In this document: piece by piece, positions 1 to 64,000 of the stretch
Layout of the letters: every line of letters starts with the position of its first letter
Numbering within the stretch: the first letter of the stretch is position 1
Assembly (NCBI GenBank): GCA_034006035.1
Contig: JAVETN010000001.1
Span: 344,532 to 408,531 of the forward strand
DNA length: 64,000 nt
Source: Desulforegulaceae bacterium
GTDB lineage: Bacteria; Desulfobacterota; Desulfobacteria; Desulfobacterales; JACKCP01
Direction of reading: 5' to 3'
Position numbers and translations under genes: made by a program
Notes under the pieces: generated by a model
The model's input: only the letters and a program-made list of their open reading frames with translations
The model's database searches: none
What the model was told of the DNA's origin: nothing

Positions 1-1
1 A

Positions 2-682
2 ACAATTGCTTCCCAGGGGAAGGCAAGCCTCCACATAAACTTAAGGGATCTAACTGTTCTTGGAAGAAAAATCACTTCAATTTATCAAAAGAAAAATGGG
101 AAGGTAAATCTGATTCCAAAGCCGGCCGCTCAATTTAATCTTCTTGATATTACTTATGTTTATGAAAACAATAACTGGAAAGTTTTTGCTGGAAATGACC
201 GTTCTTTTCCGTTATTTTCAGGACGTCATATAGTAAAGGCTGCAGCTTTTGCTGTTTGGAATGACCTTTTCAAGGTCGGCAGGGTAAGGATGGAACCCAA
301 TCGCACAAGTGTAAGTCTTCAGGAAATTGTTAATCTTTCCTTTAAATTAAAAGATTTTATAGGTAAGTGTGATGTGCTTGACAATTCGCCTCTTTTTTAC
401 CTCAAAAAGGAAAAAATCCAAAAAGTTCTTATTGTGGTAAGTTTTGAAGAGGTCCATTATGAAAAAAATATAAATAATTTTGCCATCATATATAAAACAA
501 CTTGGGGAGAACTTTTTGTTAAAAGGATTGAATCCCCATACGCACTTCAAAGTGAGCTAAAAAAAATTAAGAAAGATAATTCAGATTTTCAGATTGAGTT
601 TTATCTACAGAGAAACAGCAGTTATTATGAGAAAATAATAAGACGAACCAGGGTTATAATTGAAAGGTCTTTTGGTTTTTAA
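2..682 (+). CDS. cyaA: Class I adenylate cyclase, C-terminal part (5' end outside window)
   Basis: An open frame runs in from the left edge and ends at TAA 680-682, giving 226 residues with no start inside the window. It follows the C-terminal half of enterobacterial CyaA as I remember it: a D-L-T-V-L-x-R-K stretch followed by G-K-V-x-L, then a tract ending W-N-D-L-F-K-V-G-R like the W-F-N-G-L segment of E. coli, then V-S-F-E-E and T-T-W-G-E-L, and finally a conserved I-R-R-T-R near the end. Class I cyclases make cAMP from ATP in the cytoplasm. The catalytic N-terminal domain would lie upstream. The protein stops soon after the R-R-T-R segment, so it lacks most of the glucose-responsive tail of the E. 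coli enzyme. Assignment rests on remembered family sequence; partial. Confidence 0.72.
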   Translation, partial: TIASQGKASLHINLRDLTVLGRKITSIYQKKNGKVNLIPKPAAQFNLLDITYVYENNNWKVFAGNDRSFPLFSGRHIVKAAAFAVWNDLFKVGRVRMEPNRTSVSLQEIVNLSFKLKDFIGKCDVLDNSPLFYLKKEKIQKVLIVVSFEEVHYEKNINNFAIIYKTTWGELFVKRIESPYALQSELKKIKKDNSDFQIEFYLQRNSSYYEKIIRRTRVIIERSFGF

Positions 683-690
683 AATTTATT

Positions 691-1986
691 TCAAATCAAC
701 TCTGATTCCATAAATCCAGTTTTTTGATCAAGTTTGAGTTTAACTTGTTTTATTTCATTTTTAAGTGAATTCTCACCTCTAACAAAAACAGAAACATAGT
801 TTTCTGTAAAACCTTTTAAATTGCCTGTTTGCTTATCCCTTTGGTTTTCAATTAATACATTTTTAACTTTACCTGATTGAGATTTGTAAAATTCATCTTT
901 TTTTAAATTACTCAGACTTCTTGCAAGTTGGCATCTTTTTTTTGTTATTTTACCGTTTATCTGGTTTTTAAATCCTGCTGCAGCTGTATTTTTTCTTGGA
1001 GAAAAAGGGAAGACATGAAAGTATGAAACAGGGAGTTCTTTTAAAAGGTTGAATGTGTTTTGAAAACAACTTTCTGTTTCACCTGGGAATCCAAATAAAA
1101 CATCTACTCCTATTGAGGCGTCATTAATTCTGTTTTTTATTTTCAACACAAGTTCTTCTAAAAATTTTCTGGAATAGGGTCTTTTCATTTTTTTTAAAAT
1201 ATAGTCATCGCCGCTTTGAAACGGGATATGGAAATGAGGACATAAAATTGAAGTAGAAGCTCCTATTTCAATTATCTCATCAGTAATTTCATCGGGTTCT
1301 ATTGAGCTTATTCTAAGCCTTGGAAATTTTTGATTGTTTTTTGCAAGATGTTTTATAAGGGAAGTAAAGTTGGTTTTGTTTTTTAAATCTTTTCCATAAC
1401 AGCCAATGTGAATCCCTGTTAACACAACTTCTTTATATCCATTTTCTTTAAGCTTTACAAGTTCTTCAATTACCTGTTCAAAGGCCATGCTTCTGCTTCT
1501 TCCTCTTGAATATGGAATAATGCAATAAGAGCAAAAAGCATTGCACCCGTCTTGAATTTTGAGGTAAGCTCTTGTTTTTGTTGCTTTGTTTGGCGAAGAC
1601 ATAAACTTGAATTCTGTTTCTGAACATACTGAACTTATAATTGTATCTTCAAATGAGTCTTTGATTGTAAATTCAGGAATAAGGTTTTTTTTCCCTTGGG
1701 AAACAAGGGTTATTTTCTTATTTATTTTTTTTATTTCTTCAGGTTCTGTTTGAGAGTGGCATCCTGTAGCTATAATTTTTACTAAAGGATTTTTTTTAAG
1801 CTCTTTTCTTATTGCCTGTCTTGACTGCATTCCTGCTTTGGCAGTCACAGTACAAGTGTTTACAATAACAAGGTCTGGAGTTTCTTCATTTTGTTCATAT
1901 CCGCTTTGTTCAAGTTGCATTGCTATTGAGTCAGATTCGTAATGATTGCATTTGCAACCCAGGGTAATGATTTTAAATTTTTTCAT
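691..1986 (-). CDS. mtaB: tRNA N6-threonylcarbamoyladenosine(37) methylthiotransferase MtaB
   Basis: A 431-residue radical-SAM methylthiotransferase that converts t6A37 to ms2t6A in ANN-decoding tRNAs. The N-terminal MTTase domain carries cysteines for the auxiliary cluster at about C11 (LGCK), C45 (NTCTVT) and C76 (ATGC). The radical-SAM CxxxCxxC motif is C148/C152/C155 (CNAFCSYC), followed by the typical I-P-Y-S-R-G-R-S-R-S. The last ~60 residues fit a TRAM RNA-binding domain. LGCK and NTCTVTAKA favour the MtaB branch over MiaB. The start overlaps the end of mnmA by 14 bases, so the two are probably cotranscribed and coupled. It converges on the cyclase gene with only 8 bases between the stop codons and no visible terminator. 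Confidence 0.9.
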   Translation of the reverse strand: MKKFKIITLGCKCNHYESDSIAMQLEQSGYEQNEETPDLVIVNTCTVTAKAGMQSRQAIRKELKKNPLVKIIATGCHSQTEPEEIKKINKKITLVSQGKKNLIPEFTIKDSFEDTIISSVCSETEFKFMSSPNKATKTRAYLKIQDGCNAFCSYCIIPYSRGRSRSMAFEQVIEELVKLKENGYKEVVLTGIHIGCYGKDLKNKTNFTSLIKHLAKNNQKFPRLRISSIEPDEITDEIIEIGASTSILCPHFHIPFQSGDDYILKKMKRPYSRKFLEELVLKIKNRINDASIGVDVLFGFPGETESCFQNTFNLLKELPVSYFHVFPFSPRKNTAAAGFKNQINGKITKKRCQLARSLSNLKKDEFYKSQSGKVKNVLIENQRDKQTGNLKGFTENYVSVFVRGENSLKNEIKQVKLKLDQKTGFMESELI

Positions 1987-3028
1987 TTTTTACTATAAAT
2001 CCTGCTCCAATAATTATTTCTTTGTCGTAAACAACAACGCCTTGGCCTGGAGTCACTGAGCTTACAGCGGAATTGAATTCAACCTTGAATAAATTATCCT
2101 TAATTTTTAAAATTTTGCCTTTTTGGCATTTCTGGGAATACCTTGTTTTAAATTGGGCTTCAAAAGGAAATTTTTCTGGGTATTTAAACCAATTGAAGTT
2201 TGACCCAAGAAGTGAATATGAATCAAGATCTTCTTTTTTTCCTACAATTATTGTTTTAGTTTCAGGGTTCGTTTCAAGAATATAATAAGGATGAGGTCCA
2301 GGGCAGTTTATTCCTTTTCTTTGGCCAATGGTAAAATTATGAACACCTTTGTGAAAGCCTATTGTTTTACCAGTTTTATCAATTATTTTACCTGGGGCAA
2401 AATCTAGTTTTTTGTCCTGTTCTAAAAATAATTTATAGTTTTTGTTTTTTATAAAACAAATATCCTGGCTCTCATCTTTTTGAGTTGGAGTAAGATTGAA
2501 ATTTTTTGCAATTTTTCTGACCTGGGATTTTTTTAAGTGTCCAATTGGAAATATTGAGTTTTGAAGATTTTCCTTAAGAACCATTGAAAGAAAATAAGAT
2601 TGATCCTTTAAGGGGTCATTTGCCTTTGCAATAAAAAGATTACCATCATTGTCTTTAATTGTTTTTACATAATGGCCTGTTGCAATTTTTTTTATATCTC
2701 TTTTGTTTGCTTCTTTAAGGAGAAGTCCAAATTTAATCAAGGGATTGCACATAAGACAGGGATTTGGAGTCAATCCTTTTGTATAAGATTTTTTAAAGTA
2801 AGATACAATTTTATCTTCAAAATCTTTTTTTATATCAATGAAAACAACAGGGAGATCAATTTTATCGCACATCTGGGTTATTTCATCTTTTATAACAGAT
2901 TTTTTTTTGGACTCATAGCCGGTAAAAAAGTGAAATCCTGTTATTTCAATTTTTTTTCTTTTTAAAATAAAAGCAGCGACAAGTGAGTCTATACCGCCGC
3001 TTACAGCTACTGCTATTTTTTCTTTCAT
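1973..3028 (-). CDS. mnmA: tRNA-specific 2-thiouridylase MnmA
   Basis: 351 residues, normal length for MnmA, which thiolates U34 of Lys, Glu and Gln tRNAs using ATP activation and persulfide sulfur. The N-terminal PP-loop is A-V-S-G-G-I-D-S-L (residues 8-16). The two catalytic cysteines lie in the segments M-C-N-P-L-I-K-F and D-I-C-F-I, and the family signature G-Q-R-K-G-I is present. It sits 3 bases downstream of the NIL-ferredoxin gene and overlaps mtaB, making a small tRNA-sulfuration operon. The Shine-Dalgarno before ATG 3028 is poor, so translation may depend on coupling to the upstream gene. Confidence 0.93.
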   Translation of the reverse strand: MKEKIAVAVSGGIDSLVAAFILKRKKIEITGFHFFTGYESKKKSVIKDEITQMCDKIDLPVVFIDIKKDFEDKIVSYFKKSYTKGLTPNPCLMCNPLIKFGLLLKEANKRDIKKIATGHYVKTIKDNDGNLFIAKANDPLKDQSYFLSMVLKENLQNSIFPIGHLKKSQVRKIAKNFNLTPTQKDESQDICFIKNKNYKLFLEQDKKLDFAPGKIIDKTGKTIGFHKGVHNFTIGQRKGINCPGPHPYYILETNPETKTIIVGKKEDLDSYSLLGSNFNWFKYPEKFPFEAQFKTRYSQKCQKGKILKIKDNLFKVEFNSAVSSVTPGQGVVVYDKEIIIGAGFIVKNEKI

Positions 3029-3031
3029 TTT

Positions 3032-3457
3032 TTAAAAAAAGTTTTCGTTTTTCGGACTTGCAATCATTGCCTTTACAGGGCAAGTCACTACGCAGAGTTC
3101 GCAGGCACTGCACTTATCCTGATCAAACTCAACAGTCATTTCAGGTCTTTTAATATAAAGTGCCTGGGTAAGACAAACAGCAGTACAAGCTCCGCAATGA
3201 ACACAAGAAGCTTCATCTCTGATTATTTCCTGGGCGGCAGTTTTAACAGAGACTCCCTTTTCTTTAAGATATTTTACCCCTGAATCAAAGTTTGCAGCTG
3301 GGCCTGAAAGGTCAAGAACAAGAAGTCCTTCTTTTCTTGGAAGAATTTCAGCATGTAAAATAGCAAATGTCAGCCTGAAGTCTTTTGCAAGATTGCATAC
3401 AAGAGCTTCGTGAGCTTGGTCCTCGGGAAACCTTAAAATAAGAATTTTGGAACGCAA
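3032..3457 (-). CDS. NIL domain / 2x[4Fe-4S] ferredoxin protein
   Basis: A small protein with an N-terminal NIL (ACT-like) domain, residues ~1-75, followed by a bacterial-type ferredoxin domain with two cluster motifs, C-V-H-C-G-A-C-T-A-V-C and C-S-A-C-E-L-C-V-V-T-C-P. I chose the TTG at 3457 as start because a GGAGG sits 7 bases before it; the longer frame from 3487 would put that ribosome site inside the coding region. The product is 141 residues. NIL-ferredoxins occur in anaerobes and have been linked to sulfur or methionine metabolism. Here the next genes are mnmA and mtaB, so a role in delivering electrons or sulfur to tRNA thiolation is an inference from context only. Confidence 0.85.
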   Translation of the reverse strand: MRSKILILRFPEDQAHEALVCNLAKDFRLTFAILHAEILPRKEGLLVLDLSGPAANFDSGVKYLKEKGVSVKTAAQEIIRDEASCVHCGACTAVCLTQALYIKRPEMTVEFDQDKCSACELCVVTCPVKAMIASPKNENFF

Positions 3458-3574
3458 TTTTTTTCCTCCATTTTCAAAATAATACAAAAAATCATATTAA
3501 ATTTTTTTTAATGGAATTGTCAAACTTTAGTGTAGATTTGTTTTAAATAGAACCTTGAAGTTTTTGGGAAAGAT

Positions 3575-3606
3575 AAAAAAAGCATCCTTAAATGATTTAA
3601 GGATGC
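3575..3606 (-). terminator. Intrinsic terminator of the cold-shock gene
   Basis: On the minus strand a near-perfect hairpin GCATCCTTAAAT / ATTTAAGGATGC is followed directly by a run of seven T. It begins 24 bases after the cold-shock stop codon and isolates that gene from the NIL-ferredoxin operon downstream. Confidence 0.9.
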
Positions 3607-3629
3607 CGGGAAAGTCTTTGAAAAAAATA

Positions 3630-3830
3630 TTATTGAGGAACTACATTAACTGCATTTTTTCCTTTGGGACCTTCTGCAATGTCAAAAACTACTTTTTGAC
3701 CTTCTGATAGAGTTTTAAATCCATCCATGTTAATTCCAGTATGATGAACAAAAACGTCTGGTCCGTCTTCTTGTTCGATAAACCCATAGCCTTTACTTTC
3801 ATTGAACCACTTTACAATTCCGTTTGCCAT
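3630..3830 (-). CDS. Cold-shock protein, CspA family
   Basis: 66 residues forming a single cold-shock domain. RNP-1 is K-G-Y-G-F-I and RNP-2 is V-F-V-H-H, and the protein begins with the standard [10 protein letters not shown]. These proteins bind single-stranded RNA and DNA and act as RNA chaperones in the cytoplasm. It is monocistronic, with its own promoter and terminator and a leader of about 140 nt. Which paralogue it is (cspA, cspC and so on) cannot be decided here. Confidence 0.95.
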
Positions 3831-3978
3831 TTTAAACTTTTTCCTTAAATTATTTCTATTAATTGTTACTGGATTTCTCTTTTAAGAAGACCTTATTTTG
3901 GATTACAAAAAAAGATATGTTCTAAAAAAAGAAACCTGTTTGCGAAAAACTACTATTTGTTTTTCATAATTACAGAGT

Positions 3979-4007
3979 AACATACTTTAATTTTTAGGAA
4001 AAGTAAA
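3979..4007 (-). promoter_or_regulatory. Candidate sigma70 promoter of the cold-shock gene
   Basis: On the minus strand TTTACT (4007-4002) and TATGTT (3984-3979) are 17 bases apart. Transcription would start near 3972, giving an untranslated leader of about 140 nt. Long leaders are typical of cold-shock mRNAs, where they act in temperature-dependent translation; that role is inferred here. Confidence 0.45.
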
Positions 4008-4014
4008 AGGATTT

Positions 4015-4052
4015 TTAAAAAAAATATCCCCCTGAGTACTCAGGGGGATATT
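4015..4052 (-). terminator. Intrinsic terminator with a perfect 30-bp palindrome
   Basis: 4023-4052 is an exact inverted repeat (arms AATATCCCCCTGAGT and its complement). Read on the minus strand it is followed by about eight T, so it is a strong intrinsic terminator for transcripts coming from the right (RNB nuclease and methyltransferase genes). It lies about 310 bases past the methyltransferase stop and just upstream of the cold-shock promoter. On the plus strand there is no T-run. Confidence 0.8.
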
Positions 4053-4065
4053 AAGAAGGAGAACA

Positions 4066-4140
4066 ATGAAAAAAATAAAACTGTTTAGTAAAGGTAATTT
4101 TTTACAAAAGTTTTTTCTTAAGCCTTTGCAAAAATTCTAA
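4066..4140 (+). CDS. Possible 24-residue basic peptide ORF
   Basis: ATG 4066 is preceded by AAGGAG with a 4-base gap and ends at TAA 4138-4140. The predicted product is rich in Lys (7) and Phe (6) with no acidic residue, resembling an amphipathic cationic peptide. It starts 13 bases after the palindrome. I know no family for it, and a chance ORF in AT-rich DNA is quite possible. Confidence 0.2.
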   Translation: MKKIKLFSKGNFLQKFFLKPLQKF

Positions 4141-4360
4141 CTTAATATTTGTATATTACAATATTCATGCCATGTCTATAGATAATAAAAAAGATTTAAA
4201 AGAGTGTTGGCGTCAACAAAGTTCAGGTCTAGAATGTTGAGGATTTAACTGTTTTTAATTAAGAATCTTTGTTTATCAAAATTAAGCCTAGGTGTGTTTT
4301 GTTTAAGAAAGAAACAAGTCCTCTGAGTATATTTTACACTATGTATCTTTTTTAACCATT

Positions 4361-5035
4361 TCAATCTTTTTGAAAGCAAAAAACGTTAAGATGGTTGTCT
4401 ATTGAAAGTTTGCCATGTTTTTCAGGTGCTTGTGAAATTAAGTTTTTAATCTTTGCCTCAATGCTTTCATTCCAGTTTATACCTGGTTTGTCTTTAATTT
4501 TAGAATTAAAAAAATCATTGTAACCATTAATGAGAAATTCGATTTTTAAATTTTTGGAGAAAAGTTTTTTGAAAGAAAGATTCTTTAGTTTTTTAATTTC
4601 TTTATTTGCTTTTTCCTTAAGCCTTTTCTCTGTGTTAATAAGGGCTGTTATTTTTCCATAGATCCCTTTATTATACATTGGTTCTATAATTAAAAGAGTC
4701 CCTTTGTTTTTTAACACCCTTTCTGCTTCTTTAAGAGCAAGGGCTTGACTGTTTTCTTCAATGTGGTGGAGAGACTGGCAAAAGAAAACAAAATCAAAAG
4801 ATTGGTCTTTAAAGCAAAGGCTGGATCCTGAATTTGCAGCAAAATAAAGGTTGTCAGTTTTTAAATTCTTAAGCTTTTCAAAAAATGGTTCAATACCTAT
4901 TGTAAGGGAGGTGTTTTTAGAGATAAATTTTGTAACTTCCCCGTTTCCACAGCCTATGTCTAGGGCAAAACAATTTTTGTTTTTTATTTGTGAAAGAATT
5001 GTTTTTTTTATTTTGTTTTCAGGATCTCTTATCAT
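4361..5035 (-). CDS. Class I SAM-dependent methyltransferase, unknown substrate
   Basis: About 224 residues with a Rossmann methyltransferase fold of the Methyltransf_11 type. Motif I is A-L-D-I-G-C-G-N-G-E (residues ~25-34). The acidic residue ending strand 2 is in I-G-I-E-P, and motif IV-like S-F-D-F-V-F-F-C-Q-S-L-H-H-I-E follows. The C-terminal half is very Lys-rich. I place the start at ATG 5035, with GGTGAG 5 bases upstream; TTG 5038 is the alternative. It lies 43 bases downstream of the RNB nuclease on the same strand, probably one operon. The substrate cannot be read from the sequence. Confidence 0.75.
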   Translation of the reverse strand: MIRDPENKIKKTILSQIKNKNCFALDIGCGNGEVTKFISKNTSLTIGIEPFFEKLKNLKTDNLYFAANSGSSLCFKDQSFDFVFFCQSLHHIEENSQALALKEAERVLKNKGTLLIIEPMYNKGIYGKITALINTEKRLKEKANKEIKKLKNLSFKKLFSKNLKIEFLINGYNDFFNSKIKDKPGINWNESIEAKIKNLISQAPEKHGKLSIDNHLNVFCFQKD

Positions 5036-5078
5036 CAATGCTCACCTTTTTGCAATCTCAGCCGATTAACTGCTTTTC

Positions 5079-7070
5079 TTAACTTAAATGGACAGATAAA
5101 ATGTCACTTCTGGCATTAACATTTTGAATTATAACAACAATATTGTCTCCTGGCTTTAAATTCATTCCAGATGTTGCAGGAAGTTTTGAGTCCATCATGT
5201 AATTGAGAAGAACAATTGAATAACTGTTAAACCTTTTATCTGAGATAACAAGAGCAGGTTCTTTTTCCCCTCTTTTTTCTTCAAGATATTTTAAAATCCA
5301 ATATCTTTTTCTTTGGAACTGAACCCTTCCTATGCTTGACATTGTGTTGTCAAGCCTTGCTGTTATTTCATCTAGCTCTTCTGTTGAATAGGGAGTTTCT
5401 AGCCCAAAAACAGATTTTATCTGTCTTTGACATACCAGATCAAAATATTTTCTTACAGGAGAAGTTGATGTTATATATGAGTTAACTCCAAGTCCAAAGT
5501 GGGGTTCTGGAGTGGTAGAAATTATTACCCTGCTCATTTCTTTTCTTTGGAGGAACTGCATTAAAAGATCCCCATTGTCTCCTTCATAATATCTTGTTTC
5601 AGGTTTGGGCTGGCCTCTGAAAATTGCAGGAATGGAATTTGATTTTAAAAATTCAGCCATAAGATGATTTGCAATTATCATAAATTCTGAAACAAGAAGC
5701 CAGGAAGGAGTTTCCCTGTCTAAAACTTTTATTTCAATATTTTTATTTTCATCAACATAAACATCAGTATCAGGAATTGAAATATGAACTGCGTGGGATA
5801 AAAATCGTGTTTCTCTTAATTTTTTTGCCAATTCATAAAGTTTTGAAAGTTCATTTGAATTGCTTGAATTTATAAGTTCATCTGCTTCGTCATAGGTTAT
5901 CTGCTCACTTACTTTTATAATTGAAGGAACTATTTTAAAGTCGCTTATTGAAAAGTCTTCTGTAAATTCAATTAAAACACTGATTGCAGGTCTTGTTTCT
6001 CCTTTAATCAAGCTTGATTTTTTTTCAGATATGCTAGGGTGGAGCATTGGTATTTTTTCGTCGGGCATATAAATTGAACTTGCCCTAAGCATGGCATTTC
6101 TATCTATTGGTGTATCTTTTTTAATTGAAAATGCAACGTCGGTGATATGAACGCCGGCTGTTAGTTTTTCATTTTTTTCCTCAAAACTTAAGGCATCGTC
6201 AAAATCTTTTGTATTTTTGCCGTCTATTGTAAAAATTTTTAAACCTGTAAGATCTTTTCTTTTTGAAAGATCTAAATCCAGGGTCTCTTTTTCAAGATTT
6301 TTAACTGACTCAATTATGTTGTTTGAAAAGTTTCTTTCAAGATCATATTTTAATAAATCTGTATTTTCATCATTATCCCAGACTCCAAGTCTTGTAAAAA
6401 GTTTAAAAACTTTAAGTCCGGGCTCTGTTCCTGCTTCTTTGAATATTTCCCTTGCAAGTTCGCTTTGATTTGATTCATTTTCAAGAAGGTAATATGAGGA
6501 AAGAATGTTTATCAGATCAAGTTCTTCAGTAGGCATTTCAGGATTTTGCATGTTCATATTTTTCTTGAGCCAGCTGCCTCCTTTTTTGATTATATTTTTT
6601 TTCCTCTCTTCTTCCTGTTTTTGTATTTTTAGTTGCTCTACCTGTTCAGGAGTAAATGGAAGATATTGTGAGTGATTGAATTTAAAATAGAGCCTGTCAT
6701 AAAACATTGCCCTCATTAAAGCTGATTTTTGGAAAGGTTCGGGGTTGTCTCCAAACCAAAGTTCGGAGACAGAATCCACATCTATCCAGTCTGACTCTGT
6801 ATTTAAAATTTCCCATAAGGATTCTATGTCAACTTCTTTTGAGTTTTTTTCAGATTCAGCTGAAAAATCTTTTAAAATTTTTGAGATATTTTCCCTTGAT
6901 TGTTTTAAGGGGATTCTTTTTTCAGATGAAAGGGAAATTCTTTTTTGCGATATATTAACTTCCCTGTTGTTTTCATTTAAAATTCTTAATCTGTTTTTTT
7001 TGATTTCAAGAACTGCAGCAGAAAGAATTTTTTGGTCATCTATATATTCTACAACTTGTCCTTCATTCAT
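5079..7070 (-). CDS. RNB-domain 3'-5' exoribonuclease (RNase II/R family)
   Basis: 663 residues. An RNB catalytic domain occupies about residues 250-580. The Mg-binding signature is D-G-K-N-T-K-D-F-D-D with the conserved G-V-H-I-x-D-V-A shortly after, and S-S-I-Y-M-P-D and T-S-P-V-R-K-Y-x-D also match the family. The enzyme degrades RNA 3' to 5' in the cytoplasm. The N-terminal ~240 residues lack clear cold-shock RNA-binding domains, and the C-terminal S1 part is short (~65 residues). This fits the divergent RNB proteins of Desulfobacterota and cyanobacteria better than E. coli RNase R. No obvious Shine-Dalgarno precedes ATG 7070. Divergent from the ABC exporter genes. Confidence 0.87.
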   Translation of the reverse strand: MNEGQVVEYIDDQKILSAAVLEIKKNRLRILNENNREVNISQKRISLSSEKRIPLKQSRENISKILKDFSAESEKNSKEVDIESLWEILNTESDWIDVDSVSELWFGDNPEPFQKSALMRAMFYDRLYFKFNHSQYLPFTPEQVEQLKIQKQEEERKKNIIKKGGSWLKKNMNMQNPEMPTEELDLINILSSYYLLENESNQSELAREIFKEAGTEPGLKVFKLFTRLGVWDNDENTDLLKYDLERNFSNNIIESVKNLEKETLDLDLSKRKDLTGLKIFTIDGKNTKDFDDALSFEEKNEKLTAGVHITDVAFSIKKDTPIDRNAMLRASSIYMPDEKIPMLHPSISEKKSSLIKGETRPAISVLIEFTEDFSISDFKIVPSIIKVSEQITYDEADELINSSNSNELSKLYELAKKLRETRFLSHAVHISIPDTDVYVDENKNIEIKVLDRETPSWLLVSEFMIIANHLMAEFLKSNSIPAIFRGQPKPETRYYEGDNGDLLMQFLQRKEMSRVIISTTPEPHFGLGVNSYITSTSPVRKYFDLVCQRQIKSVFGLETPYSTEELDEITARLDNTMSSIGRVQFQRKRYWILKYLEEKRGEKEPALVISDKRFNSYSIVLLNYMMDSKLPATSGMNLKPGDNIVVIIQNVNARSDILSVHLS

Positions 7071-7145
7071 AATTAAATTTTTATTGTCCCCTCATTTTCC
7101 TCAAATAGAGATTAACCTTGTTTACAAATTCAATCATAAATATGA

Positions 7146-7174
7146 TTTACTTTGAGCCATTGATTGTATAGATT
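7146..7174 (+). promoter_or_regulatory. Candidate promoter for the ABC exporter genes
   Basis: TTTACT (7146-7151) and TAGATT (7169-7174) are 17 bases apart, and predicted initiation is ~15 bases before ATG 7196. That leaves a very short leader, consistent with the missing Shine-Dalgarno. Motif match only. Confidence 0.4.
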
Positions 7175-7195
7175 TATATCTTTTTATTAACAAAA

Positions 7196-8926
7196 ATGGA
7201 TCTATTTATGTCTTTTAAACTTGTTTTACCATATTTTAAGGAACACTTTGTTAAAATTATATCAGGAATACTTATCCTCCTGACTGTTGATTTTTTTCAA
7301 CTTTTAATACCATATCTGACAAAAAAAGCTATAGATGTAATAACATACAATAAAAATGATTTTAATAGTGTTTTAAAAGTTGGGCTAATAATTGTTTTAT
7401 CAGGCTTTTTAATTACTTTTTTAAGATATTGGTGGAGAGTTTTCCTTATAGGGACATCAAGGCATATTGAAAAAGGAATAAGGGACAGTCTTTTTTTTAA
7501 CATAATGAATTTTAAGGTTGGTTTTTTTGATCAGGTAAAAACCGGAGATATAATGGCAAGGGCCACCAGCGATCTTGCCCATATAAGAATGGCTTTTGGA
7601 GTTGGAATAATTGCATTTACAGATGCTGTACTTCTCGGAAGTGCTACAATAGGAATCATGTTTTATCTCAATCCTAAGCTTGCTGGTTTAGCACTTATTC
7701 CCATGCCTTTTATTGCCCTTTCTACACGGGTTTTGGGTAAAAAAATGCATGATTATCATACAGATGCACAGAAATCATTTTCAGATCTAATGGAAAATAT
7801 GAGGGAAAGCTTTTTGGGAATAAGGATAATTCGGGTTTTTAACTTTGAAAAGTTCATTAATAAAAAAGTTGATTCATATTCTTTGGACTATTTTGAAAAA
7901 AGCCTTAAAAGAGCAGTAATTCTTTCTGCGATCAAACCATTGATGATTTTTTTCCTTAACTTATCTCTTTTTATAATTCTTTTTTACGGAGGCTTCCTCG
8001 TGATGGAGGGAAAAATCACCTCAGGTGATCTTGTTGCCTTTATTCAATATTTAAGCCTTTTAGCCTGGCCTGTGATGGCTCTTGGCTGGATGACCAATCT
8101 TATGCAAAGGGGGATTGCCTCGCTTAAAAGAATTGAAGATATCTTAAATTTAGGTGAATCTGTTTTTGAAGAAGAAGCTAGAAGTGAGGAAATTAAAAAA
8201 GTTGAAGAAATAAGCTGTGAAAATCTTTGGTTTAGTTATGAAAATGAAGAGTATGTGTTAAAAAATATAAATTTTTCTCTTAAAAAGGGTGAAATGCTTG
8301 GAATAACCGGGCCTCCAGGAAGTGGTAAATCAACCCTTGCGGCTATTATTTCAGGTCTTTATGAGCCTTTAAAAGGGAGTGTTAAATTAAACGGGAAAGA
8401 TTTAAGAACTATAAAAATTAAAAACTTAAGACAAAAAATTACATTTATGCCCCAGGAATCTTTTATATTTTCAGGGGAATTAAAAGAAAATATTGTTCTT
8501 GGCCAGAATTATGATTTAGAAAGACTTAAAAATTCAATTAAATTATCCTGTCTTGAATCTGATCTTGAAAATATGCCCCAAGGTCTTGATTCTATAGTAG
8601 GAGAAAGGGGAACTGCTCTTTCAGGGGGACAAAAGCAAAGGACAGCAATTGCAAGAGCTCTTTATAATCCAGGCGATATTATCATTTTTGATGATCCAAT
8701 AAGCCAGGTTGATTCAAATACAGCAAGGTTTTTAATTGAAAACTTAAAGAGTTTAAGCGAAGATAAAATTCTTATTGTTATTTCAAACAGAATATCTGCA
8801 ATTTTGAATGCTGAAAAAATTATGGTTTTGAAAAATTATGAAGCTGAAAATATAGGTTCCCATGAATATCTTTTAGAAAATAATAGGTTTTATAAAAAAT
8901 CATCTAAGATTCAGGGTGTTTTGTAA
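7196..8926 (+). CDS. ABC exporter half-transporter, subunit with degenerate ATP site
   Basis: 576 residues: an ABC_membrane type 1 exporter domain with six predicted helices (~15-310) followed by a nucleotide-binding domain. Walker A is G-P-P-G-S-G-K-S (372-379), signature L-S-G-G-Q (475-479), Walker B I-I-I-F-D-D (495-500). The catalytic Glu after Walker B is Asp500 and the switch His is replaced by Asn531 (V-I-S-N-R), so this subunit's own ATP site should be catalytically weak. The next gene starts at the base after its stop and encodes the partner. Heterodimeric exporters of the TM287/288, BmrCD and TmrAB type have exactly this asymmetry. The substrate (drug, lipid or peptide) is unknown. 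Start uncertain; ATG 7208 is possible. Confidence 0.88.
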   Translation: MDLFMSFKLVLPYFKEHFVKIISGILILLTVDFFQLLIPYLTKKAIDVITYNKNDFNSVLKVGLIIVLSGFLITFLRYWWRVFLIGTSRHIEKGIRDSLFFNIMNFKVGFFDQVKTGDIMARATSDLAHIRMAFGVGIIAFTDAVLLGSATIGIMFYLNPKLAGLALIPMPFIALSTRVLGKKMHDYHTDAQKSFSDLMENMRESFLGIRIIRVFNFEKFINKKVDSYSLDYFEKSLKRAVILSAIKPLMIFFLNLSLFIILFYGGFLVMEGKITSGDLVAFIQYLSLLAWPVMALGWMTNLMQRGIASLKRIEDILNLGESVFEEEARSEEIKKVEEISCENLWFSYENEEYVLKNINFSLKKGEMLGITGPPGSGKSTLAAIISGLYEPLKGSVKLNGKDLRTIKIKNLRQKITFMPQESFIFSGELKENIVLGQNYDLERLKNSIKLSCLESDLENMPQGLDSIVGERGTALSGGQKQRTAIARALYNPGDIIIFDDPISQVDSNTARFLIENLKSLSEDKILIVISNRISAILNAEKIMVLKNYEAENIGSHEYLLENNRFYKKSSKIQGVL

Positions 8927-10708
8927 ATGTTCCATTCAATTGAATCCAAAAAAATTAAAAAACTATCTGACTTTAAGGTTTTAAAGGTTTTATACCCGTT
9001 TATTAAACCCTATGTTAACCATCTTCTTTTATGTGTTTTATTGATCTTTTTTATAACTGCTCTTGAGCTTCTCCTTCCTTATCTTACCAAAAAAGCCATA
9101 GACGGATTTATTCTTTCTGAAGTTCAAGGTGCTTCTCTTTTGTTTGGAATAGAAATAGATTCTTTTTATAAACTGTCATTTCTTTTTCTTAGTGTAATTG
9201 CCCTTGTTTTTGTCTTTGATTTTTTTCAATCTCTTTTTATGGAGTTCACGAGTCAGAAAATAATTTATAATTTAAGGAAAGAACTGTTTTTTCATATGAC
9301 CCATCTTCCAATTTCATTTTACGACGATAATAGCACGGGTCGTCTTGTTAGCAGGGCAGCAGGCGATATTGACAATATGAATGAAATGTTTTCATCAATC
9401 CTTGTTTTTATATTTAAGGACCTTGTTTTAATGATTTCTGTTGTTGTTATAATGTTTTTTTATGATCTTAAATTCGCATCTCTTGTTGTAGTTGTAATTC
9501 CTTTTGTAATTGCCCTTGTTTTATTTTTTTCAAAAATATCAAGAAAAGCTTTTGCAACAATGAGGGAAAAGATTGCAGGAATAAATCACAGTTTTTCAGA
9601 AAATATTTCAGGAATAAGAATAATTCATACAAACAATTCTTTTAATTATTTTTACAAGAAATTTCAAAAACTTAATTTTGAAAATTTTAAGGCTGGAATG
9701 ACCCAGGTAAAAGTTTTTGGTATTTTTATGCCTTTAATTGAACTTTTCAGTCTTTTTTCCCTTTCAATAATTTTGGTGTATGGAGCTTCAAGAATTAATG
9801 AAGAAGCAATTACAATAGGAGTGCTTGTTGCTTTTATTTCTTATATGAAAATGTTTTTCAGGCCTGTAAGAGACTTGTCTGAAAAGTTCAATCTTATTCA
9901 AAATGCTCTTGCATCGGCAGAAAAAATTACTGGGATTCTTAATGAAGAAAAAGAAGCTGATAAAAAAGGAGCTTTGGATTTCAATGAAGAAATTGAAGAG
10001 ATTGAATTTAAAAATATTTGTTTTTCATATAAAAAAGGAGAGACTGTTCTAGACAATATTTCTTTTAAGATAAAAAAAGGACAGTCTCTTGGGATAGCAG
10101 GACACACAGGAGCAGGGAAAAGCTCAATAATTAATCTTATCACAGGTTTTTACAAGCCCGATTCAGGGGAGATTTTAATCAATAAAAAAAATATGGATTT
10201 TTACAAAAAAAATCAAATAAGAAAAAAAATTGCACTTGTTATGCAAGACCCCGTGGTTTTTTCAGGGAGTTTAAGGCAAAATCTTCTGCCTGAAAACAAA
10301 AGTTTTGATAAAAACTTTTTAAATCAGTGCCTTAAAGACGCAAATTGTAAGTTTGCATTTAAAAGTAAGCAGGGAATTGAAATGAAAATAAAAGAAGGTG
10401 GAATGCCGCTTTCAAGTGGAGAAAAACAGCTATTGTGTATAGCAAGGGCTTTTGCCGCAGCTCCTGAGTTGATTATATTTGATGAAGCAACTTCCTATAT
10501 TGATTCAGGATCAGAAAAATTAGTTCATGATGCAATGAAAAAACTAATGGAAAAAAGAACCTCAATAATGATTGCACACAGATTGAGTACAATTAAACAC
10601 TCAGACAATATTCTTGTAATAAAAGATTCAAAAGTATGTGAATCAGGAAACCACAATGAGTTGATAAAGAAAAAAGGTGAATATTATAACCTCATTCTAA
10701 GCGGGTGA
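8927..10708 (+). CDS. ABC exporter half-transporter, catalytically competent partner
   Basis: 593 residues with the same domain order: six predicted membrane helices (~25-320) then an NBD. Walker A is G-H-T-G-A-G-K-S (392-399), Walker B L-I-I-F-D-E (515-520) with catalytic Glu520, and the switch His is H551 (I-A-H-R-L-S). The signature is the degenerate L-S-S-G-E-K-Q (495-501). Because each ATP site pairs one subunit's Walker motifs with the other's signature, this poor signature completes the weak site of the partner, and the partner's good LSGGQ completes this active site. ATG 8927 directly follows the previous stop, so coupled translation is expected. Probably an inner-membrane drug or lipid exporter. 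Confidence 0.9.
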   Translation: MFHSIESKKIKKLSDFKVLKVLYPFIKPYVNHLLLCVLLIFFITALELLLPYLTKKAIDGFILSEVQGASLLFGIEIDSFYKLSFLFLSVIALVFVFDFFQSLFMEFTSQKIIYNLRKELFFHMTHLPISFYDDNSTGRLVSRAAGDIDNMNEMFSSILVFIFKDLVLMISVVVIMFFYDLKFASLVVVVIPFVIALVLFFSKISRKAFATMREKIAGINHSFSENISGIRIIHTNNSFNYFYKKFQKLNFENFKAGMTQVKVFGIFMPLIELFSLFSLSIILVYGASRINEEAITIGVLVAFISYMKMFFRPVRDLSEKFNLIQNALASAEKITGILNEEKEADKKGALDFNEEIEEIEFKNICFSYKKGETVLDNISFKIKKGQSLGIAGHTGAGKSSIINLITGFYKPDSGEILINKKNMDFYKKNQIRKKIALVMQDPVVFSGSLRQNLLPENKSFDKNFLNQCLKDANCKFAFKSKQGIEMKIKEGGMPLSSGEKQLLCIARAFAAAPELIIFDEATSYIDSGSEKLVHDAMKKLMEKRTSIMIAHRLSTIKHSDNILVIKDSKVCESGNHNELIKKKGEYYNLILSG

Positions 10709-10730
10709 ATTATCGTAATTCTATGTTTTA

Positions 10731-10759
10731 TTGACATCAATTAATTTTTGAGGTAAAAA
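10731..10759 (+). promoter_or_regulatory. Candidate promoter of the M23 peptidase gene
   Basis: TTGACA (10731-10736) and TAAAAA (10754-10759) are 17 bases apart, about 33 bases before ATG 10793. The -35 box is perfect and the -10 moderate. Confidence 0.5.
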
Positions 10760-10792
10760 AAATTTTTAAATAAATATAAATCAAGGGAAAAA

Positions 10793-12133
10793 ATGGTTCT
10801 TAAAATATATAAACAAAGTTTTCTTGTCAAAATCACTCTTGTTATTCTGTTTTTTTTTATATTTATCTTTCTTTTTTCATTTCAAAAGGGGTCAAAAGCC
10901 TTTACTGAGCTTGGGCCTGTAAATAATGATAATGAGAAAAGTTTACAAACACTTCTTGCTTCTTCTGATTTAAATAAAGAAAATTCATCAGCCTTGGAGT
11001 TGGCTGCTGATGATTTATCGGAATTTGATCTATTAAATGTAAAACTTGAAAATAACACCTTGTATGAAAAATTAAAAATCTTTGGTATTTCATCAAAAGA
11101 AATTATGAAACTTTCAGTAAGTTTTAAGGATTCTTTTGATTTTAGATATTCTTTGCCAGTACATAAATTCAGTGCAAAAACAAACAATGAAGGTTTGATT
11201 GAAAAATTTGTATACAAAACAGATCCTGAAAACCAGTTTGTTGCAGTAAGAAATGAAAGTGATTTTTTTGATGTTTCAAAAAAAGAAATAGTGCCCGATA
11301 TCACAGTAGAAACCTCTGAATTTGAAATAAATTCCAGTTTTTATGAAGCCGTAGTAAAATCAGGGGAAAGCCCTGCTCTTGCGGCCCAGTTTGCCGAAAT
11401 CTTTTCATGGGATATTGATTTTTATCTTTATCCAAGAAAAAATGATAAAATTCAGATTTTATATGAAAAGAAGTTTATTAATCAGAGTTTTTGCGGATAT
11501 GGAAAGATTTTAGCTGCAAGATATATTGGCTCTAAGGATTCTTTTTCAGCTTTTTATTTTGATGATGGAAAAACTAAGGGCTATTATGATGAATCAGGAA
11601 GCCCTTTAAGAAAAATGTTTTTAAGAGTTCCTGTAAAATTTGGAGTTTTGACCTCTTCTTTTTCAATTAGAAGGTTTCATCCAGTCTTAGGGAAATATAA
11701 ACCCCATACAGGAATAGATTATGGAGCACCCAAGGGAACCCCTATTTTTGCAACAGCCAATGGAGTTGTTATTTTTTCAGGCTGGCAGAATGGTTATGGT
11801 AATCTTGTAATTTTAAAGCACCCAAATGGTTATAAAACTTATTATGGGCATTGTGACTCTCTTATTGCAAAAAAAGGTGAAAAAATTAATCAAGGTCAGA
11901 TTCTAGCAAAAGTTGGAGAGACCGGAATAGCAACAGGTCCTCATGTTCACTATGAGGTTAGAATAAACAATAAACCAGTTGACCCTAATACTCTAAAGTC
12001 TGAAAGAGGAAGGCCCATAGTCGGGGGCAAGTTGGAAACTTTTAAAACCCTTGTTCAGGTTAGAACTGATTATATGAATAATCAGCTTGGAGAAAGCCAG
12101 GAAAAGCTTATTGCATCATTGGTTGAGAAGTAA
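10793..12133 (+). CDS. M23 family zinc metallopeptidase (cell-wall endopeptidase), membrane anchored
   Basis: 446 residues. A single N-terminal membrane segment (~13-30) is followed by a periplasmic region and a C-terminal LytM/Peptidase_M23 domain (~285-400). Zinc ligands are visible as H305 and D309 (P-H-T-G-I-D-Y-G) and H386, with H384 as catalytic base (G-P-H-V-H-Y-E). These enzymes cut peptidoglycan cross-links in the periplasm. The layout matches the MepM/YebA type, including the central OapA/LysM-like portion (Y-P-R-K-N-D-K-I-Q). Start ATG 10793 has AAGGG 5 bases upstream. Converges on ftsY. Confidence 0.9.
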   Translation: MVLKIYKQSFLVKITLVILFFFIFIFLFSFQKGSKAFTELGPVNNDNEKSLQTLLASSDLNKENSSALELAADDLSEFDLLNVKLENNTLYEKLKIFGISSKEIMKLSVSFKDSFDFRYSLPVHKFSAKTNNEGLIEKFVYKTDPENQFVAVRNESDFFDVSKKEIVPDITVETSEFEINSSFYEAVVKSGESPALAAQFAEIFSWDIDFYLYPRKNDKIQILYEKKFINQSFCGYGKILAARYIGSKDSFSAFYFDDGKTKGYYDESGSPLRKMFLRVPVKFGVLTSSFSIRRFHPVLGKYKPHTGIDYGAPKGTPIFATANGVVIFSGWQNGYGNLVILKHPNGYKTYYGHCDSLIAKKGEKINQGQILAKVGETGIATGPHVHYEVRINNKPVDPNTLKSERGRPIVGGKLETFKTLVQVRTDYMNNQLGESQEKLIASLVEK

Positions 12134-12210
12134 AGCCAATGTTTACAATTGAACTAGTTCAAAAATAAGCTTTCCTGAATTTAAGATTGAATTTCTCTTA
12201 AATAAATTGT

Positions 12211-13206
12211 TTAGTTAAGGATTGCATCAAGAAAGGCTTCAGGGTCAAATTCATGGAGGTCTTCAATTTTTTCTCCCACACCAATATAATCAACAGGAAT
12301 TTTAAACTCTTTTTGAATTGCAGCAGCAATTCCACCTTTAGCTGTTCCATCCATTTTTGTTATAATAATCCCTGTTATTTTTGCAGCCTCATTAAATGTT
12401 TTTGTCTGGTTAAGAGCATTTTGACCTGTAGATGCGTCAACCACCAGAAGAACTTCATGGGGAGCACCTTCAAGGCGTTTGTTAATAGTTGACTTTATTT
12501 TTACAAGTTCTTTCATAAGATTGTCTTTATTGTGAAGTCTTCCTGCGGTATCAATTATCACTACGTCTTTTTTTCTGGCAATACCGGCATCAATACTGTC
12601 AAAGGCAACAGCAGCAGGATCTGTTTTTTCTTTGTGTTTTACAAAATCACTTCCTGAGTTTTTTGCCCATTTTTCAAGTTGTTCAACTGCAGCAGCTCTA
12701 AATGTATCGGCGGCACCTATAAGAACTGATTTTCCTTCATTGGTAAATTTATAGGCAAGTTTTCCTATTGTTGTTGTTTTACCAACACCATTAACCCCGG
12801 TGACAAGGATTACGTGGGGGCTTCCATAAAGTTTTTTTTCAGGCTTTTTCATGAAAGATAAAAGCTGTTTTCTTATAAACTCCTTTAGTTCTTTTGGAGA
12901 TTTGATTTCTGATTCGTTTTCTTCAATAAGGGCGATAAGTTCCATTGATGTTTTTACTCCCAAATCTGAAGATATAAGTTTTTCCTCAAGTTCTTCAAGG
13001 TGGGAGATATTAAGTTTGTTTCCTGTGAATAAATCTTCAAGATCAGTTGTTAAAATTGTTCGAGTTTTGGAAAGGCCTTTTTTTAGAGAGGAAAAAAAGC
13101 CTTTTGGTTCTGAAATGGGTGAACTTTTAGTTTCTTTTTTAAGATCTTTTTTTATCCAGTTTTCCTGGTTATTTGATTTCTTTTTACTTTTTCTTCGAAA
13201 TATCAT
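12211..13206 (-). CDS. ftsY: Signal recognition particle receptor FtsY
   Basis: 331 residues. An N-terminal basic and acidic linker (1-~45) is followed by the N domain and the SRP-type G domain. G1 is G-V-N-G-V-G-K-T-T, then D-T-F-R-A-A-A-V-E-Q-L, D-T-A-G-R-L and T-K-M-D-G-T-A-K-G-G, all diagnostic for FtsY rather than Ffh (no M domain). It docks SRP-ribosome complexes at the inner membrane. The acidic A domain is shorter than in E. coli, as in many non-enteric bacteria. Start ATG 13206 has AAGGA about 9 bases upstream. Confidence 0.95.
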   Translation of the reverse strand: MIFRRKSKKKSNNQENWIKKDLKKETKSSPISEPKGFFSSLKKGLSKTRTILTTDLEDLFTGNKLNISHLEELEEKLISSDLGVKTSMELIALIEENESEIKSPKELKEFIRKQLLSFMKKPEKKLYGSPHVILVTGVNGVGKTTTIGKLAYKFTNEGKSVLIGAADTFRAAAVEQLEKWAKNSGSDFVKHKEKTDPAAVAFDSIDAGIARKKDVVIIDTAGRLHNKDNLMKELVKIKSTINKRLEGAPHEVLLVVDASTGQNALNQTKTFNEAAKITGIIITKMDGTAKGGIAAAIQKEFKIPVDYIGVGEKIEDLHEFDPEAFLDAILN

Positions 13207-13402
13207 AATTTCATTCCTTGGAGTTGCTTGTAAATATTTATAGTTTAATTCTCAATGTTTTGTTTGAAAGAGTCAATTCCCAAGTTTGTGGGTAGTTAAA
13301 AAAGCTGGTAATCAGCTTTTGTGAAGATAAATACATAGTAATCAGTCAAAAAACAAGAAAAGTCTTTGCAAGATCCAGTTGGAGAAGGGAAATAAGGTTT
13401 CT

Positions 13403-14203
13403 ATGATCAAAACAATAGTTTGCAGCGGAATCTCAGAGTCAGAAAAAAAAATTCTTGAGCTGGCCTTAAAATACAAAATTGAAACAAAAGGTTATTGTCC
13501 TAAAAACCTTAAATTTAATCATGAAAAATTTGGTCTTGAAAAAGTTTTAGATGAAAAAGACGCTGATTTTAAAAATATTAAATCTGCTGATGGTTTGGTA
13601 TATTTGTCTGAAACAGGTTTTCCTCAAGATGATTGTTATATGGAATTTAAAAATTATTGTCTTTTAGATAATCTTCCTTTTTGTTTTCTTGATATAAGTT
13701 CTGCTCATATTCATAAGATGTCAGACAAAATTGGGCAATTTGTTTTTGAAAATGGAATTTCTGCTTTAATGTTTAAAACCGATGCTGGAATCAAATCAGA
13801 TAAAACAGAGCTTATTCAGGGGATTTTTGAATCACTTATATATCTTCTTTTAATGAAAACTAATCCGGAAAGACTTATTTCTCCAATTCGGGCTCAGGTT
13901 CCTGATTACTCATCCAGCTCTTTTTCGGTTCAGTCTGTTGTTGAGGATTTGTTAAGCACTTTGCCTTTAAGAGACAGGGTACTTATATCTAAAATGAATG
14001 AAACTGAGCTTCCAGATCTTTTGCTGGTTTTTGGAATAACTATTTTGTCAAAATATTATTGGCCTAAAAATAATTTTCTTTTAAACGACTGCATTGAAAT
14101 TTCAGGCAAAAAAAATTTGGAAGAATTTGAAATAGCCGAGGTGATAATCAAGAGTTTATGGAAAAATCTTAGAAAAACTCATAAAATAAGGATTTTGAAA
14201 TAA
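13403..14203 (+). CDS. Unrecognised protein with degenerate SLOG/molybdenum-carrier-like N-terminus and DUF6794-like C-terminus
   Basis: 266 residues from ATG 13403, which has AAGG 5 bases upstream; an upstream TTG at 13379 is less likely. Residues ~1-125 follow the layout of putative molybdenum-carrier (SLOG-fold) proteins: an I-V-C-S-G strand, then a K-G-Y-C-P-K segment, then S-E-T-G-F in place of the usual Y-x-L-x-E-T. The G-G-Q-T-G loop is replaced by S-G-I-S-E, so nucleotide binding may be lost. Residues ~175-235 (hydrophobic, L-x-x-L-P-L-R-D-R, then F-G-I-T-I-L-S-K-Y-Y-W-P-K-N) resemble, from memory, a domain listed as DUF6794. No function is known to me, and neighbours give no clue (ftsY divergent, aspartokinase downstream after 446 bases). 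Confidence 0.6.
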   Translation: MIKTIVCSGISESEKKILELALKYKIETKGYCPKNLKFNHEKFGLEKVLDEKDADFKNIKSADGLVYLSETGFPQDDCYMEFKNYCLLDNLPFCFLDISSAHIHKMSDKIGQFVFENGISALMFKTDAGIKSDKTELIQGIFESLIYLLLMKTNPERLISPIRAQVPDYSSSSFSVQSVVEDLLSTLPLRDRVLISKMNETELPDLLLVFGITILSKYYWPKNNFLLNDCIEISGKKNLEEFEIAEVIIKSLWKNLRKTHKIRILK

Positions 14204-14649
14204 TTCTAAATTTAAGCTTAACAGGGTTCTTCCAGAATTGGTTTAAATGGGTATTTGGTCAATTAATCCAGTCTTGACAATTGTTTCATCTTTGATATTA
14301 GTGAATAAATTTATCAAGAATTTAACAGCGGGGACTTGAAGGGTCGTTTTTTTATTCTGTTCAATTAGTTTTGGTAAAATATTGAGCAGTTTTAAGACTT
14401 TAGTTATGTTTTACATTTTTATACACTCTGATTTATTCAACAATTTGTCTGTCCAAGTCAACATTAAAAACATTGTTAATTGTGCTTACCTAAAAAATCA
14501 TTTCCAGTTTTTATAAATATTTTTGTAACCATACAAATTTTCAGCTTCGAAAATAGAAACAATTTAGGATCGGTTTCATTATAGCTGAACAACCTTTTTA
14601 ATTTTTAGCAGTTATTAAAAAATTATTAAAAAATTCCAGGGAGTTAATT
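14204..14649. other. 446-base intergenic region upstream of the aspartokinase
   Basis: Holds a good promoter (14274-14301), which would give the aspartokinase mRNA a leader of about 340 nt. I looked for a lysine riboswitch core and for a leader peptide rich in Lys, Thr, Met or Ile and found neither. A weak stem followed by seven T at ~14332-14353 is the only terminator-like element. Otherwise nothing recognisable. Confidence 0.5.
14274..14301 (+). promoter_or_regulatory. Candidate promoter of the aspartokinase gene
   Basis: Perfect TTGACA (14274-14279) with TATTAG (14296-14301) after a 16-base spacer. It points at the aspartokinase across a long untranslated leader. Confidence 0.5.
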
Positions 14650-16080
14650 ATGACATCTCATACAGTGGAAAAAATTGGCGGAACTTCTATGTCAGATTTT
14701 GAGAAAACCTTGAATAATATAATTCTTAAAGACAAGGAAGATATTTATAACAGGATTTTTGTTGTTTCTGCCTATGCCGGGATTACAGACATGTTGCTCG
14801 AGCATAAAAAAACAAGTGAACCCGGAGTTTATGGGCTTTTTTCAAATGGAAATGATTCATGGGCCTGGGGAGATGCAATAACTAGTGTTGGTGCGAGGAT
14901 GTGTGAGATCAATGCTTCCTTTGAGCATTTAGGCCTTGATCTTCAGCTTGCAGACAGGTTTGTCAAAGAAAGAATAGAAGGTGTAAGGAGCTGTCTCATA
15001 GATCTTACCAGGTTGTGTTCTTTTGGTAATTTTCAATTAGTAGAGCATTTAAGTGCAATTAGGGAAATGCTCAGTGCTCTTGGTGAAGCTCATAGTGCGC
15101 ACAATAGTTTTCTTATACTTAAAAATATGGGGATTAATTCAAGGTTTGTAGATCTTACAGGCTGGATGGAAGGTGAAAACATGGGTTTTGATGAAAAAAT
15201 AAAATGTTTTTTCAAGGAAATGGATCTTTCTTCCGAGCTTCCCATAGCAACAGGATATACAAGATGTAAGGAAGGTATAATGGATACTTATGACAGGGGC
15301 TATAGTGAGATTACCTTTTCAAAGATTGCCTGTGTCACCAATGCTCTTGAAGGAATAATTCATAAAGAATTTCATTTAAGCAGCGGGGATCCCAAGGTTG
15401 TTGGCGAAGATAAAGTAAGAACCATAGGCAAAACCAATTATGATGTTGCAGATCAGCTTTCCGATCTTGGAATGGAAGCTATCCATCCAAGAGCTGCAAA
15501 AGGACTCAGGCAGCTTGGGATTCCTTTGAGAATAAAAAACACTTTTGAACCAAATCATCCAGGAACATTGATCAGGGGAGATTATAAAAGTTCTGAATCA
15601 AGGGTGGAAATAATAGCTGGAAGACCGAGTTTATACGGAGTTGAGGTTTTTGATCAAGATACTGTGGGGCAGTATGACAGGGATTTTATTGTAACAGAGC
15701 TTTTTAAAAACTCTAAAATCAGGTATGTAGCAAAAAACCTTAATGCAAACACTATCACCCATTATGTCACTGCTTCTCTTGAAAAGATCAACAAACTTAT
15801 TAATGGGATCGAAGAAAAATACCCTTCTGCAGAAGTATCAGTGAAAAAGGTGGCAATGGTTTCAGCCATTGGAAGCAATATGTCAATTCCTGGCTTTTTG
15901 GCAGCAGCAGCCAAGGCTTTGTATGAAAAAGGTATTAATGTTCTTGCTGTTCATCAGAGCATGAGACAGGTTGATATGCAATTCATAGTAAATGAAAAAG
16001 ATTTTGACAAAGCTGTTCTTGTGCTTCATAGAGAGCTTATAGAAAAAACCGATGAGTATAAATCCCAAACTCAAAAGTAA
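14650..16080 (+). CDS. Aspartate kinase, ectoine-type (Ask_Ect-like)
   Basis: 476 residues. An amino-acid kinase domain (~1-300) starting V-E-K-I-G-G-T-S-M is followed by two ACT-type regulatory segments (~330-470). It phosphorylates aspartate in the first step of lysine, threonine, methionine and DAP synthesis. The N-terminal signature, N-R-I-F-V-V-S-A-Y-A-G-I-T-D and L-L-E-H-K-K-T, is closer to the Ask_Ect enzymes of ectoine clusters than to LysC or ThrA as I remember them. No ectABC genes are nearby; outside ectoine producers this subtype may simply be a housekeeping aspartokinase. GGGAG lies ~6 bases before ATG 14650. Confidence 0.88.
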   Translation: MTSHTVEKIGGTSMSDFEKTLNNIILKDKEDIYNRIFVVSAYAGITDMLLEHKKTSEPGVYGLFSNGNDSWAWGDAITSVGARMCEINASFEHLGLDLQLADRFVKERIEGVRSCLIDLTRLCSFGNFQLVEHLSAIREMLSALGEAHSAHNSFLILKNMGINSRFVDLTGWMEGENMGFDEKIKCFFKEMDLSSELPIATGYTRCKEGIMDTYDRGYSEITFSKIACVTNALEGIIHKEFHLSSGDPKVVGEDKVRTIGKTNYDVADQLSDLGMEAIHPRAAKGLRQLGIPLRIKNTFEPNHPGTLIRGDYKSSESRVEIIAGRPSLYGVEVFDQDTVGQYDRDFIVTELFKNSKIRYVAKNLNANTITHYVTASLEKINKLINGIEEKYPSAEVSVKKVAMVSAIGSNMSIPGFLAAAAKALYEKGINVLAVHQSMRQVDMQFIVNEKDFDKAVLVLHRELIEKTDEYKSQTQK

Positions 16081-16174
16081 AATTAAGAGCACACCAGTCC
16101 TGTAAAATTATTTTGCTAATCTTTACCATTAAAGGGTTTGTTCCCGTAAAACTAAAACTTAACCGGAGGAAGTT

Positions 16175-17032
16175 GTGGCTCTTCGTGACTATTCTTACTC
16201 AGTTTGGTGGAATTTAATTCTTATTACAACAGGGTCGGTACTTTTTTCCTATGGATTAAAAGCAATAGCTGTTCCCCATGGATTTGTTCCTGGTGGTTTG
16301 TTTGGGTTTGCCACTCTGGCTTACTATTTTTCAGGGACCCTTACTCCAGGGCTCTGGTTTATAGTTTTAAGTATTCCTCTTGTTGTTATTGGGTTTATAT
16401 ATATAAGCAAAAGATTTATGGCTTATACATTATATGCCACCATAGCTCTTACCATAGCCTATGAACTAATAACCCATGATACAGGAATTGTTAACCAGTT
16501 TTATGCTGCTTTGACTTCAGGAGTGATTTGCGGAATAGGAGCAGGAATTGTTTTAAAAAGCCTTGGCTCCAACGGCGGTATAGATATAATTGCCATTATT
16601 CTTTATCAAAAGTTTAACATTGGACTTGGGAAATCCTATATGTTTTTTAATTTAATTGTTTTTGGAATCAGTTTTATGTTTATTGAGCCAGACGTAGTTA
16701 TTGCGTCAATAATTCTTGTTTTTCTTACTTCAATTTCTTTGGAATACGTTTTATCTGCCTTTAACCAGAGGAAAGTTGTTTTTATCATATCTGATTTTTC
16801 TGATTATATTGCTGATCAAGTAATAAAAAACCTTGGGGTAAGCTCAACTTTTATCAATGGATATGGTGCTTATATGAGGCAGCCTAAAAACGTTCTTATG
16901 ACAGTTATAAATAATGTTCAGCTCAAAAGACTTGAAGAAATAGTTTTTACTGAAGACGAAAATGCATTGTTTATAGTTGAAAATACTTTTAATGTTATTG
17001 GCTCTTCTTTTTCTAAAAGAAAAATTTATTAA
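16175..17032 (+). CDS. YitT family membrane protein (DUF161/DUF2179)
   Basis: 285 residues. About six predicted membrane helices (residues ~12-200) form a YitT_membrane region containing the duplicated glycine-rich motifs P-H-G-F-V-P-G-G-L-F-G and G-S-N-G-G-I-D-I-I. A soluble C-terminal DUF2179 domain follows (~205-280; G-V-S-S-T-F-I-N-G-Y-G-A-Y). The biological role of the family is unknown. I use GTG 16175, which follows CCGGAGGA by 4 bases, a near-ideal ribosome site. Probably monocistronic; tRNA-Pro lies downstream on the other strand. Confidence 0.85.
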   Translation: MALRDYSYSVWWNLILITTGSVLFSYGLKAIAVPHGFVPGGLFGFATLAYYFSGTLTPGLWFIVLSIPLVVIGFIYISKRFMAYTLYATIALTIAYELITHDTGIVNQFYAALTSGVICGIGAGIVLKSLGSNGGIDIIAIILYQKFNIGLGKSYMFFNLIVFGISFMFIEPDVVIASIILVFLTSISLEYVLSAFNQRKVVFIISDFSDYIADQVIKNLGVSSTFINGYGAYMRQPKNVLMTVINNVQLKRLEEIVFTEDENALFIVENTFNVIGSSFSKRKIY

Positions 17033-17139
17033 AATTTTTAACTCTTGGCTTGTTTAAGAAGTCAGGTCATTTAACCTAAAGAGAATATTAAGGAATGGTT
17101 TAAGTTTTTTTGTTTAAATTGGCTGGAGCTTAATTGAAT

Positions 17140-17217
<78 letters not shown>

Positions 17218-17233
17218 CTGTTATGAACAAAGA

Positions 17234-17263
17234 CTTATAGCAAGGCAGCATTTAAGTTGTCAA
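17234..17263 (-). promoter_or_regulatory. Promoter of tRNA-Pro
   Basis: On the minus strand a perfect TTGACA (17263-17258) and TATAAG (17239-17234) are 18 bases apart, placing initiation ~10 bases before the tRNA 5' end. Confidence 0.7.
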
Positions 17264-17301
17264 GATAAATTACAAGACAAATTTTAAGTGTCAGGACAAA
17301 G

Positions 17302-18174
17302 ATGGTTTTTAAAAGGCTTTTTCAATCCCTTGAAAAGGGTGATAAAATTGGTATAGCTTCTGTTTCCGGTAAAACCGATCTAAAAGCAACATTAAATGGG
17401 GAAAAATTTTTGGAAGACCTAGGATATTCCCTGGTTTACTCAGATAATATTGAAAAATCCAGAAGGTATATGTCAGGCAGTGATGATCAAAGGCTTGAGG
17501 GTTTTTTAAGCCTTTTAAGGCAAGAAGATATTAAAGGTATAATTTTTGCTAGGGGAGGATACGGGGTCTTACGAATAATTAACAGGATAGATTTTTCTGA
17601 AATTGAACAATTTAATGGTTTTTTTATGGGTTATAGTGATAATTCAATTCTTTTGAATTTGATAGCTGAGAAAACTGAAAATATTGTTTTTCATGGTCCA
17701 AATTTATCTGAATTGGAAAAATCAGATTCAGTCTTCCTTGAAAATATATTCAAAGGTAAAATTTTTAAAGAATTATCAACTAAGCCTATCTTTATTAATC
17801 CTGGCAAAGCCAGTGGAATTCTTGGAGGAGGTAATCTTACTTCCCTTTCAAGTCTTTGCGGAACAGGCTATCTTCCTGATTTTAGAAATAAGGTTTTGTT
17901 TATTGAAGATGTTAATGAGCCACCCTATAAAATTGATAGAATGCTAACTCAAATGCGTCTTTGTGGATGTTTCAGGGAGATAAGAGGAGTAGTAGCCGGC
18001 AGCTTTGAGGGATGTGGCAAGATGGAGCTTATTTTTGAAATCCTTTTGGAAAACTTCAAAAATATTCCCTTTGTTTTTTTAAATTGTTTTGGCCACGGTT
18101 CAACAAATAACCCCCTGGTGTTGGGTGAAAAGATTGAAATCGACTCATTTTCCAAAAGAGTAGTTTATGTATAA
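17302..18174 (+). CDS. LD-carboxypeptidase, peptidase family S66 (LdcA/MccF-like)
   Basis: 290 residues. S66 serine peptidases cleave the L-Lys or DAP to D-Ala bond of muropeptides during wall recycling (LdcA) or inactivate microcin C (MccF). The catalytic triad is visible: nucleophile Ser in M-G-Y-S-D-N-S, Glu in L-F-I-E-D-V-N-E, and His in C-F-G-H-G-S near the C-terminus. R-G-G-Y-G and H-G-P-N-L are further family motifs. Length is typical, and there is no signal peptide, so it should be cytoplasmic. The 3' end overlaps the serine hydrolase gene by 8 bases, suggesting coupled expression and a joint role in peptidoglycan recycling (inferred). Confidence 0.88.
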   Translation: MVFKRLFQSLEKGDKIGIASVSGKTDLKATLNGEKFLEDLGYSLVYSDNIEKSRRYMSGSDDQRLEGFLSLLRQEDIKGIIFARGGYGVLRIINRIDFSEIEQFNGFFMGYSDNSILLNLIAEKTENIVFHGPNLSELEKSDSVFLENIFKGKIFKELSTKPIFINPGKASGILGGGNLTSLSSLCGTGYLPDFRNKVLFIEDVNEPPYKIDRMLTQMRLCGCFREIRGVVAGSFEGCGKMELIFEILLENFKNIPFVFLNCFGHGSTNNPLVLGEKIEIDSFSKRVVYV

Positions 18175-19228
18175 TTTTGAAAGAGTGGACGATTTTTTTT
18201 TAAAAGCCCTTGAAAAAAAAGTCTTTACAGGAGCTTCAGTTCTTGCGGCAGAAAATTCTGAAATAATGTTTTATAAAAGTTACGGTTACAATTGTGATAA
18301 AAAAGAAGAAAAAACAACCTTAAAAACAGTTTTTGATCTTGCATCACTAACTAAACCGCTTGCTACTGCAATTTGTTTTCAATTACTTTGGCAGGAAGGG
18401 AAAATTTCTCCAGATAATTATGTTTCAAAGTTTGTTCAGGGTTTTGACAAAAATGGGAAAAATTTTATAAAGCTTGAGAATTTACTCCTTCACAATTCCG
18501 GCCTTCCAGCCCACAAACATTATTATGAAAAACTTTGTTTCCTTCCATTTGATGAAAGGGAAAATGCAAGGATTGGCTGGATATCAAGGGAGGCTTTGAT
18601 CAGTCTTCCGGGAACAAAAACCTTGTATAGTGATCTTGGCTTTATGGTTCTCAAAAACATTCTTGAAAAAGTTTCCGGGATGAATATTTCACAATATATT
18701 AAAAATAATTTTTATGACAAGGTTGGATCTGAGTTGTTTTATGGGTCAAAAATTAAAAAAAATTTAAAAGATTTTTGCTCAACCGGATTTTCATCTTTCA
18801 GGAAAAGACATCTTAAAGGCGAAGTAAATGATGACAATGCCTTTTCCATTGGAGGAGAAGACGGGCATTCAGGGCTTTTTGGTACCTGTATTGATATTCA
18901 TTGTGTTTTAAATGAGCTGGTTGGTTCATTTTTAGGAGCTGGAAATAAAGTTTTAAAAAACGATTTTACTGAAAAAATGCTCAAAATAAGAAAAAACAGA
19001 AGAGCTTTAGGTTTTGATGGAAAGTCCTATTCAAATTCTTCCTGTGGTGATTCTTTCTCATTAAATACTGTGGGACATCTTGGCTTTACCGGGACTTCTT
19101 TTTGGGTGGATCTGGAGTTTAACCGGTGGATAATATTGTTGACAAATAGGGTGTTTTGCGGGGATAACAATGAGAAAATAAAAGAGTTTAGGCCAAAGCT
19201 TCATAATTTAATCTCTAATCTGGTCTAA
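18167..19228 (+). CDS. Serine hydrolase, beta-lactamase class C / DD-peptidase fold
   Basis: 353 residues with a Beta-lactamase (PF00144) fold. The S-x-x-K motif is A-S-L-T-K-P (~residue 62), Y-x-N is replaced by Y-S-D in L-Y-S-D-L-G, and the third motif region is H-L-G-F-T-G-T. Such proteins act as DD-carboxypeptidases, esterases or amidases; it is not necessarily a resistance enzyme. No signal peptide is evident, so a cytoplasmic role next to the LD-carboxypeptidase is plausible. ATG 18167 overlaps the upstream stop by 8 bases. A strong terminator follows within 10-30 bases. Confidence 0.82.
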   Translation: MYNFERVDDFFLKALEKKVFTGASVLAAENSEIMFYKSYGYNCDKKEEKTTLKTVFDLASLTKPLATAICFQLLWQEGKISPDNYVSKFVQGFDKNGKNFIKLENLLLHNSGLPAHKHYYEKLCFLPFDERENARIGWISREALISLPGTKTLYSDLGFMVLKNILEKVSGMNISQYIKNNFYDKVGSELFYGSKIKKNLKDFCSTGFSSFRKRHLKGEVNDDNAFSIGGEDGHSGLFGTCIDIHCVLNELVGSFLGAGNKVLKNDFTEKMLKIRKNRRALGFDGKSYSNSSCGDSFSLNTVGHLGFTGTSFWVDLEFNRWIILLTNRVFCGDNNEKIKEFRPKLHNLISNLV

Positions 19229-20647
<1,419 letters not shown>

Positions 20648-20660
20648 TAATCCAAATATT

Positions 20661-21491
20661 ATGTTTTCAAGAAAAAAAATTATTAAGCCCCTGATTGTTA
20701 TATTTTTGTTTATAAACATTTCAGCCTTGATTGCTGCCGGTCGTGGAGGAGGTAAAATCCAGGGACTTGGTGCTTTCGGCCTTGATTTGTTTGGTCCGAT
20801 TGAAAAATTTATAGTAACAGGGAGCAGAAATCTGAATAAAATTTGGGATAATTACTTTGCTCTTGTGCATGTCAGAGGTAAAAACAGCCAGCTTGAAAAA
20901 GAACTTAAGTATTTTCAAGCTCGAGAAACTAAACATTCAGAGCTTATGCTTGAAAATGAAAGACTTAGAGAACTCCTTAAATTTGGTAAAAAACTTAAAT
21001 CTGAATATATAGCAGCTGAAGTTGTGGGAAGGGATTCTGGAAAATGGTTTGATACAATTATTTTGAACAGGGGCAGGAAGTCCGGTGTTTTAGTCAGCTG
21101 TCCTGTTATAGTTCCAGAAGGAATAGTAGGGCAGGTTGTCAGTGTTTCTAAAAATTACTCGAAAGTACTTCTTGTTACTGACAGAATGAGTGGGGTGGAT
21201 TGCCTGGTTCAAAGCTCCAGAGGCAGAGGGGTTGTTTCTGGAACTGGTGAAAACATTTGTTTGTTCAAATATTTTCTGAGAAAATTTGAAGTCAAGCCAG
21301 GGGATCATCTGATTACCTCAGGGATGGATAAAATTTTTCCAAAAGGACTGAGGGTCGGGGAAGTAATCAATGTAAAACGCAGGGATTCTGGAATTTTTCA
21401 AGATGTGGAAGTAAGGCCTTTTGTAGATTTTGAAAGGCTGGAGGAAGTTCTTATTCTTTTTAATCCCTCGCCTGAAAGAAAAGATGGCTGA
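20661..21491 (+). CDS. mreC: Rod shape-determining protein MreC
   Basis: 276 residues: one N-terminal membrane helix (~8-26), a coiled coil (~65-100, with L-E-K-E-L and E-N-E-R-L-R-E-L-L-K) and a periplasmic double beta-barrel (~115-270). The coiled coil followed by V-V-G-R-D-S-G-K-W-F-D is typical of the family. MreC links MreB to PBP2 and RodA through the membrane. It sits 13 bases after mreB and overlaps mreD by 8 bases. Confidence 0.93.
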   Translation: MFSRKKIIKPLIVIFLFINISALIAAGRGGGKIQGLGAFGLDLFGPIEKFIVTGSRNLNKIWDNYFALVHVRGKNSQLEKELKYFQARETKHSELMLENERLRELLKFGKKLKSEYIAAEVVGRDSGKWFDTIILNRGRKSGVLVSCPVIVPEGIVGQVVSVSKNYSKVLLVTDRMSGVDCLVQSSRGRGVVSGTGENICLFKYFLRKFEVKPGDHLITSGMDKIFPKGLRVGEVINVKRRDSGIFQDVEVRPFVDFERLEEVLILFNPSPERKDG

Positions 21492-22008
21492 TATTTTTTT
21501 TAATATTTTTTTCTTTTCATTTCTTATTTTAATCCAATCATTTTTTTTAAACAATTTTGGATTTTACGATATTCTTCTTCCTTGGATATTTTATTATTAT
21601 TATATTTCAGATAATGATTTTAAGGTTTTTTTTATTTGTCTGCTTGCTGGATACCTGAAAGATTCTTTGTCTGGTGGGGCTTTTGGCGTTTATCTGTCTT
21701 CATATTTATGGTTTTTTTTTATGATCAAACTCAGTTCTTCATACTTGAATCTTGGTAATAGAATTTTTATAATATGCTTTGGAGTAGCTGGTGTTATTAT
21801 CAATTGCTTTTTTATCTTTGTTTCAAATTATCAATGTTTTTTTGATTCAAGTTTTAGGCAAAAAGCTTTTAATTCTTTTTTAAATGAAATTTTATATTGT
21901 GTTTTTACTTTTATTTTTTTGTTTTATTTTTTTATCAGAGTAAGAGAGTTTGGACTTATGTTTAAAGCCTTTGTTGAAAGAAAACTGGCTCAGTTGTCAA
22001 GGATATAG
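21484..22008 (+). CDS. mreD: Rod shape-determining membrane protein MreD
   Basis: 174 residues, almost entirely hydrophobic with about five predicted helices, and very rich in Phe, as expected for MreD of AT-rich genomes. The G-Y-L-K-D-S-L-S-G-G-A-F-G motif matches the family's conserved G-x-x-x-D-x-x-x-G. I set the start at ATG 21484 rather than the longer frame at 21430, because the 8-base overlap with the mreC stop repeats the arrangement seen at mrdA/rodA. Confidence 0.85.
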   Translation: MADIFFNIFFFSFLILIQSFFLNNFGFYDILLPWIFYYYYISDNDFKVFFICLLAGYLKDSLSGGAFGVYLSSYLWFFFMIKLSSSYLNLGNRIFIICFGVAGVIINCFFIFVSNYQCFFDSSFRQKAFNSFLNEILYCVFTFIFLFYFFIRVREFGLMFKAFVERKLAQLSRI

Positions 22009-22010
22009 CT

Positions 22011-23843
22011 GTGGTTGTTCGTATTGATGGAAATCCCGAGCCTGAATGGTTTAGAGCCAGACTCAATTTTTTTTTAATATGGATAAGTGTGGCTTTTTTT
22101 ATTCTGGGAATTAGGCTTTTTTGGCTTCAAGTTATCAAAGGTGAAACTTATAGAAAACTTTCATTAAACAATAGTGTTCGAATCCAAAGGCTTATTCCGG
22201 CAAGGGGGCTTATTTTTGACAGGAATGGAAAGCTTATTGTGGACAATAGACCTTCCTTCAATGTTAGAGTTGTTCCTAAGGATGTAGGTTCAATTGATGA
22301 ACTTTTAATAACTCTTGGTAAAATAATAGAAATAAACCCTGGAATAGGAAAGGAACTTAAAAAAGCCCTTATATATAGTCCTTTCAAGTCTGTTACTCTC
22401 GCAAATGATGTTGACAGGGACATTGTTGCTAAAATAGAAATCAATCAGTTTTTTTTGCCAGGTGTATATATTAGTGTTGAGCCGAAAAGAGATTATCTTT
22501 ATCCTGGAACAGCCTCACATCTTATAGGATATCTTGGAGAGACGGACACGGATTTTCTTAAGAAAAAAAGTGATATTCCCCTAAGAATTGGTGATTATGT
22601 AGGGAAGTCAGGAGTTGAGAAAAAGTTTGAAGACTACCTGAGAGGTGTGTACGGTGGAGCTCAGGTTGAAGTAAACGCAAGAGGAAAGATCATGAAGGTT
22701 CTCAATGAATTGCCTGCTGTTCCGGGTAACAACCTTCACCTTACAATAGATCTTGAGCTTCAGAAATATGCGGTTGAACTTCTTGGGGAAGAGGCAGGAG
22801 CTGTTGTGGCCATGGATCCTTACTCAGGTGAAATTTTGTGTATGGTAAGCACCCCTTCTTTTAATGAAAACCTTTTTGTTACAGGTATGAGTGAAGCCCA
22901 ATGGAAGGAGCTTGTAAATAATCCTCTAAGACCTCTTGAAAACAAGGCTATTCAAGGTAAATATCCTCCCGGTTCAATTTTTAAAATGATTCCGGCAGCA
23001 GCTGGCCTTGTTGAAGGAATTATAGGACCTGAAGAAAAACACTTTTGCTCAGGCAGATATTTTTACGGAGACAGGTTTTTTAGGTGCTGGAACAGCTATG
23101 GGCATGGAAACATAGATGTTAAGCAGGCTCTTATTGAGTCTTGCGATGTTTATTTTTATAAGCTTGGTGTGAAGCTTGGTGTTGATAAGCTTGCTGAATA
23201 TTCCAAACTTTTTGGTCTTGGCAGCAAAACAGGAATAGAAATTGAAAATGAAGAAGCAGGGCTTGTTCCAGACTCAAAGTGGAAGATGCAAAGATTAGGA
23301 AAGAGCTGGCAGGGCGGAGAAACTCTTTCAGTAATTATAGGTCAGGGATATAGTCTTGTAACTCCTCTCCAAATGGCTGTAATGACATCTGTGTTTGCAA
23401 ATGGGGGGAGTCTTGTAAAGCCTTTTCTTGTAAAAAAAATAGTTGATTCTAAGGGCTTTGTGGTAAAAGAAACAGCTGGAAGTAAAAAACAAGAACTTGG
23501 CATTCAGAAAGAATATCTTAAACTTATAGATGAAGGGCTTGATCTTGTGGTAAATTCTAGTCCAGGAACAGGCTATTCTGTCAGATCCGACAAAATAAGG
23601 ATAGCTGGTAAAACAGGAACTGCTCAGGTTGTCAGCAGTGAAAAATATAAAATGAATAAGGGGAAGAAAAAAAATTGGCTGCCCCATGCCTGGTTTATAG
23701 CTTTTGCTCCTGTGGAAAATCCTAAGATTGCTGTTGCTGTCTTGGTGGAACATGGAGAACATGGTTCAAGAACTGCAGCTCCCATTGCAAAAAAAATAAT
23801 TGAAAAACATTTTTTTGATGAAGAGCAAGAAGCAAATGATTGA
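22011..23843 (+). CDS. mrdA: Penicillin-binding protein 2 (peptidoglycan DD-transpeptidase MrdA)
   Basis: 610 residues. One N-terminal membrane helix (~17-40), the PBP dimerisation or pedestal domain (~55-230), then the transpeptidase domain. Catalytic motifs: S322-x-x-K325 (P-G-S-I-F-K), S377-C-D379, and K534-T-G-T537. It cross-links peptidoglycan during elongation, paired with RodA. GTG 22011 follows mreD by 2 bases, with AAGGA ~9 bases upstream. The 3' end overlaps rodA by 8 bases. Confidence 0.95.
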   Translation: MVVRIDGNPEPEWFRARLNFFLIWISVAFFILGIRLFWLQVIKGETYRKLSLNNSVRIQRLIPARGLIFDRNGKLIVDNRPSFNVRVVPKDVGSIDELLITLGKIIEINPGIGKELKKALIYSPFKSVTLANDVDRDIVAKIEINQFFLPGVYISVEPKRDYLYPGTASHLIGYLGETDTDFLKKKSDIPLRIGDYVGKSGVEKKFEDYLRGVYGGAQVEVNARGKIMKVLNELPAVPGNNLHLTIDLELQKYAVELLGEEAGAVVAMDPYSGEILCMVSTPSFNENLFVTGMSEAQWKELVNNPLRPLENKAIQGKYPPGSIFKMIPAAAGLVEGIIGPEEKHFCSGRYFYGDRFFRCWNSYGHGNIDVKQALIESCDVYFYKLGVKLGVDKLAEYSKLFGLGSKTGIEIENEEAGLVPDSKWKMQRLGKSWQGGETLSVIIGQGYSLVTPLQMAVMTSVFANGGSLVKPFLVKKIVDSKGFVVKETAGSKKQELGIQKEYLKLIDEGLDLVVNSSPGTGYSVRSDKIRIAGKTGTAQVVSSEKYKMNKGKKKNWLPHAWFIAFAPVENPKIAVAVLVEHGEHGSRTAAPIAKKIIEKHFFDEEQEAND

Positions 23844-24942
23844 TAAAAGGGTGTTTGCTAATTTTGACTGGGTTTTGTTTGTGCTGATCCTGGTTCTTTT
23901 CTTTATAAGTCTTGGTGAAATATACAGTGCTACCCACAAAGAAGGCGTTGTTTATGGCTCGGATTTTGTTTTAAAACAGGGCATATGGTTTTTTGCAGGG
24001 CTTTTATTGTTTTTTGTTTTGGGAATTGTTGATTACCATTTTTATGAAAGATGGAGTCTTTTTTTTTATTGGGCAGTTAATCTTTGCCTTATTTATGTTC
24101 TTTATGAAGGTAAATTGGCTGGTGGTTCTCAAAGATGGATTTCTTTTGGAATTATAAATTTTCAGCCTTCTGAACTTTCAAAAATTTCCCTTGTGCTTGT
24201 ACTTGCAAGACATTTTTCTAAAAATATTTTTATGGGAGGGGTGGGATTTAAATCTCTGGCGTTGCCCATCATGTATACAATGATCCCCTTTTTTTTAATT
24301 TTGAAGCAGCCAGATCTTGGCACTGCTGGGATTCTTGTTTTTATTGCCTCTTTGGTGATTTTGTTTGTTAAGGTTGAGAAAAAAACTCTTTTATCTTTGG
24401 TTGGTGGAATGGGTTTTGGTGGTGTTGTTTTTTATTTTTTTTTTCTTAAGGAGTATCAAAAGGAAAGGATAATTAGTTTTTTAAATCCAGGCCAAGATCC
24501 TCTTGGTGCAGGTTACCATATAATTCAATCAAAAATTGCAATCGGTTCAGGGATGTTTTATGGGAAAGGTTATTGCCACGGAACTCAGAATGCATTGTCT
24601 TTTCTTCCAGAACAGCACACAGATTTTATTTTTTCAGTGTTTGCCGAGGAATGGGGGTTTCTTGGGAGTATAATTTTTCTATCCCTTTATTTTTTTATTC
24701 TTGTATGGGGGCTTAAAATAGCGGGAAGCTGTCGCAATAAGTTTGGTATTATTGTTTCAGTTGGTGTTGTATCTATGGTTTTTTGGCAGCTCTTTATAAA
24801 CCTTGGGATGGTTATGGGTATTTTCCCTGTTGTGGGTATGCCTCTTCCTCTTATAAGTTATGGAGGAACATCTGTTATAACAATTATGTCTGCAATGGGA
24901 ATTCTTATGAGTGTAAGCATGAGAAATTTTATGCCAAGATAA
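23836..24942 (+). CDS. rodA: Rod shape-determining SEDS glycosyltransferase RodA
   Basis: About 368 residues with ~10 predicted helices; a SEDS-family peptidoglycan polymerase. Conserved segments include G-S-Q-R-W-I, F-Q-P-S-E-L, K-Q-P-D-L-G-T, L-P-E-Q-H-T-D-F-I-F and the C-terminal P-L-P-L-I-S-Y-G-G-T-S. I take ATG 23836 (8-base overlap with mrdA) as start; upstream in-frame ATGs at 23800 and 23818 would add 6-12 basic residues. Distinguished from FtsW, which is present in the dcw cluster, by its place next to PBP2. Confidence 0.93.
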   Translation: MIDKRVFANFDWVLFVLILVLFFISLGEIYSATHKEGVVYGSDFVLKQGIWFFAGLLLFFVLGIVDYHFYERWSLFFYWAVNLCLIYVLYEGKLAGGSQRWISFGIINFQPSELSKISLVLVLARHFSKNIFMGGVGFKSLALPIMYTMIPFFLILKQPDLGTAGILVFIASLVILFVKVEKKTLLSLVGGMGFGGVVFYFFFLKEYQKERIISFLNPGQDPLGAGYHIIQSKIAIGSGMFYGKGYCHGTQNALSFLPEQHTDFIFSVFAEEWGFLGSIIFLSLYFFILVWGLKIAGSCRNKFGIIVSVGVVSMVFWQLFINLGMVMGIFPVVGMPLPLISYGGTSVITIMSAMGILMSVSMRNFMPR

Positions 24943-25183
24943 AATAGTTACGAAGCCTTGAATAAATTAAAGATTTTGAGTAAAAAAGAAAAATAAAAAT
25001 GATATTAAAAAAATACAAAGTCAAATTAGGTAAATTAAAGAATTAGTCGCTTAATTTTGATTTAGAATCCTTAATAAAGCCGGATTTCCCAAAAACAAAT
25101 TGACACTTTAAGCCAAAAGGTGGTAGGGCGAGACTTAAAAAACAATTGTTAATAATTTTAATAGAGGTTTTCAGGGGGGGGTT

Positions 25184-25618
25184 ATGTCTGTTGATATTAG
25201 CCTGAATAGTTCAGTTATTATTCAGATTGTCAATTTTGTGGTATTGATTATTGTGTTAAATATAGTTCTTTATAAGCCTGTAAGAGGTATTCTTGCTAAA
25301 AGAAAGAAGGTGGTTGACTCTCTTTCAGATGATGCAGAAAAAGCGGTGTTTAATGCAAAACAAGGCGAAATTGAATTTCGTGAAAATATTAAGTCAGCAA
25401 GAATTGAAGGTGCCAGGAAAAAAAATGAAATCATAGAAAAAGCCTCTGAAGATGAAAGTAAAGTTTTGTCTCAGCTTCAGAAAGATTCAATGGCAAAGTT
25501 TAATGAAGTCAAAGTGAAAATAAGTAATGAAACTGAAGCTGCTAGAGCTTCATTGGAAAAAGATATTGGTGAATTTGCCTCACAAATTGCAAAAAAAGTT
25601 TTGGGGAGGGTTATTTGA
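25184..25618 (+). CDS. atpF': F1Fo ATP synthase subunit b'
   Basis: 144 residues: one N-terminal membrane helix (~10-30) then a long charged helix forming the peripheral stalk. It is the first gene of the operon. A run of eight G (25174-25181) acts as an unusually G-rich ribosome site 2 bases from ATG 25184. The 241-base gap after rodA contains a perfect TTGACA at 25100-25105 but a poor -10, so the operon promoter is uncertain. Two different b-type genes (b' and b) indicate a heterodimeric stalk, as in many Desulfobacterota and phototrophs. Confidence 0.88.
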   Translation: MSVDISLNSSVIIQIVNFVVLIIVLNIVLYKPVRGILAKRKKVVDSLSDDAEKAVFNAKQGEIEFRENIKSARIEGARKKNEIIEKASEDESKVLSQLQKDSMAKFNEVKVKISNETEAARASLEKDIGEFASQIAKKVLGRVI

Positions 25619-26196
25619 TGAAGATTGGGAAAATTGTTTTTTTTCTCCTTCTTCTGCTGTTGGTTTCGGCTGCAGCTGTTTCAGCAAGTGCAGGAGGAAC
25701 TGAGGGCGGATCCCACGGAGGCGGATGGGGAACCATAGATAGTTACAAGCTGCTTAACTTTGCAGTTCTTGTGTCTGTTTTATTTGTGCTTTTAAGGAAG
25801 CCTGTTTCTAATTTTTTTTCCCAGCGAATTGAAAATCTTAAGTTGGAAATTTCAGAGCTTGAATTAAAAAAAGAAGAAGCTGAAAAGGAATTGCACAAAT
25901 TTCAGAAAAAAATGGAATCCCTTGAAGAAGAAGTAAAGACAATAGTCGATACCTACGTGGAGCAAGGAGAAAAAGCTAGAGAGAAGATTATTGCCGAGGC
26001 AAAAATTTCGGCTGAAAAGCTTCAAATTCAGGCAGAAAGAAAAATTGAGCAGGAGTTTAAACTGGCCAGAGAATCGCTTTCAAGAGAGATTGTAGAAAAA
26101 GCAGTTTTAGAAGCGGAAAAACTGATCAGAGAAAACATCACTGAAGAAGATCAGGAAAAAATTGTTTCTGACTATATCAGAAAGGTGGTGGCATAA
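25618..26196 (+). CDS. atpF: F1Fo ATP synthase subunit b
   Basis: 192 residues. The first ~25 residues are a hydrophobic signal-like segment ending A-A-A-V-S-A-S-A, followed by a Gly/His-rich stretch, a second hydrophobic segment (~40-60) and then a long Glu/Lys-rich coiled coil. ATG 25618 overlaps the upstream stop by one base, with GGGGAGG ~9 bases before. The extra N-terminal hydrophobic segment is also seen in Desulfobacterota b subunits, from memory, and may be a cleaved signal. Confidence 0.87.
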   Translation: MKIGKIVFFLLLLLLVSAAAVSASAGGTEGGSHGGGWGTIDSYKLLNFAVLVSVLFVLLRKPVSNFFSQRIENLKLEISELELKKEEAEKELHKFQKKMESLEEEVKTIVDTYVEQGEKAREKIIAEAKISAEKLQIQAERKIEQEFKLARESLSREIVEKAVLEAEKLIRENITEEDQEKIVSDYIRKVVA

Positions 26197-26747
26197 TGAA
26201 AAATATTGTTGTTGCAAGACGTTATGCTAAAGCACTTATACTTATTGGTCAGTCAGATGCCAAAATTGGTGATTATGCAAAGGAGATTTCTTCAATTGCT
26301 GCAGTGTTTGAGTCTAACAAAGAGCTTTCTGAATTTCTTTTGAATCCTCTTTATGGGCGTTCGGACAGGAGACAGGTTCTGCTTAATGTCATGGAAGAAC
26401 TGTCTATGTCAGAGACAATGGAATCCTTTATTATGCTTTTGTTTGACAAGGCAAGAATAGGGCTTGTTTACGAAATCAACGAAAATTACCAAAAGCTAGC
26501 AGATGAAATTAGCAATATCGGTAGAGCTGTAATTACATCTGCCTCACCTCTTTCTGAAGACATAGTTGATAAGTTAAAATCTGCTCTTTCTGCAAAAACA
26601 GGAAAGCAAATTGAGGTTGAACTTAAAAACGATCCGGAAATTATTGGTGGAATCATCACTGTTATCGGTGATCTTGTCTATGATGGAAGCATTAAAACAC
26701 AATTAGAAAATATGAAAGAATCTTTTAAAAGGGGTGAAGTAAGCTGA
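26196..26747 (+). CDS. atpH: ATP synthase subunit delta
   Basis: 183 residues, an OSCP/delta family member connecting F1 to the peripheral stalk. It begins V-A-R-R-Y-A-K-A-L as usual and carries the C-terminal I-I-G-G-I-x-x-x-I-G-D motif. Start overlaps atpF by one base (TAATG) and the stop overlaps atpA by one base, so expression is translationally coupled. Confidence 0.93.
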
Positions 26748-28264
26748 TGGAAATCAAAGCAGAAGAAATAAGCCAAATTATCAAAGATCAGATTAAGGGT
26801 TTTGACAAGTCGGTGGATCTTGCGGAGACCGGTGTCGTATTGTCTGTAGGTGATGGAATTGCCAGAGTTTACGGACTTGAAAATGTAATGGCTCTTGAAC
26901 TTGTTGAATTCCCCGGAAACCTTATAGGACTTGTTTTAAACCTTGAAGAGGACCATGTTGGTATTGCCCTTATGGGTGAAGATACTCTTATCAGGGAAGG
27001 TGATATTGCTAGAAGAACCGGAAGGATTGCTCAGGTTCCTGTAGGTCCGGAACTTCTTGGAAGAGTGGTTGATACCCTTGGAAATCCAATTGATGGAAAA
27101 GGGCCTCTTGAAGCCAAGCAGTTTAACAACCTTGAAAAAATGGCTCCCGGTATTATTGACAGAAAAAGTGTTCATGAGCCAATGTACACAGGTCTCAAGG
27201 CGATTGACGCAATGATTCCTGTAGGCAGAGGGCAAAGGGAACTTATCATCGGAGATCGTCAGATTGGTAAAACAGCAATAGGTGTTGATGCTATTCTTAA
27301 TCAGAAAAACAGCGGAATTAAGTGCGTATATGTAGCTTGCGGACAGAAAAAATCAACTGTTGCCCAGGTTGTTTCAGTTCTTGAAGAGCATGGAGCTATG
27401 GAATACACTACTGTTGTTGCTGCATGTGCAAGTGACCCGGCACCTCTTCAGTATCTAGCACCATATGCAGGATGTGCCATGGCGGAATATTTTATGGAAA
27501 AGGGAGAGCACTCTCTTGTAGTTTACGATGACCTTTCTAAACAGGCTGCAGCATACAGGCAGGTTTCTCTTCTTCTTAGAAGACCTCCTGGTCGTGAAGC
27601 TTTTCCCGGAGACGTATTTTACAACCACTCAAGACTTCTTGAGCGTTCAGCTAAATTGAGCGATGAGCTTGGTGCAGGTTCAATGACAGCACTTCCGGTT
27701 GTTGAAACTCTTGAAGGTGATGTTTCAGCATTTATTCCTACAAACGTTATTTCTATTACAGATGGTCAGATTTATCTTGAGCCCGGTCTTTTCTTTTCAG
27801 GAGTAAGACCTGCTGTTAACGTTGGTATTTCGGTTTCAAGGGTTGGTGGTTCCGCCCAGGAAAAAGCAATGAAAAAAGTTGCAGGTACTCTTCGTCTTGA
27901 CCTTGCTCAATATAGAGAGCTTGAGTCTTTTGCAGCTTTTGGAAGTGATCTTGACGCTGCAACACAAAGACAGCTTAAAAGAGGTGAAAGACTGGTTGAA
28001 ATTCTTAAGCAGCCTCAATACCAACCGCTTCCTTTTGAAAAACAGGTTGCAGTGATTTATGCGGGTACCAATGGTTTTCTTGATAAATATGAAAGAATCC
28101 TGGTTGCAAAATATGAAGCAGGACTTTATCCGTTTATTGAAGACAGATTTCCTGAAATATTTGAAAATATAAATACTGAAAGACAGCTTTCTGAAAAAAC
28201 AGAAAGTCTGCTTAAGGAAGCTCTGACTGCGTATGCAGAGGAGTTTGAAGACACAATAAAATAA
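26747..28264 (+). CDS. atpA: ATP synthase subunit alpha
   Basis: 505 residues, full length. The regulatory nucleotide site has P-loop G-D-R-Q-I-G-K-T (~169-176), and the signature [14 protein letters not shown] is present, including the conserved alpha arginine. It forms the alpha3beta3 head with AtpD. Starts at ATG overlapping the atpH stop. Confidence 0.98.
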
Positions 28265-28288
28265 TTTTAATTCATAAGGTTGATTTAA

Positions 28289-29173
28289 ATGGCTACATTA
28301 AAGGATCTCACTCATAAAATCACCGGGGTTAAAAAAACCAAGCAGATAACCAGGGCTATGAATATGGTAGCTGCTTCAAGACTCAGGGGAAGCCAGAGAA
28401 AAATTGATGCGTTCAGGCCCTATGCTGAAAAATATGCTGAAGTTTTAGCAAGCCTGGCAGCAAAAGCTACCAATATTTCTTCAAAGCTACTTGAACCCCG
28501 TGATGAGATTAAAACTGTACACATAGTTGTGTGTACATCTGACAGGGGTCTTTGCGGTGCTTTTAATGAATCGTTGCTTGATGAAATAGAAGAGCTTGTA
28601 AATAAGAATTCTGATAAAAATATTACAATAACTGCTTTTGGAAAAAAAGGAAGGGACTGGTCTGTAAAAAGAGATTTGAGGATATTAAAATCTCACCTTG
28701 ACATAGTAGGAACAAATTTTAGTTTTGAAATTGCAGAAAGATCTGGAATTGATTTGATCAATCTTTTTCTTTCGGGGGAAGCCGATGAAGTTTATATGAT
28801 TTATTCCGAATTTCAGAGTATGAGTAGACAAATCCCTGTAGTTTCTAAAATCCTTCCTATAGAAAGGCCTCAGTCCATCTTTGAAGAATCTGTGGAAGAA
28901 GAGGGTTATCTTGCCGAGCATATTTGTGAACCCTCACCTGAGGCTGTGTTGGAGGAAATGCTGCCTAGAAGTGTTCAGATTCAGATATTCAGAGGGCTTC
29001 TTGAAACTTCGGCAAGTGAGCATGCCGCAAGAATGATTGCTATGGATAATGCAACAAGGGCGTGTAATGATATGATAAAAGATCTTAACAAGCTGTATAA
29101 TAAAACAAGACAGGCAGCTGTTACAGCCGACCTCATGGATATTGTCGGCGGCGCAGAAGCACTGAAAGGCTAA
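28289..29173 (+). CDS. atpG: ATP synthase subunit gamma
   Basis: 294 residues. The N- and C-terminal helices of the central rotor stalk are recognisable: I-x-x-V-K-K-T-K-Q-I-T-R-A-M-N-M-V-A at the N-terminus and A-M-D-N-A-T-R-A-C-N-D-M-I-K near the C-terminus. The middle contains the conserved S-D-R-G-L-C-G-A-F-N. Confidence 0.97.
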   Translation: MATLKDLTHKITGVKKTKQITRAMNMVAASRLRGSQRKIDAFRPYAEKYAEVLASLAAKATNISSKLLEPRDEIKTVHIVVCTSDRGLCGAFNESLLDEIEELVNKNSDKNITITAFGKKGRDWSVKRDLRILKSHLDIVGTNFSFEIAERSGIDLINLFLSGEADEVYMIYSEFQSMSRQIPVVSKILPIERPQSIFEESVEEEGYLAEHICEPSPEAVLEEMLPRSVQIQIFRGLLETSASEHAARMIAMDNATRACNDMIKDLNKLYNKTRQAAVTADLMDIVGGAEALKG

Positions 29174-29182
29174 TTTTTTTAA

Positions 29183-30616
<1,434 letters not shown>

Positions 30617-30633
30617 TTGGATAAGGGGGAATT

Positions 30634-31062
30634 ATGGCTGGAAAAATCAGTCTCGAAATTGTCACCCCTGAGAGAATAGTTATATCTGTGGACGAGGCAG
30701 AAATGATTGTTTCTCCCGGTGAACTTGGGGATTTTGGTGTACTTAAAGGGCATACTCCTTTTCTTACATCTCTTAGAACAGGCAGTTTAAGGTATTTAAC
30801 TAGTGGTGGTCAGGAAAAAGTTGTTTTTATAAAAGGCGGATTTGCAGAAGCTCTTCCAAATAAGGTTACAATTCTTGCTGATGCAGCAGAAACTAGAGAA
30901 GAAATTGATCTTAAAAGGGCTGAAGAAGCCAAGAAACGTGCTGAAAAAAGGCTTGACGATTACGTTTCTAAACAAGAAGAGATAGATTTAGAAAGAGCTA
31001 GAGCTGCCTATCAAAGGGCAGAAGCAAGATTAAAAATTGTTATTCGAGAAATGATAAAATAA
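30634..31062 (+). CDS. atpC: ATP synthase subunit epsilon
   Basis: 142 residues: N-terminal beta-sandwich (~1-85, with S-P-G-E-L-G-D-F-G-V-L-x-G-H) and a C-terminal helical hairpin rich in Ala, Glu and Arg that can inhibit hydrolysis. Last gene of the operon; GGGGGA precedes ATG by 5 bases. The intrinsic terminator follows 11 bases after the stop. Genes for the membrane subunits a and c (atpB, atpE) are not in this window. Confidence 0.95.
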   Translation: MAGKISLEIVTPERIVISVDEAEMIVSPGELGDFGVLKGHTPFLTSLRTGSLRYLTSGGQEKVVFIKGGFAEALPNKVTILADAAETREEIDLKRAEEAKKRAEKRLDDYVSKQEEIDLERARAAYQRAEARLKIVIREMIK

Positions 31063-31073
31063 ACTTTGTTTAG

Positions 31074-31103
31074 ATGGCCGCTGATCCAGCGGCCATTTTT
31101 TAT
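31074..31103 (+). terminator. Intrinsic terminator of the ATP synthase operon
   Basis: Perfect 10-bp stem ATGGCCGCTG / CAGCGGCCAT with loop ATC (31074-31096), followed by TTTTTTAT on the plus strand. Unusually GC-rich for this genome, as expected of a strong terminator. Confidence 0.95.
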
Positions 31104-31197
31104 AGGCCTATTCTTTTGCACCAAAGCATGCCAAAGAATGGTTTATATAGGTGCTGAAAAACTAACTTAGCTTTGTTTAGCACTGAAAATGAATTGA

Positions 31198-32487
31198 TTA
31201 ATCAGCTTCTTTTCTTAAAAAAGTTGGAACGTCCAGCTTGGTTGCGGCTTTTCTTTTGTTCCTGTAAAAAGCAGGCTTATGAAGCATTTCTGAAAATCTA
31301 TTCCTTTCCTCTTCGCTGAAATGGGTATCCTGTCCTTCAACCTTGCTTGTACGTTTGATTATAGGTTCATTTCTAAGTTTTTTGTATTTTACAACATTTT
31401 CTGAGTTGAAGTTTTCAGGCTCTGAAATTATAGTTGAGGTAGCAGGTCTTATCCTTCCTCTTGTAGGGGTATTGACACCATTTCTTGAATAAAAAGAATC
31501 ATTGTCAAAATTTGATGTGGAAATACTTCTTGAGCTTTCTATCCCTGTGGCAATAACAGTTATTTGAATTTCTTCTTCAAGATTTTCATCCATTGCCTGA
31601 CCCCAGATAAGGTTAACATCTTCACCGGCATCCTGGTAAATTCTATCCATTGCCTCAGTAAGTTCAGACATTGCAAGATTTTCAGATGAGGTAATATTAA
31701 CAAGAATTCCTGTTGCTCCTTTAACTGAGATATCATCAAGCAGAGGATGGGAAATTGCTTTTTCAGCTGCTTCCGATGCCCTTGTTTCACCAGAAGCTGT
31801 TCCTATGCCCATAAGAGCTACTCCGGCATTTGACATTATTGTTTTCACGTCTGCAAAGTCCAGGTTTACAAGACCCGGCTTAAAAATAAGGTCTGAAATT
31901 CCCTTGACTGAATGATGGAGAATTTCATCTGCTTTTTTAAACATTTCAACTACAGTTGCATTTTTAGGAGCAAATTTTGTCAGTTTATCGTTTGGGATGG
32001 AAATTACAGTATCAACTATTTCCCTGAGTTCTTCAAGTCCCTGGTCTGCTTGAGCTTTCCTTCTTTTACCTTCAAAAGAAAAAGGTTTTGTAACAACGGC
32101 AACTGTGAGTATATCCATTTCCTTGCAGATTTTAGCAACAACAGGAGCTGCTCCTGTTCCTGTTCCTCCTCCAAGTCCGGCTGCAATAAATACCATATGA
32201 GCATCTTTAAGGGACTCTCTTATTGCATCAGCACTCTCAAGAGCAGACTGTTTGCCTTTTTGAGGGTCTGCTCCTGCTCCAAGTCCAAGAGTTGTTGTTG
32301 TCCCGATTTGAATTTTTACAGGAGCTTTAGATTTTTCAAGATCCTGGGCGTCTGTATTTGCAACAATAAATTTAACCCCTTCAAGTTCAGATTCAATCAT
32401 ATTGTTTACAGCATTCCCGCCTGCACCACCGATTCCGATTATTTTTAGTTTGGCAGCATTTTCATTTTCTACATATGAAAAACTCAT
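31198..32487 (-). CDS. ftsZ: Cell division GTPase FtsZ
   Basis: 429 residues. The tubulin GTP-binding signature G-G-G-T-G-T-G-A-A-P lies at ~105-114, with the T7-loop N-L-D-F-A-D-V. After a ~75-residue linker the C-terminal peptide D-V-P-T-F-L-R-K matches the conserved tail that binds FtsA and ZipA. The Z-ring organises septation. AAAGGAGG sits 6 bases before ATG. Last gene of the dcw cluster, 50 bases after ftsA. Confidence 0.98.
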   Translation of the reverse strand: MSFSYVENENAAKLKIIGIGGAGGNAVNNMIESELEGVKFIVANTDAQDLEKSKAPVKIQIGTTTTLGLGAGADPQKGKQSALESADAIRESLKDAHMVFIAAGLGGGTGTGAAPVVAKICKEMDILTVAVVTKPFSFEGKRRKAQADQGLEELREIVDTVISIPNDKLTKFAPKNATVVEMFKKADEILHHSVKGISDLIFKPGLVNLDFADVKTIMSNAGVALMGIGTASGETRASEAAEKAISHPLLDDISVKGATGILVNITSSENLAMSELTEAMDRIYQDAGEDVNLIWGQAMDENLEEEIQITVIATGIESSRSISTSNFDNDSFYSRNGVNTPTRGRIRPATSTIISEPENFNSENVVKYKKLRNEPIIKRTSKVEGQDTHFSEEERNRFSEMLHKPAFYRNKRKAATKLDVPTFLRKEAD

Positions 32488-32537
32488 TCTTGCCTCCTTT
32501 ATATAAGCCTTTTTTATTTCGGGTTTTAATTAAATTA

Positions 32538-33767
32538 TTATTTAAACCAGTCTATTAATTGTTGAAAAAATTTGGTTGCCTTGTTCTTTTTTTTCTGGGT
32601 TGTTTTATTTTCATGGATTTCTTTTGCACCAAATTTAACAAGACCGGCAACAGTAACAAACTGTGGTTTATTTATCATTTCTGTGAGCCCGTTTAACTTA
32701 GAGGGCTTTCCTATTCTTACAGGGGCATTAAGTACAGACTCTGCTAGTTCCCCAATGTCTTTCAAATTTGCAGTGCCGCCTGTGATTACAAATCCTGAGG
32801 AAATTTCATCCTGCATTCCAGCTCTGTAAATTTCATCATATAAAAGAGATAAGATTTCTTCTGTTCTCTTTTCAATAACTTCACATAAAATTTGTCTATG
32901 GGTTTCATTACCTTCTTTTTTGCCCATCGCAGGTATATTTATAAGTTCATCAGCGTCAATGTTTGCTGAAAGGCATTCTCCTTGTTTTATTTTAAGCTCT
33001 TCTGCAGCCTGTACAGTTGTTCCCATAACAATGGAGATATCTTTAGTAATAGTGTTGCCGCCTATGGGCAGCACATAGGTGTACTTAATGTTTCCTCCTG
33101 AAAATATAGACATATCAGCTGAGCTTCCCCCAATATCTATAAGGGCAACCCCATGCTCTTTTTCTTCATCTGTAAGAACTGCCGAAGCAGCAGCCAGAGG
33201 TTCAAGTACTATTTTTTTTACTTCCATATCTGCATTGTAAACGCATTTGTAAATATTTTGAATAAAGCTTGAGGGGCCTGAAACAAGATGAACTTTTACT
33301 TCAAGTGTTCCGCCTGCCATTCCAACAGGATTTTGGATTCCATGCTGTTCATTGACGATGAACTCCTGGGGAAGAACATGGATAATTTCTGAATCCTTTT
33401 GAAGGGTTTTGGATGAAATAAGTGCTGTAGCCTGTTCAATAACTCTTTCTACATCGTCTTTTTTTATTTCATTATTGTTTGTCATTATGACTCCGGATCC
33501 TGAATAGCCTTTGATATGCTGTCCAGAAATACCGGCATAAACTTCGGAAATCTCACAATCTGCCATTATTTCAGCTTCGTCTACAGCTCTTTTAATAGCA
33601 TTTACAGTGGAAGTAATATCAACAATTGCACCTTTTTTGATTCCAGTGGAGTCTTCTTCCCCAATTCCGATTATTTGCACCTCATTATTTATTACCTCTC
33701 CTACAACAGCCCGAACTTTTGTTGTACCAATATCCAGCCCTACAATTATTTCGCCTTTTTGTGCCAA
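32538..33767 (-). CDS. ftsA: Cell division actin homologue FtsA
   Basis: 409 residues. Actin-like motifs: I-V-G-L-D-I-G-T-T-K at the N-terminus, L-I-D-I-G-G-S-S-A-D and V-I-T-G-G-T-A-N-L, with the SHS2 (1C) domain around ~85-165. The C-terminus (K-F-F-Q-Q-L-I-D-W-F-K) is an amphipathic helix that tethers FtsZ to the membrane. Start is TTG 33767, supported by GAAGGAGGA 4 bases upstream; no ATG fits. Confidence 0.96.
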   Translation of the reverse strand: MAQKGEIIVGLDIGTTKVRAVVGEVINNEVQIIGIGEEDSTGIKKGAIVDITSTVNAIKRAVDEAEIMADCEISEVYAGISGQHIKGYSGSGVIMTNNNEIKKDDVERVIEQATALISSKTLQKDSEIIHVLPQEFIVNEQHGIQNPVGMAGGTLEVKVHLVSGPSSFIQNIYKCVYNADMEVKKIVLEPLAAASAVLTDEEKEHGVALIDIGGSSADMSIFSGGNIKYTYVLPIGGNTITKDISIVMGTTVQAAEELKIKQGECLSANIDADELINIPAMGKKEGNETHRQILCEVIEKRTEEILSLLYDEIYRAGMQDEISSGFVITGGTANLKDIGELAESVLNAPVRIGKPSKLNGLTEMINKPQFVTVAGLVKFGAKEIHENKTTQKKKNKATKFFQQLIDWFK

Positions 33768-33782
33768 TTTATCCTCCTTCTT

Positions 33783-34547
33783 TTAGCCCATAGCAGGAAA
33801 GGGTTTCAAGACCACCCGATTTTTATTCGATAAGTTAATTTTTTCGATCTTAATCTCGTTAAACTTCTTTTTTAAATATAATTTTACAATACTTAAGCTT
33901 TTGATTTTTTTTTCTAAATCTGTAAATCCAATCAGAATTTCACTGAAAGAATCAGTATTGTATAGTGTAATTCCAATATCTTTGTCTAAATGCAGCCTTG
34001 AATTGGTATTAAATAAAATATTGGTAGTTTTCAAGGTCTCCATTATAAGAGAATAATAATGGTTTTTATTTATAAAATCAGAATAATTCAACCCAGTAAC
34101 TTCAGGAATCCCAAGAAATTTATCTTTGTTTTCATATTTTTTGAATAAATGACCTTGTTCATTAATTATAAAATTTTCTTTGAGACTGATTTTAGCCAGG
34201 GGTTTTTCCTCAGTAATTTCAACTTCTAGGACATCAGGCAGAATTCTTTTTACTTTTGCGTTTTTTATCCATTGATTGTTTTCAAGCTTGAGTCTTGCCA
34301 TTGAAATATTAAGTCCAAAAATATTGTCACCTTCAAAAAATCCTGCAATTGTTTTAATTTCTTCTTTTCCAAGGTAATGATTCCCGGTTATTTTTATTTT
34401 TTTTATTGGAAACTCCTTGGTTTTGGTTACCATGTCATGGGCAAAAATGAAGCCTGTTCCCAGAAGGAAAATAAATAAAGTATGAAAAATAAAATAAATT
34501 ATTTTTTTCCAATTTGGTATTCTTGTTTCATCAGTCCCTGCCGACAA
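33783..34547 (-). CDS. ftsQ: Cell division protein FtsQ
   Basis: About 254 residues: short cytoplasmic N-terminus, one membrane helix (~15-40), then a POTRA domain (F-P-I-K-K-I-K-I-T-G-N-x-Y-L) and an FtsQ/DivIB beta domain in the periplasm. It joins FtsL and FtsI in the divisome. I choose TTG 34547 because CGGAGG lies 6 bases before it; the longer frame from TTG 34565 would place this site inside the gene. The start lies inside the end of murB (17-base overlap). Confidence 0.88.
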   Translation of the reverse strand: MSAGTDETRIPNWKKIIYFIFHTLFIFLLGTGFIFAHDMVTKTKEFPIKKIKITGNHYLGKEEIKTIAGFFEGDNIFGLNISMARLKLENNQWIKNAKVKRILPDVLEVEITEEKPLAKISLKENFIINEQGHLFKKYENKDKFLGIPEVTGLNYSDFINKNHYYSLIMETLKTTNILFNTNSRLHLDKDIGITLYNTDSFSEILIGFTDLEKKIKSLSIVKLYLKKKFNEIKIEKINLSNKNRVVLKPFPAMG

Positions 34548-35448
34548 TTTTAACCTCCGGTTCAAGTGTTAGATCAAATTTGTTTTTTACTTTTTTTTGA
34601 ATCAGCTCCTTGAGTTTAATTATATCTAAAGCAGTACAGCCTTCTTCACTTATAATAAAGTTACCATGCAAATTTGAAACCCTTGCTCCTCCTATTCTTT
34701 TATCTTTAAGCCCTGTTTTGTCAATAAGCATTCCAGCTGGAGAGCTTTCTGGGTTTTTAAAAAAACAACCGCAGCTTTTTTCGTTCAAAGGTTGGGAGTT
34801 TTTTCTTTCAACTAAAAGTTTTTTTGCTTCTTTTACAAGCTTTTCACTATTGGTTTTTAAAAGTTTTAAAGTGCAACCCAGAATTATAAATTTTTTATCT
34901 GTTTTAAGTTTAAGCTCCCTGTAAGAGGGGAGAATTTCATTTTTGGCTGCTTTGAACTGTTCTCCTGAATAATCCATTAGTAAAACTTCTTCTATAACTG
35001 AAAAAATATCTCCTTTTTTTGTGCCTGCATTCATAAAAACAGCACCGCCGATTGTTCCCGGAATTCCAATAAGTGAGTTTAAACCCTGATACCCCTTGAT
35101 TGCACAATGCCAGCATATCTTTTGCAACATTGCACCAGCCTGGACATTTAAATAAACTTCATTTTTAGTTTCTTTTACCAGCCCAAACTTATGGAAAAAT
35201 CTTTTAAAAGATATAATGATTTTAATCCCATTAGTTTTTATTAAAGTGTTGTATCCTCCACCCAGGATAAAAAAATCCTCGTTCTTTTTTTTTAAATATT
35301 TAACTAATATTGAAAGGGACTTTAAATCAAAAGGTTCTATAAAATAATTACAAAGAGCTTTTGTTTTAAAGGCAGTTGTTTTTCCAACATCAATGTCTGT
35401 TAAAATGTTCCCTTTAAAATCAAGCTTGTTGAGTTCTTTTTTAATCAT
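34531..35448 (-). CDS. murB: UDP-N-acetylenolpyruvoylglucosamine reductase MurB (type II)
   Basis: 305 residues. FAD-binding PCMH domain with L-G-G-G-Y-N-T-L-I and I-P-G-T-I-G-G-A, then the MurB C-terminal domain. It reduces the enolpyruvyl group to make UDP-MurNAc. At the position of the catalytic Ser of E. coli and S. aureus enzymes (G-S-x-F-K-N-P) this protein has Cys228 (S-C-G-C-F-F-K-N-P). Start overlaps murC by 8 bases. Confidence 0.94.
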   Translation of the reverse strand: MIKKELNKLDFKGNILTDIDVGKTTAFKTKALCNYFIEPFDLKSLSILVKYLKKKNEDFFILGGGYNTLIKTNGIKIIISFKRFFHKFGLVKETKNEVYLNVQAGAMLQKICWHCAIKGYQGLNSLIGIPGTIGGAVFMNAGTKKGDIFSVIEEVLLMDYSGEQFKAAKNEILPSYRELKLKTDKKFIILGCTLKLLKTNSEKLVKEAKKLLVERKNSQPLNEKSCGCFFKNPESSPAGMLIDKTGLKDKRIGGARVSNLHGNFIISEEGCTALDIIKLKELIQKKVKNKFDLTLEPEVKIVGRD

Positions 35449-36817
35449 TTAAAAGCCTCGAAAGAAATTTTTCACCCAGCTTGTTTATATTTCCTGCTCC
35501 AAGTGTAAGTACTAATGAGTTTTCCTCTTTAAAATTAAGCAAATATTCAAGAACTGCTTCTTCAGAGGAAAAAGTATTTACATCTTTGTGCCCGTATTTT
35601 TTTATTCCTTCACAAATGGAAAAATTATCTATGCTTTCAATTGGTTTTTCTCCAGCAGGATAAATAGGCATTACAACAAGCCTGTCACTTTCATAAAAAG
35701 ATCTTGTAAAACTTTCAAAAAGAGCCTGGGTTCGTGAATATCTGTGGGGTTGAAAAATAACAGTAACAATTTTTTCAGGGTAGGCTTTTCTTATTGCTTT
35801 AAGAGTAGTCTGTATTTCTGTTGGATGATGGCCATAATCGTCCATAAGAAGAAGATTTTTATACTCACCTTTGACTTCTATTCTCCTTTGGACTCCGGAT
35901 ATTTTTTCAAGAGCGTACTGAATTGTTTCAAAACTTATACCAAGCTCGCATCCAAGAGCTATAGCAGCAAGTGCATTGGAAATATTGTGTTCACCCGGAA
36001 GGTTAAGGGAAATTTTTCCTTTGAGCTTTCCTTTGGATTCAACATCAAAATGACTTCTAAGCCCTGTAAACTCAATGTTTTTTGCCTGGTAGTCAGCCTG
36101 CCTTTGAAGCCCATATGTTATATATCTTTTTTTAATATCTGGTATTATTTCCTGAATATATTCATTGTCAAGGCAGATAATACTGAGGCCGTAAAAAGGA
36201 ATTTTGTTTATAAACTCAAGAAAGTCTTTCTTAATATTTTCAATTGTTCCGTAATAATCAAGATGCTCTTTGTCTATGTTTGTGACAATTGCAATTGAAG
36301 GGGTCATTTTAAGAAATGATCCATCTGATTCGTCTGCTTCAGCAACAAGAAAAGAGCCAAGGCCAAGCCTTGCATTTGTCCCAAGTCTTTTGAGTTTTCC
36401 TCCTATAATTATTGTGGGGTCAATTTTTCCTTCAATTAAAATTTCTGAAATAAGGGAAGTTGTTGTTGTTTTTCCATGTGCTCCTGCAATTGCAACTCCG
36501 TATTTCAGTCGCATCAGTTCGGCAAGCATTTCAGCTCTTGGAATTACCGGGATTCCATTTTTACGTGCGTAAATTATTTCAGGGTTTGATTCAGGAACAG
36601 CAGAAGAAATAACAATAACATCTGCTCCAGCTGTGTTTGTTTCTTGATGCCCTTTAAAAATAACTCCGCCAAGGCTTTTAAGTCTTTTAGTATTACTGTT
36701 TTCATTAAGATCTGAACCTGAAACCTTGTAGCCCTGGGCAATTAGAATCTCTGCAATACTGCTCATTCCAATTCCGCCTATACCAACAAGATGTATATGA
36801 TATGACTTATCAAACAT
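35441..36817 (-). CDS. murC: UDP-N-acetylmuramate-L-alanine ligase MurC
   Basis: 458 residues. N-terminal Rossmann motif G-I-G-G-I-G-M-S-S-I-A, ATP P-loop A-H-G-K-T-T-T-T, and D-D-Y-G-H-H-P-T-E diagnostic of MurC. It adds L-Ala to UDP-MurNAc in the cytoplasm. Overlaps murB at its 3' end and murG at its 5' end, each by 8 bases. Confidence 0.97.
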   Translation of the reverse strand: MFDKSYHIHLVGIGGIGMSSIAEILIAQGYKVSGSDLNENSNTKRLKSLGGVIFKGHQETNTAGADVIVISSAVPESNPEIIYARKNGIPVIPRAEMLAELMRLKYGVAIAGAHGKTTTTSLISEILIEGKIDPTIIIGGKLKRLGTNARLGLGSFLVAEADESDGSFLKMTPSIAIVTNIDKEHLDYYGTIENIKKDFLEFINKIPFYGLSIICLDNEYIQEIIPDIKKRYITYGLQRQADYQAKNIEFTGLRSHFDVESKGKLKGKISLNLPGEHNISNALAAIALGCELGISFETIQYALEKISGVQRRIEVKGEYKNLLLMDDYGHHPTEIQTTLKAIRKAYPEKIVTVIFQPHRYSRTQALFESFTRSFYESDRLVVMPIYPAGEKPIESIDNFSICEGIKKYGHKDVNTFSSEEAVLEYLLNFKEENSLVLTLGAGNINKLGEKFLSRLLND

Positions 36818-37904
36818 GGTTTTTTTCTAATATCCCTTTTATTGTTTCATAAATTTTATTAGCAGCGTTTGGCATTGATTGTTCTTTCATTTTTTCAGCC
36901 ATTGAGGTTAGAAGCTTTTTGTCTTTATAGAGATTGCTGATATTCTCTCCAAGAGCTTTTCCTGAAAGATTTTTCTCTTCAATAACAATGGCTGCCCCTT
37001 TTTTTTCAAATTCAATGCAATTATAGTATTGATGGTTATGAGTAGCATAAGGGTAGGGAATAAAGATTGCCGGTATTCCTGCTCCTGAGATTTCTGCAAG
37101 GGTTGATGCTCCAGCCCTTGCAACTATTAAGTCAGATTTTTTATATATATCAGCAATTTCTTTAAAAAATGGAGCAGGGTAGCTGTTTATTCCCTTGTTT
37201 TTATATATTTTTTCAATTCCTTCAAATTGAGGCTCACCTGTTTGATGAATGAATAAAAAACTATCAATTTCATCTATAAAATCAAATGAATCAATTATAG
37301 CATTGTTAATTGCTCTTGCTCCCTGACTTCCTCCTGTTATAAAAACAGTGAACTTATTTTTATTGTCTTTTTTTCTTTCACCCAATATTTTCCGACGTAT
37401 AGGGTTTCCTGAAAAGACTTTTTTATTTTCAAAACCAAGTTTTGTGTTTTCAAAGGAAACAAAATTTGCTTTTGAAATTAAAGAAAAAATTTTATTTGAA
37501 ATACCGGCCACTGAATTTTGCTCTTGAAGAAATACAGGTATTCTTTTAAGCCAGGCTGCAATTATAACAGGAACTCCTACATACCCTCCAACTCCTATAA
37601 CTGCGTCTGCTTTGAATTTTTCAAGTTCTTTTTTAGCTATAGAAACAGAAGATAAAATTATAAAAACAGTTTTTATTTTATTGAAAATATTCTGGTTGAT
37701 AAATTTTCCCGACTCAATTGAAGCTGAGGGGTATTGTTCCATGGAAAGGATCTTTTTTTCCAGTTTGTTGCCTGTATTTAAAAAAAGTATTTTATTTTTT
37801 CTGTTTTGCCTCATAAATTCATCTGCAATGGCAATTCCGGGATAGAGGTGACCTCCTGTTCCTCCTCCTGCAATTACAATTTTAAAGGTGGCTTGTGTTT
37901 TCAT
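36810..37904 (-). CDS. murG: Lipid II synthase MurG (GlcNAc transferase)
   Basis: 364 residues, GT28 glycosyltransferase. N-terminal G-G-T-G-G-H-L-Y-P-G, second G-loop T-G-G-S-Q-G-A-R, and donor-site region A-R-A-G-A-S-T-L-A-E are present. It converts lipid I to lipid II on the inner face of the inner membrane. Overlaps ftsW by 4 bases. Confidence 0.97.
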   Translation of the reverse strand: MKTQATFKIVIAGGGTGGHLYPGIAIADEFMRQNRKNKILFLNTGNKLEKKILSMEQYPSASIESGKFINQNIFNKIKTVFIILSSVSIAKKELEKFKADAVIGVGGYVGVPVIIAAWLKRIPVFLQEQNSVAGISNKIFSLISKANFVSFENTKLGFENKKVFSGNPIRRKILGERKKDNKNKFTVFITGGSQGARAINNAIIDSFDFIDEIDSFLFIHQTGEPQFEGIEKIYKNKGINSYPAPFFKEIADIYKKSDLIVARAGASTLAEISGAGIPAIFIPYPYATHNHQYYNCIEFEKKGAAIVIEEKNLSGKALGENISNLYKDKKLLTSMAEKMKEQSMPNAANKIYETIKGILEKNHV

Positions 37905-39019
37905 TTTGAGTTTGCCTTTATATTGAGCAGAATTCCAATTCCTGCCATGTTCATAATAAGAAATGTTCCTCCGTAACTTATAAAAGGTAGGGGTAACCCT
38001 TTAGGAGGCAGAAGAGAAAGGGTTACCCCCATATTGATAATAATGTGAATTCCTATTATTGAAGTGAGTCCAAGGGCAAGGAGTGAGCCAAATTTGTCAG
38101 GTGCATTTTCTGAAATTTTAAATCCTCTTATCAAAATTGCCATAAAAAGACCGGTGATCATAAAAACACCAAGAAAGCCTGTTTCTTCACCAATAATTGA
38201 GAAAATAAAATCAGTGTGGGATTCCGGGAGGTACTCAAGTTTTAAAATTCCATTTCCAAGTCCTTTTCCAAAAAAACCTCCATTTATAAAAGCTTTTAAA
38301 GACATTGTTGTTTGATAGGAAAAACTGGAGGAATATTCCCATGGATTAAGGTAGCTTATCAGTCTTTCAACCCTGTAGTCTCTTTGGATCATAAGAAAAA
38401 AACCTGAAATAAAGCCTGTTCCTGCAATTAACAACATTTGTTTTATTTTTGCTCCTCCAGCAAAAATCATTATCCATATAAGAGCCCCAATTATAATAAT
38501 AGAACCAAAATCTGGTTGATTGTAGAGAAGTGATGCAAAAATTATAAAAAGAATGAAGTGGGGAAATATTCCTGAAAAAAACTTATCCATTTCATCTTCA
38601 TGTTTTGAAATAGTATGGGCAAGGTATAAAATAATTGTATAAAATGAAAAAACCGCTGGCTGAAATGAAAAAAACGGGAATTTTAACCATCTATATGCTC
38701 CGCCTACTTTATGCCCGAAAGGAGTGACAAAAATTGCTATCAATAAACAAATAGATAAAAGAATTCCTGGATATGCTAGTTTTTTTAAATAAAAATAAGG
38801 TATAAATCTGAAAATAAATAAAAGAATCAAACCCATAAAACCGTGTAAAGCCTGTTTTTTTACAAAATAAAATGGATTGTTAAACACTTTTTCACCAAAG
38901 TGAAAGCTTGCAGAATAAAGAATTATCAGGCCAAAGCCTGTAATAAGAAAAAAGGAAATCCAAAGAAGGGGATCCTCTTTAATTATTTTTTGATTTCTAA
39001 TCTGCTGTTTAATAGTCAT
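37901..39019 (-). CDS. ftsW: Division SEDS glycosyltransferase FtsW
   Basis: 372 residues, ~10 helices. SEDS motifs include Y-R-W-L-K-F, F-Q-P-A, N-Q-P-D-F-G-S, L-P-E-S-H-T-D-F-I-F-S-I and P-L-P-F-I-S-Y-G-G-T at the C-terminus. It polymerises glycan at the septum with FtsI. Position between murD and murG identifies it as FtsW rather than RodA. Overlaps murD by 11 bases. Confidence 0.95.
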   Translation of the reverse strand: MTIKQQIRNQKIIKEDPLLWISFFLITGFGLIILYSASFHFGEKVFNNPFYFVKKQALHGFMGLILLFIFRFIPYFYLKKLAYPGILLSICLLIAIFVTPFGHKVGGAYRWLKFPFFSFQPAVFSFYTIILYLAHTISKHEDEMDKFFSGIFPHFILFIIFASLLYNQPDFGSIIIIGALIWIMIFAGGAKIKQMLLIAGTGFISGFFLMIQRDYRVERLISYLNPWEYSSSFSYQTTMSLKAFINGGFFGKGLGNGILKLEYLPESHTDFIFSIIGEETGFLGVFMITGLFMAILIRGFKISENAPDKFGSLLALGLTSIIGIHIIINMGVTLSLLPPKGLPLPFISYGGTFLIMNMAGIGILLNIKANSK

Positions 39020-40382
39020 TTTTATTGTTTTCTCTGTTTTTTAAATTAAGGAAAGAGTTTTTAAAAGCCTCACCTCTATGCGAATAGTTTTTAAACATAT
39101 CAAAACTTGAGCATCCAGGTGAAAGAATTACAGTTCCTTTTTCCGAAATATTTTCAAAGCCTTTTTTTACAGCATCTTCCATTGTAATTGAAAAAACAGC
39201 CTTTCTTTTAAAATTAATTTGGCTATTGATTTTTTTTGAAGCCTCCCCAATTAAGATAATGTTTTTTACTTTTTCGTTCAGTATTTTTGACATCACCCCG
39301 TAGTTATATCCTTTATCTTTTCCCCCCAGGATTAAAGATATTTCTCCCTCAAGGCATTCAACCGCCTTTATAACTGAATCAGGATTTGTTGCCTTTGAAT
39401 CATTAATAAAGGAAATATTGTTTATGGAGCCCAAAAACTCCATTCTATGGGGAAGGGGATTAAAAGTTTCAATTGCTTTTTTTATTCCTTTAATACTTCC
39501 CCCGGATTCAAGTGCAGTTAGGGCTGCAGCACTTAAGTTTTCAAGATTATGCCTTCCTTTCAACTTGAAATTTTTAAGGCTGATTTTTTCTACTTTTTTA
39601 TTAAATGAAATTTTAAGTTCTTTTTTATTTGCAAAAGCACTATTGAAACTTGGGTCAAAAATATTGAAAAAACTTTTTTTGCCTTTTGTTTCAAGTTTTA
39701 AACTTTCATTATAATTAATTATTGAAGTGTTTTCTTTGTTGAAATTCTTAAAAAGATTAAGTTTGGAATTTTTATAGCCACAAAAATCTTCATATCTGTC
39801 CAGATGATCTGGGGTGATATTAAGTATTGTTCCTACTTGAGGTGAAAAGTTAACACAGGTATCAAGTTGAAAGCTTGAAATTTCTAGAACAAAGATATCA
39901 AATTCTGACTTGTCTGATATACCCTGGGAAAGAGGAACTCCAAGATTTCCTCCCCTGAAAACTTTTTTTCCGCTGTGGGCAAGAATGTCGGCTGTAAGTT
40001 CTGTTACTGTGCTTTTACCATTTGTCCCTGTAATGGCGGCAACTGGTTTGTCAATAAAAGACCAAGCTGCTTCAAGTTCTCCTATTACATTTTTTCCTTG
40101 ATTTACAGCTTTGATATAGACTTCTTCCCTTTGATCAATTCCAGGGCTTAAAATAATTAAGTCACTGGTTTTAATTTCTTCTTCGAAATTATTGGCAATT
40201 ACAATTTTTATTTTTTGGTTAGAAATTTTTTTTATTTCATCTGATTCAAGAATTTTTTTGTTTTTATCGCATCCTTTTACATTAAAACCTTTTGAATGAA
40301 GAAGATTTAATACAGATATTCCTGATTTTCCAAGACCTGCAACAAGAATTTTTTTGTTTTTAAAGTCTTTAATTGAAAACAT
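39009..40382 (-). CDS. murD: UDP-MurNAc-L-alanine:D-glutamate ligase MurD
   Basis: 457 residues. N-terminal G-L-G-K-S-G-I-S, central P-loop I-T-G-T-N-G-K-S-T-V, and N-D-S-K-A-T-N-P-D in the C-terminal ligase domain mark MurD. It adds D-Glu to UDP-MurNAc-L-Ala. Lies 3 bases after mraY. Confidence 0.96.
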   Translation of the reverse strand: MFSIKDFKNKKILVAGLGKSGISVLNLLHSKGFNVKGCDKNKKILESDEIKKISNQKIKIVIANNFEEEIKTSDLIILSPGIDQREEVYIKAVNQGKNVIGELEAAWSFIDKPVAAITGTNGKSTVTELTADILAHSGKKVFRGGNLGVPLSQGISDKSEFDIFVLEISSFQLDTCVNFSPQVGTILNITPDHLDRYEDFCGYKNSKLNLFKNFNKENTSIINYNESLKLETKGKKSFFNIFDPSFNSAFANKKELKISFNKKVEKISLKNFKLKGRHNLENLSAAALTALESGGSIKGIKKAIETFNPLPHRMEFLGSINNISFINDSKATNPDSVIKAVECLEGEISLILGGKDKGYNYGVMSKILNEKVKNIILIGEASKKINSQINFKRKAVFSITMEDAVKKGFENISEKGTVILSPGCSSFDMFKNYSHRGEAFKNSFLNLKNRENNKNDY

Positions 40383-40385
40383 GGC

Positions 40386-41465
40386 TTATCTTATCTTTAG
40401 GGTTGAAATTGCGATTAATGAAAATATTATTGCAATTATCCAAAACCTTACAATAATTTTAGGCTCTCTCCATCCAAGCATTTCAAAATGATGATGAAGG
40501 GGAGCCATTCTGAAAAATCTTTTGCCTTTTGTAAATTTAAAATAGCTTACCTGAATAATTACAGAAAGTGCTTCCATTACAAAAACACCTCCGACAATTA
40601 CAAGAAGGATTTCCTGTTTTGTAAGAACAGCTATTGTGCCTAAGAGTGCCCCAAGTGGAAGGGAGCCTGTGTCACCCATAAAAATCTGGGCAGGGTTTGT
40701 GTTAAACCATAAGAAACCAAGACCTGCACCTGCTATTGCTCCACAAATAACTGTAAGTTCAGCACATCCGGGAACAAAAGTTATCTGGAGATAATCTGCA
40801 AGTTTAGCATGTCCTGCAACATAAGAAAAAAGAAGAAAAGTTGCGGCTGCAATTGTAACAGGCCCTATTGCAAGTCCGTCAAGCCCGTCTGTGAGATTAA
40901 CTGCGTTTGATGCTCCTGTAATAACTAAGGCAGTAAAAAAAATATATCCTATTCCAAGGTCAATTGTATGATCTTTGAAAAAAGGGAAGTGAAGTTCTGT
41001 ATTAAACCCAGGAGTCAGATAAATAAGTATTCCGGCAATAAGTGATATGCAAATTTGTATAAGGAATTTATTTCTTGCACTTAATCCTTCCCCTTCTTTT
41101 TTCATCTGTTTAACATAGTCGTCTGTAAATCCTATGGCAGTAAATCCTATGGTAACAATTATTGTTATCCAAACATAAAAAGTGTCTAGTCTGGCCCATA
41201 AAAGAATGGAAAAAACAGTAGTGCCTATTATTAAAAAACCACCCATGGTGGGGGTTCCTTTTTTGTCGTAATGACTTGAAGGACCGCAATCTCTTATATA
41301 TTGGCCTATCTGGAGTTTTCTCATATAACCGATAAAAGTAGTTCCTAACATAAGGCAAAGCACAAATGAAGTTAAGCCAGAATAAATGGTTCTAAATGTT
41401 ATATATTTGAAAACATTGAAAAAGCTAAGATCTGTATGCAAAGGATACAGTAGATGATAAAGCAT
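40386..41465 (-). CDS. mraY: Phospho-MurNAc-pentapeptide transferase MraY
   Basis: 359 residues, ten predicted helices. Catalytic and Mg-binding motifs: G-F-x-D-D-Y-V-K, [17 protein letters not shown], and the P-L-H-H-H-F-E loop. It links the UDP-MurNAc-pentapeptide to undecaprenyl phosphate, forming lipid I. Lies 3 bases after murF. Confidence 0.98.
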
Positions 41466-41468
41466 AAT

Positions 41469-42884
41469 TTACTCCGTTTTATTTGTCAGATTTTCAATTA
41501 TAGTTTCCATTTTAGAACCCCTTGAGCCTTTAACCAGAATAAAATCTCCTGGCTTAATAGTTTTTAAAAGTTCATCTGATATTTGCTTATGATTTCCTTT
41601 GTAAAGGATTGTTTTTTTACTGGTTTTGTTTTTGGCACCGGCAATCAGGCTGTCGGCAAAGTCTCCGTATACAAAAATTCCGTCAAGCTCAAGTTCTCCA
41701 AGAGTTTCTCCAGCTTTAAAATGGTAATCTTTAGATTGTTTTCCAAGCTCAAGCATATCACCAATAACTGCAAATCCTCTGCTGCCATTTTTTATTAGAG
41801 TAAAATCTTTTGCAGATGCTTTTAAAGATTCTGGATTGGCATTGTAAGTGTCATCAATAATAAAAATGTTTTTTCCTGGGTCATGGATTTTAAAAAAACG
41901 TCCCTTAGTTCCTGAATACATTGCAATTCCCTTTGCAATTTCCTTTGAGTTCATTCCTGAAATAAATCCAGCCAGGGCTGCTCCAGCTGCATTTTTTAAC
42001 ATAGTTTTTCCAGGTATATTTAAATTTACTTGAAAACTTTCTTTTTTACCTGAAAAATTAAGATTAAACAATGCTTTGGAAGAGGAATTCCCAATTTCAA
42101 AATCTGAAATAAAAAGATTGGATTTTTCATTGAATCCAAATTTTAAAATCTTCATATTTTTTATATGTTTTTCAAGGATTTCATCATCTTCGTTTATAAT
42201 TATGAATGAGTTTTTTTTCATTCCTTTTGTTATAGTTGCTTTTTCCCTGGCAATTTCTTCAAAATTTTCAAAAAATTCAATATGGGCAGGAGCAAGTTTT
42301 GTTATTATTGCAAAGTTTGGCTCGGCAATTTTTGAAAGATATTCTATTTCTCCTTTGGAACTCATTCCCATTTCAATTACTGCAAACTCGTGGTTTTTAT
42401 TTATCTCAAGAATTGTGAGGGGAACTCCAATGTGATTGTTAAAGTTTTTGGCAGGGCCGTGAACCTGAAATTTTTGACTAAGTATTGATTTTAGAATTTC
42501 CCTGGTGGATGTTTTTCCAACAGAGCCTGTTATTCCAAAAACTTTAATCCCAGATTTTTTTCTTTTGAAATTTGCGACTTTTCCAAGGGCTTTAATTGAA
42601 TTTTCAACTGAAATAACTGAAGCTTGATTTATATTTTCCGCAAGCTTAATTTCTGAATTTTCTATTATTACACCGGAGATGTTTTGGTTAACAGCTTTTA
42701 AAACAAAATCATGGCCATTGAACTTATCTCCTTTTATTGCAATAAAAAAAGAGTTGTCAGAGAGTCTTCTTGAATCTGTTAAAAGCTTTCCCGAAAAAGA
42801 CAGGCTTCCTCTTTTGATAATTTTACCTTCACAGGCAAGAGCAAGAGTGTCCAGATTTTTTATTATAAAATCTTTAGTTCCCAT
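41469..42884 (-). CDS. murF: UDP-MurNAc-tripeptide:D-Ala-D-Ala ligase MurF
   Basis: 471 residues. N-terminal MurF substrate domain (D-S-R-R-L, F-I-A-I-K-G), central P-loop I-T-G-S-V-G-K-T-S-T, then D-D-T-Y-N-A-N-P-E typical of MurF. It adds the D-Ala-D-Ala dipeptide. Overlaps murE by 11 bases. Confidence 0.96.
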   Translation of the reverse strand: MGTKDFIIKNLDTLALACEGKIIKRGSLSFSGKLLTDSRRLSDNSFFIAIKGDKFNGHDFVLKAVNQNISGVIIENSEIKLAENINQASVISVENSIKALGKVANFKRKKSGIKVFGITGSVGKTSTREILKSILSQKFQVHGPAKNFNNHIGVPLTILEINKNHEFAVIEMGMSSKGEIEYLSKIAEPNFAIITKLAPAHIEFFENFEEIAREKATITKGMKKNSFIIINEDDEILEKHIKNMKILKFGFNEKSNLFISDFEIGNSSSKALFNLNFSGKKESFQVNLNIPGKTMLKNAAGAALAGFISGMNSKEIAKGIAMYSGTKGRFFKIHDPGKNIFIIDDTYNANPESLKASAKDFTLIKNGSRGFAVIGDMLELGKQSKDYHFKAGETLGELELDGIFVYGDFADSLIAGAKNKTSKKTILYKGNHKQISDELLKTIKPGDFILVKGSRGSKMETIIENLTNKTE

Positions 42885-44421
42885 AAATTTCTTCCACCTT
42901 TTTTAGTACAACTTCTCTGTCATCAAATTTAAATTTTTTTCTGCCTATGATCTGATAGGTTTCATGACCTTTTCCAGCAATTAAAATACAGTCTTTTTCA
43001 TCAGAAATTAAAAGGGCTTTTTCTATAGCTCTTTGTCTGTTTTTTTCAATAAAATAAATATTTTTGTCGTTTTTTGTTATATTTAAAAAATCTTTTTCAG
43101 GAATAATATTTGTTAATCCAGCTTTAATATCTGAAATTATTTTGTCTTGGTTTTCTGTTCTTGGATTATCAGAAGTTATTATGGTAATTTCAGCCATTCT
43201 TGCTGAAATTTCTGCCATTAATGGGCGCTTTTTTATATCCCTGTCCCCTCCGCAGCCAAAAACTGAAATCAGCCTTTTTTTGCAAAGGGGGCGAAGAGAG
43301 TTTAAAACATTTTCAAGAGCGTCGGGAGTATGGGCATAATCAATAAAAACATATGGGCGTTTTGTGTTTTCTACCTGCTCAAGCCTTCCTCTTACCGGCT
43401 TTGAGGTTTCAAGAAGATTTATACAATTTTCTATACTTATTCCTGAAGTAATGCAGGCTGAAACAGCAGCAAGAATGTTTTCTACATTATGCTTTCCAAA
43501 AAGATGAGAAGAAAAATTGTATGTTTTTCCTTTAAATTTAATTTTTCCCCGGCTTCCTTTCAAGTTTGTTTTTAAATCTGATGCCTGAAGAAAAGCTTTT
43601 TTTTCCGTGGAATATTCCAATAGTTTGGTAAAATTTTTGGTTTTGAGTTCTTCTGCTATTAATTTACCTGTTTGATCATCAATATTAACAGCAGTAAAAG
43701 GGGGTTCTTTTTTTGATTCTAAAGCATTTTTTATTATAAAATCAGATTTTACACTGGCGTATTCTTCCATGGACTTATGAAAATCAAGGTGATCCTGGGT
43801 AAGATTTGTGTAAACAATTGTATTAAATAAAACGTCGTCAATTCTTCCAAGTGCTATTGAATGGGAAGATACTTCCATGACAATATCTGTGACATTATTT
43901 TTTTTCATTTCATAAATTGTTTTTTGAAGCTCAGCTGATTCAGGAGTGGTATTTAAACTTTCTTTTTCATAAATTCTGCCGTCTTTTAAAGGGTAGCTCA
44001 GCTTTATTGTCCCAATAATCCCTGTTTTTTTACCTGACTTTTTTAAAATATCTTCAATAAGGGCACAGGTTGTTGTTTTTCCGTTAGTTCCTGTCACTCC
44101 AATTATATTTATTCCAATTGAGGGGAATCCGTAATAAAGTGCAGAGAAAAATGAAAGTGCTCTTCTTGAATCTGAGACCACTAATTGAGGAACTTTAATC
44201 CCGCTTTGTTTTGATTGGCAGACTATAAGGGCAGCTCCTTTTTTTTCAGCTTCTGCAATATACTTATGACCATCAAAAGAAAAACCTTTAACTGCGATAA
44301 AAAGGTCTCCTTTTAAAACAGCTCTTGAATCAAAGGCTATTCCGCTGATCTTTGGGAAAACCACGGGTGCTTCTTTAATCTTAAAAGGAGGATTTGAGTT
44401 AATAAGTTTATCTGACTTCAT
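42874..44421 (-). CDS. murE: UDP-MurNAc-dipeptide:meso-DAP ligase MurE
   Basis: 515 residues. P-loop V-T-G-T-N-G-K-T-T-T, D-Y-A-H-T-P-D-A-L-E, and the D-N-P-R substrate motif (T-S-D-N-P-R-T-E) that selects meso-diaminopimelate over lysine. This predicts Gram-negative-type DAP peptidoglycan. Overlaps ftsI by 14 bases. Confidence 0.97.
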   Translation of the reverse strand: MKSDKLINSNPPFKIKEAPVVFPKISGIAFDSRAVLKGDLFIAVKGFSFDGHKYIAEAEKKGAALIVCQSKQSGIKVPQLVVSDSRRALSFFSALYYGFPSIGINIIGVTGTNGKTTTCALIEDILKKSGKKTGIIGTIKLSYPLKDGRIYEKESLNTTPESAELQKTIYEMKKNNVTDIVMEVSSHSIALGRIDDVLFNTIVYTNLTQDHLDFHKSMEEYASVKSDFIIKNALESKKEPPFTAVNIDDQTGKLIAEELKTKNFTKLLEYSTEKKAFLQASDLKTNLKGSRGKIKFKGKTYNFSSHLFGKHNVENILAAVSACITSGISIENCINLLETSKPVRGRLEQVENTKRPYVFIDYAHTPDALENVLNSLRPLCKKRLISVFGCGGDRDIKKRPLMAEISARMAEITIITSDNPRTENQDKIISDIKAGLTNIIPEKDFLNITKNDKNIYFIEKNRQRAIEKALLISDEKDCILIAGKGHETYQIIGRKKFKFDDREVVLKKVEEIYGN

Positions 44422-46156
44422 TTGTTCCTCGGCTTAAGGCAATTGTTATTCCCTCTGGAAGAACATTCATATAGGAAAGAGTTTTTGTTGCAATTTCCTT
44501 AAAAACAGGAGCTGCTACAATTCCTCCATAGTATCCTTCAATTGGTTCATTTATTGCTACCATTACTGCAATTTCAGCTTTATCTGCAGGGGCAAATCCA
44601 AGAAAAGTTGAAATGTATTTTTCCCTTGAATATTTCCCGTTTGGTTCAAGTTTTTGTGATGTTCCTGTTTTTCCTGCTGCTGAATATCCTTTAGGGGCAG
44701 CATTTGAACCTGTTCCTTCAGTAATTGTTTTTTCCATCATTTTAGTGATTGCAATTGCTGTTTTTTCTGAAATCACTCTTTTTTTTATTTTTTTGGTGTT
44801 TGAGAATATTTCTTCTCCCAAGGGGTTTGTTATTTTTTTCAAAAGATAAGGTTTTAGCAAATATCCTTTGTTTGCTATTGTTGAAACAGCAGTTGCAAGC
44901 TGAACTGAAGAAGCAGACATTCCATGCCCAAAGGAAATATTGCTGGTGTCAACTTTTGTCCATAAATTGGGTTCACGGAGAACTCCTGAAGTTTCAATGG
45001 GGACATCAAGCCCTGTTTTTTTGGCAAACCCAAAGTCTTTTAAAATTTGGTACAGGGATTCTCTTCCTACAAGTTCTCCTATTTTTACAGCCCCAATATT
45101 ACTTGAAAATTTTATTATCTCGGAAACCTGAAGCCATTTGTGAGGTTTGGTATCGTGAATTGTAACTGAACCTATTTTATATTTTCCGTCCTGGCAGTAA
45201 AAAATGGAGTTTTTGCTACAAAATTCTTTGTCAATTGCACCTGCCGCAAGAAAAATTTTTAAAATGGAACCTGGTTCAAATGCATCAAGAGTGTTTCTAT
45301 TGTTCCAGGATTGGGGATCTGACTTCCAGTAAACATTAGGGTTGAAAAACGGGTATTGAGCCATGGCAAGGACTTCACCTGTGTTTGGATTTATTACCAC
45401 TGCTTTTCCATCTTTTGCTTTAAATTTTGTTACAATTCTTTCAAGGGCCTGCTCGGCTATATACTGAATGTTTTTGTCAATTGTCAGGTAAATATCATTA
45501 CCGGGGTTTGTTTTATGGTTGAAGTCGGGGTTTTTATACCAATTTCCCTTACCTGCTGAAATGATTGGAATTTGAGTTGTTGAACCCTCAAGTAGATGAT
45601 TATAGGTGTATTCTGCTCCTGTTCTTTGCTGATTGAGATTTGTAAATCCTATTATAGGTGCTCCAAGGTTTTTATTTGGATAAACTCTTTTGCTTGTTTT
45701 TATTACTTCAAAAAGTCTATGGTCAAGATTAAGTTTTTTTTCAAGGGCATGAATTTTTTCAACTTCATTTTTTGATGCTTTTCTTTTTAGATAAACAAAG
45801 CTTGAACTTGAATCAAATTTTGTCTTTACTTCTGATTTTTTAAGTCCGGTAATTTCTGAAATGGTTTGATAATCGCTGAAGTTTTGTTTGAATTCAGGGC
45901 GAAGTGCAAGATCCCAGGCATCAAGTGAAATTGCAAGGACCTCTTTGTTCCTATCAAATATTGTTCCTCTTTTTTCATTGACTTCTATTTTTTTTGAATA
46001 AGTGTTTAGTGTGATTTTTTTAAGTGCAGGACATGAAAAATTCTGGATAACAAAAGCTCTTCCAATAATAAGAAAAAGGCAAAGATAAGCAATGTATTTT
46101 ATTATTTTTATCCTTAATACTGAGTTGGTTGCTGCTTTTTTTTCTTTAATTCTCAT
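44408..46156 (-). CDS. ftsI: Septal penicillin-binding protein FtsI (PBP3)
   Basis: 582 residues. Membrane helix ~18-36, dimerisation domain (R-G-T-I-F-D-R-N at ~63), transpeptidase domain with S297-x-x-K300 (P-G-S-I-L-K), S351-S-N353 and K496-T-G-T499. It cross-links septal peptidoglycan with FtsW. No PASTA domains. Overlaps ftsL by 4 bases. Confidence 0.95.
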   Translation of the reverse strand: MRIKEKKAATNSVLRIKIIKYIAYLCLFLIIGRAFVIQNFSCPALKKITLNTYSKKIEVNEKRGTIFDRNKEVLAISLDAWDLALRPEFKQNFSDYQTISEITGLKKSEVKTKFDSSSSFVYLKRKASKNEVEKIHALEKKLNLDHRLFEVIKTSKRVYPNKNLGAPIIGFTNLNQQRTGAEYTYNHLLEGSTTQIPIISAGKGNWYKNPDFNHKTNPGNDIYLTIDKNIQYIAEQALERIVTKFKAKDGKAVVINPNTGEVLAMAQYPFFNPNVYWKSDPQSWNNRNTLDAFEPGSILKIFLAAGAIDKEFCSKNSIFYCQDGKYKIGSVTIHDTKPHKWLQVSEIIKFSSNIGAVKIGELVGRESLYQILKDFGFAKKTGLDVPIETSGVLREPNLWTKVDTSNISFGHGMSASSVQLATAVSTIANKGYLLKPYLLKKITNPLGEEIFSNTKKIKKRVISEKTAIAITKMMEKTITEGTGSNAAPKGYSAAGKTGTSQKLEPNGKYSREKYISTFLGFAPADKAEIAVMVAINEPIEGYYGGIVAAPVFKEIATKTLSYMNVLPEGITIALSRGTNEVR

Positions 46157-46419
46157 TTTATAAGTTCTATCTGTGATCTTAGAGCTGGGTTAAATTGAAG
46201 TATTTCAGCCAGCTTTTCAATCCTTTCTGGAGACTTAAGTCTGGCAAGTTCTGTTTTTAAAATCCTTTTATGTTCAATAAGTCCGGTTTTTTTTTCACTA
46301 ATTTTTGTTATTTCAAAGGAAAGTGTTTTAAATCTTCCAGTTGACCATACATGAAAAAAAAGGTTGAACATCAAAACCATGAAAAGCAAAATAATGTACA
46401 ATGGTTTTGTTTCTTTCAT
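46153..46419 (-). CDS. ftsL: Cell division protein FtsL
   Basis: 88 residues: short cytoplasmic N-terminus, one membrane helix (~8-24), then a leucine-zipper-like periplasmic coil ending in an S-P-E-R-I-E-K-L-A motif common to FtsL. Identified mostly by size, topology and its place between rsmH and ftsI. Overlaps both neighbours by 4 bases. Confidence 0.85.
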   Translation of the reverse strand: MKETKPLYIILLFMVLMFNLFFHVWSTGRFKTLSFEITKISEKKTGLIEHKRILKTELARLKSPERIEKLAEILQFNPALRSQIELIK

Positions 46420-47354
46420 AATTTTTCAAGAACCCTCATTTTTGTACTTCTTGCCCTTGGGTTTGTACTGATTTCAATATCAGTGGGTATAAGAGGTTTT
46501 CTTGTAATAATTTTAAACTCTTTTTTCTTGCCGCAAACGCACATTGGAAGATCAGGTGGGCAAATGCAGGCTTTTTCAAGTTCTTTAAACTTATTTTTCA
46601 CTATTCTATCTTCAAGGGAGTGGAATGTAAGAATACAAAGTCTCCCTTTGGGTTTTAGGAGATAAGGTGCTTCTTCAAGAAATTTTTCCAGATGATAAAG
46701 TTCATTGTTTACTTCAATCCGGATTGCCATAAAACACTTTGTTGCCGGATGAATTTTGGATTTTCTCGAAAATTTATTCGGGATTGAGTTCTTTATGATT
46801 TCAGCCAGTTCTGTTGTTGTTTTTATTGGCTTAATTTTCCTTTTGATTTCAATCCTGTTTGCTATTCTTGAAGCAAATTTTTCTTCCCCGTATTTTTTGA
46901 AAACTAAAAACAATTGTTCTGTTGAATAGTTGTTTATAATATCATAAGCTGTTTGGTCTGAGTTTTGATCCATTCTCATGTCAAGAGGGCCTTCTTTGGT
47001 AAAGCTGAAACCTCTTTTGGCTTCATCAAGATGGTGGGAGGATACCCCTATATCCGCAAGGATTCCATCAGCTTTATTTATTTTTTTTTCTATCATCACT
47101 TGCTTTATCGATGAAAAATTGGCCCTTGAAACAGTGTACCTGTTTTTAAATTCAAAAAGAACTGTTTTAACATTTTCTATTGCCAGCTCATCTCTATCCA
47201 TAGCAAGAAGTCTGCCTTCAGGTGAGCTCTTTTCAAGAATCAGTCTTGAATGACCTGCTCCTCCAAGGGTGCAGTCAATATAAACTCCCCTGGGATTTAT
47301 ATTGAGATATTCAATTACTTCCTCAGGCATCACCGAGCTGTGAGAATATTTCAT
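46416..47354 (-). CDS. rsmH: 16S rRNA m4C1402 methyltransferase RsmH
   Basis: 312 residues. Starts Y-S-H-S-S-V-M-P-E-E-V; SAM motif D-C-T-L-G-G-A-G-H-S; the family motifs A-D-I-G-V-S-S-H-H-L-D, G-P-L-D-M-R-M-D and F-H-S-L-E-D-R-I-V-K are all present. It methylates N4 of C1402 in the ribosomal P site. Two bases separate it from mraZ. Confidence 0.97.
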   Translation of the reverse strand: MKYSHSSVMPEEVIEYLNINPRGVYIDCTLGGAGHSRLILEKSSPEGRLLAMDRDELAIENVKTVLFEFKNRYTVSRANFSSIKQVMIEKKINKADGILADIGVSSHHLDEAKRGFSFTKEGPLDMRMDQNSDQTAYDIINNYSTEQLFLVFKKYGEEKFASRIANRIEIKRKIKPIKTTTELAEIIKNSIPNKFSRKSKIHPATKCFMAIRIEVNNELYHLEKFLEEAPYLLKPKGRLCILTFHSLEDRIVKNKFKELEKACICPPDLPMCVCGKKKEFKIITRKPLIPTDIEISTNPRARSTKMRVLEKL

Positions 47355-47356
47355 AA

Positions 47357-47803
47357 TTAAAGCCCAAGCTCGGCAATCTCTTCTTGAAAGTCTTCAAGTA
47401 AAAGATCTTCTGCCAGTTTATCATTTTCTAATTGCCAGTTTTCTTTAGACCATATTTCAAAATGTTCTAAAACCCCAACAAGAACCACATCTTTTTCAAG
47501 GCCAGCATAATCTCTTAAAGACTGGGGGATTATAATTCTGGACTGTTTGTCCAGTTCGCATTCTGCAACTCCACCTATAAATGTTCTGAAAAAGCGACGC
47601 ATTTTTTCGGTTTTAATTTTTTGATTTTTAAAATTGTTTTCAATTTCAATCCATTTTGACTCGGGGTAAGCTCTTATGCAGTTGTCCATTCGCGTAAGGT
47701 AAAGTACAGGTGTTTCCTCTGACTCAATATCTTTTTTGAATCTTGAAGGAACACTTAACCTGCCTTTTTGATCAAGCTTGTGTGATGAACTCCCCCGGAA
47801 CAT
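47357..47803 (-). CDS. mraZ: Transcriptional regulator MraZ
   Basis: 148 residues with two SpoVT/AbrB-type domains: M-F-R-G-S-S-S-H-K-L-D-x-K-G-R at the start and A-E-C-E-L-D-K-Q-S-R in the second repeat. MraZ is a ring-forming DNA-binding regulator of the dcw cluster, including its own promoter. AAAGGAAT lies ~5 bases before ATG. A matching operator core is 123-139 bases upstream but in inverted orientation. Confidence 0.95.
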   Translation of the reverse strand: MFRGSSSHKLDQKGRLSVPSRFKKDIESEETPVLYLTRMDNCIRAYPESKWIEIENNFKNQKIKTEKMRRFFRTFIGGVAECELDKQSRIIIPQSLRDYAGLEKDVVLVGVLEHFEIWSKENWQLENDKLAEDLLLEDFQEEIAELGL

Positions 47804-47850
47804 ATAAATTCCTTTTTTTACCTAAATTTTCCTTTCGGATAGTAAATCTA

Positions 47851-47879
47851 CATATAATACAAATAAAATTCAAGAACAA
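47851..47879 (-). promoter_or_regulatory. Candidate promoter of the dcw cluster
   Basis: On the minus strand TTGTTC (47879-47874) and TATATG (47856-47851) are 17 bases apart, about 50 bases before the mraZ ATG. An overlapping TATTAT at 47859-47854 is an alternative -10. Moderate match only. Confidence 0.4.
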
Positions 47880-47925
47880 ATGTAAAAACCCCTTGTTATT
47901 TTGGATATTTTTATTTTTTTATACG

Positions 47926-47943
47926 TGTGGGGCAAAGTGGGGT
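47926..47943 (+). promoter_or_regulatory. mraZ box: Putative MraZ-binding site (two GTGGGG repeats, 10-bp period)
   Basis: TGTGGGGCAAAGTGGGGT on the plus strand holds two GTGGGG units exactly 10 bases apart (47927-47932 and 47937-47942). The core TGTGGGGCAAAGTGGG is, from memory, identical to the E. coli operator just before mraZ. Here it lies upstream of the likely mraZ promoter and on the opposite strand. Confidence 0.5.
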
Positions 47944-48345
47944 GAAAATTTAAAGAGTTTTATGTTTTATTGATCTTGTAGATTTTATTCATCTACTTTA
48001 GTACTTGGGGTATTTTAAAAAAATACAAAGGAAGATAAAAAGTTTTTAAGATAAGGATTTTATACAAACAAATTGATTTAACCATGATTTAGAGTATTAT
48101 AAACAACTGTAAAAAAGGCAGATTTTTTAGATGTATTTATATCCAAAGCCTGAAAGGCTCTTATTGAGTGACCTTGAGGGTTTAGATCTGTGGAAAGGCA
48201 TTAAACAAACTAATTTTCAACTTGTCTTAGGGTAGAATTTTTGTGCTCTTATTTTTTAATGAAAAAACAAATTTGCTCTCAAAGAGAATTTTGTTTTATG
48301 AAAATATTTATGTGAATTTGTAAATCTAAGAAGGATATACTAAAA

Positions 48346-49026
48346 ATGGGGAAAAACCTAGTAACTCGGGTTGACGACTTTGTAAAAATCAGCACTGTTC
48401 TTATTTCAGTCTCTGACAAATCAGGGTTGGAACAATTTATTTTAGAACTTGTCAAAATTAATCCTGATATAAAAATTCTTTCAACCGGAGGAACCTATTC
48501 CAGGATAAGTGAAATTTTGGGTGAAAAAGCAATAAATGTTCTTTTTCAGGTTTCAGATTATACAGGGCAACCTGAAACCCAGGGCGGGCTTGTAAAAACT
48601 CTTGATTTTAAAATCTATCTGGGAATTTTAACTGAAACATACAATGATTATCATAAAAAAGACCTTGAAAGAACATTGGCTCTTCCAATAGATATGGTTG
48701 TGGTAAATTTATATCCTTTTGAGGAAACAATTTCTAAAAATGATTCAACTCCTGAAAAAGCAAGGGCAAATATTGATATTGGCGGGCCTTGTATGATACG
48801 AGCTTCTGCAAAAAACTATTTAAGGGTTGCCTCTGTTGTTTTCCCAAAAGATTATGGAAAAATAATTGATAAAATGAAGGAGCAGGGCGGATGTCTTGAT
48901 CTTGAATCAAGATTTGAATTTGCCAAAAAGGCTTTCAGGCATACTGCGGACTATGATAATGCTATTGCTTCTTATCTTGAAAAAACATCATATTCTAAAA
49001 AAATTGAACCCTGCTATAAGCTATAA
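48346..49026 (+). CDS. purH1: IMP cyclohydrolase (N-terminal half of PurH as a separate gene)
   Basis: 226 residues, covering only the MGS-like and IMP cyclohydrolase domain of PurH. Typical segments: L-I-S-V-S-D-K-S-G-L, L-S-T-G-G-T-Y, V-S-D-Y-T-G-Q-P-E, V-V-N-L-Y-P-F-E, and N-I-D-I-G-G-P-C-M-I-R-A-A-like. It closes FAICAR to IMP, the last step of de novo purine synthesis. An ordinary PurH continues into the transformylase domain; here TAA 49024-49026 ends the chain and a new gene with its own ribosome site starts 17 bases later. The gene symbol is provisional. Confidence 0.9.
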   Translation: MGKNLVTRVDDFVKISTVLISVSDKSGLEQFILELVKINPDIKILSTGGTYSRISEILGEKAINVLFQVSDYTGQPETQGGLVKTLDFKIYLGILTETYNDYHKKDLERTLALPIDMVVVNLYPFEETISKNDSTPEKARANIDIGGPCMIRASAKNYLRVASVVFPKDYGKIIDKMKEQGGCLDLESRFEFAKKAFRHTADYDNAIASYLEKTSYSKKIEPCYKL

Positions 49027-49042
49027 GAAGGAGAATTAGGAA

Positions 49043-50293
49043 ATGGTAAAAGATTTAAAAGAAATGTATAAAAGAATGGATGGTGACAGCTTTCCTTCCT
49101 CTATGGAAGTAAGTTTTTCTGATGATAAAGGCAGGCAGACCCTTTTTTATGAAAAGGTTGCCTGGGATATCAAGGGCGAAGCTAAGGGGCTTAGATATGG
49201 AGAAAACCCAGGACAGGAAGCAGCTCTTTACAGACTTTCAAATGGAAATCTTGTGCTTGGTGACACTCAAATAATTCAGCCCGGGAAATATCTTGCTTCT
49301 GATATTGAACTTCTTCAGTCTGGAAAACATCCTGGAAAAACAAATGTAACCGACGCAGACAATGCTCTTAACATTTTAAGGTACTTCACAGATTCACCTT
49401 CATCTGTAATTGTAAAACATAACAACCCTTGCGGTGTTGCAAAGTCTGACACTCTGGAATCTGCTTATACAAAGTCATATTTCGCAGACAGAATTGCAGC
49501 TTTTGGAGGATGTATAGCTCTTAATAGAGCTGTTGATCTTGCTACTGCTCAAGCCATAGCCTCCCAGTACGCTGAAGTTGTTGTTGCCCCTGAGTTTGAA
49601 GAAGGAGTAATGGATGTTTTTGCCAAAAAGAAAAATTTAAGAGTAATGCAAATAAGAAACATTGAAAAGCTTCAGACATTTGTCGGCCTTAGAACAATTG
49701 ATTTTAAGAGCCTTATTGATGGTGGAATTATTGCTCAATGGTCTTTTGTTCCTGAAATTCTTTCTTCAAGTGATTTTAAAAAAGCGGAGTGCGATTACAA
49801 AGGCAATACATATAAGGTAAACAGAGAACCAGACCAAAGAGAGTTAAAGGACATGCTTTTTGGATGGCTGGTTGAAAGCGGGGTAACATCAAACTCTGTG
49901 ATTTATGTAAAAGATGAGGTTACTATAGGTATAGGAACAGGAGAGCAGGACAGAGTCGGTGTAGCTGAAATTGCAAGGGACAAGGCATATAAAAAGCTTG
50001 CTGACAGGTATGCTTTTGAACAATTTAAAACCCCTTATATTCTTTTAGACAATGAAGACAGGAAAAATGAGATAGATGAAAGGGTAAAAAATGAAAGCGG
50101 CGGACTTAAAGGGTCTTGTATGATAAGTGATGCTTTTTTCCCTTTTAGGGACGGTATTGACGTAGGTCTTAAAGAAGGAGTTTCAGCAGTTGTTCAGCCC
50201 GGAGGTTCAATGAATGATTATCAGTCCATTGAAGCATGCAATGAGTTTAATGCCTCAATGGTTTTTACAGGTCAAAGAAGTTTTAAACATTGA
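49043..50293 (+). CDS. purH2: AICAR transformylase (C-terminal half of PurH as a separate gene)
   Basis: 416 residues with the AICAR formyltransferase domain: the catalytic K-H pair in I-V-K-H-N-N-P-C-G-V-A, A-F-G-G-C-I-A-L-N, and the C-terminal S-D-A-F-F-P-F-R-D-G-I-D followed by V-Q-P-G-G-S-x-x-D. It transfers formyl from 10-formyl-THF to AICAR. GAAGGAG lies ~9 bases before ATG 49063-like spacing from ATG 49043. An N-terminal extension of ~50 residues precedes the usual L-R-Y-G-E-N-P-x-Q. Same strand and 17 bases after the cyclohydrolase gene, frame +1 relative to it; not a recent frameshift, since each half has a proper end and start. Confidence 0.9.
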   Translation: MVKDLKEMYKRMDGDSFPSSMEVSFSDDKGRQTLFYEKVAWDIKGEAKGLRYGENPGQEAALYRLSNGNLVLGDTQIIQPGKYLASDIELLQSGKHPGKTNVTDADNALNILRYFTDSPSSVIVKHNNPCGVAKSDTLESAYTKSYFADRIAAFGGCIALNRAVDLATAQAIASQYAEVVVAPEFEEGVMDVFAKKKNLRVMQIRNIEKLQTFVGLRTIDFKSLIDGGIIAQWSFVPEILSSSDFKKAECDYKGNTYKVNREPDQRELKDMLFGWLVESGVTSNSVIYVKDEVTIGIGTGEQDRVGVAEIARDKAYKKLADRYAFEQFKTPYILLDNEDRKNEIDERVKNESGGLKGSCMISDAFFPFRDGIDVGLKEGVSAVVQPGGSMNDYQSIEACNEFNASMVFTGQRSFKH

Positions 50294-50340
50294 TTTTGAA
50301 GGGGAGAATTTCCCCTTATTTATTAGGCAGCGGAGTTTTT

Positions 50341-50754
50341 TTGAAAATATTTCTGATAATTTTCGGACTTGTTTATTTTTTATTCCCTTTTGATCTTATA
50401 AGGGATTTTATTCCCTATATCGGCTATCTTGATGATCTTGCTGTTATTGTCTGGATTATTTATATTATTAATAAAAAGAAAAAACTTAATGGTTTTCGTA
50501 GCAGTTACTACAATAAAGAACAGTCTGGGCCCGGAGCTTTTGGGAAAAAAGGAATAAAAAATTGCTATGAAATTCTTGGGATGACAGAAAGTTCTTCCAA
50601 TGAAGAAATTAAAAAAGCATACAAAGAGCTGGTTTCAAAATATCATCCTGACAAAGTTGAGCATCTTGGTGAAGAATTTAAAAGATTTGCCCATGAAAAG
50701 TTTATTGAAATAAAGAGTGCATACGAAGAAATTAAAAAACTAAGAGGTTTATAA
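50341..50754 (+). CDS. DUF1232 membrane protein fused to a C-terminal J-domain
   Basis: About 137 residues from TTG 50341 (GGAG 6 bases before). An upstream TTG at 50290, overlapping the purH2 stop by 4 bases, is possible and gives 154. The N-terminal part is a hydrophobic DUF1232 segment with P-F-D-L-I-R-D-F-I-P-x-I-G-Y-L-D-D. After a linker comes a J-domain: Y-E-I-L-G-M, helix II with K-K-A-Y-K-E-L, the catalytic H-P-D (Y-H-P-D-K), and a final helix. The HPD motif should stimulate DnaK ATPase at the membrane. The client is unknown. Confidence 0.8.
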   Translation: MKIFLIIFGLVYFLFPFDLIRDFIPYIGYLDDLAVIVWIIYIINKKKKLNGFRSSYYNKEQSGPGAFGKKGIKNCYEILGMTESSSNEEIKKAYKELVSKYHPDKVEHLGEEFKRFAHEKFIEIKSAYEEIKKLRGL

Positions 50755-50770
50755 GTTTTTAATGTTACAT

Positions 50771-50866
50771 CTCCCAAGCTGGATGAGAATAAAACTTCAG
50801 CACAATTTGATACAGGCAGTCTGCTGGGGAGTTGAAACCGGGCATTGGGGTTAAGCCAGAGTGCTC
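50771..50866 (+). other. Structured leader in front of parA
   Basis: Two hairpins can form between the DnaJ-like gene and parA. A long-range stem CTCCCAAGC (50771-50779) pairs with GCTGGGGAG (50823-50831) with one mismatch. A compact hairpin GGGCATT (50840-50846) pairs with AGTGCTC (50860-50866), with an inner GG/CC. There is no T-run, so not a terminator. No riboswitch class that I recognise. Confidence 0.35.
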
Positions 50867-50891
50867 AAGTAAGGCAGAAAGGAGATTTACT

Positions 50892-51659
50892 ATGGTAAGA
50901 GTTGTTTTCAATCAAAAGGGCGGAGTAGGTAAATCGACCATAACTTGTAACCTTGCCTCTGTTGCTGCTATTTCCGGGAAAAAAGCCCTTGTAATAGATC
51001 TTGATTCTCAGTGCAATTCAAGTTTTTATCTTCTTGGAAAAAACTCTCCTGAAGGGGTCAGTGTTTCTGGATATTATAATGATATCTTGTATTCGTTTTT
51101 CACAAAGCCCGATCCCTTGCGATATATAATAAAAACAGATTTTGATAATCTTTATTTAATGGCTGCTGATGATGAAATGGATTCTATTATGGGCAAACTT
51201 GAGTCAAGGTATAAAATGTTCAAGCTCAGAGAAGCTTTGGATAGTTTGAGGGAAGTTTACGATGAAATCTGGATTGATACTCCTCCTGCGGTTAATTTTT
51301 ATACAAGATCTGCATTGATAGCAGCAGATCAATGCATTGTTCCCTTTGACTGCGATTCTTTTTCTAAAAAGGCAGTTGAAACTGTTTTTAGGCTGGCTTC
51401 TGAAATTAAGGCCGATCACAATCCAAAGCTTGAGATCAGTGGGATAGTGGCAAATCAGTTTCAGAGAAATGCAAACTTTCCCGCTGCAATTTTAAATGAA
51501 TTAAAAGAGCAGGGACTTCCTGTTTTTGAAACTCTTATTTCCTCTTCTGTCAAAATAAAAGAATCGCATTATGCTTCAAAACCAATGGTTTTTTTCGACC
51601 CTAAGCATAAGCTCAGTTCAGAATTTATCTCTCTTTATGATGAATGCACCAAAATATAA
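50892..51659 (+). CDS. ParA/Soj-family partition ATPase (orphan)
   Basis: 255 residues. Deviant Walker A K-G-G-V-G-K-S-T (9-16), A' motif L-V-I-D-L-D-S-Q-C-N, and Walker B-like E-I-W-I-D-T-P-P-A. These ATPases position chromosomes, plasmids or protein complexes by dynamic binding to DNA. No parB lies nearby, so cargo is unknown. ATG 50892 is chosen because AAAGGAGA lies 6 bases upstream. TrmO follows after 11 bases and an actin-like gene after that, forming one transcription unit. Confidence 0.88.
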   Translation: MVRVVFNQKGGVGKSTITCNLASVAAISGKKALVIDLDSQCNSSFYLLGKNSPEGVSVSGYYNDILYSFFTKPDPLRYIIKTDFDNLYLMAADDEMDSIMGKLESRYKMFKLREALDSLREVYDEIWIDTPPAVNFYTRSALIAADQCIVPFDCDSFSKKAVETVFRLASEIKADHNPKLEISGIVANQFQRNANFPAAILNELKEQGLPVFETLISSSVKIKESHYASKPMVFFDPKHKLSSEFISLYDECTKI

Positions 51660-51670
51660 AGGTGATATTT

Positions 51671-52375
51671 ATGGACTTGTTTTCCATCAATCCCATTGGT
51701 GAGGTAAGCTCTCCGTTTAAGACCAAATTCGGTCTGCCTCGCCAACCTGGCATTGTTTTGTCAGTAGAGTCAAAAATCCGACTGTTTGAAGAATTTTCCC
51801 ACATTGATTTTTTTAGGGGATTGGAGGATTTTTCCCATATCTGGATACTTTTTATTTTTCATCACAATATTGTTTCGGGTTTTAATAAGCTTGTGAGGCC
51901 TCCAAGGCTGGGTGGTAATAAAAAGGCTGGAGTTTTTTCAACAAGATCTCCTTTCAGGCCTAATTTTATAGGAATGTCTGCAGTAGAACTTTTAGATATT
52001 GAATATGGTAAAAATACCATCCTGACTGTTAGGGGCGGTGATTTTGCAGACAAGACTCCTGTTGTAGATATTAAACCCTATGTGAAATTTGCTGATTTAA
52101 TAAACAATTCAAAATCTAAAGTTTTTGATTCAAAGCCTGAAAAATCATTTGATGTTGAGTTTTCCAGTGAAGTAAAACAGGTTTTAAAAAATAAGAATAA
52201 ACTCCGACAGCAGCTCAAAGAGGTTTTAAGTTACGACCTTAGGCCTGGTTATTGCTCCGAAGATCATCAAGATAAGGTTTATGGCATGGAATTTGAAAAT
52301 TATAATATAAAATTCGAAGTCAAAGGAAGGATTCTTTACGTAAAAGAGATGATTAAATCTTTGGGGAGGTCATAA
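51671..52375 (+). CDS. trmO: tRNA (N6-threonylcarbamoyladenosine(37)-N6)-methyltransferase TrmO
   Basis: 234 residues of the TsaA/YaeB (UPF0066) family. Motifs: I-G-E-V-S-S-P-F at the N-terminus; P-R-L-G-G-N-K-K-A-G-V-F-S-T-R-S-P-F-R-P-N in the SAM-binding core; V-V-D-I-K-P-Y later. It N-methylates t6A37 in tRNA-Thr (m6t6A). A C-terminal extension (~145-234) carries D-L-R-P and D-D-Q-K-like signals of the TrmO C domain. GGTGAT before ATG 51671 sets the start. Stop overlaps the actin-like gene by one base. Confidence 0.9.
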   Translation: MDLFSINPIGEVSSPFKTKFGLPRQPGIVLSVESKIRLFEEFSHIDFFRGLEDFSHIWILFIFHHNIVSGFNKLVRPPRLGGNKKAGVFSTRSPFRPNFIGMSAVELLDIEYGKNTILTVRGGDFADKTPVVDIKPYVKFADLINNSKSKVFDSKPEKSFDVEFSSEVKQVLKNKNKLRQQLKEVLSYDLRPGYCSEDHQDKVYGMEFENYNIKFEVKGRILYVKEMIKSLGRS

Positions 52376-53448
52376 TGGAAGTGCTAGGAATTGATGTGGG
52401 CTTTGGCTTTACAAAAGTATCCAACGGGAGGCAGAGTAATATATTTCAGTCTGTAATAGGAGAGCCGGTTGATATTCAGTTTAAAACAAATTTCGGAAAT
52501 AATAAATTCACTGATAATCTTCATGTAACAATAGACAAAAAATCATATTTTATAGGTAATTATGCATCAAAACAGTCTGCTGTAAGGGAGTTTACCCTGG
52601 ATCAGAATAGGCTTGTTTCAGATTTTGTAAGAATTCTTGCAATTACAGCAGCAGGTATTTACGCTGAAGACGGAATTACCATGAATGTTGTTTCAGGGCT
52701 TCCTGTTGCTTATCTTGGTCATGATAATGAAGCCTTTGCAAAAACACTTCAGGGCGAACATATGGTGGAATATCATCTGCCTGACGGTACGGTGACAAGG
52801 AAGCGTCTTAATATTAATTCAGTACAGCTTATGCCCCAGCCGCTTGGATCTGTTTTTAATATTCTTATGGATGAAAGCGGACAGATTGTTAATCGAGATC
52901 TTGCTCATCAAAAAATTGGAGTTGTTGATATAGGTTTTAAGACAACAGATTTTACTGTTTTTGACAGGATGAAATACATAGAAAGAAGTTCTTCTACAAC
53001 TGATCTTGGGATTTCAAGAAGTTTTCTTGCCATAGCAGAAAAACTTAAAAAGGAAAGCGGAGTTCAATTGGAGTTATACAGGTTGTTTGATTCAGTCGAT
53101 TCTGGCCATATTAAGATAAAAGGCAAAGACTATAATATAGCAAATTTAAGGGACAGGGTGTTTGAGTATGCTGCAAGGGAAATTGTAAGTTCAATGGATA
53201 GGCTTTTTGCCGATGAATGGGATATGGATTATCTTGTCCTTACAGGGGGTGGTTCCAAGGCTCTTTATGAACATATAATACCCCTTGTTAATATGGAAAT
53301 TCTGCCTTTTGATTCTTCAAACGATTTAAGATTCAACAATGTAATGGGATATTTGAAGTATGGTAAAAATAAATGGTTGAAAAAACCTGTCAAAATAAAT
53401 CCTGTACCAGGGAAATCAGATGTGGATGGAGACAAGGAAAGAAGCTGA
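52375..53448 (+). CDS. ParM/StbA-family actin-like protein
   Basis: 357 residues. Actin ATPase motifs: phosphate-1 G-I-D-V-G-F-G-F-T-K, phosphate-2 V-V-D-I-G-F-K-T-T-D, adenosine motif L-T-G-G-G-S-K-A-L. An ALP-N-like N-terminal domain is followed by a ParM/StbA-type core, distinct from MreB and FtsA, both present elsewhere here. Plasmid ParM segregates DNA with an adaptor (ParR); none is visible. ATG overlaps the trmO stop (TAATG) and GGGGAGG lies 5 bases upstream. A chromosomal filament protein coupled to ParA is unusual. Confidence 0.85.
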   Translation: MEVLGIDVGFGFTKVSNGRQSNIFQSVIGEPVDIQFKTNFGNNKFTDNLHVTIDKKSYFIGNYASKQSAVREFTLDQNRLVSDFVRILAITAAGIYAEDGITMNVVSGLPVAYLGHDNEAFAKTLQGEHMVEYHLPDGTVTRKRLNINSVQLMPQPLGSVFNILMDESGQIVNRDLAHQKIGVVDIGFKTTDFTVFDRMKYIERSSSTTDLGISRSFLAIAEKLKKESGVQLELYRLFDSVDSGHIKIKGKDYNIANLRDRVFEYAAREIVSSMDRLFADEWDMDYLVLTGGGSKALYEHIIPLVNMEILPFDSSNDLRFNNVMGYLKYGKNKWLKKPVKINPVPGKSDVDGDKERS

Positions 53449-53458
53449 TGGTTTTTGG

Positions 53459-54655
53459 TTAACTGAATTTTTGGCTGATGGAGTTCATTGTGTCAATATT
53501 TTCAAGGAAAATTTCAATGAGCTCTGGATCAAACATTCTACCTGAATTTTCTTTTAAAAATTCAACCACTTCTTCATCGGTCCATGGATCTTTATAGCAT
53601 CTTTTTGAAGAAAGAGCATCAAACACATCTGCTATGGACACTATTCTACCAAACAATGGAATTCCTTTTCCTTTTTTGCCCCTGGTTTCAATGTTTGAGT
53701 CTCCATTAAATTTTTTGACACCTGGATAGCCTTTGCCATCCCAGCGTTCATGGTGATTTAAAATTACTTCTTTTGCTGCTTTATCAAATTCTGAGATTTC
53801 TTCTTCAAAAATTTTTGCACCTAAAACAGTGTGCTGTTTCATTATTTCAAATTCTTCATCATTAAGTTTTCCAGGTTTTTTAAGTATAAGATCGGAAATA
53901 GCAACTTTTCCTATATCATGAACCATGGAAGCCAGTTTAAGAATATCTTTTTCTTTGTTAATTACTTCATTGGGAATTTTGTTTTTAACTGCCCAGGCAA
54001 TGTAAAGCTCTGTAGAGTAAGCTGAAACCCTCTTAACATGGGCTCCTGTTTCTCTAGGATCATGAAGTTCTGTCATTTGTATCATTTTTAAAATTATTGA
54101 TTTAGTTAGCTGGGCTTTTTGAAGAGAAACAGCTGCTATTCCTGCAAAATGAAGTAAAATTTCAATATCTTCTTTTGTAAATTGCCCCGGAGTTCTATCT
54201 TTTTTTATGGGATTTATTATTTGAAGAACACCTATAACTTTACTTAAGTCACCTTTCATTGGAATGGCTAGGATGGACCTGGTTTTATATCCAGCCATTT
54301 TGTCAAAAGCGGGATTGAATTTTAAAGGATAGCTTGAGTTTATGTTTGATACATCATTTAAAACGACAACTTCACCTTTTTTGGCACAAAAGCCTGCAAT
54401 GCTTAAATTGTTTATGGGTACACTTTGTTTTTTATAAACAACTTTATTTTCTTTCAAGGTATCATTTTGAGAATATGAGATTATAAGATTTTGTTTTTCT
54501 GCAATATAAATTGAGCCGGCATCAGCATTGCAGAAATCCCTGGCTTCCTTTAGTATTTTTTCCATCAATACATCAGGATCGTGGATTTTGTTCAGAGCAG
54601 TTCCAAGGCTTAAAAGTTTTTTAAACTTCTTTTTATTTTCAAGGTTGTCTATCAT
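53459..54655 (-). CDS. GAF / HD-GYP domain protein, probable c-di-GMP phosphodiesterase
   Basis: 398 residues. GAF sensor domain at ~25-180 (cysteines at 42 and 90). HD-GYP domain at ~190-390 with H246-D247-I-G-K, H301-H302-E and G309-Y310-P311, the full metal-binding and signature set, so phosphodiesterase activity toward cyclic di-GMP is likely. No membrane segment; the GAF ligand is unknown. Converges on the actin-like gene, 10 bases between stops. No clear Shine-Dalgarno precedes ATG 54655. Confidence 0.88.
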   Translation of the reverse strand: MIDNLENKKKFKKLLSLGTALNKIHDPDVLMEKILKEARDFCNADAGSIYIAEKQNLIISYSQNDTLKENKVVYKKQSVPINNLSIAGFCAKKGEVVVLNDVSNINSSYPLKFNPAFDKMAGYKTRSILAIPMKGDLSKVIGVLQIINPIKKDRTPGQFTKEDIEILLHFAGIAAVSLQKAQLTKSIILKMIQMTELHDPRETGAHVKRVSAYSTELYIAWAVKNKIPNEVINKEKDILKLASMVHDIGKVAISDLILKKPGKLNDEEFEIMKQHTVLGAKIFEEEISEFDKAAKEVILNHHERWDGKGYPGVKKFNGDSNIETRGKKGKGIPLFGRIVSIADVFDALSSKRCYKDPWTDEEVVEFLKENSGRMFDPELIEIFLENIDTMNSISQKFS

Positions 54656-55113
54656 GATGATGCCATTTTAAATTCTTGTCCATTAGTTGTATTTGAATTT
54701 AACTTGTAAGTATTAACATATTCTAAATTTCATAATCTTTTGAAGACTCTAGAAATTTGTATTTGAAAAGTCAATTTCTTTATATGTTAACAATTTGGTC
54801 TCAAATTCTTTAGTCAATAATCCAGTTTTTTAAAATTCTACAGTTAAGGCTGATTTTTTTAAAACTCTTTGAAACTCAAGAATGTTGAAGGGGAATGGGT
54901 TTTTATTTGGAATAAGGATTTGAATAGAACCAAATGAATTGAAATAAGATTCTATTTGTATTTAAATAAAGATTCTTAAAACCATTGATTATCTTTGACT
55001 GATATTTGGTTCTGCTACCTTACTTTGAAATAAACTTTTGTTTTTTTACTGCTTGAAGATCAAGCTCTGAAGTTTCAGAAACGGTAGTTTTGGTTTTTCA
55101 TTGTTGTATTTTT
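54656..55113. other. 458-base intergenic region between HD-GYP gene and smpB
   Basis: Very AT-rich. Apart from the HD-GYP promoter there is no ORF, hairpin with T-run or recognisable RNA. In particular I see no tmRNA gene beside smpB. Confidence 0.5.
54746..54774 (-). promoter_or_regulatory. Candidate promoter of the HD-GYP gene
   Basis: On the minus strand TTGACT (54774-54769) and TAGAGT (54751-54746) are 17 bases apart, ~85 bases before the start codon. Confidence 0.4.
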
Positions 55114-55581
55114 TTACTGATTGAATTTTTTCATGCTCCTTTCCATCTCTCTTTTAATCTCTTTTTCTTTGAGGTCTCTTCTTTTATCATATAGTTTTTT
55201 CCCTTTACCAAGGGCAAGTCCGATTTTTACTTTTCCGTTTTTCAAATAGGCTTTTAAAGGAACAAGAGTGAATCCTTTTTCATTTGTTTTTCCTATAAGT
55301 TTTTTGATTTCTCTTTTGTTTAAAAGAAGTTTTCTTGGCCTCATGGGGTCGTGGTTATCAAAATAAGCATGGGTATAAGGCGCAATATGGAGATTGTAAA
55401 CAAAAACTTCATTGTTTTTTATTTTTGCAAAAGCTTCTTTAAGGCTTATTTTACCTTCCCTGACTGATTTGACTTCTGTGCCTTTAAGAACAATCCCAGC
55501 TTCATATTCTTCTTCTATGTCAAGATTATGTCTTGCTTTTTTGTTATATGCTATTTGTTTAGTATGTGAATTGTTTCTCAA
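55114..55581 (-). CDS. smpB: tmRNA-binding protein SmpB
   Basis: 155 residues, the family's usual length. Motifs: K-A-R-H-N, E-E[17 protein letters not shown], and the C-terminal G-K-x-x-Y-D-K-R followed by basic helix. It delivers tmRNA to stalled ribosomes. It lies 12 bases downstream of ptsI, so is likely cotranscribed with ptsH-ptsI. Confidence 0.96.
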
Positions 55582-55593
55582 TTTATACTTCCT

Positions 55594-57348
55594 TTATAAT
55601 TTCAGTTTATCCCCGTATTTATCTTTGATGAGATTTTTGGAATCTTCAGGGTTGTTCTGTTTGAACAATTCTTTTGTAAAAGCAATTGTTTCCTTGACTT
55701 CCATTTCTCTGATTATTTGTTTAATTTGGGGAATTCCATTGGGATACATACTGAAGTTTTTTATCCCAAGCCCAAGAAGTAATGGGATGTTCAAGGGATT
55801 TCCAGCCATTTCTCCACAAATAGAAAGTCCGAGATTGTTTTCTTTAGCTACTTTAACTGTGTTTTTTATGAGCCTTAAAACAGAGGGATCAAGTTCGTTG
55901 TACAGGTGGGCAACCTCTTCATTACCCCTGTCGATTGCAAGGGTGTATTGAACAAGATCGTTTGTTCCAAGACTGAAAAAATCAACTTCTTTTGCAAGAG
56001 TATCAGCAATTATTGCTGCAGAAGGAACTTCTATCATTATTCCTGTTTTTATATTTTTGTCCCAGTTGATTTTGTTATCATCGAGTTCCTTTTTGCATTG
56101 GGAAAGTATTTTTTTTGCTTCAAGGACTTCCCCAAGAGAAGAAATCATGGGGAAAAGAATCTGAATTTTTCCAAAGTATGAAGCTCTTAAAATAGCTTTA
56201 AGCTGAGCTCTGAATATATCCTTTTTTTTAAGACAAAACCTTATTGCTCTCAAACCTAAGGCTGGATTTGTTTCAGGAAGCTGTCCCCTGCTGTATCTAA
56301 GAGCTTTGTCACCGTTGACGTCAAGGGTTCTTATTGTAACTTCGCCCGGAGACATGAGTTCGGCAACTTCTTTATATTTCTCAAACTGTTCATCTTCATC
56401 CGGGTAGCTGTCTCTATTCATGTAGAGAAATTCAGTTCGAAAAAGGCCAATCCCGTCTCCGCCATGATCTTTAACAGAAACAACTTCTTCACCAAACTCA
56501 ATGTTTCCCATTACATTTATAGTAACACCGTCTTTTGTTTTTGCCGGAAGATGACTTGCTCTGGTTACTTCCGCATGTCTTAGCTCGTAGTCTTTTTTCT
56601 TGTCTTCAAATTCAATAAGAGTTTCATCATCGGGGTTTATTATTACAACGCCTTCAAGGCCGTCTACTATTATTATGTCATCATTTTTTATTTGGGAGGT
56701 TACATTCTCCAGGCCCAGCACACAGGGAAGCTCTAAAGTTCTGGCTATAATGCTTGTGTGAGAGGCTGTTCCGCCTGTATCAGTGATAAACCCCATAATT
56801 TTGTCCAATTGTATTTGGCTTGTCTGTGCGGGAGAAAGATCTTTGGCAACCAGAATAACTCTTTTTTTTATACCTGCTATATTAACTTCAACAGCACCTG
56901 TGAGGTTAAGCATTATTCTGTCTGCAACATGGACAATATCTGCCCCCCGGCTTTTTAAATATTCATCTTCAATATTTTTAAAAATTCGTTTTGTTTCATC
57001 AACTATTGTTTTTAAAGCCCATTCAGCGTTAAAAGCTTTTTGTTCAATTGTTTTAATTGTTTTTTCATAAAGCATTTTGTCCTTGAAAAGCAAAAGATGT
57101 GTTTCAAGAATTTGAACATGCTCTCCAAGAGCTTGAGGAGTATTTCTAATTACTTCCTTTAGTTCGTTTTTTGCATTGTTTACTGCTGTTTTAAATCTTG
57201 CGATTTCTGGTTTAATTTCACTTTTTGGAAGACTGTATTTTTTTACTATATCAACGTTTCCCGAATCAACAAGATAGGCTTTTCCTATACATATACCGGG
57301 AGCACCGGCTATGCCTTGTATTCTTTGTTCAAGCATTTGGTCATTCAA
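55594..57348 (-). CDS. ptsI: PTS enzyme I (phosphoenolpyruvate-protein phosphotransferase)
   Basis: 584 residues. N-terminal HPr-binding domain, active-site His in G-G-T-A-S-H-T-S-I-I-A-R (~residue 190), and the PEP/TIM-barrel domain with D-V-N-G-D-K-A-L-R, G-I-M-I-E-V-P-S-A and F-S-L-G-T-N-D-L-V-Q-Y. It passes phosphate from PEP to HPr. Gap to ptsH is 3 bases. No EII genes are seen in this window. Confidence 0.96.
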   Translation of the reverse strand: MNDQMLEQRIQGIAGAPGICIGKAYLVDSGNVDIVKKYSLPKSEIKPEIARFKTAVNNAKNELKEVIRNTPQALGEHVQILETHLLLFKDKMLYEKTIKTIEQKAFNAEWALKTIVDETKRIFKNIEDEYLKSRGADIVHVADRIMLNLTGAVEVNIAGIKKRVILVAKDLSPAQTSQIQLDKIMGFITDTGGTASHTSIIARTLELPCVLGLENVTSQIKNDDIIIVDGLEGVVIINPDDETLIEFEDKKKDYELRHAEVTRASHLPAKTKDGVTINVMGNIEFGEEVVSVKDHGGDGIGLFRTEFLYMNRDSYPDEDEQFEKYKEVAELMSPGEVTIRTLDVNGDKALRYSRGQLPETNPALGLRAIRFCLKKKDIFRAQLKAILRASYFGKIQILFPMISSLGEVLEAKKILSQCKKELDDNKINWDKNIKTGIMIEVPSAAIIADTLAKEVDFFSLGTNDLVQYTLAIDRGNEEVAHLYNELDPSVLRLIKNTVKVAKENNLGLSICGEMAGNPLNIPLLLGLGIKNFSMYPNGIPQIKQIIREMEVKETIAFTKELFKQNNPEDSKNLIKDKYGDKLKL

Positions 57349-57351
57349 AAT

Positions 57352-57615
57352 TTATTCTCCAAAACCGTTTAGAATAATATTTTTTATTTCTTCAAAAGTT
57401 TTCTTGTCTTCGCTGGAATCTGCAATCAATGTGATTAGCGAACCTTTTTGGCAGGCAATTGATAAAATATCTATCATACTTCCAGCATCAACCTTGATGC
57501 TGTCTTTTTCAATCCAGATATCAAATCTAGCTTTTTTTACAGTTTTTGCAATCAAGGCAGCCGGTCTTGCGTGCAACCCCAGTTCGTTTGTTATTGTCAG
57601 TTCTTGTTTAAGCAC
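57352..57615 (-). CDS. ptsH: Phosphocarrier protein HPr
   Basis: 87 residues. Phosphorylated His in G-L-H-A-R-P-A (~residue 15) and a regulatory Ser in the A-G-S-M-I-D-I-L-S region at the Ser46 position, so control by HPr kinase is possible, though hprK is not here. The start at 57615 (ATG equivalent TTG/ATG choice not in doubt from the family's N-terminus) has no perfect Shine-Dalgarno. First gene of ptsH-ptsI-smpB. Confidence 0.94.
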   Translation of the reverse strand: MLKQELTITNELGLHARPAALIAKTVKKARFDIWIEKDSIKVDAGSMIDILSIACQKGSLITLIADSSEDKKTFEEIKNIILNGFGE

Positions 57616-57747
57616 TATGGAGAAAACCTTTGTTTTTGTATAAAAAAGTTTTGTTTTTTTGCAATGGATTATAAGTCAAAAAAAAGTTTGATTCAATGGA
57701 ATATTTTGAGTGGAGGGTGATTGGCAAGATTAATTTGTTCTTATCTT

Positions 57748-57782
57748 GTCCCGGCCTAAATCGGTTATGCAATGACCGGGAC
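57748..57782. repeat. Inverted repeat between HU gene and ptsH
   Basis: GTCCCGG (57748-57754) and CCGGGAC (57776-57782) form a 7-bp stem, and an alternative inner stem CGGT/ACCG (57762-57778 region) is possible. No T-run follows on the minus strand, so it may be a processing or Rho-type end of the HU transcript rather than an intrinsic terminator. Confidence 0.4.
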
Positions 57783-57790
57783 TTTCATGG

Positions 57791-58060
57791 TTAATTTATT
57801 GCATCTTTAAGGTTTTTTCCAGGAACAAATTTAGGAACTTTGCGTGCAGGGATATCAATTTCTTCACCTGTCTGGGGATTTCTTCCTTTTCTTGCTTTTC
57901 TGTCAGAAGATTTGAATGTTCCAAATCCAACAAGAGTTACATTCTCTTGTCTTGCCAGGGCCTCGGTGATTGCTGAAAAAACCTGATCAACAGCAGCCTG
58001 TGCATCTTTTTTGCTGCTGAGCACCTTTGCAACTTCAGCAACTAAATCACCTTTGTTCAT
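57791..58060 (-). CDS. HU-family histone-like DNA-binding protein
   Basis: 89 residues. Standard HU/IHF sequence: M-N-K-G-D-L-V at the start, V-G-F-G-T-F, R-x-x-R-x-G-R-N-P-Q-T-G and P-x-F-V-P-G-K-x-L-K-D. Bends and compacts DNA. AAGGAGG lies 5 bases before ATG. Upstream the minus strand has TATAAT (58220-58215) but its TTGACA is 23 bases further, so the promoter is unclear. HU rather than IHF is favoured by the lack of IHF-specific residues. Confidence 0.93.
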   Translation of the reverse strand: MNKGDLVAEVAKVLSSKKDAQAAVDQVFSAITEALARQENVTLVGFGTFKSSDRKARKGRNPQTGEEIDIPARKVPKFVPGKNLKDAIN

Positions 58061-58393
58061 GTCTTCCTCCTTCTTGGTTTATTAATAATATGTTTTATTC
58101 TTTTGGGGATTGAGAAATATTTTAAGTTCTCAAAAACTAAAAATAATAAAGCTTTTTAGATAAAATTTATTTTGGAATATTGTTTTATAAATTAAAAACA
58201 ACCATCATAAAAACATTATAAAATTACTTGTAAGACGCTGTCCTGTCAAGCTTATTATCCCTATGAGCCTTATAAAAGCAGTATTTTTGTAAAAATTTAT
58301 TTCTAAGTTTTAAATAAAAAAATAAATGTTGACAAATGTATTAACAGTCTTTAGTTAATAGATTGATTTAAATTAAAAGGAAAAATTCAGACA
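58061..58393. other. 333-base divergent region between HU gene and the aromatic operon
   Basis: Contains the HU upstream region on the minus strand and, on the plus strand, the TTGACA promoter element of the aromatic operon at 58329. No other ORF or RNA is recognisable. Confidence 0.5.
58329..58357 (+). promoter_or_regulatory. Candidate promoter of the aromatic operon leader
   Basis: Perfect TTGACA at 58329-58334. At a 17-base spacing the -10 is the weak TAGTTA (58352-58357); TTAATA at 58355-58360 would need a 20-base spacer. Initiation near 58365 would leave ~30 nt before the leader peptide start. Confidence 0.45.
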
Positions 58394-58486
58394 ATGAAAC
58401 TTCAGACAGTAAACAAAATCTGCAAAATTTATTATTATTGGTTCTTCTATTTTAGCAGGCGTCTGTCTGGAGGTGCTTTTATCTAG
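58394..58486 (+). CDS. Aromatic-rich leader peptide (attenuator ORF)
   Basis: A 30-codon ORF, ATG 58394 to TAG 58484-58486. Codons 13-20 (58430-58453) are TAT TAT TAT TGG TTC TTC TAT TTT, that is Tyr3-Trp-Phe2-Tyr-Phe: eight consecutive aromatic residues covering all three aromatic amino acids. An AAAAGGA ribosome site lies ~12 bases before ATG, slightly far. It sits between the promoter and an intrinsic terminator, directly ahead of the aromatic biosynthesis genes. This is the classical position and composition of a leader peptide such as PheL or TrpL. A chance run of eight aromatic codons in exactly this place is very unlikely. Confidence 0.85.
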   Translation: MKLQTVNKICKIYYYWFFYFSRRLSGGAFI

Positions 58487-58586
58487 TTTGAATCAAAGCA
58501 TCGTGGACAGCCGGTAAAATGCTGTCTACGGAGACTAATAATATACAAAAAGACCGTGGAGAGCAAACTCCCCGGTCTTTTTTTTT
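58463..58586 (+). promoter_or_regulatory. Attenuator RNA with mutually exclusive hairpins
   Basis: Four alternative pairings can be drawn. (0:1) CTGTCTG plus GGTGCTTT (58463-58479) with AAAGCATC plus GTGGACAG (58495-58510). (1:2) GTGGACAGC (58503-58511) with GCTGTCTAC (58521-58529). (2:3) TCTACGG (58525-58531) with CCGTGGA (58554-58560), an antiterminator. (3:4) the terminator, 58547-58582. A ribosome that finishes the leader ORF (stop 58486) would cover strand 0, allowing 1:2 and 3:4 (termination). A ribosome stalled at the first aromatic codons would leave 0 free to trap 1, freeing 2 to pair with 3 (readthrough). Pairings were found by eye, not folded by program. Confidence 0.7.
58547..58586 (+). 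terminator. Attenuator intrinsic terminator
   Basis: Arms AAAAAGACCG-T-GGAG (58547-58561) and CTCC-C-CGGTCTTTTT (58568-58582) with loop AGCAAA and one T/C mismatch; T-run 58578-58586. It lies 36 bases before the first enzyme's ATG, so it must be bypassed for operon expression. Confidence 0.9.
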
Positions 58587-58621
58587 GTATAAACTTTATT
58601 ATTAGAGTGAGGGAAAGTAAA

Positions 58622-59416
58622 ATGATAGGGAAGCAGATAAGGCTAGAAAGAATTATTAATAGAAACACCAGGAGGACGATAATAGTTCCCATGGATCACG
58701 GGATTACTGTAGGGCCAATTGAAGGTATTAAAAACATGAAGGATGCTGTGAACAAGATTGCAAAAGGCGGAGCAAATGCTGTTATTGAGCATAAAGGTGC
58801 TGTTGAAGACGGTCTTAGAGGAAAAGGGCCTGATATTGGCTTGATAGTTCATCTTTCAGCTTCAACTGCAATGTCTGTATATCCAAATGCAAAAACAATA
58901 GTATGTTCTGTTGAAGAAGCCATAAGACTTGGTGCCGATGCTGTTTCAGTTCATGTAAACCTTGGAAATGGTGAAGAAAAGAATATGTTAAAAGATTTTG
59001 GGAAAATAACCTATGAGGCAAGGAGCTGGGGAATTCCTGTTCTTGCCATGATGTATCCAAGGGGAGAAAGAATTAAGGATGAATACGATCCTGAAGTTGT
59101 AAAGCACGCTGCAAGGGTTGGGGCGGAAATGGGCGCTGATATTGTAAAAGTATCATATACAGGCAGTCCTGAAAGTTTCAGGGAAGTTGTTGAAGGATGT
59201 TTTGTTCCTGTGGTTATTGCAGGGGGGGCAAAAATGGATTCTGACAAAGATATTTTAGAAATGGTTAAGGGTTCACTTGATGCAGGTGGTTCTGGAGTGT
59301 CCATAGGAAGAAATGTTTTTCAGCATAGATCTCCTGAGAAAATAGTAAGGGCATTTTCAGCTTTGATTCATGAAAATTCAAGCGTTGAAGAGGCAATGAA
59401 AATTATTAATTCATAA
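58622..59416 (+). CDS. 2-amino-3,7-dideoxy-D-threo-hept-6-ulosonate (ADH) synthase
   Basis: 264 residues of the DeoC/LacD-type class I aldolase family (archaeal AroA', MJ0400-like). Motifs: [11 protein letters not shown] at ~20-30, M-M-Y-P-R-G (~140), Schiff-base Lys in I-V-K-V-S-Y-T-G, and a phosphate-binding [10 protein letters not shown]. It makes ADH from aspartate semialdehyde and a 6-deoxy sugar phosphate, replacing DAHP synthase. Start ATG 58622 has GAGGGA ~8 bases upstream; a GTG at 58556 would lie inside the terminator. Could be mislabelled fructose-bisphosphate aldolase in databases, but the next gene (DHQ synthase II) settles the role. Confidence 0.88.
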
Positions 59417-59432
59417 AATTTAGGTGTTTAAT

Positions 59433-60428
59433 ATGAAAAGAAAGATTTGGGTAAAAAATATACCTTTTGATAAAGAAATGGCTCTTACGGCCCTGGAATG
59501 CGGGGTTGAAGGAATTATGGTTGAAAAAGGTATGGATGAAAAGGTTAAGGAACTTGGAATTGTAAAAACAATTTCAGAAACAGGGGATATCAAATTAGGT
59601 AAAGACGCAGTTACTTATAAAATAACAGACGGAAGTCAGGAAGAAGAGATTTATAAGCTGAGTCTTGGCAAGTTGGTTATTCTTGAATGCACAGACTGGA
59701 GCATAATTCCTCTGGAAAATCTGATTGCTAAAAAAGCTGACATTGCCCCAATAGTTAAGAGCTTTGAAGAAGCTAAGACAGCCTTTGAAATTTTGGAAAA
59801 AGGTGTTTCTCAAATAATGGTTGATGTAGATTCCCCATTGGAACTTAAAAAAATAATAGAAAGCCTTTTAAAATCCAATGAAAAAATTCAGCTTGAAAAA
59901 GCAGTTATTGAAAAAATAACCTCTCTTGGAATGGGAGACAGAGTTTGTGTTGATACATGCACAAGTCTTTTGCCCGGTGAAGGTATGCTTGTTGGAAATA
60001 CAAGTTCGGCCCTTTTTCTTGTTCATGCTGAAACTGTAGAAAATCCATATGTAAATCCAAGGCCTTTTAGAATTAATGCTGGTCCTGTACATGCCTATAC
60101 AAGAGTTCCTGGCGGTAAAACAAGTTATCTTTCAGAATTAAAATCCGGTGATACCGTAATTATAACAAAGTATGACGGAACAATAGAAGAAGCAGTTGTT
60201 GGAAGAATAAAGCAGGAAAAAAGACCTCTTATGCTGGTTGAAGCAAAAATTGAAGAAAGAAGCTTAAATATAATTTTACAAAATGCTGAAACAATAAGGC
60301 TTACTTCTCCTGATGGAAGTCCAGTCTCAATAGTGTCCCTTAAAAAAGGAGACGAGGTTTTAGTTGCAATTGAAGAGGGCGGAAGGCATTTCGGTCATAA
60401 AATTGACGAAACTATAACTGAAAAATAA
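59433..60428 (+). CDS. 3-dehydroquinate synthase II (AroB', archaeal type)
   Basis: 331 residues, unrelated to classical AroB. It follows the MJ1249 family: N-terminal W-V-K-N-I-P-F-D-K, central S-L-G-M-G-D-R-V-C-V-D-T-C-like, P-G-E-G-M-L-V-G-N-T-S-S, F-L-V-H-A-E-T, and R-P-F-R-I-N-A-G-P-V-H-A-Y near the C-terminus. It oxidatively deaminates and cyclises ADH to 3-dehydroquinate with NAD. ATG 59433 follows TTTAGG by 8 bases; the upstream GTG 59424 is less likely. 16 bases after ADH synthase. Confidence 0.93.
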   Translation: MKRKIWVKNIPFDKEMALTALECGVEGIMVEKGMDEKVKELGIVKTISETGDIKLGKDAVTYKITDGSQEEEIYKLSLGKLVILECTDWSIIPLENLIAKKADIAPIVKSFEEAKTAFEILEKGVSQIMVDVDSPLELKKIIESLLKSNEKIQLEKAVIEKITSLGMGDRVCVDTCTSLLPGEGMLVGNTSSALFLVHAETVENPYVNPRPFRINAGPVHAYTRVPGGKTSYLSELKSGDTVIITKYDGTIEEAVVGRIKQEKRPLMLVEAKIEERSLNIILQNAETIRLTSPDGSPVSIVSLKKGDEVLVAIEEGGRHFGHKIDETITEK

Positions 60429-60434
60429 TTAAAA

Positions 60435-61520
60435 ATGGACAATAAAATTAATAATCCTGAAATAAGTCTGTATAGAAAAGAAATTGATAAAATTGATGAT
60501 ACAATTTTAGAGCTTCTAAACAAAAGACTTGAGCTTGGAATGAAAATTGGAAACATAAAAAGGGAAACAGGAGTAAAGGTCTTAGATAGTTCAAGGGAAA
60601 AGAATATTTTAGAGCGTCTTAAAAATAATAATAAAGGGCCTCTTTCAGAAGATGTGATTTATCATATTTTTCAGGTAATAATGTCTGCTTCAAGGGATAT
60701 TCAAAATCCAAATATGGTAGCTTATCTTGGACCTGAAGCAACAAACACTCACCTAGCAGCTTTAAAACATTTTGATTATTCAGGGCAATTTGTTCCCAAA
60801 AACTCGATTCCTGATATTTTTAGCGGAGTTGAAAAAGGATATTTTAAATTTGGAGTGGTTCCAGTTGAAAATTCAATAGAAGGTGCTGTAAATCATACCC
60901 TTGATCTTTTGTTTGATTCTCAGATTAAAATATGCGGAGAAATTGCAATTGCAATTTCCCATGATCTTTTATCAACAACTACAAATCTTTTAGATATTGA
61001 GGTTGTATATTCCCACCCTCAAGCCTTTGCCCAGTGTAGAAAATGGATAAAGGAAAATATTCCTGATGCTGAACTTAAGGAAATGTCCAGTACAGCAGCA
61101 GCAGCAAGACAGGCTGTAATAGAGAAAAATTCAGCTGCAATTGCAAATTCAGAAGCTTCAAGGTTTTACAATTTAAATATTGCAGCTTCACGAATTGAAG
61201 ATTCAACAAGAAATATAACAAGGTTTCTTATTATTGGAGAAGATGAACCTGAAAGAACAGGAAACGATAAAACTACAATAATGTTTGTAACTTCCCATGT
61301 TCCAGGAGCATTGTACAAGGCTCTTCAGCCTGTATCAGCAGCAGGAGCAAACATGGTAAAGCTTGAGTCAAGGCCCATACGACATAAAAACTGGCACTAC
61401 TTTTTTGTAATGGATATTGACGGTCATATTAAAGACAGTTCTGTAAAATCAGTAATTGCTGAAATGAAAGAAGTTTGTCTTTTTTTAAAACATTCAGGTT
61501 CCTATAAAAAATTTATGTAA
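60435..61520 (+). CDS. pheA: Bifunctional chorismate mutase / prephenate dehydratase
   Basis: 361 residues. AroQ chorismate mutase at ~10-90 (I-D-x-I-D-D-x-I-L-E-L-L-N-K-R and K-x-x-x-G), prephenate dehydratase at ~95-270 (Y-L-G-P-E-A-T-x-T, S-I-E-G-A-V, N-I-T-R-F), and a C-terminal ACT domain with E-S-R-P for feedback by phenylalanine. It makes phenylpyruvate from chorismate. Only 6 bases follow the DHQ synthase stop and no strong Shine-Dalgarno is seen. Confidence 0.95.
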   Translation: MDNKINNPEISLYRKEIDKIDDTILELLNKRLELGMKIGNIKRETGVKVLDSSREKNILERLKNNNKGPLSEDVIYHIFQVIMSASRDIQNPNMVAYLGPEATNTHLAALKHFDYSGQFVPKNSIPDIFSGVEKGYFKFGVVPVENSIEGAVNHTLDLLFDSQIKICGEIAIAISHDLLSTTTNLLDIEVVYSHPQAFAQCRKWIKENIPDAELKEMSSTAAAARQAVIEKNSAAIANSEASRFYNLNIAASRIEDSTRNITRFLIIGEDEPERTGNDKTTIMFVTSHVPGALYKALQPVSAAGANMVKLESRPIRHKNWHYFFVMDIDGHIKDSSVKSVIAEMKEVCLFLKHSGSYKKFM

Positions 61521-61536
61521 AATCGGAGATAAAAAA

Positions 61537-62349
61537 ATGGATGCTCATACAGAGGTTTTCGCAGTTATTGGAAATCCTGTAAAACACAGTTTAAGCCCTT
61601 TTATGCAAAATCTTGCTTTTGAAAAATTATCTTTAAATTCAGTTTATTCAGCTTTTGAAGTGGTTGATCTTGAATCGGCAGTAAAAGGGATAAAAGGTCT
61701 TGGCATTAAAGGTGTAAGCGTTACTGTCCCACACAAAGAAAACATAATTAAATACCTTGATGAACAAAGCGAAAGTGCAAAAAAAATTGGAGCAGTAAAT
61801 ACTGTTACAAACAAAAACGGAGTTCTTGAAGGAGACAATACTGACTGGAAAGGTTTTATTCTTTCCCTTAGGGAGCATAGTCTAATTAAAGGTAAAAAAA
61901 CACTTGTCATAGGAGCTGGAGGTGCTTCAAGGGGTGTTTGTTATGGGCTTGCCTCGGAAAATGCTGATCTTTTTATTACAAACAGAACAAAGTCCAAAGG
62001 AATAGAGCTTGCTAAAGATTTTAATGCTGAGTTTGTAGATCTGGAAAGTATTGAAAAACTTGAGCCTGAAATAATAATAAATACAACCTCTGTTGGAATG
62101 TATCCTTATATTAATAAATCTCCTGTTGATAAGTCTTTATTCAAGGGAAAAGGAGTTGCCCTTGATATTGTTTACAATCCTTTAAATACAAAGTTTTTAA
62201 GAGATGCAGCCATGTCAGGCTTTAAAGCTGTTTCTGGAGTAGGAATGTTTGTTTATCAGGGCGGGCTTCAGTTTGAAAAATGGACAGGCAAGAAGTTTCC
62301 CTTTCAAATAATGAAGGAAAAAATCTTTCATAAGTTAAGAAAAGGATAG
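61537..62349 (+). CDS. aroE: Shikimate dehydrogenase (NADP)
   Basis: 270 residues. Substrate motif H-S-L-S-P; catalytic Lys in V-P-H-K-E-N and Asp in D-N-T-D-W-K-G; NADP loop G-A-G-G-A-S-R-G; C-terminal Y-Q-G-G-L-Q-F. Reduces 3-dehydroshikimate. Ribosome site CGGAGA ~7 bases upstream. Dehydroquinate dehydratase, the step before, is not in the window and may lie beyond its right edge. Confidence 0.96.
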   Translation: MDAHTEVFAVIGNPVKHSLSPFMQNLAFEKLSLNSVYSAFEVVDLESAVKGIKGLGIKGVSVTVPHKENIIKYLDEQSESAKKIGAVNTVTNKNGVLEGDNTDWKGFILSLREHSLIKGKKTLVIGAGGASRGVCYGLASENADLFITNRTKSKGIELAKDFNAEFVDLESIEKLEPEIIINTTSVGMYPYINKSPVDKSLFKGKGVALDIVYNPLNTKFLRDAAMSGFKAVSGVGMFVYQGGLQFEKWTGKKFPFQIMKEKIFHKLRKG

Positions 62350-62351
62350 AA

Positions 62352-63620
62352 ATGAAGATTGTAAAACCTTTAAATATAAAAGAAAGTGCAGAAGTTTTTG
62401 TTCCTGGTTCAAAAAGCTATACACATAGAACCCTTATTGCTTCAGCACTTTCAACGGGAGTTTGTCAGGTTTTAAGGCCTCTTCAAAGCGAAGACACTCT
62501 TTTTACAATGGAAGCATTGAAATCAATGGGAATAGAAATTGAAAGGTCTGAAGACAAAATGATTGTTTTTGGACAAAAGGGAAGTTTTTCACCATTAAAT
62601 AAAGAAATTTATCTCGGGAATTCAGGAACTTCGATGCGGCTTTTAACAGGAGTTTTTGCTTTAAGTAAAAAACCTGTGATTTTAACAGGAAATAAAAGAA
62701 TGCAGGAAAGGCCAATAAATCCTCTTCTTGATTCACTGGAAATGCTTGGAGTCAAAGCAGAGTCTGTTGGAAAAACTGGTTGTCCGCCTGTCTTTTTAGG
62801 GGGGAACCTTGAAAAAGGGGGGAAAACTGACCTTGACTGCAGAATAAGCAGTCAGTTTCTTTCAGGACTTTTAATGGCAGCACCCCTTACTTTAAAAGGA
62901 ATTGAAATTAATCTTTTATATGAACCTGTTTCCAAGCCTTATATTGATATGACTCTTAATATAATGAAAGATTTTGGAATAAAAGCTGAACATGAAAATT
63001 ACATGAAATTTTATGTGCCTGGAAAGCAAAAATATAATTCCGGTATTTATGAGGTAGAGCCGGATTGTTCTAATGCCAGTTATTTTTTTGCTCTTGCAGC
63101 AGTAAAAAAAGCAAAAATCAAGGTTAAAGGAGTAAGTTTTTCTTCATCCCAGGGAGATATAGTGTTTGCAAAACTTCTTGAAAAAATGGGTTGTATTGTA
63201 AAAGAGGAAAAAGACGGGATTTTTGTTGAGGGAAAAGAGCTCAAAGGTATTGATGCGGATATGAAAGATATGCCTGATGTTGCTCCAACTCTAGCTGTTG
63301 TTGCTTCATTTGCAAAAGGTGAAACAAGAATAAGAAATGTAGCCCATTTAAGGGAAAAAGAATGTGATCGTATAGGCTGTGTTGTAAAAGAGCTTAACAA
63401 TCTTGGAATAAAAGCCTTGGAAAAAGAAGACGGGATGGTTATTTCAGGTGGGAAACATAAGTATGGCTGTGTAAAAACTTATGATGATCACAGAATGGCA
63501 ATGAGTTTTGCTGTTGCAGGAGTAGGTTCAAAAAACGGTCTTGAAATTGAAGAAGAAAACTGTGTCAAAAAATCATTTCCAAATTTTTGGGAAGTGTTTG
63601 AGGGAGTGTTGGAAAAATGA
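62352..63620 (+). CDS. aroA: 5-enolpyruvylshikimate-3-phosphate (EPSP) synthase
   Basis: 422 residues. N-terminal P-G-S-K-S-Y-T-H-R; PEP-site loop L-G-N-S-G-T-S-M-R; R-E-K-E-C-D-R-I; and D-D-H-R-M-A-M-S-F near the C-terminus. It adds enolpyruvyl to shikimate-3-phosphate. Two bases after aroE and overlapping aroK by 4 bases (ATGA). Confidence 0.96.
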   Translation: MKIVKPLNIKESAEVFVPGSKSYTHRTLIASALSTGVCQVLRPLQSEDTLFTMEALKSMGIEIERSEDKMIVFGQKGSFSPLNKEIYLGNSGTSMRLLTGVFALSKKPVILTGNKRMQERPINPLLDSLEMLGVKAESVGKTGCPPVFLGGNLEKGGKTDLDCRISSQFLSGLLMAAPLTLKGIEINLLYEPVSKPYIDMTLNIMKDFGIKAEHENYMKFYVPGKQKYNSGIYEVEPDCSNASYFFALAAVKKAKIKVKGVSFSSSQGDIVFAKLLEKMGCIVKEEKDGIFVEGKELKGIDADMKDMPDVAPTLAVVASFAKGETRIRNVAHLREKECDRIGCVVKELNNLGIKALEKEDGMVISGGKHKYGCVKTYDDHRMAMSFAVAGVGSKNGLEIEEENCVKKSFPNFWEVFEGVLEK

Positions 63621-64000
63621 AAGTTTTTTTAATAGGATACAGGTGCACAGGAAAAACCTCTGTTGGAAAACTTTTAGCAAAAAAGCTTAATTTGAATTTT
63701 TATGATTGTGATTTTTATCTTCAGGAAAATGAAAACAAAACAATTGCAAATATTGTTGAGGAAAATAATTGGGAATATTTTAGAAATCTTGAATCAAAGT
63801 ATTTAAAAGAAATTTGTAAAAAGGAAAATATTGTTGTTTCAACAGGGGGCGGAGTAGTTGAAAAGTCTGAAAATATTGATTTAATAAAATCTGAAGGTAT
63901 TGGAATCTGGCTTAAGGCAAAACCGGCAACCATAAAAAAAAGAATTTGTTCTGATGAAAATACCAGGGATTTAAGACCGTCTCTTACAGGATTTACCATG
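63617..64000 (+). CDS. aroK: Shikimate kinase (3' end outside window)
   Basis: At least 128 residues, open to the edge. P-loop G-Y-R-C-T-G-K-T near the N-terminus; shikimate-binding D-C-D and F-R-x-L-E; G-G-G motif in S-T-G-G-G-V-V; and R-P-S-L after the lid. ATG 63617 overlaps the aroA stop. It phosphorylates shikimate. The R in the P-loop (G-Y-R-C) where most have G-x-x-G-S-G is also seen in other shikimate kinases. Confidence 0.94.
   Translation, partial: MKVFLIGYRCTGKTSVGKLLAKKLNLNFYDCDFYLQENENKTIANIVEENNWEYFRNLESKYLKEICKKENIVVSTGGGVVEKSENIDLIKSEGIGIWLKAKPATIKKRICSDENTRDLRPSLTGFTM

Follow-up and report, generated by a model that had tools for sequence, protein, structure and literature searches.

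The window analysed here, a stretch of 64,000 nucleotides, carries on its minus strand a run of genes that starts with mraZ and continues with rsmH (PF01795), a small DivIC-like gene that scores below the Pfam cut-off, and a gene for a penicillin-binding transpeptidase. Divergent to these on the plus strand lies purH, and in the space between, 124-139 nt upstream of the mraZ start, sits the inverted box GTGGGGCAAAGTGGGG. The features of the region are as follows, in order of position.

47357-47803, minus strand: mraZ (PF02381, 1.5e-30), presumed to encode the protein that binds the box.
47811-47834, minus strand: eroded proximal MraZ operator, without GTGG and with GG at -29, -19 and -9 (period 10).
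47845-47850, minus strand: likely -10 element of the mraZ promoter, TAGATT, with a 17-nt spacer, assigned by analogy with the profile of relatives.
47868-47873, minus strand: likely -35 element of the mraZ promoter, TTGAAT, a putative assignment; relatives have CTTGACA.
47927-47942, plus strand: distal MraZ box, in which two GTGGGG units repeat at a 10-bp period, oriented away from mraZ.
47962-47973, plus strand: ATG TTT TAT TGA, in which two codons alone resemble an mraZ start.
48346-49026, plus strand: N-terminal purH gene (PF02142/PF01808), a divergent neighbour and an unlikely target of the box.

A preliminary description of this DNA had claimed an inverted MraZ-type core upstream of mraZ and beyond its likely promoter, and had likened that core to the one in E. 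coli. Position, orientation and motif match confirm the first of these points, and the likely -35 and -10 elements, picked out with the arrangement in relatives as a guide, bear out the second. The likeness is right as well: the element with its flanking base, TGTGGGGCAAAGTGGGG, occupies 47926-47942 of the plus strand, and the E. coli K-12 box, TGTGGGGCAAAGTGGGA, agrees at 16 of 17 bases. Within the 64-kb window GTGGG-N5-GTGGG has this single exact match; the 2.64-Mb genome holds three, against two for a reversed-pattern control. The relaxed form GTGG-N6-GTGG gives 17 genome matches against 13 for the same type of control, and by chance one would fall into the 300 nt or so ahead of mraZ in roughly 1 of 500 cases. 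On the distal-box profile of the order to which the window species belongs, the box scores 24.6 bits, the average of the 89 training sites being 23.6. We also considered a genome-wide MraZ regulon and rejected it, given the 17 versus 13 matches and the finding that all six of the other sites whose context was read (out of 16 further GTGG-N6-GTGG sites) lie inside long reading frames. A search of positions 47300-48700, which take in the surroundings of the box and the purH leader, gave no Rfam match to an RNA element at E values up to 1.

The published systems provide the frame in which this box has to be placed. According to the excerpts of PMC8475190, MraZ acts as a repressor, of its own operon in E. 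coli and of division genes in M. genitalium, and those of PMC7761207 describe MraZ as an octameric ring and place the four repeats that it binds in B. cenocepacia downstream of the -10 element, over the start site. The Mollicutes repeats are given as AAAGTG[T/G] in excerpts of PMC8475190 and PMC5282649; according to the latter, M. gallisepticum MraZ also binds in vitro to a related motif in which the repeat spacing differs by 1 nt, so some tolerance of spacing is known. Related MraZ structures are found in the PDB, judged by entry name, as 9qlr, 9qlg, 9sx6 and 1n0e. The E. coli K-12 box is forward, with its GTGG at -34 to mraZ, and the 434 nt ahead of that gene contain none that is inverted. 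Like the boxes of E. coli, Burkholderia cenocepacia and the Mollicutes, the window box is a direct repeat of GTGG/TGGG units with a 10-bp period in the control region beside mraZ; those boxes read forward and are placed at the promoter or beyond it, on the side of the start codon, whereas the window box is inverted and precedes the likely promoter. We therefore class it as a distal variant site and not as a classical operator.

We compared 144 mraZ upstream regions of the order, the window included, which span 54 families and 83 genera and come from 45 loci (the window among them), 19 new loci and 80 that were fetched. By our own count 182 genomes of the order had an mraZ match, those left out being, for example, low-scoring or contig-end loci; some of the 144 regions are shorter than 400 nt owing to a contig end, and four begin one codon late, which leaves the arm distances unaffected. 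The searches found no further genome of the window's own family. Upstream of 45 mraZ genes, a strict TGGG-N6-TGGG scan matched in three, because relatives mostly use GTGGA and not GTGGG, and relaxing the motif to GTGG revealed conserved arms. A scan of relatives for position and orientation, which the preliminary description had named as a check, finds the inverted box conserved: CCAC-N6-CCAC at -215 to -110 before mraZ is present in 90 of the 144 regions and in 33 of the 54 families. The controls over the same zone gave 2/144 for the forward orientation (GTGG-N6-GTGG) and 0-3/144 for the inverted motif with any other spacing from 1 to 13. In the wider zone from -330 to -80 the exact inverted motif occurs in 98 regions, and the exact forward motif lies within 110 nt of the mraZ start codon in 124; sorted by exact motif, 84 regions have both arms, 40 the proximal arm alone, 14 the distal arm alone and six neither. 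A profile scan, in which the distal profile was trained on the same genomes and the inverted zone was scanned to -80 and the forward control only to -110, detects the distal box in 103/144 regions (39/54 families) and the forward control in 2/144, leaving 41 regions without a distal box. The distal box is a widely conserved feature of the order, and very probably a second site for the MraZ protein.

This conservation bears on the origin of the box. The preliminary description had pointed out an ATG-TTT downstream of it, as if mraZ had once started there and the box were the relic of an inversion. The ATG TTT TAT TGA is indeed present, 19 nt downstream of the box, and this is what speaks for a local inversion; just two codons match an mraZ start, however, and the sequence is probably a chance occurrence and not a relic of mraZ. 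In relatives mraZ lies on the opposite side of the distal box from the place that the ATG-TTT takes in the window, and the same inverted box is combined with an mraZ in normal orientation and a normal proximal box, so the inversion finds no support. A chance resemblance is countered by the retention of the box in 33/54 families and by spacing and orientation controls near zero. Taken together, chance and local inversion are extremely improbable as explanations.

In relatives the likely mraZ promoter (CTTGACA, a spacer of 17 nt and a T-rich -10 element) is located by alignment between the two arms, and the distance from the -35 element to the start of the proximal box is 37-39 nt in 95 of 122 aligned genomes. 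The TTGAAT of the window fits this arrangement, lying 39 nt ahead of the first proximal slot; the pair TTGAAT/TAGATT was not among the predictions of a simple promoter scan of the window. What departs from the pattern is the proximal arm, which in the window is eroded to three GG while the distal arm stays intact, and the missing proximal box is a more unusual feature of the window than the distal box is. The best profile score in the proximal zone of the window is -14.6; the 124 training sites average 25.7. Only one locus scores lower, L036 (-21.9), whose mraZ start is probably misplaced because a forward box is found further up; the next above the window are L030 (-4.9) and L227 (-1.5). Inspected by eye, L036 and perhaps L030 have either a misplaced mraZ start or a longer leader. 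Three GG with the period and register of the window appear in a fraction of 0.0001 of dinucleotide shuffles, and in 0.00065 at any register, in a test devised after the pattern had been seen; the GG at -9 is also part of a probable ribosome-binding site.

The loss of one arm raises the possibility that the window box is a leftover and that MraZ control is vanishing along with the proximal arm. We consider this improbable, since the remaining distal arm scores slightly above the mean of the order, the GG register is kept, and so are all but one of the invariant residues of MraZ. Specifically, D11, K13, R15, D85, Q87 and R89, invariant in 63 relatives, are kept in the window protein, and the sole departure from the residues invariant in those relatives is at position 91 (I; L in the others). 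The D-x-x-x-R pairs D11/R15 and D85/R89, which we take to belong to the DNA-binding motif, are intact.

The relation between the two arms was then considered in terms of helical turns, using 78 of the 84 pairs; in the six that were excluded the arms are 217-262 bp apart. The distances of 44 genera, taken from one base to its equivalent in the other arm, fall into groups with means of 94.8 bp (2 genera), 105.0 bp (8 genera) and 115.8 bp (34 genera), which correspond to 9.0, 10.0 and 11.0 turns of 10.5 bp. In two families (f29 and f34) the members differ among themselves by about whole turns. Eleven genera have distances under 112 bp, and 10 of them deviate by no more than 2.6 bp from whole turns relative to the main group, a tolerance picked after the data were seen; one genus, at 111 bp, is out of phase; the clusters below 11 turns depend on 10 genera. 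None of 5000 simulation runs was as phased as the observed set, a result that mostly measures the tightness of the main cluster. In the window, the spacing measured to the GG slot would be 93 bp, by our own arithmetic 1.5 bp short of 9 turns. We also considered an RNA hairpin or cruciform formed between the arms and rejected it: the agreement of non-core letters between the arms of one genome is 0.389, against 0.379 in shuffled pairs, with 161 of 1000 shuffles reaching 0.389, and as these letters are no more alike within than between genomes, such a stem or cruciform is unlikely.

The distance from the distal box to the -35 element, followed in 76 genomes, takes values of 77-83 or 88-95, with one at 69 and none at 84-87. 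In the order's profile, conserved A/T tracts (for example AATTATTATAAAAA) stand about 26-52 nt upstream of the -35 element at roughly helical intervals; lying on the side of the distal box, they could represent bent DNA or else an UP element.

Dual-operator repressors that loop DNA, such as LacI, GalR and AraC, have operators around the promoter at whole-turn spacing, and MraZ is a ring of AbrB-like double domains. The two boxes of those relatives that have both arms resemble the sites of these repressors in flanking the likely promoter at whole-turn spacing, the difference being that the MraZ ring reads direct repeats; the fixed-turn relation to a partner site, seen in the relatives, sets the distal box apart from the boxes of E. 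coli, B. cenocepacia and the Mollicutes. Our favoured interpretation, which we regard as probable on the strength of these sequence patterns, sees in the box the distal part of a MraZ operator with two arms that serves the autorepression of mraZ. In most of the members of the order examined, a forward box lies just downstream of the likely mraZ promoter and an inverted one 9-11 turns upstream; an oligomeric MraZ ring would grip both arms together and fold the promoter into a small loop, and this loop would tighten repression of mraZ and of the division genes that follow. For the window species we expect a ring anchored chiefly at the distal box, with a weak contact at the proximal site, and repression may be weaker or differently tuned. 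Two boxes around the likely promoter are found by exact motif in 84/144 regions, and because the proximal arm of the window fails the motif and retains only GG in register, a loop is least certain of all in the window itself. The 41 regions without a distal box by profile and the 40 with a strict proximal but no strict distal box count against a two-armed operator. The more specific proposal, that MraZ acts throughout the order as a looping repressor whose ring spans the inverted distal and forward proximal boxes and holds the dcw promoter in a loop of 9-11 turns, and that the lineage of the window is now anchored by the distal box alone, seems to us evenly poised between right and wrong.

Two other uses of the upstream site deserve consideration. 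The arm spacing may instead be fixed to suit a protein that sits in the interval, be it RNA polymerase or another one. Alternatively, the distal box may be an independent upstream site from which MraZ acts on RNA polymerase from behind and without a loop, either as an activator or by blocking the upstream AT-rich contact region. The window, with its distal arm alone intact, would suit this, as would the phased distance from distal box to -35 and the conserved A/T tracts upstream of the latter; activation is conceivable because overexpression of MraZ in M. gallisepticum was accompanied by more FtsZ, according to the excerpts of PMC8475190. The effect published there for E. coli and M. genitalium is nevertheless repression, and with a proximal box in 124/144 regions and both arms in 84/144, joint use is the commonest state, so that a site acting without a loop appears rather unlikely. 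As to the earlier suggestion of activation or repression from upstream, the part that stands is regulation of mraZ from upstream, since genomes from across the order retain the box, spaced at helical distances from the proximal one.

The orientation of the box towards purH had also prompted the idea that it controls the divergent gene. More generally, it might be the operator of a divergent promoter whose gene is purH in the window and another one in other genomes. Among 62 usable loci, 45 have a divergent frame as the longest one upstream, and the distal box is somewhat commoner beside divergent frames (29/45) than beside co-directional ones (9/17, several of the 17 being in our judgement probably spurious). 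In 7 of 17 matched relatives the contig with mraZ also carries the second purH part, in divergent orientation and no more than about 11 kb away. Against this, the upstream neighbours vary while the box persists (an MBL-fold hydrolase, an HD protein, a cytidylyltransferase, a MshEN-domain protein, purH), so that the box does not track the neighbouring gene, and it is retained beside a co-directional YceG gene ending at -248 or -277 (L134 and L142, one genus). Where co-directional frames were checked they were real genes, namely YceG (L134, L142), Sua5 (L144) and a thioesterase (L136), and in these four loci room for a divergent gene is absent only in the two YceG cases, both from one genus. No -10-like element stands ahead of the distal box in the place where the proximal box has one. 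In the window the purH start is 400 nt away, with three promoter-like sites against 3.0 in shuffles. Control of the divergent purH is thus unsupported, an operator for a divergent promoter is quite improbable, and on balance the box belongs to mraZ rather than purH. In a few sequences inspected by eye, the reverse strand shows a TATAAT-like stretch in the interval from distal box to promoter; it has no -35 element at the normal distance and was rejected as a divergent promoter.

The purH of the window is itself split inside the AICARFT domain into two genes in different frames (48346-50293, plus strand; 226 and 416 aa). All 17 matched relatives of the order have the second part as an open frame, 416-459 aa long, and the split is therefore probably old and not a recent frameshift.

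In the open-licence literature we found no recognisable report of a distal or inverted MraZ box, nor of looping by MraZ. Conserved opposed boxes at whole-turn spacing would give the MraZ ring a job, that of holding two DNA arms, and the window species, in which one arm is lost, would be a natural mutant for the question of ring bridging.

Outside the order the distal box is rare. Among 66 genomes of the phylum outside the order, taken from 88 with a match, the forward box is present in 57 and an inverted box in eight, at scattered distances. Four of these loci (L251, L254, L283 and L307) have inverted boxes 167-188 bp from the proximal box, and their distances look as though they rose in steps of about 10 bp, which would fit longer loops in those genomes. 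Of 80 named loci, mostly from Bacillota, 78 have a forward box and 15 an inverted one, all 15 inverted cases belonging to Lactiplantibacillus, Lacticaseibacillus or unclassified Lactobacillus. The inverted CCAC-N6-CCAC of the lactobacilli (among L050-L114) stands at about -158 to -161 to mraZ, and comparable distal boxes may have arisen independently in this group and in a few further genomes of the window's phylum. By eye, the motif touches a terminator-like hairpin in several Lactiplantibacillus; the lactobacillar box is possibly of independent origin or part of a terminator.
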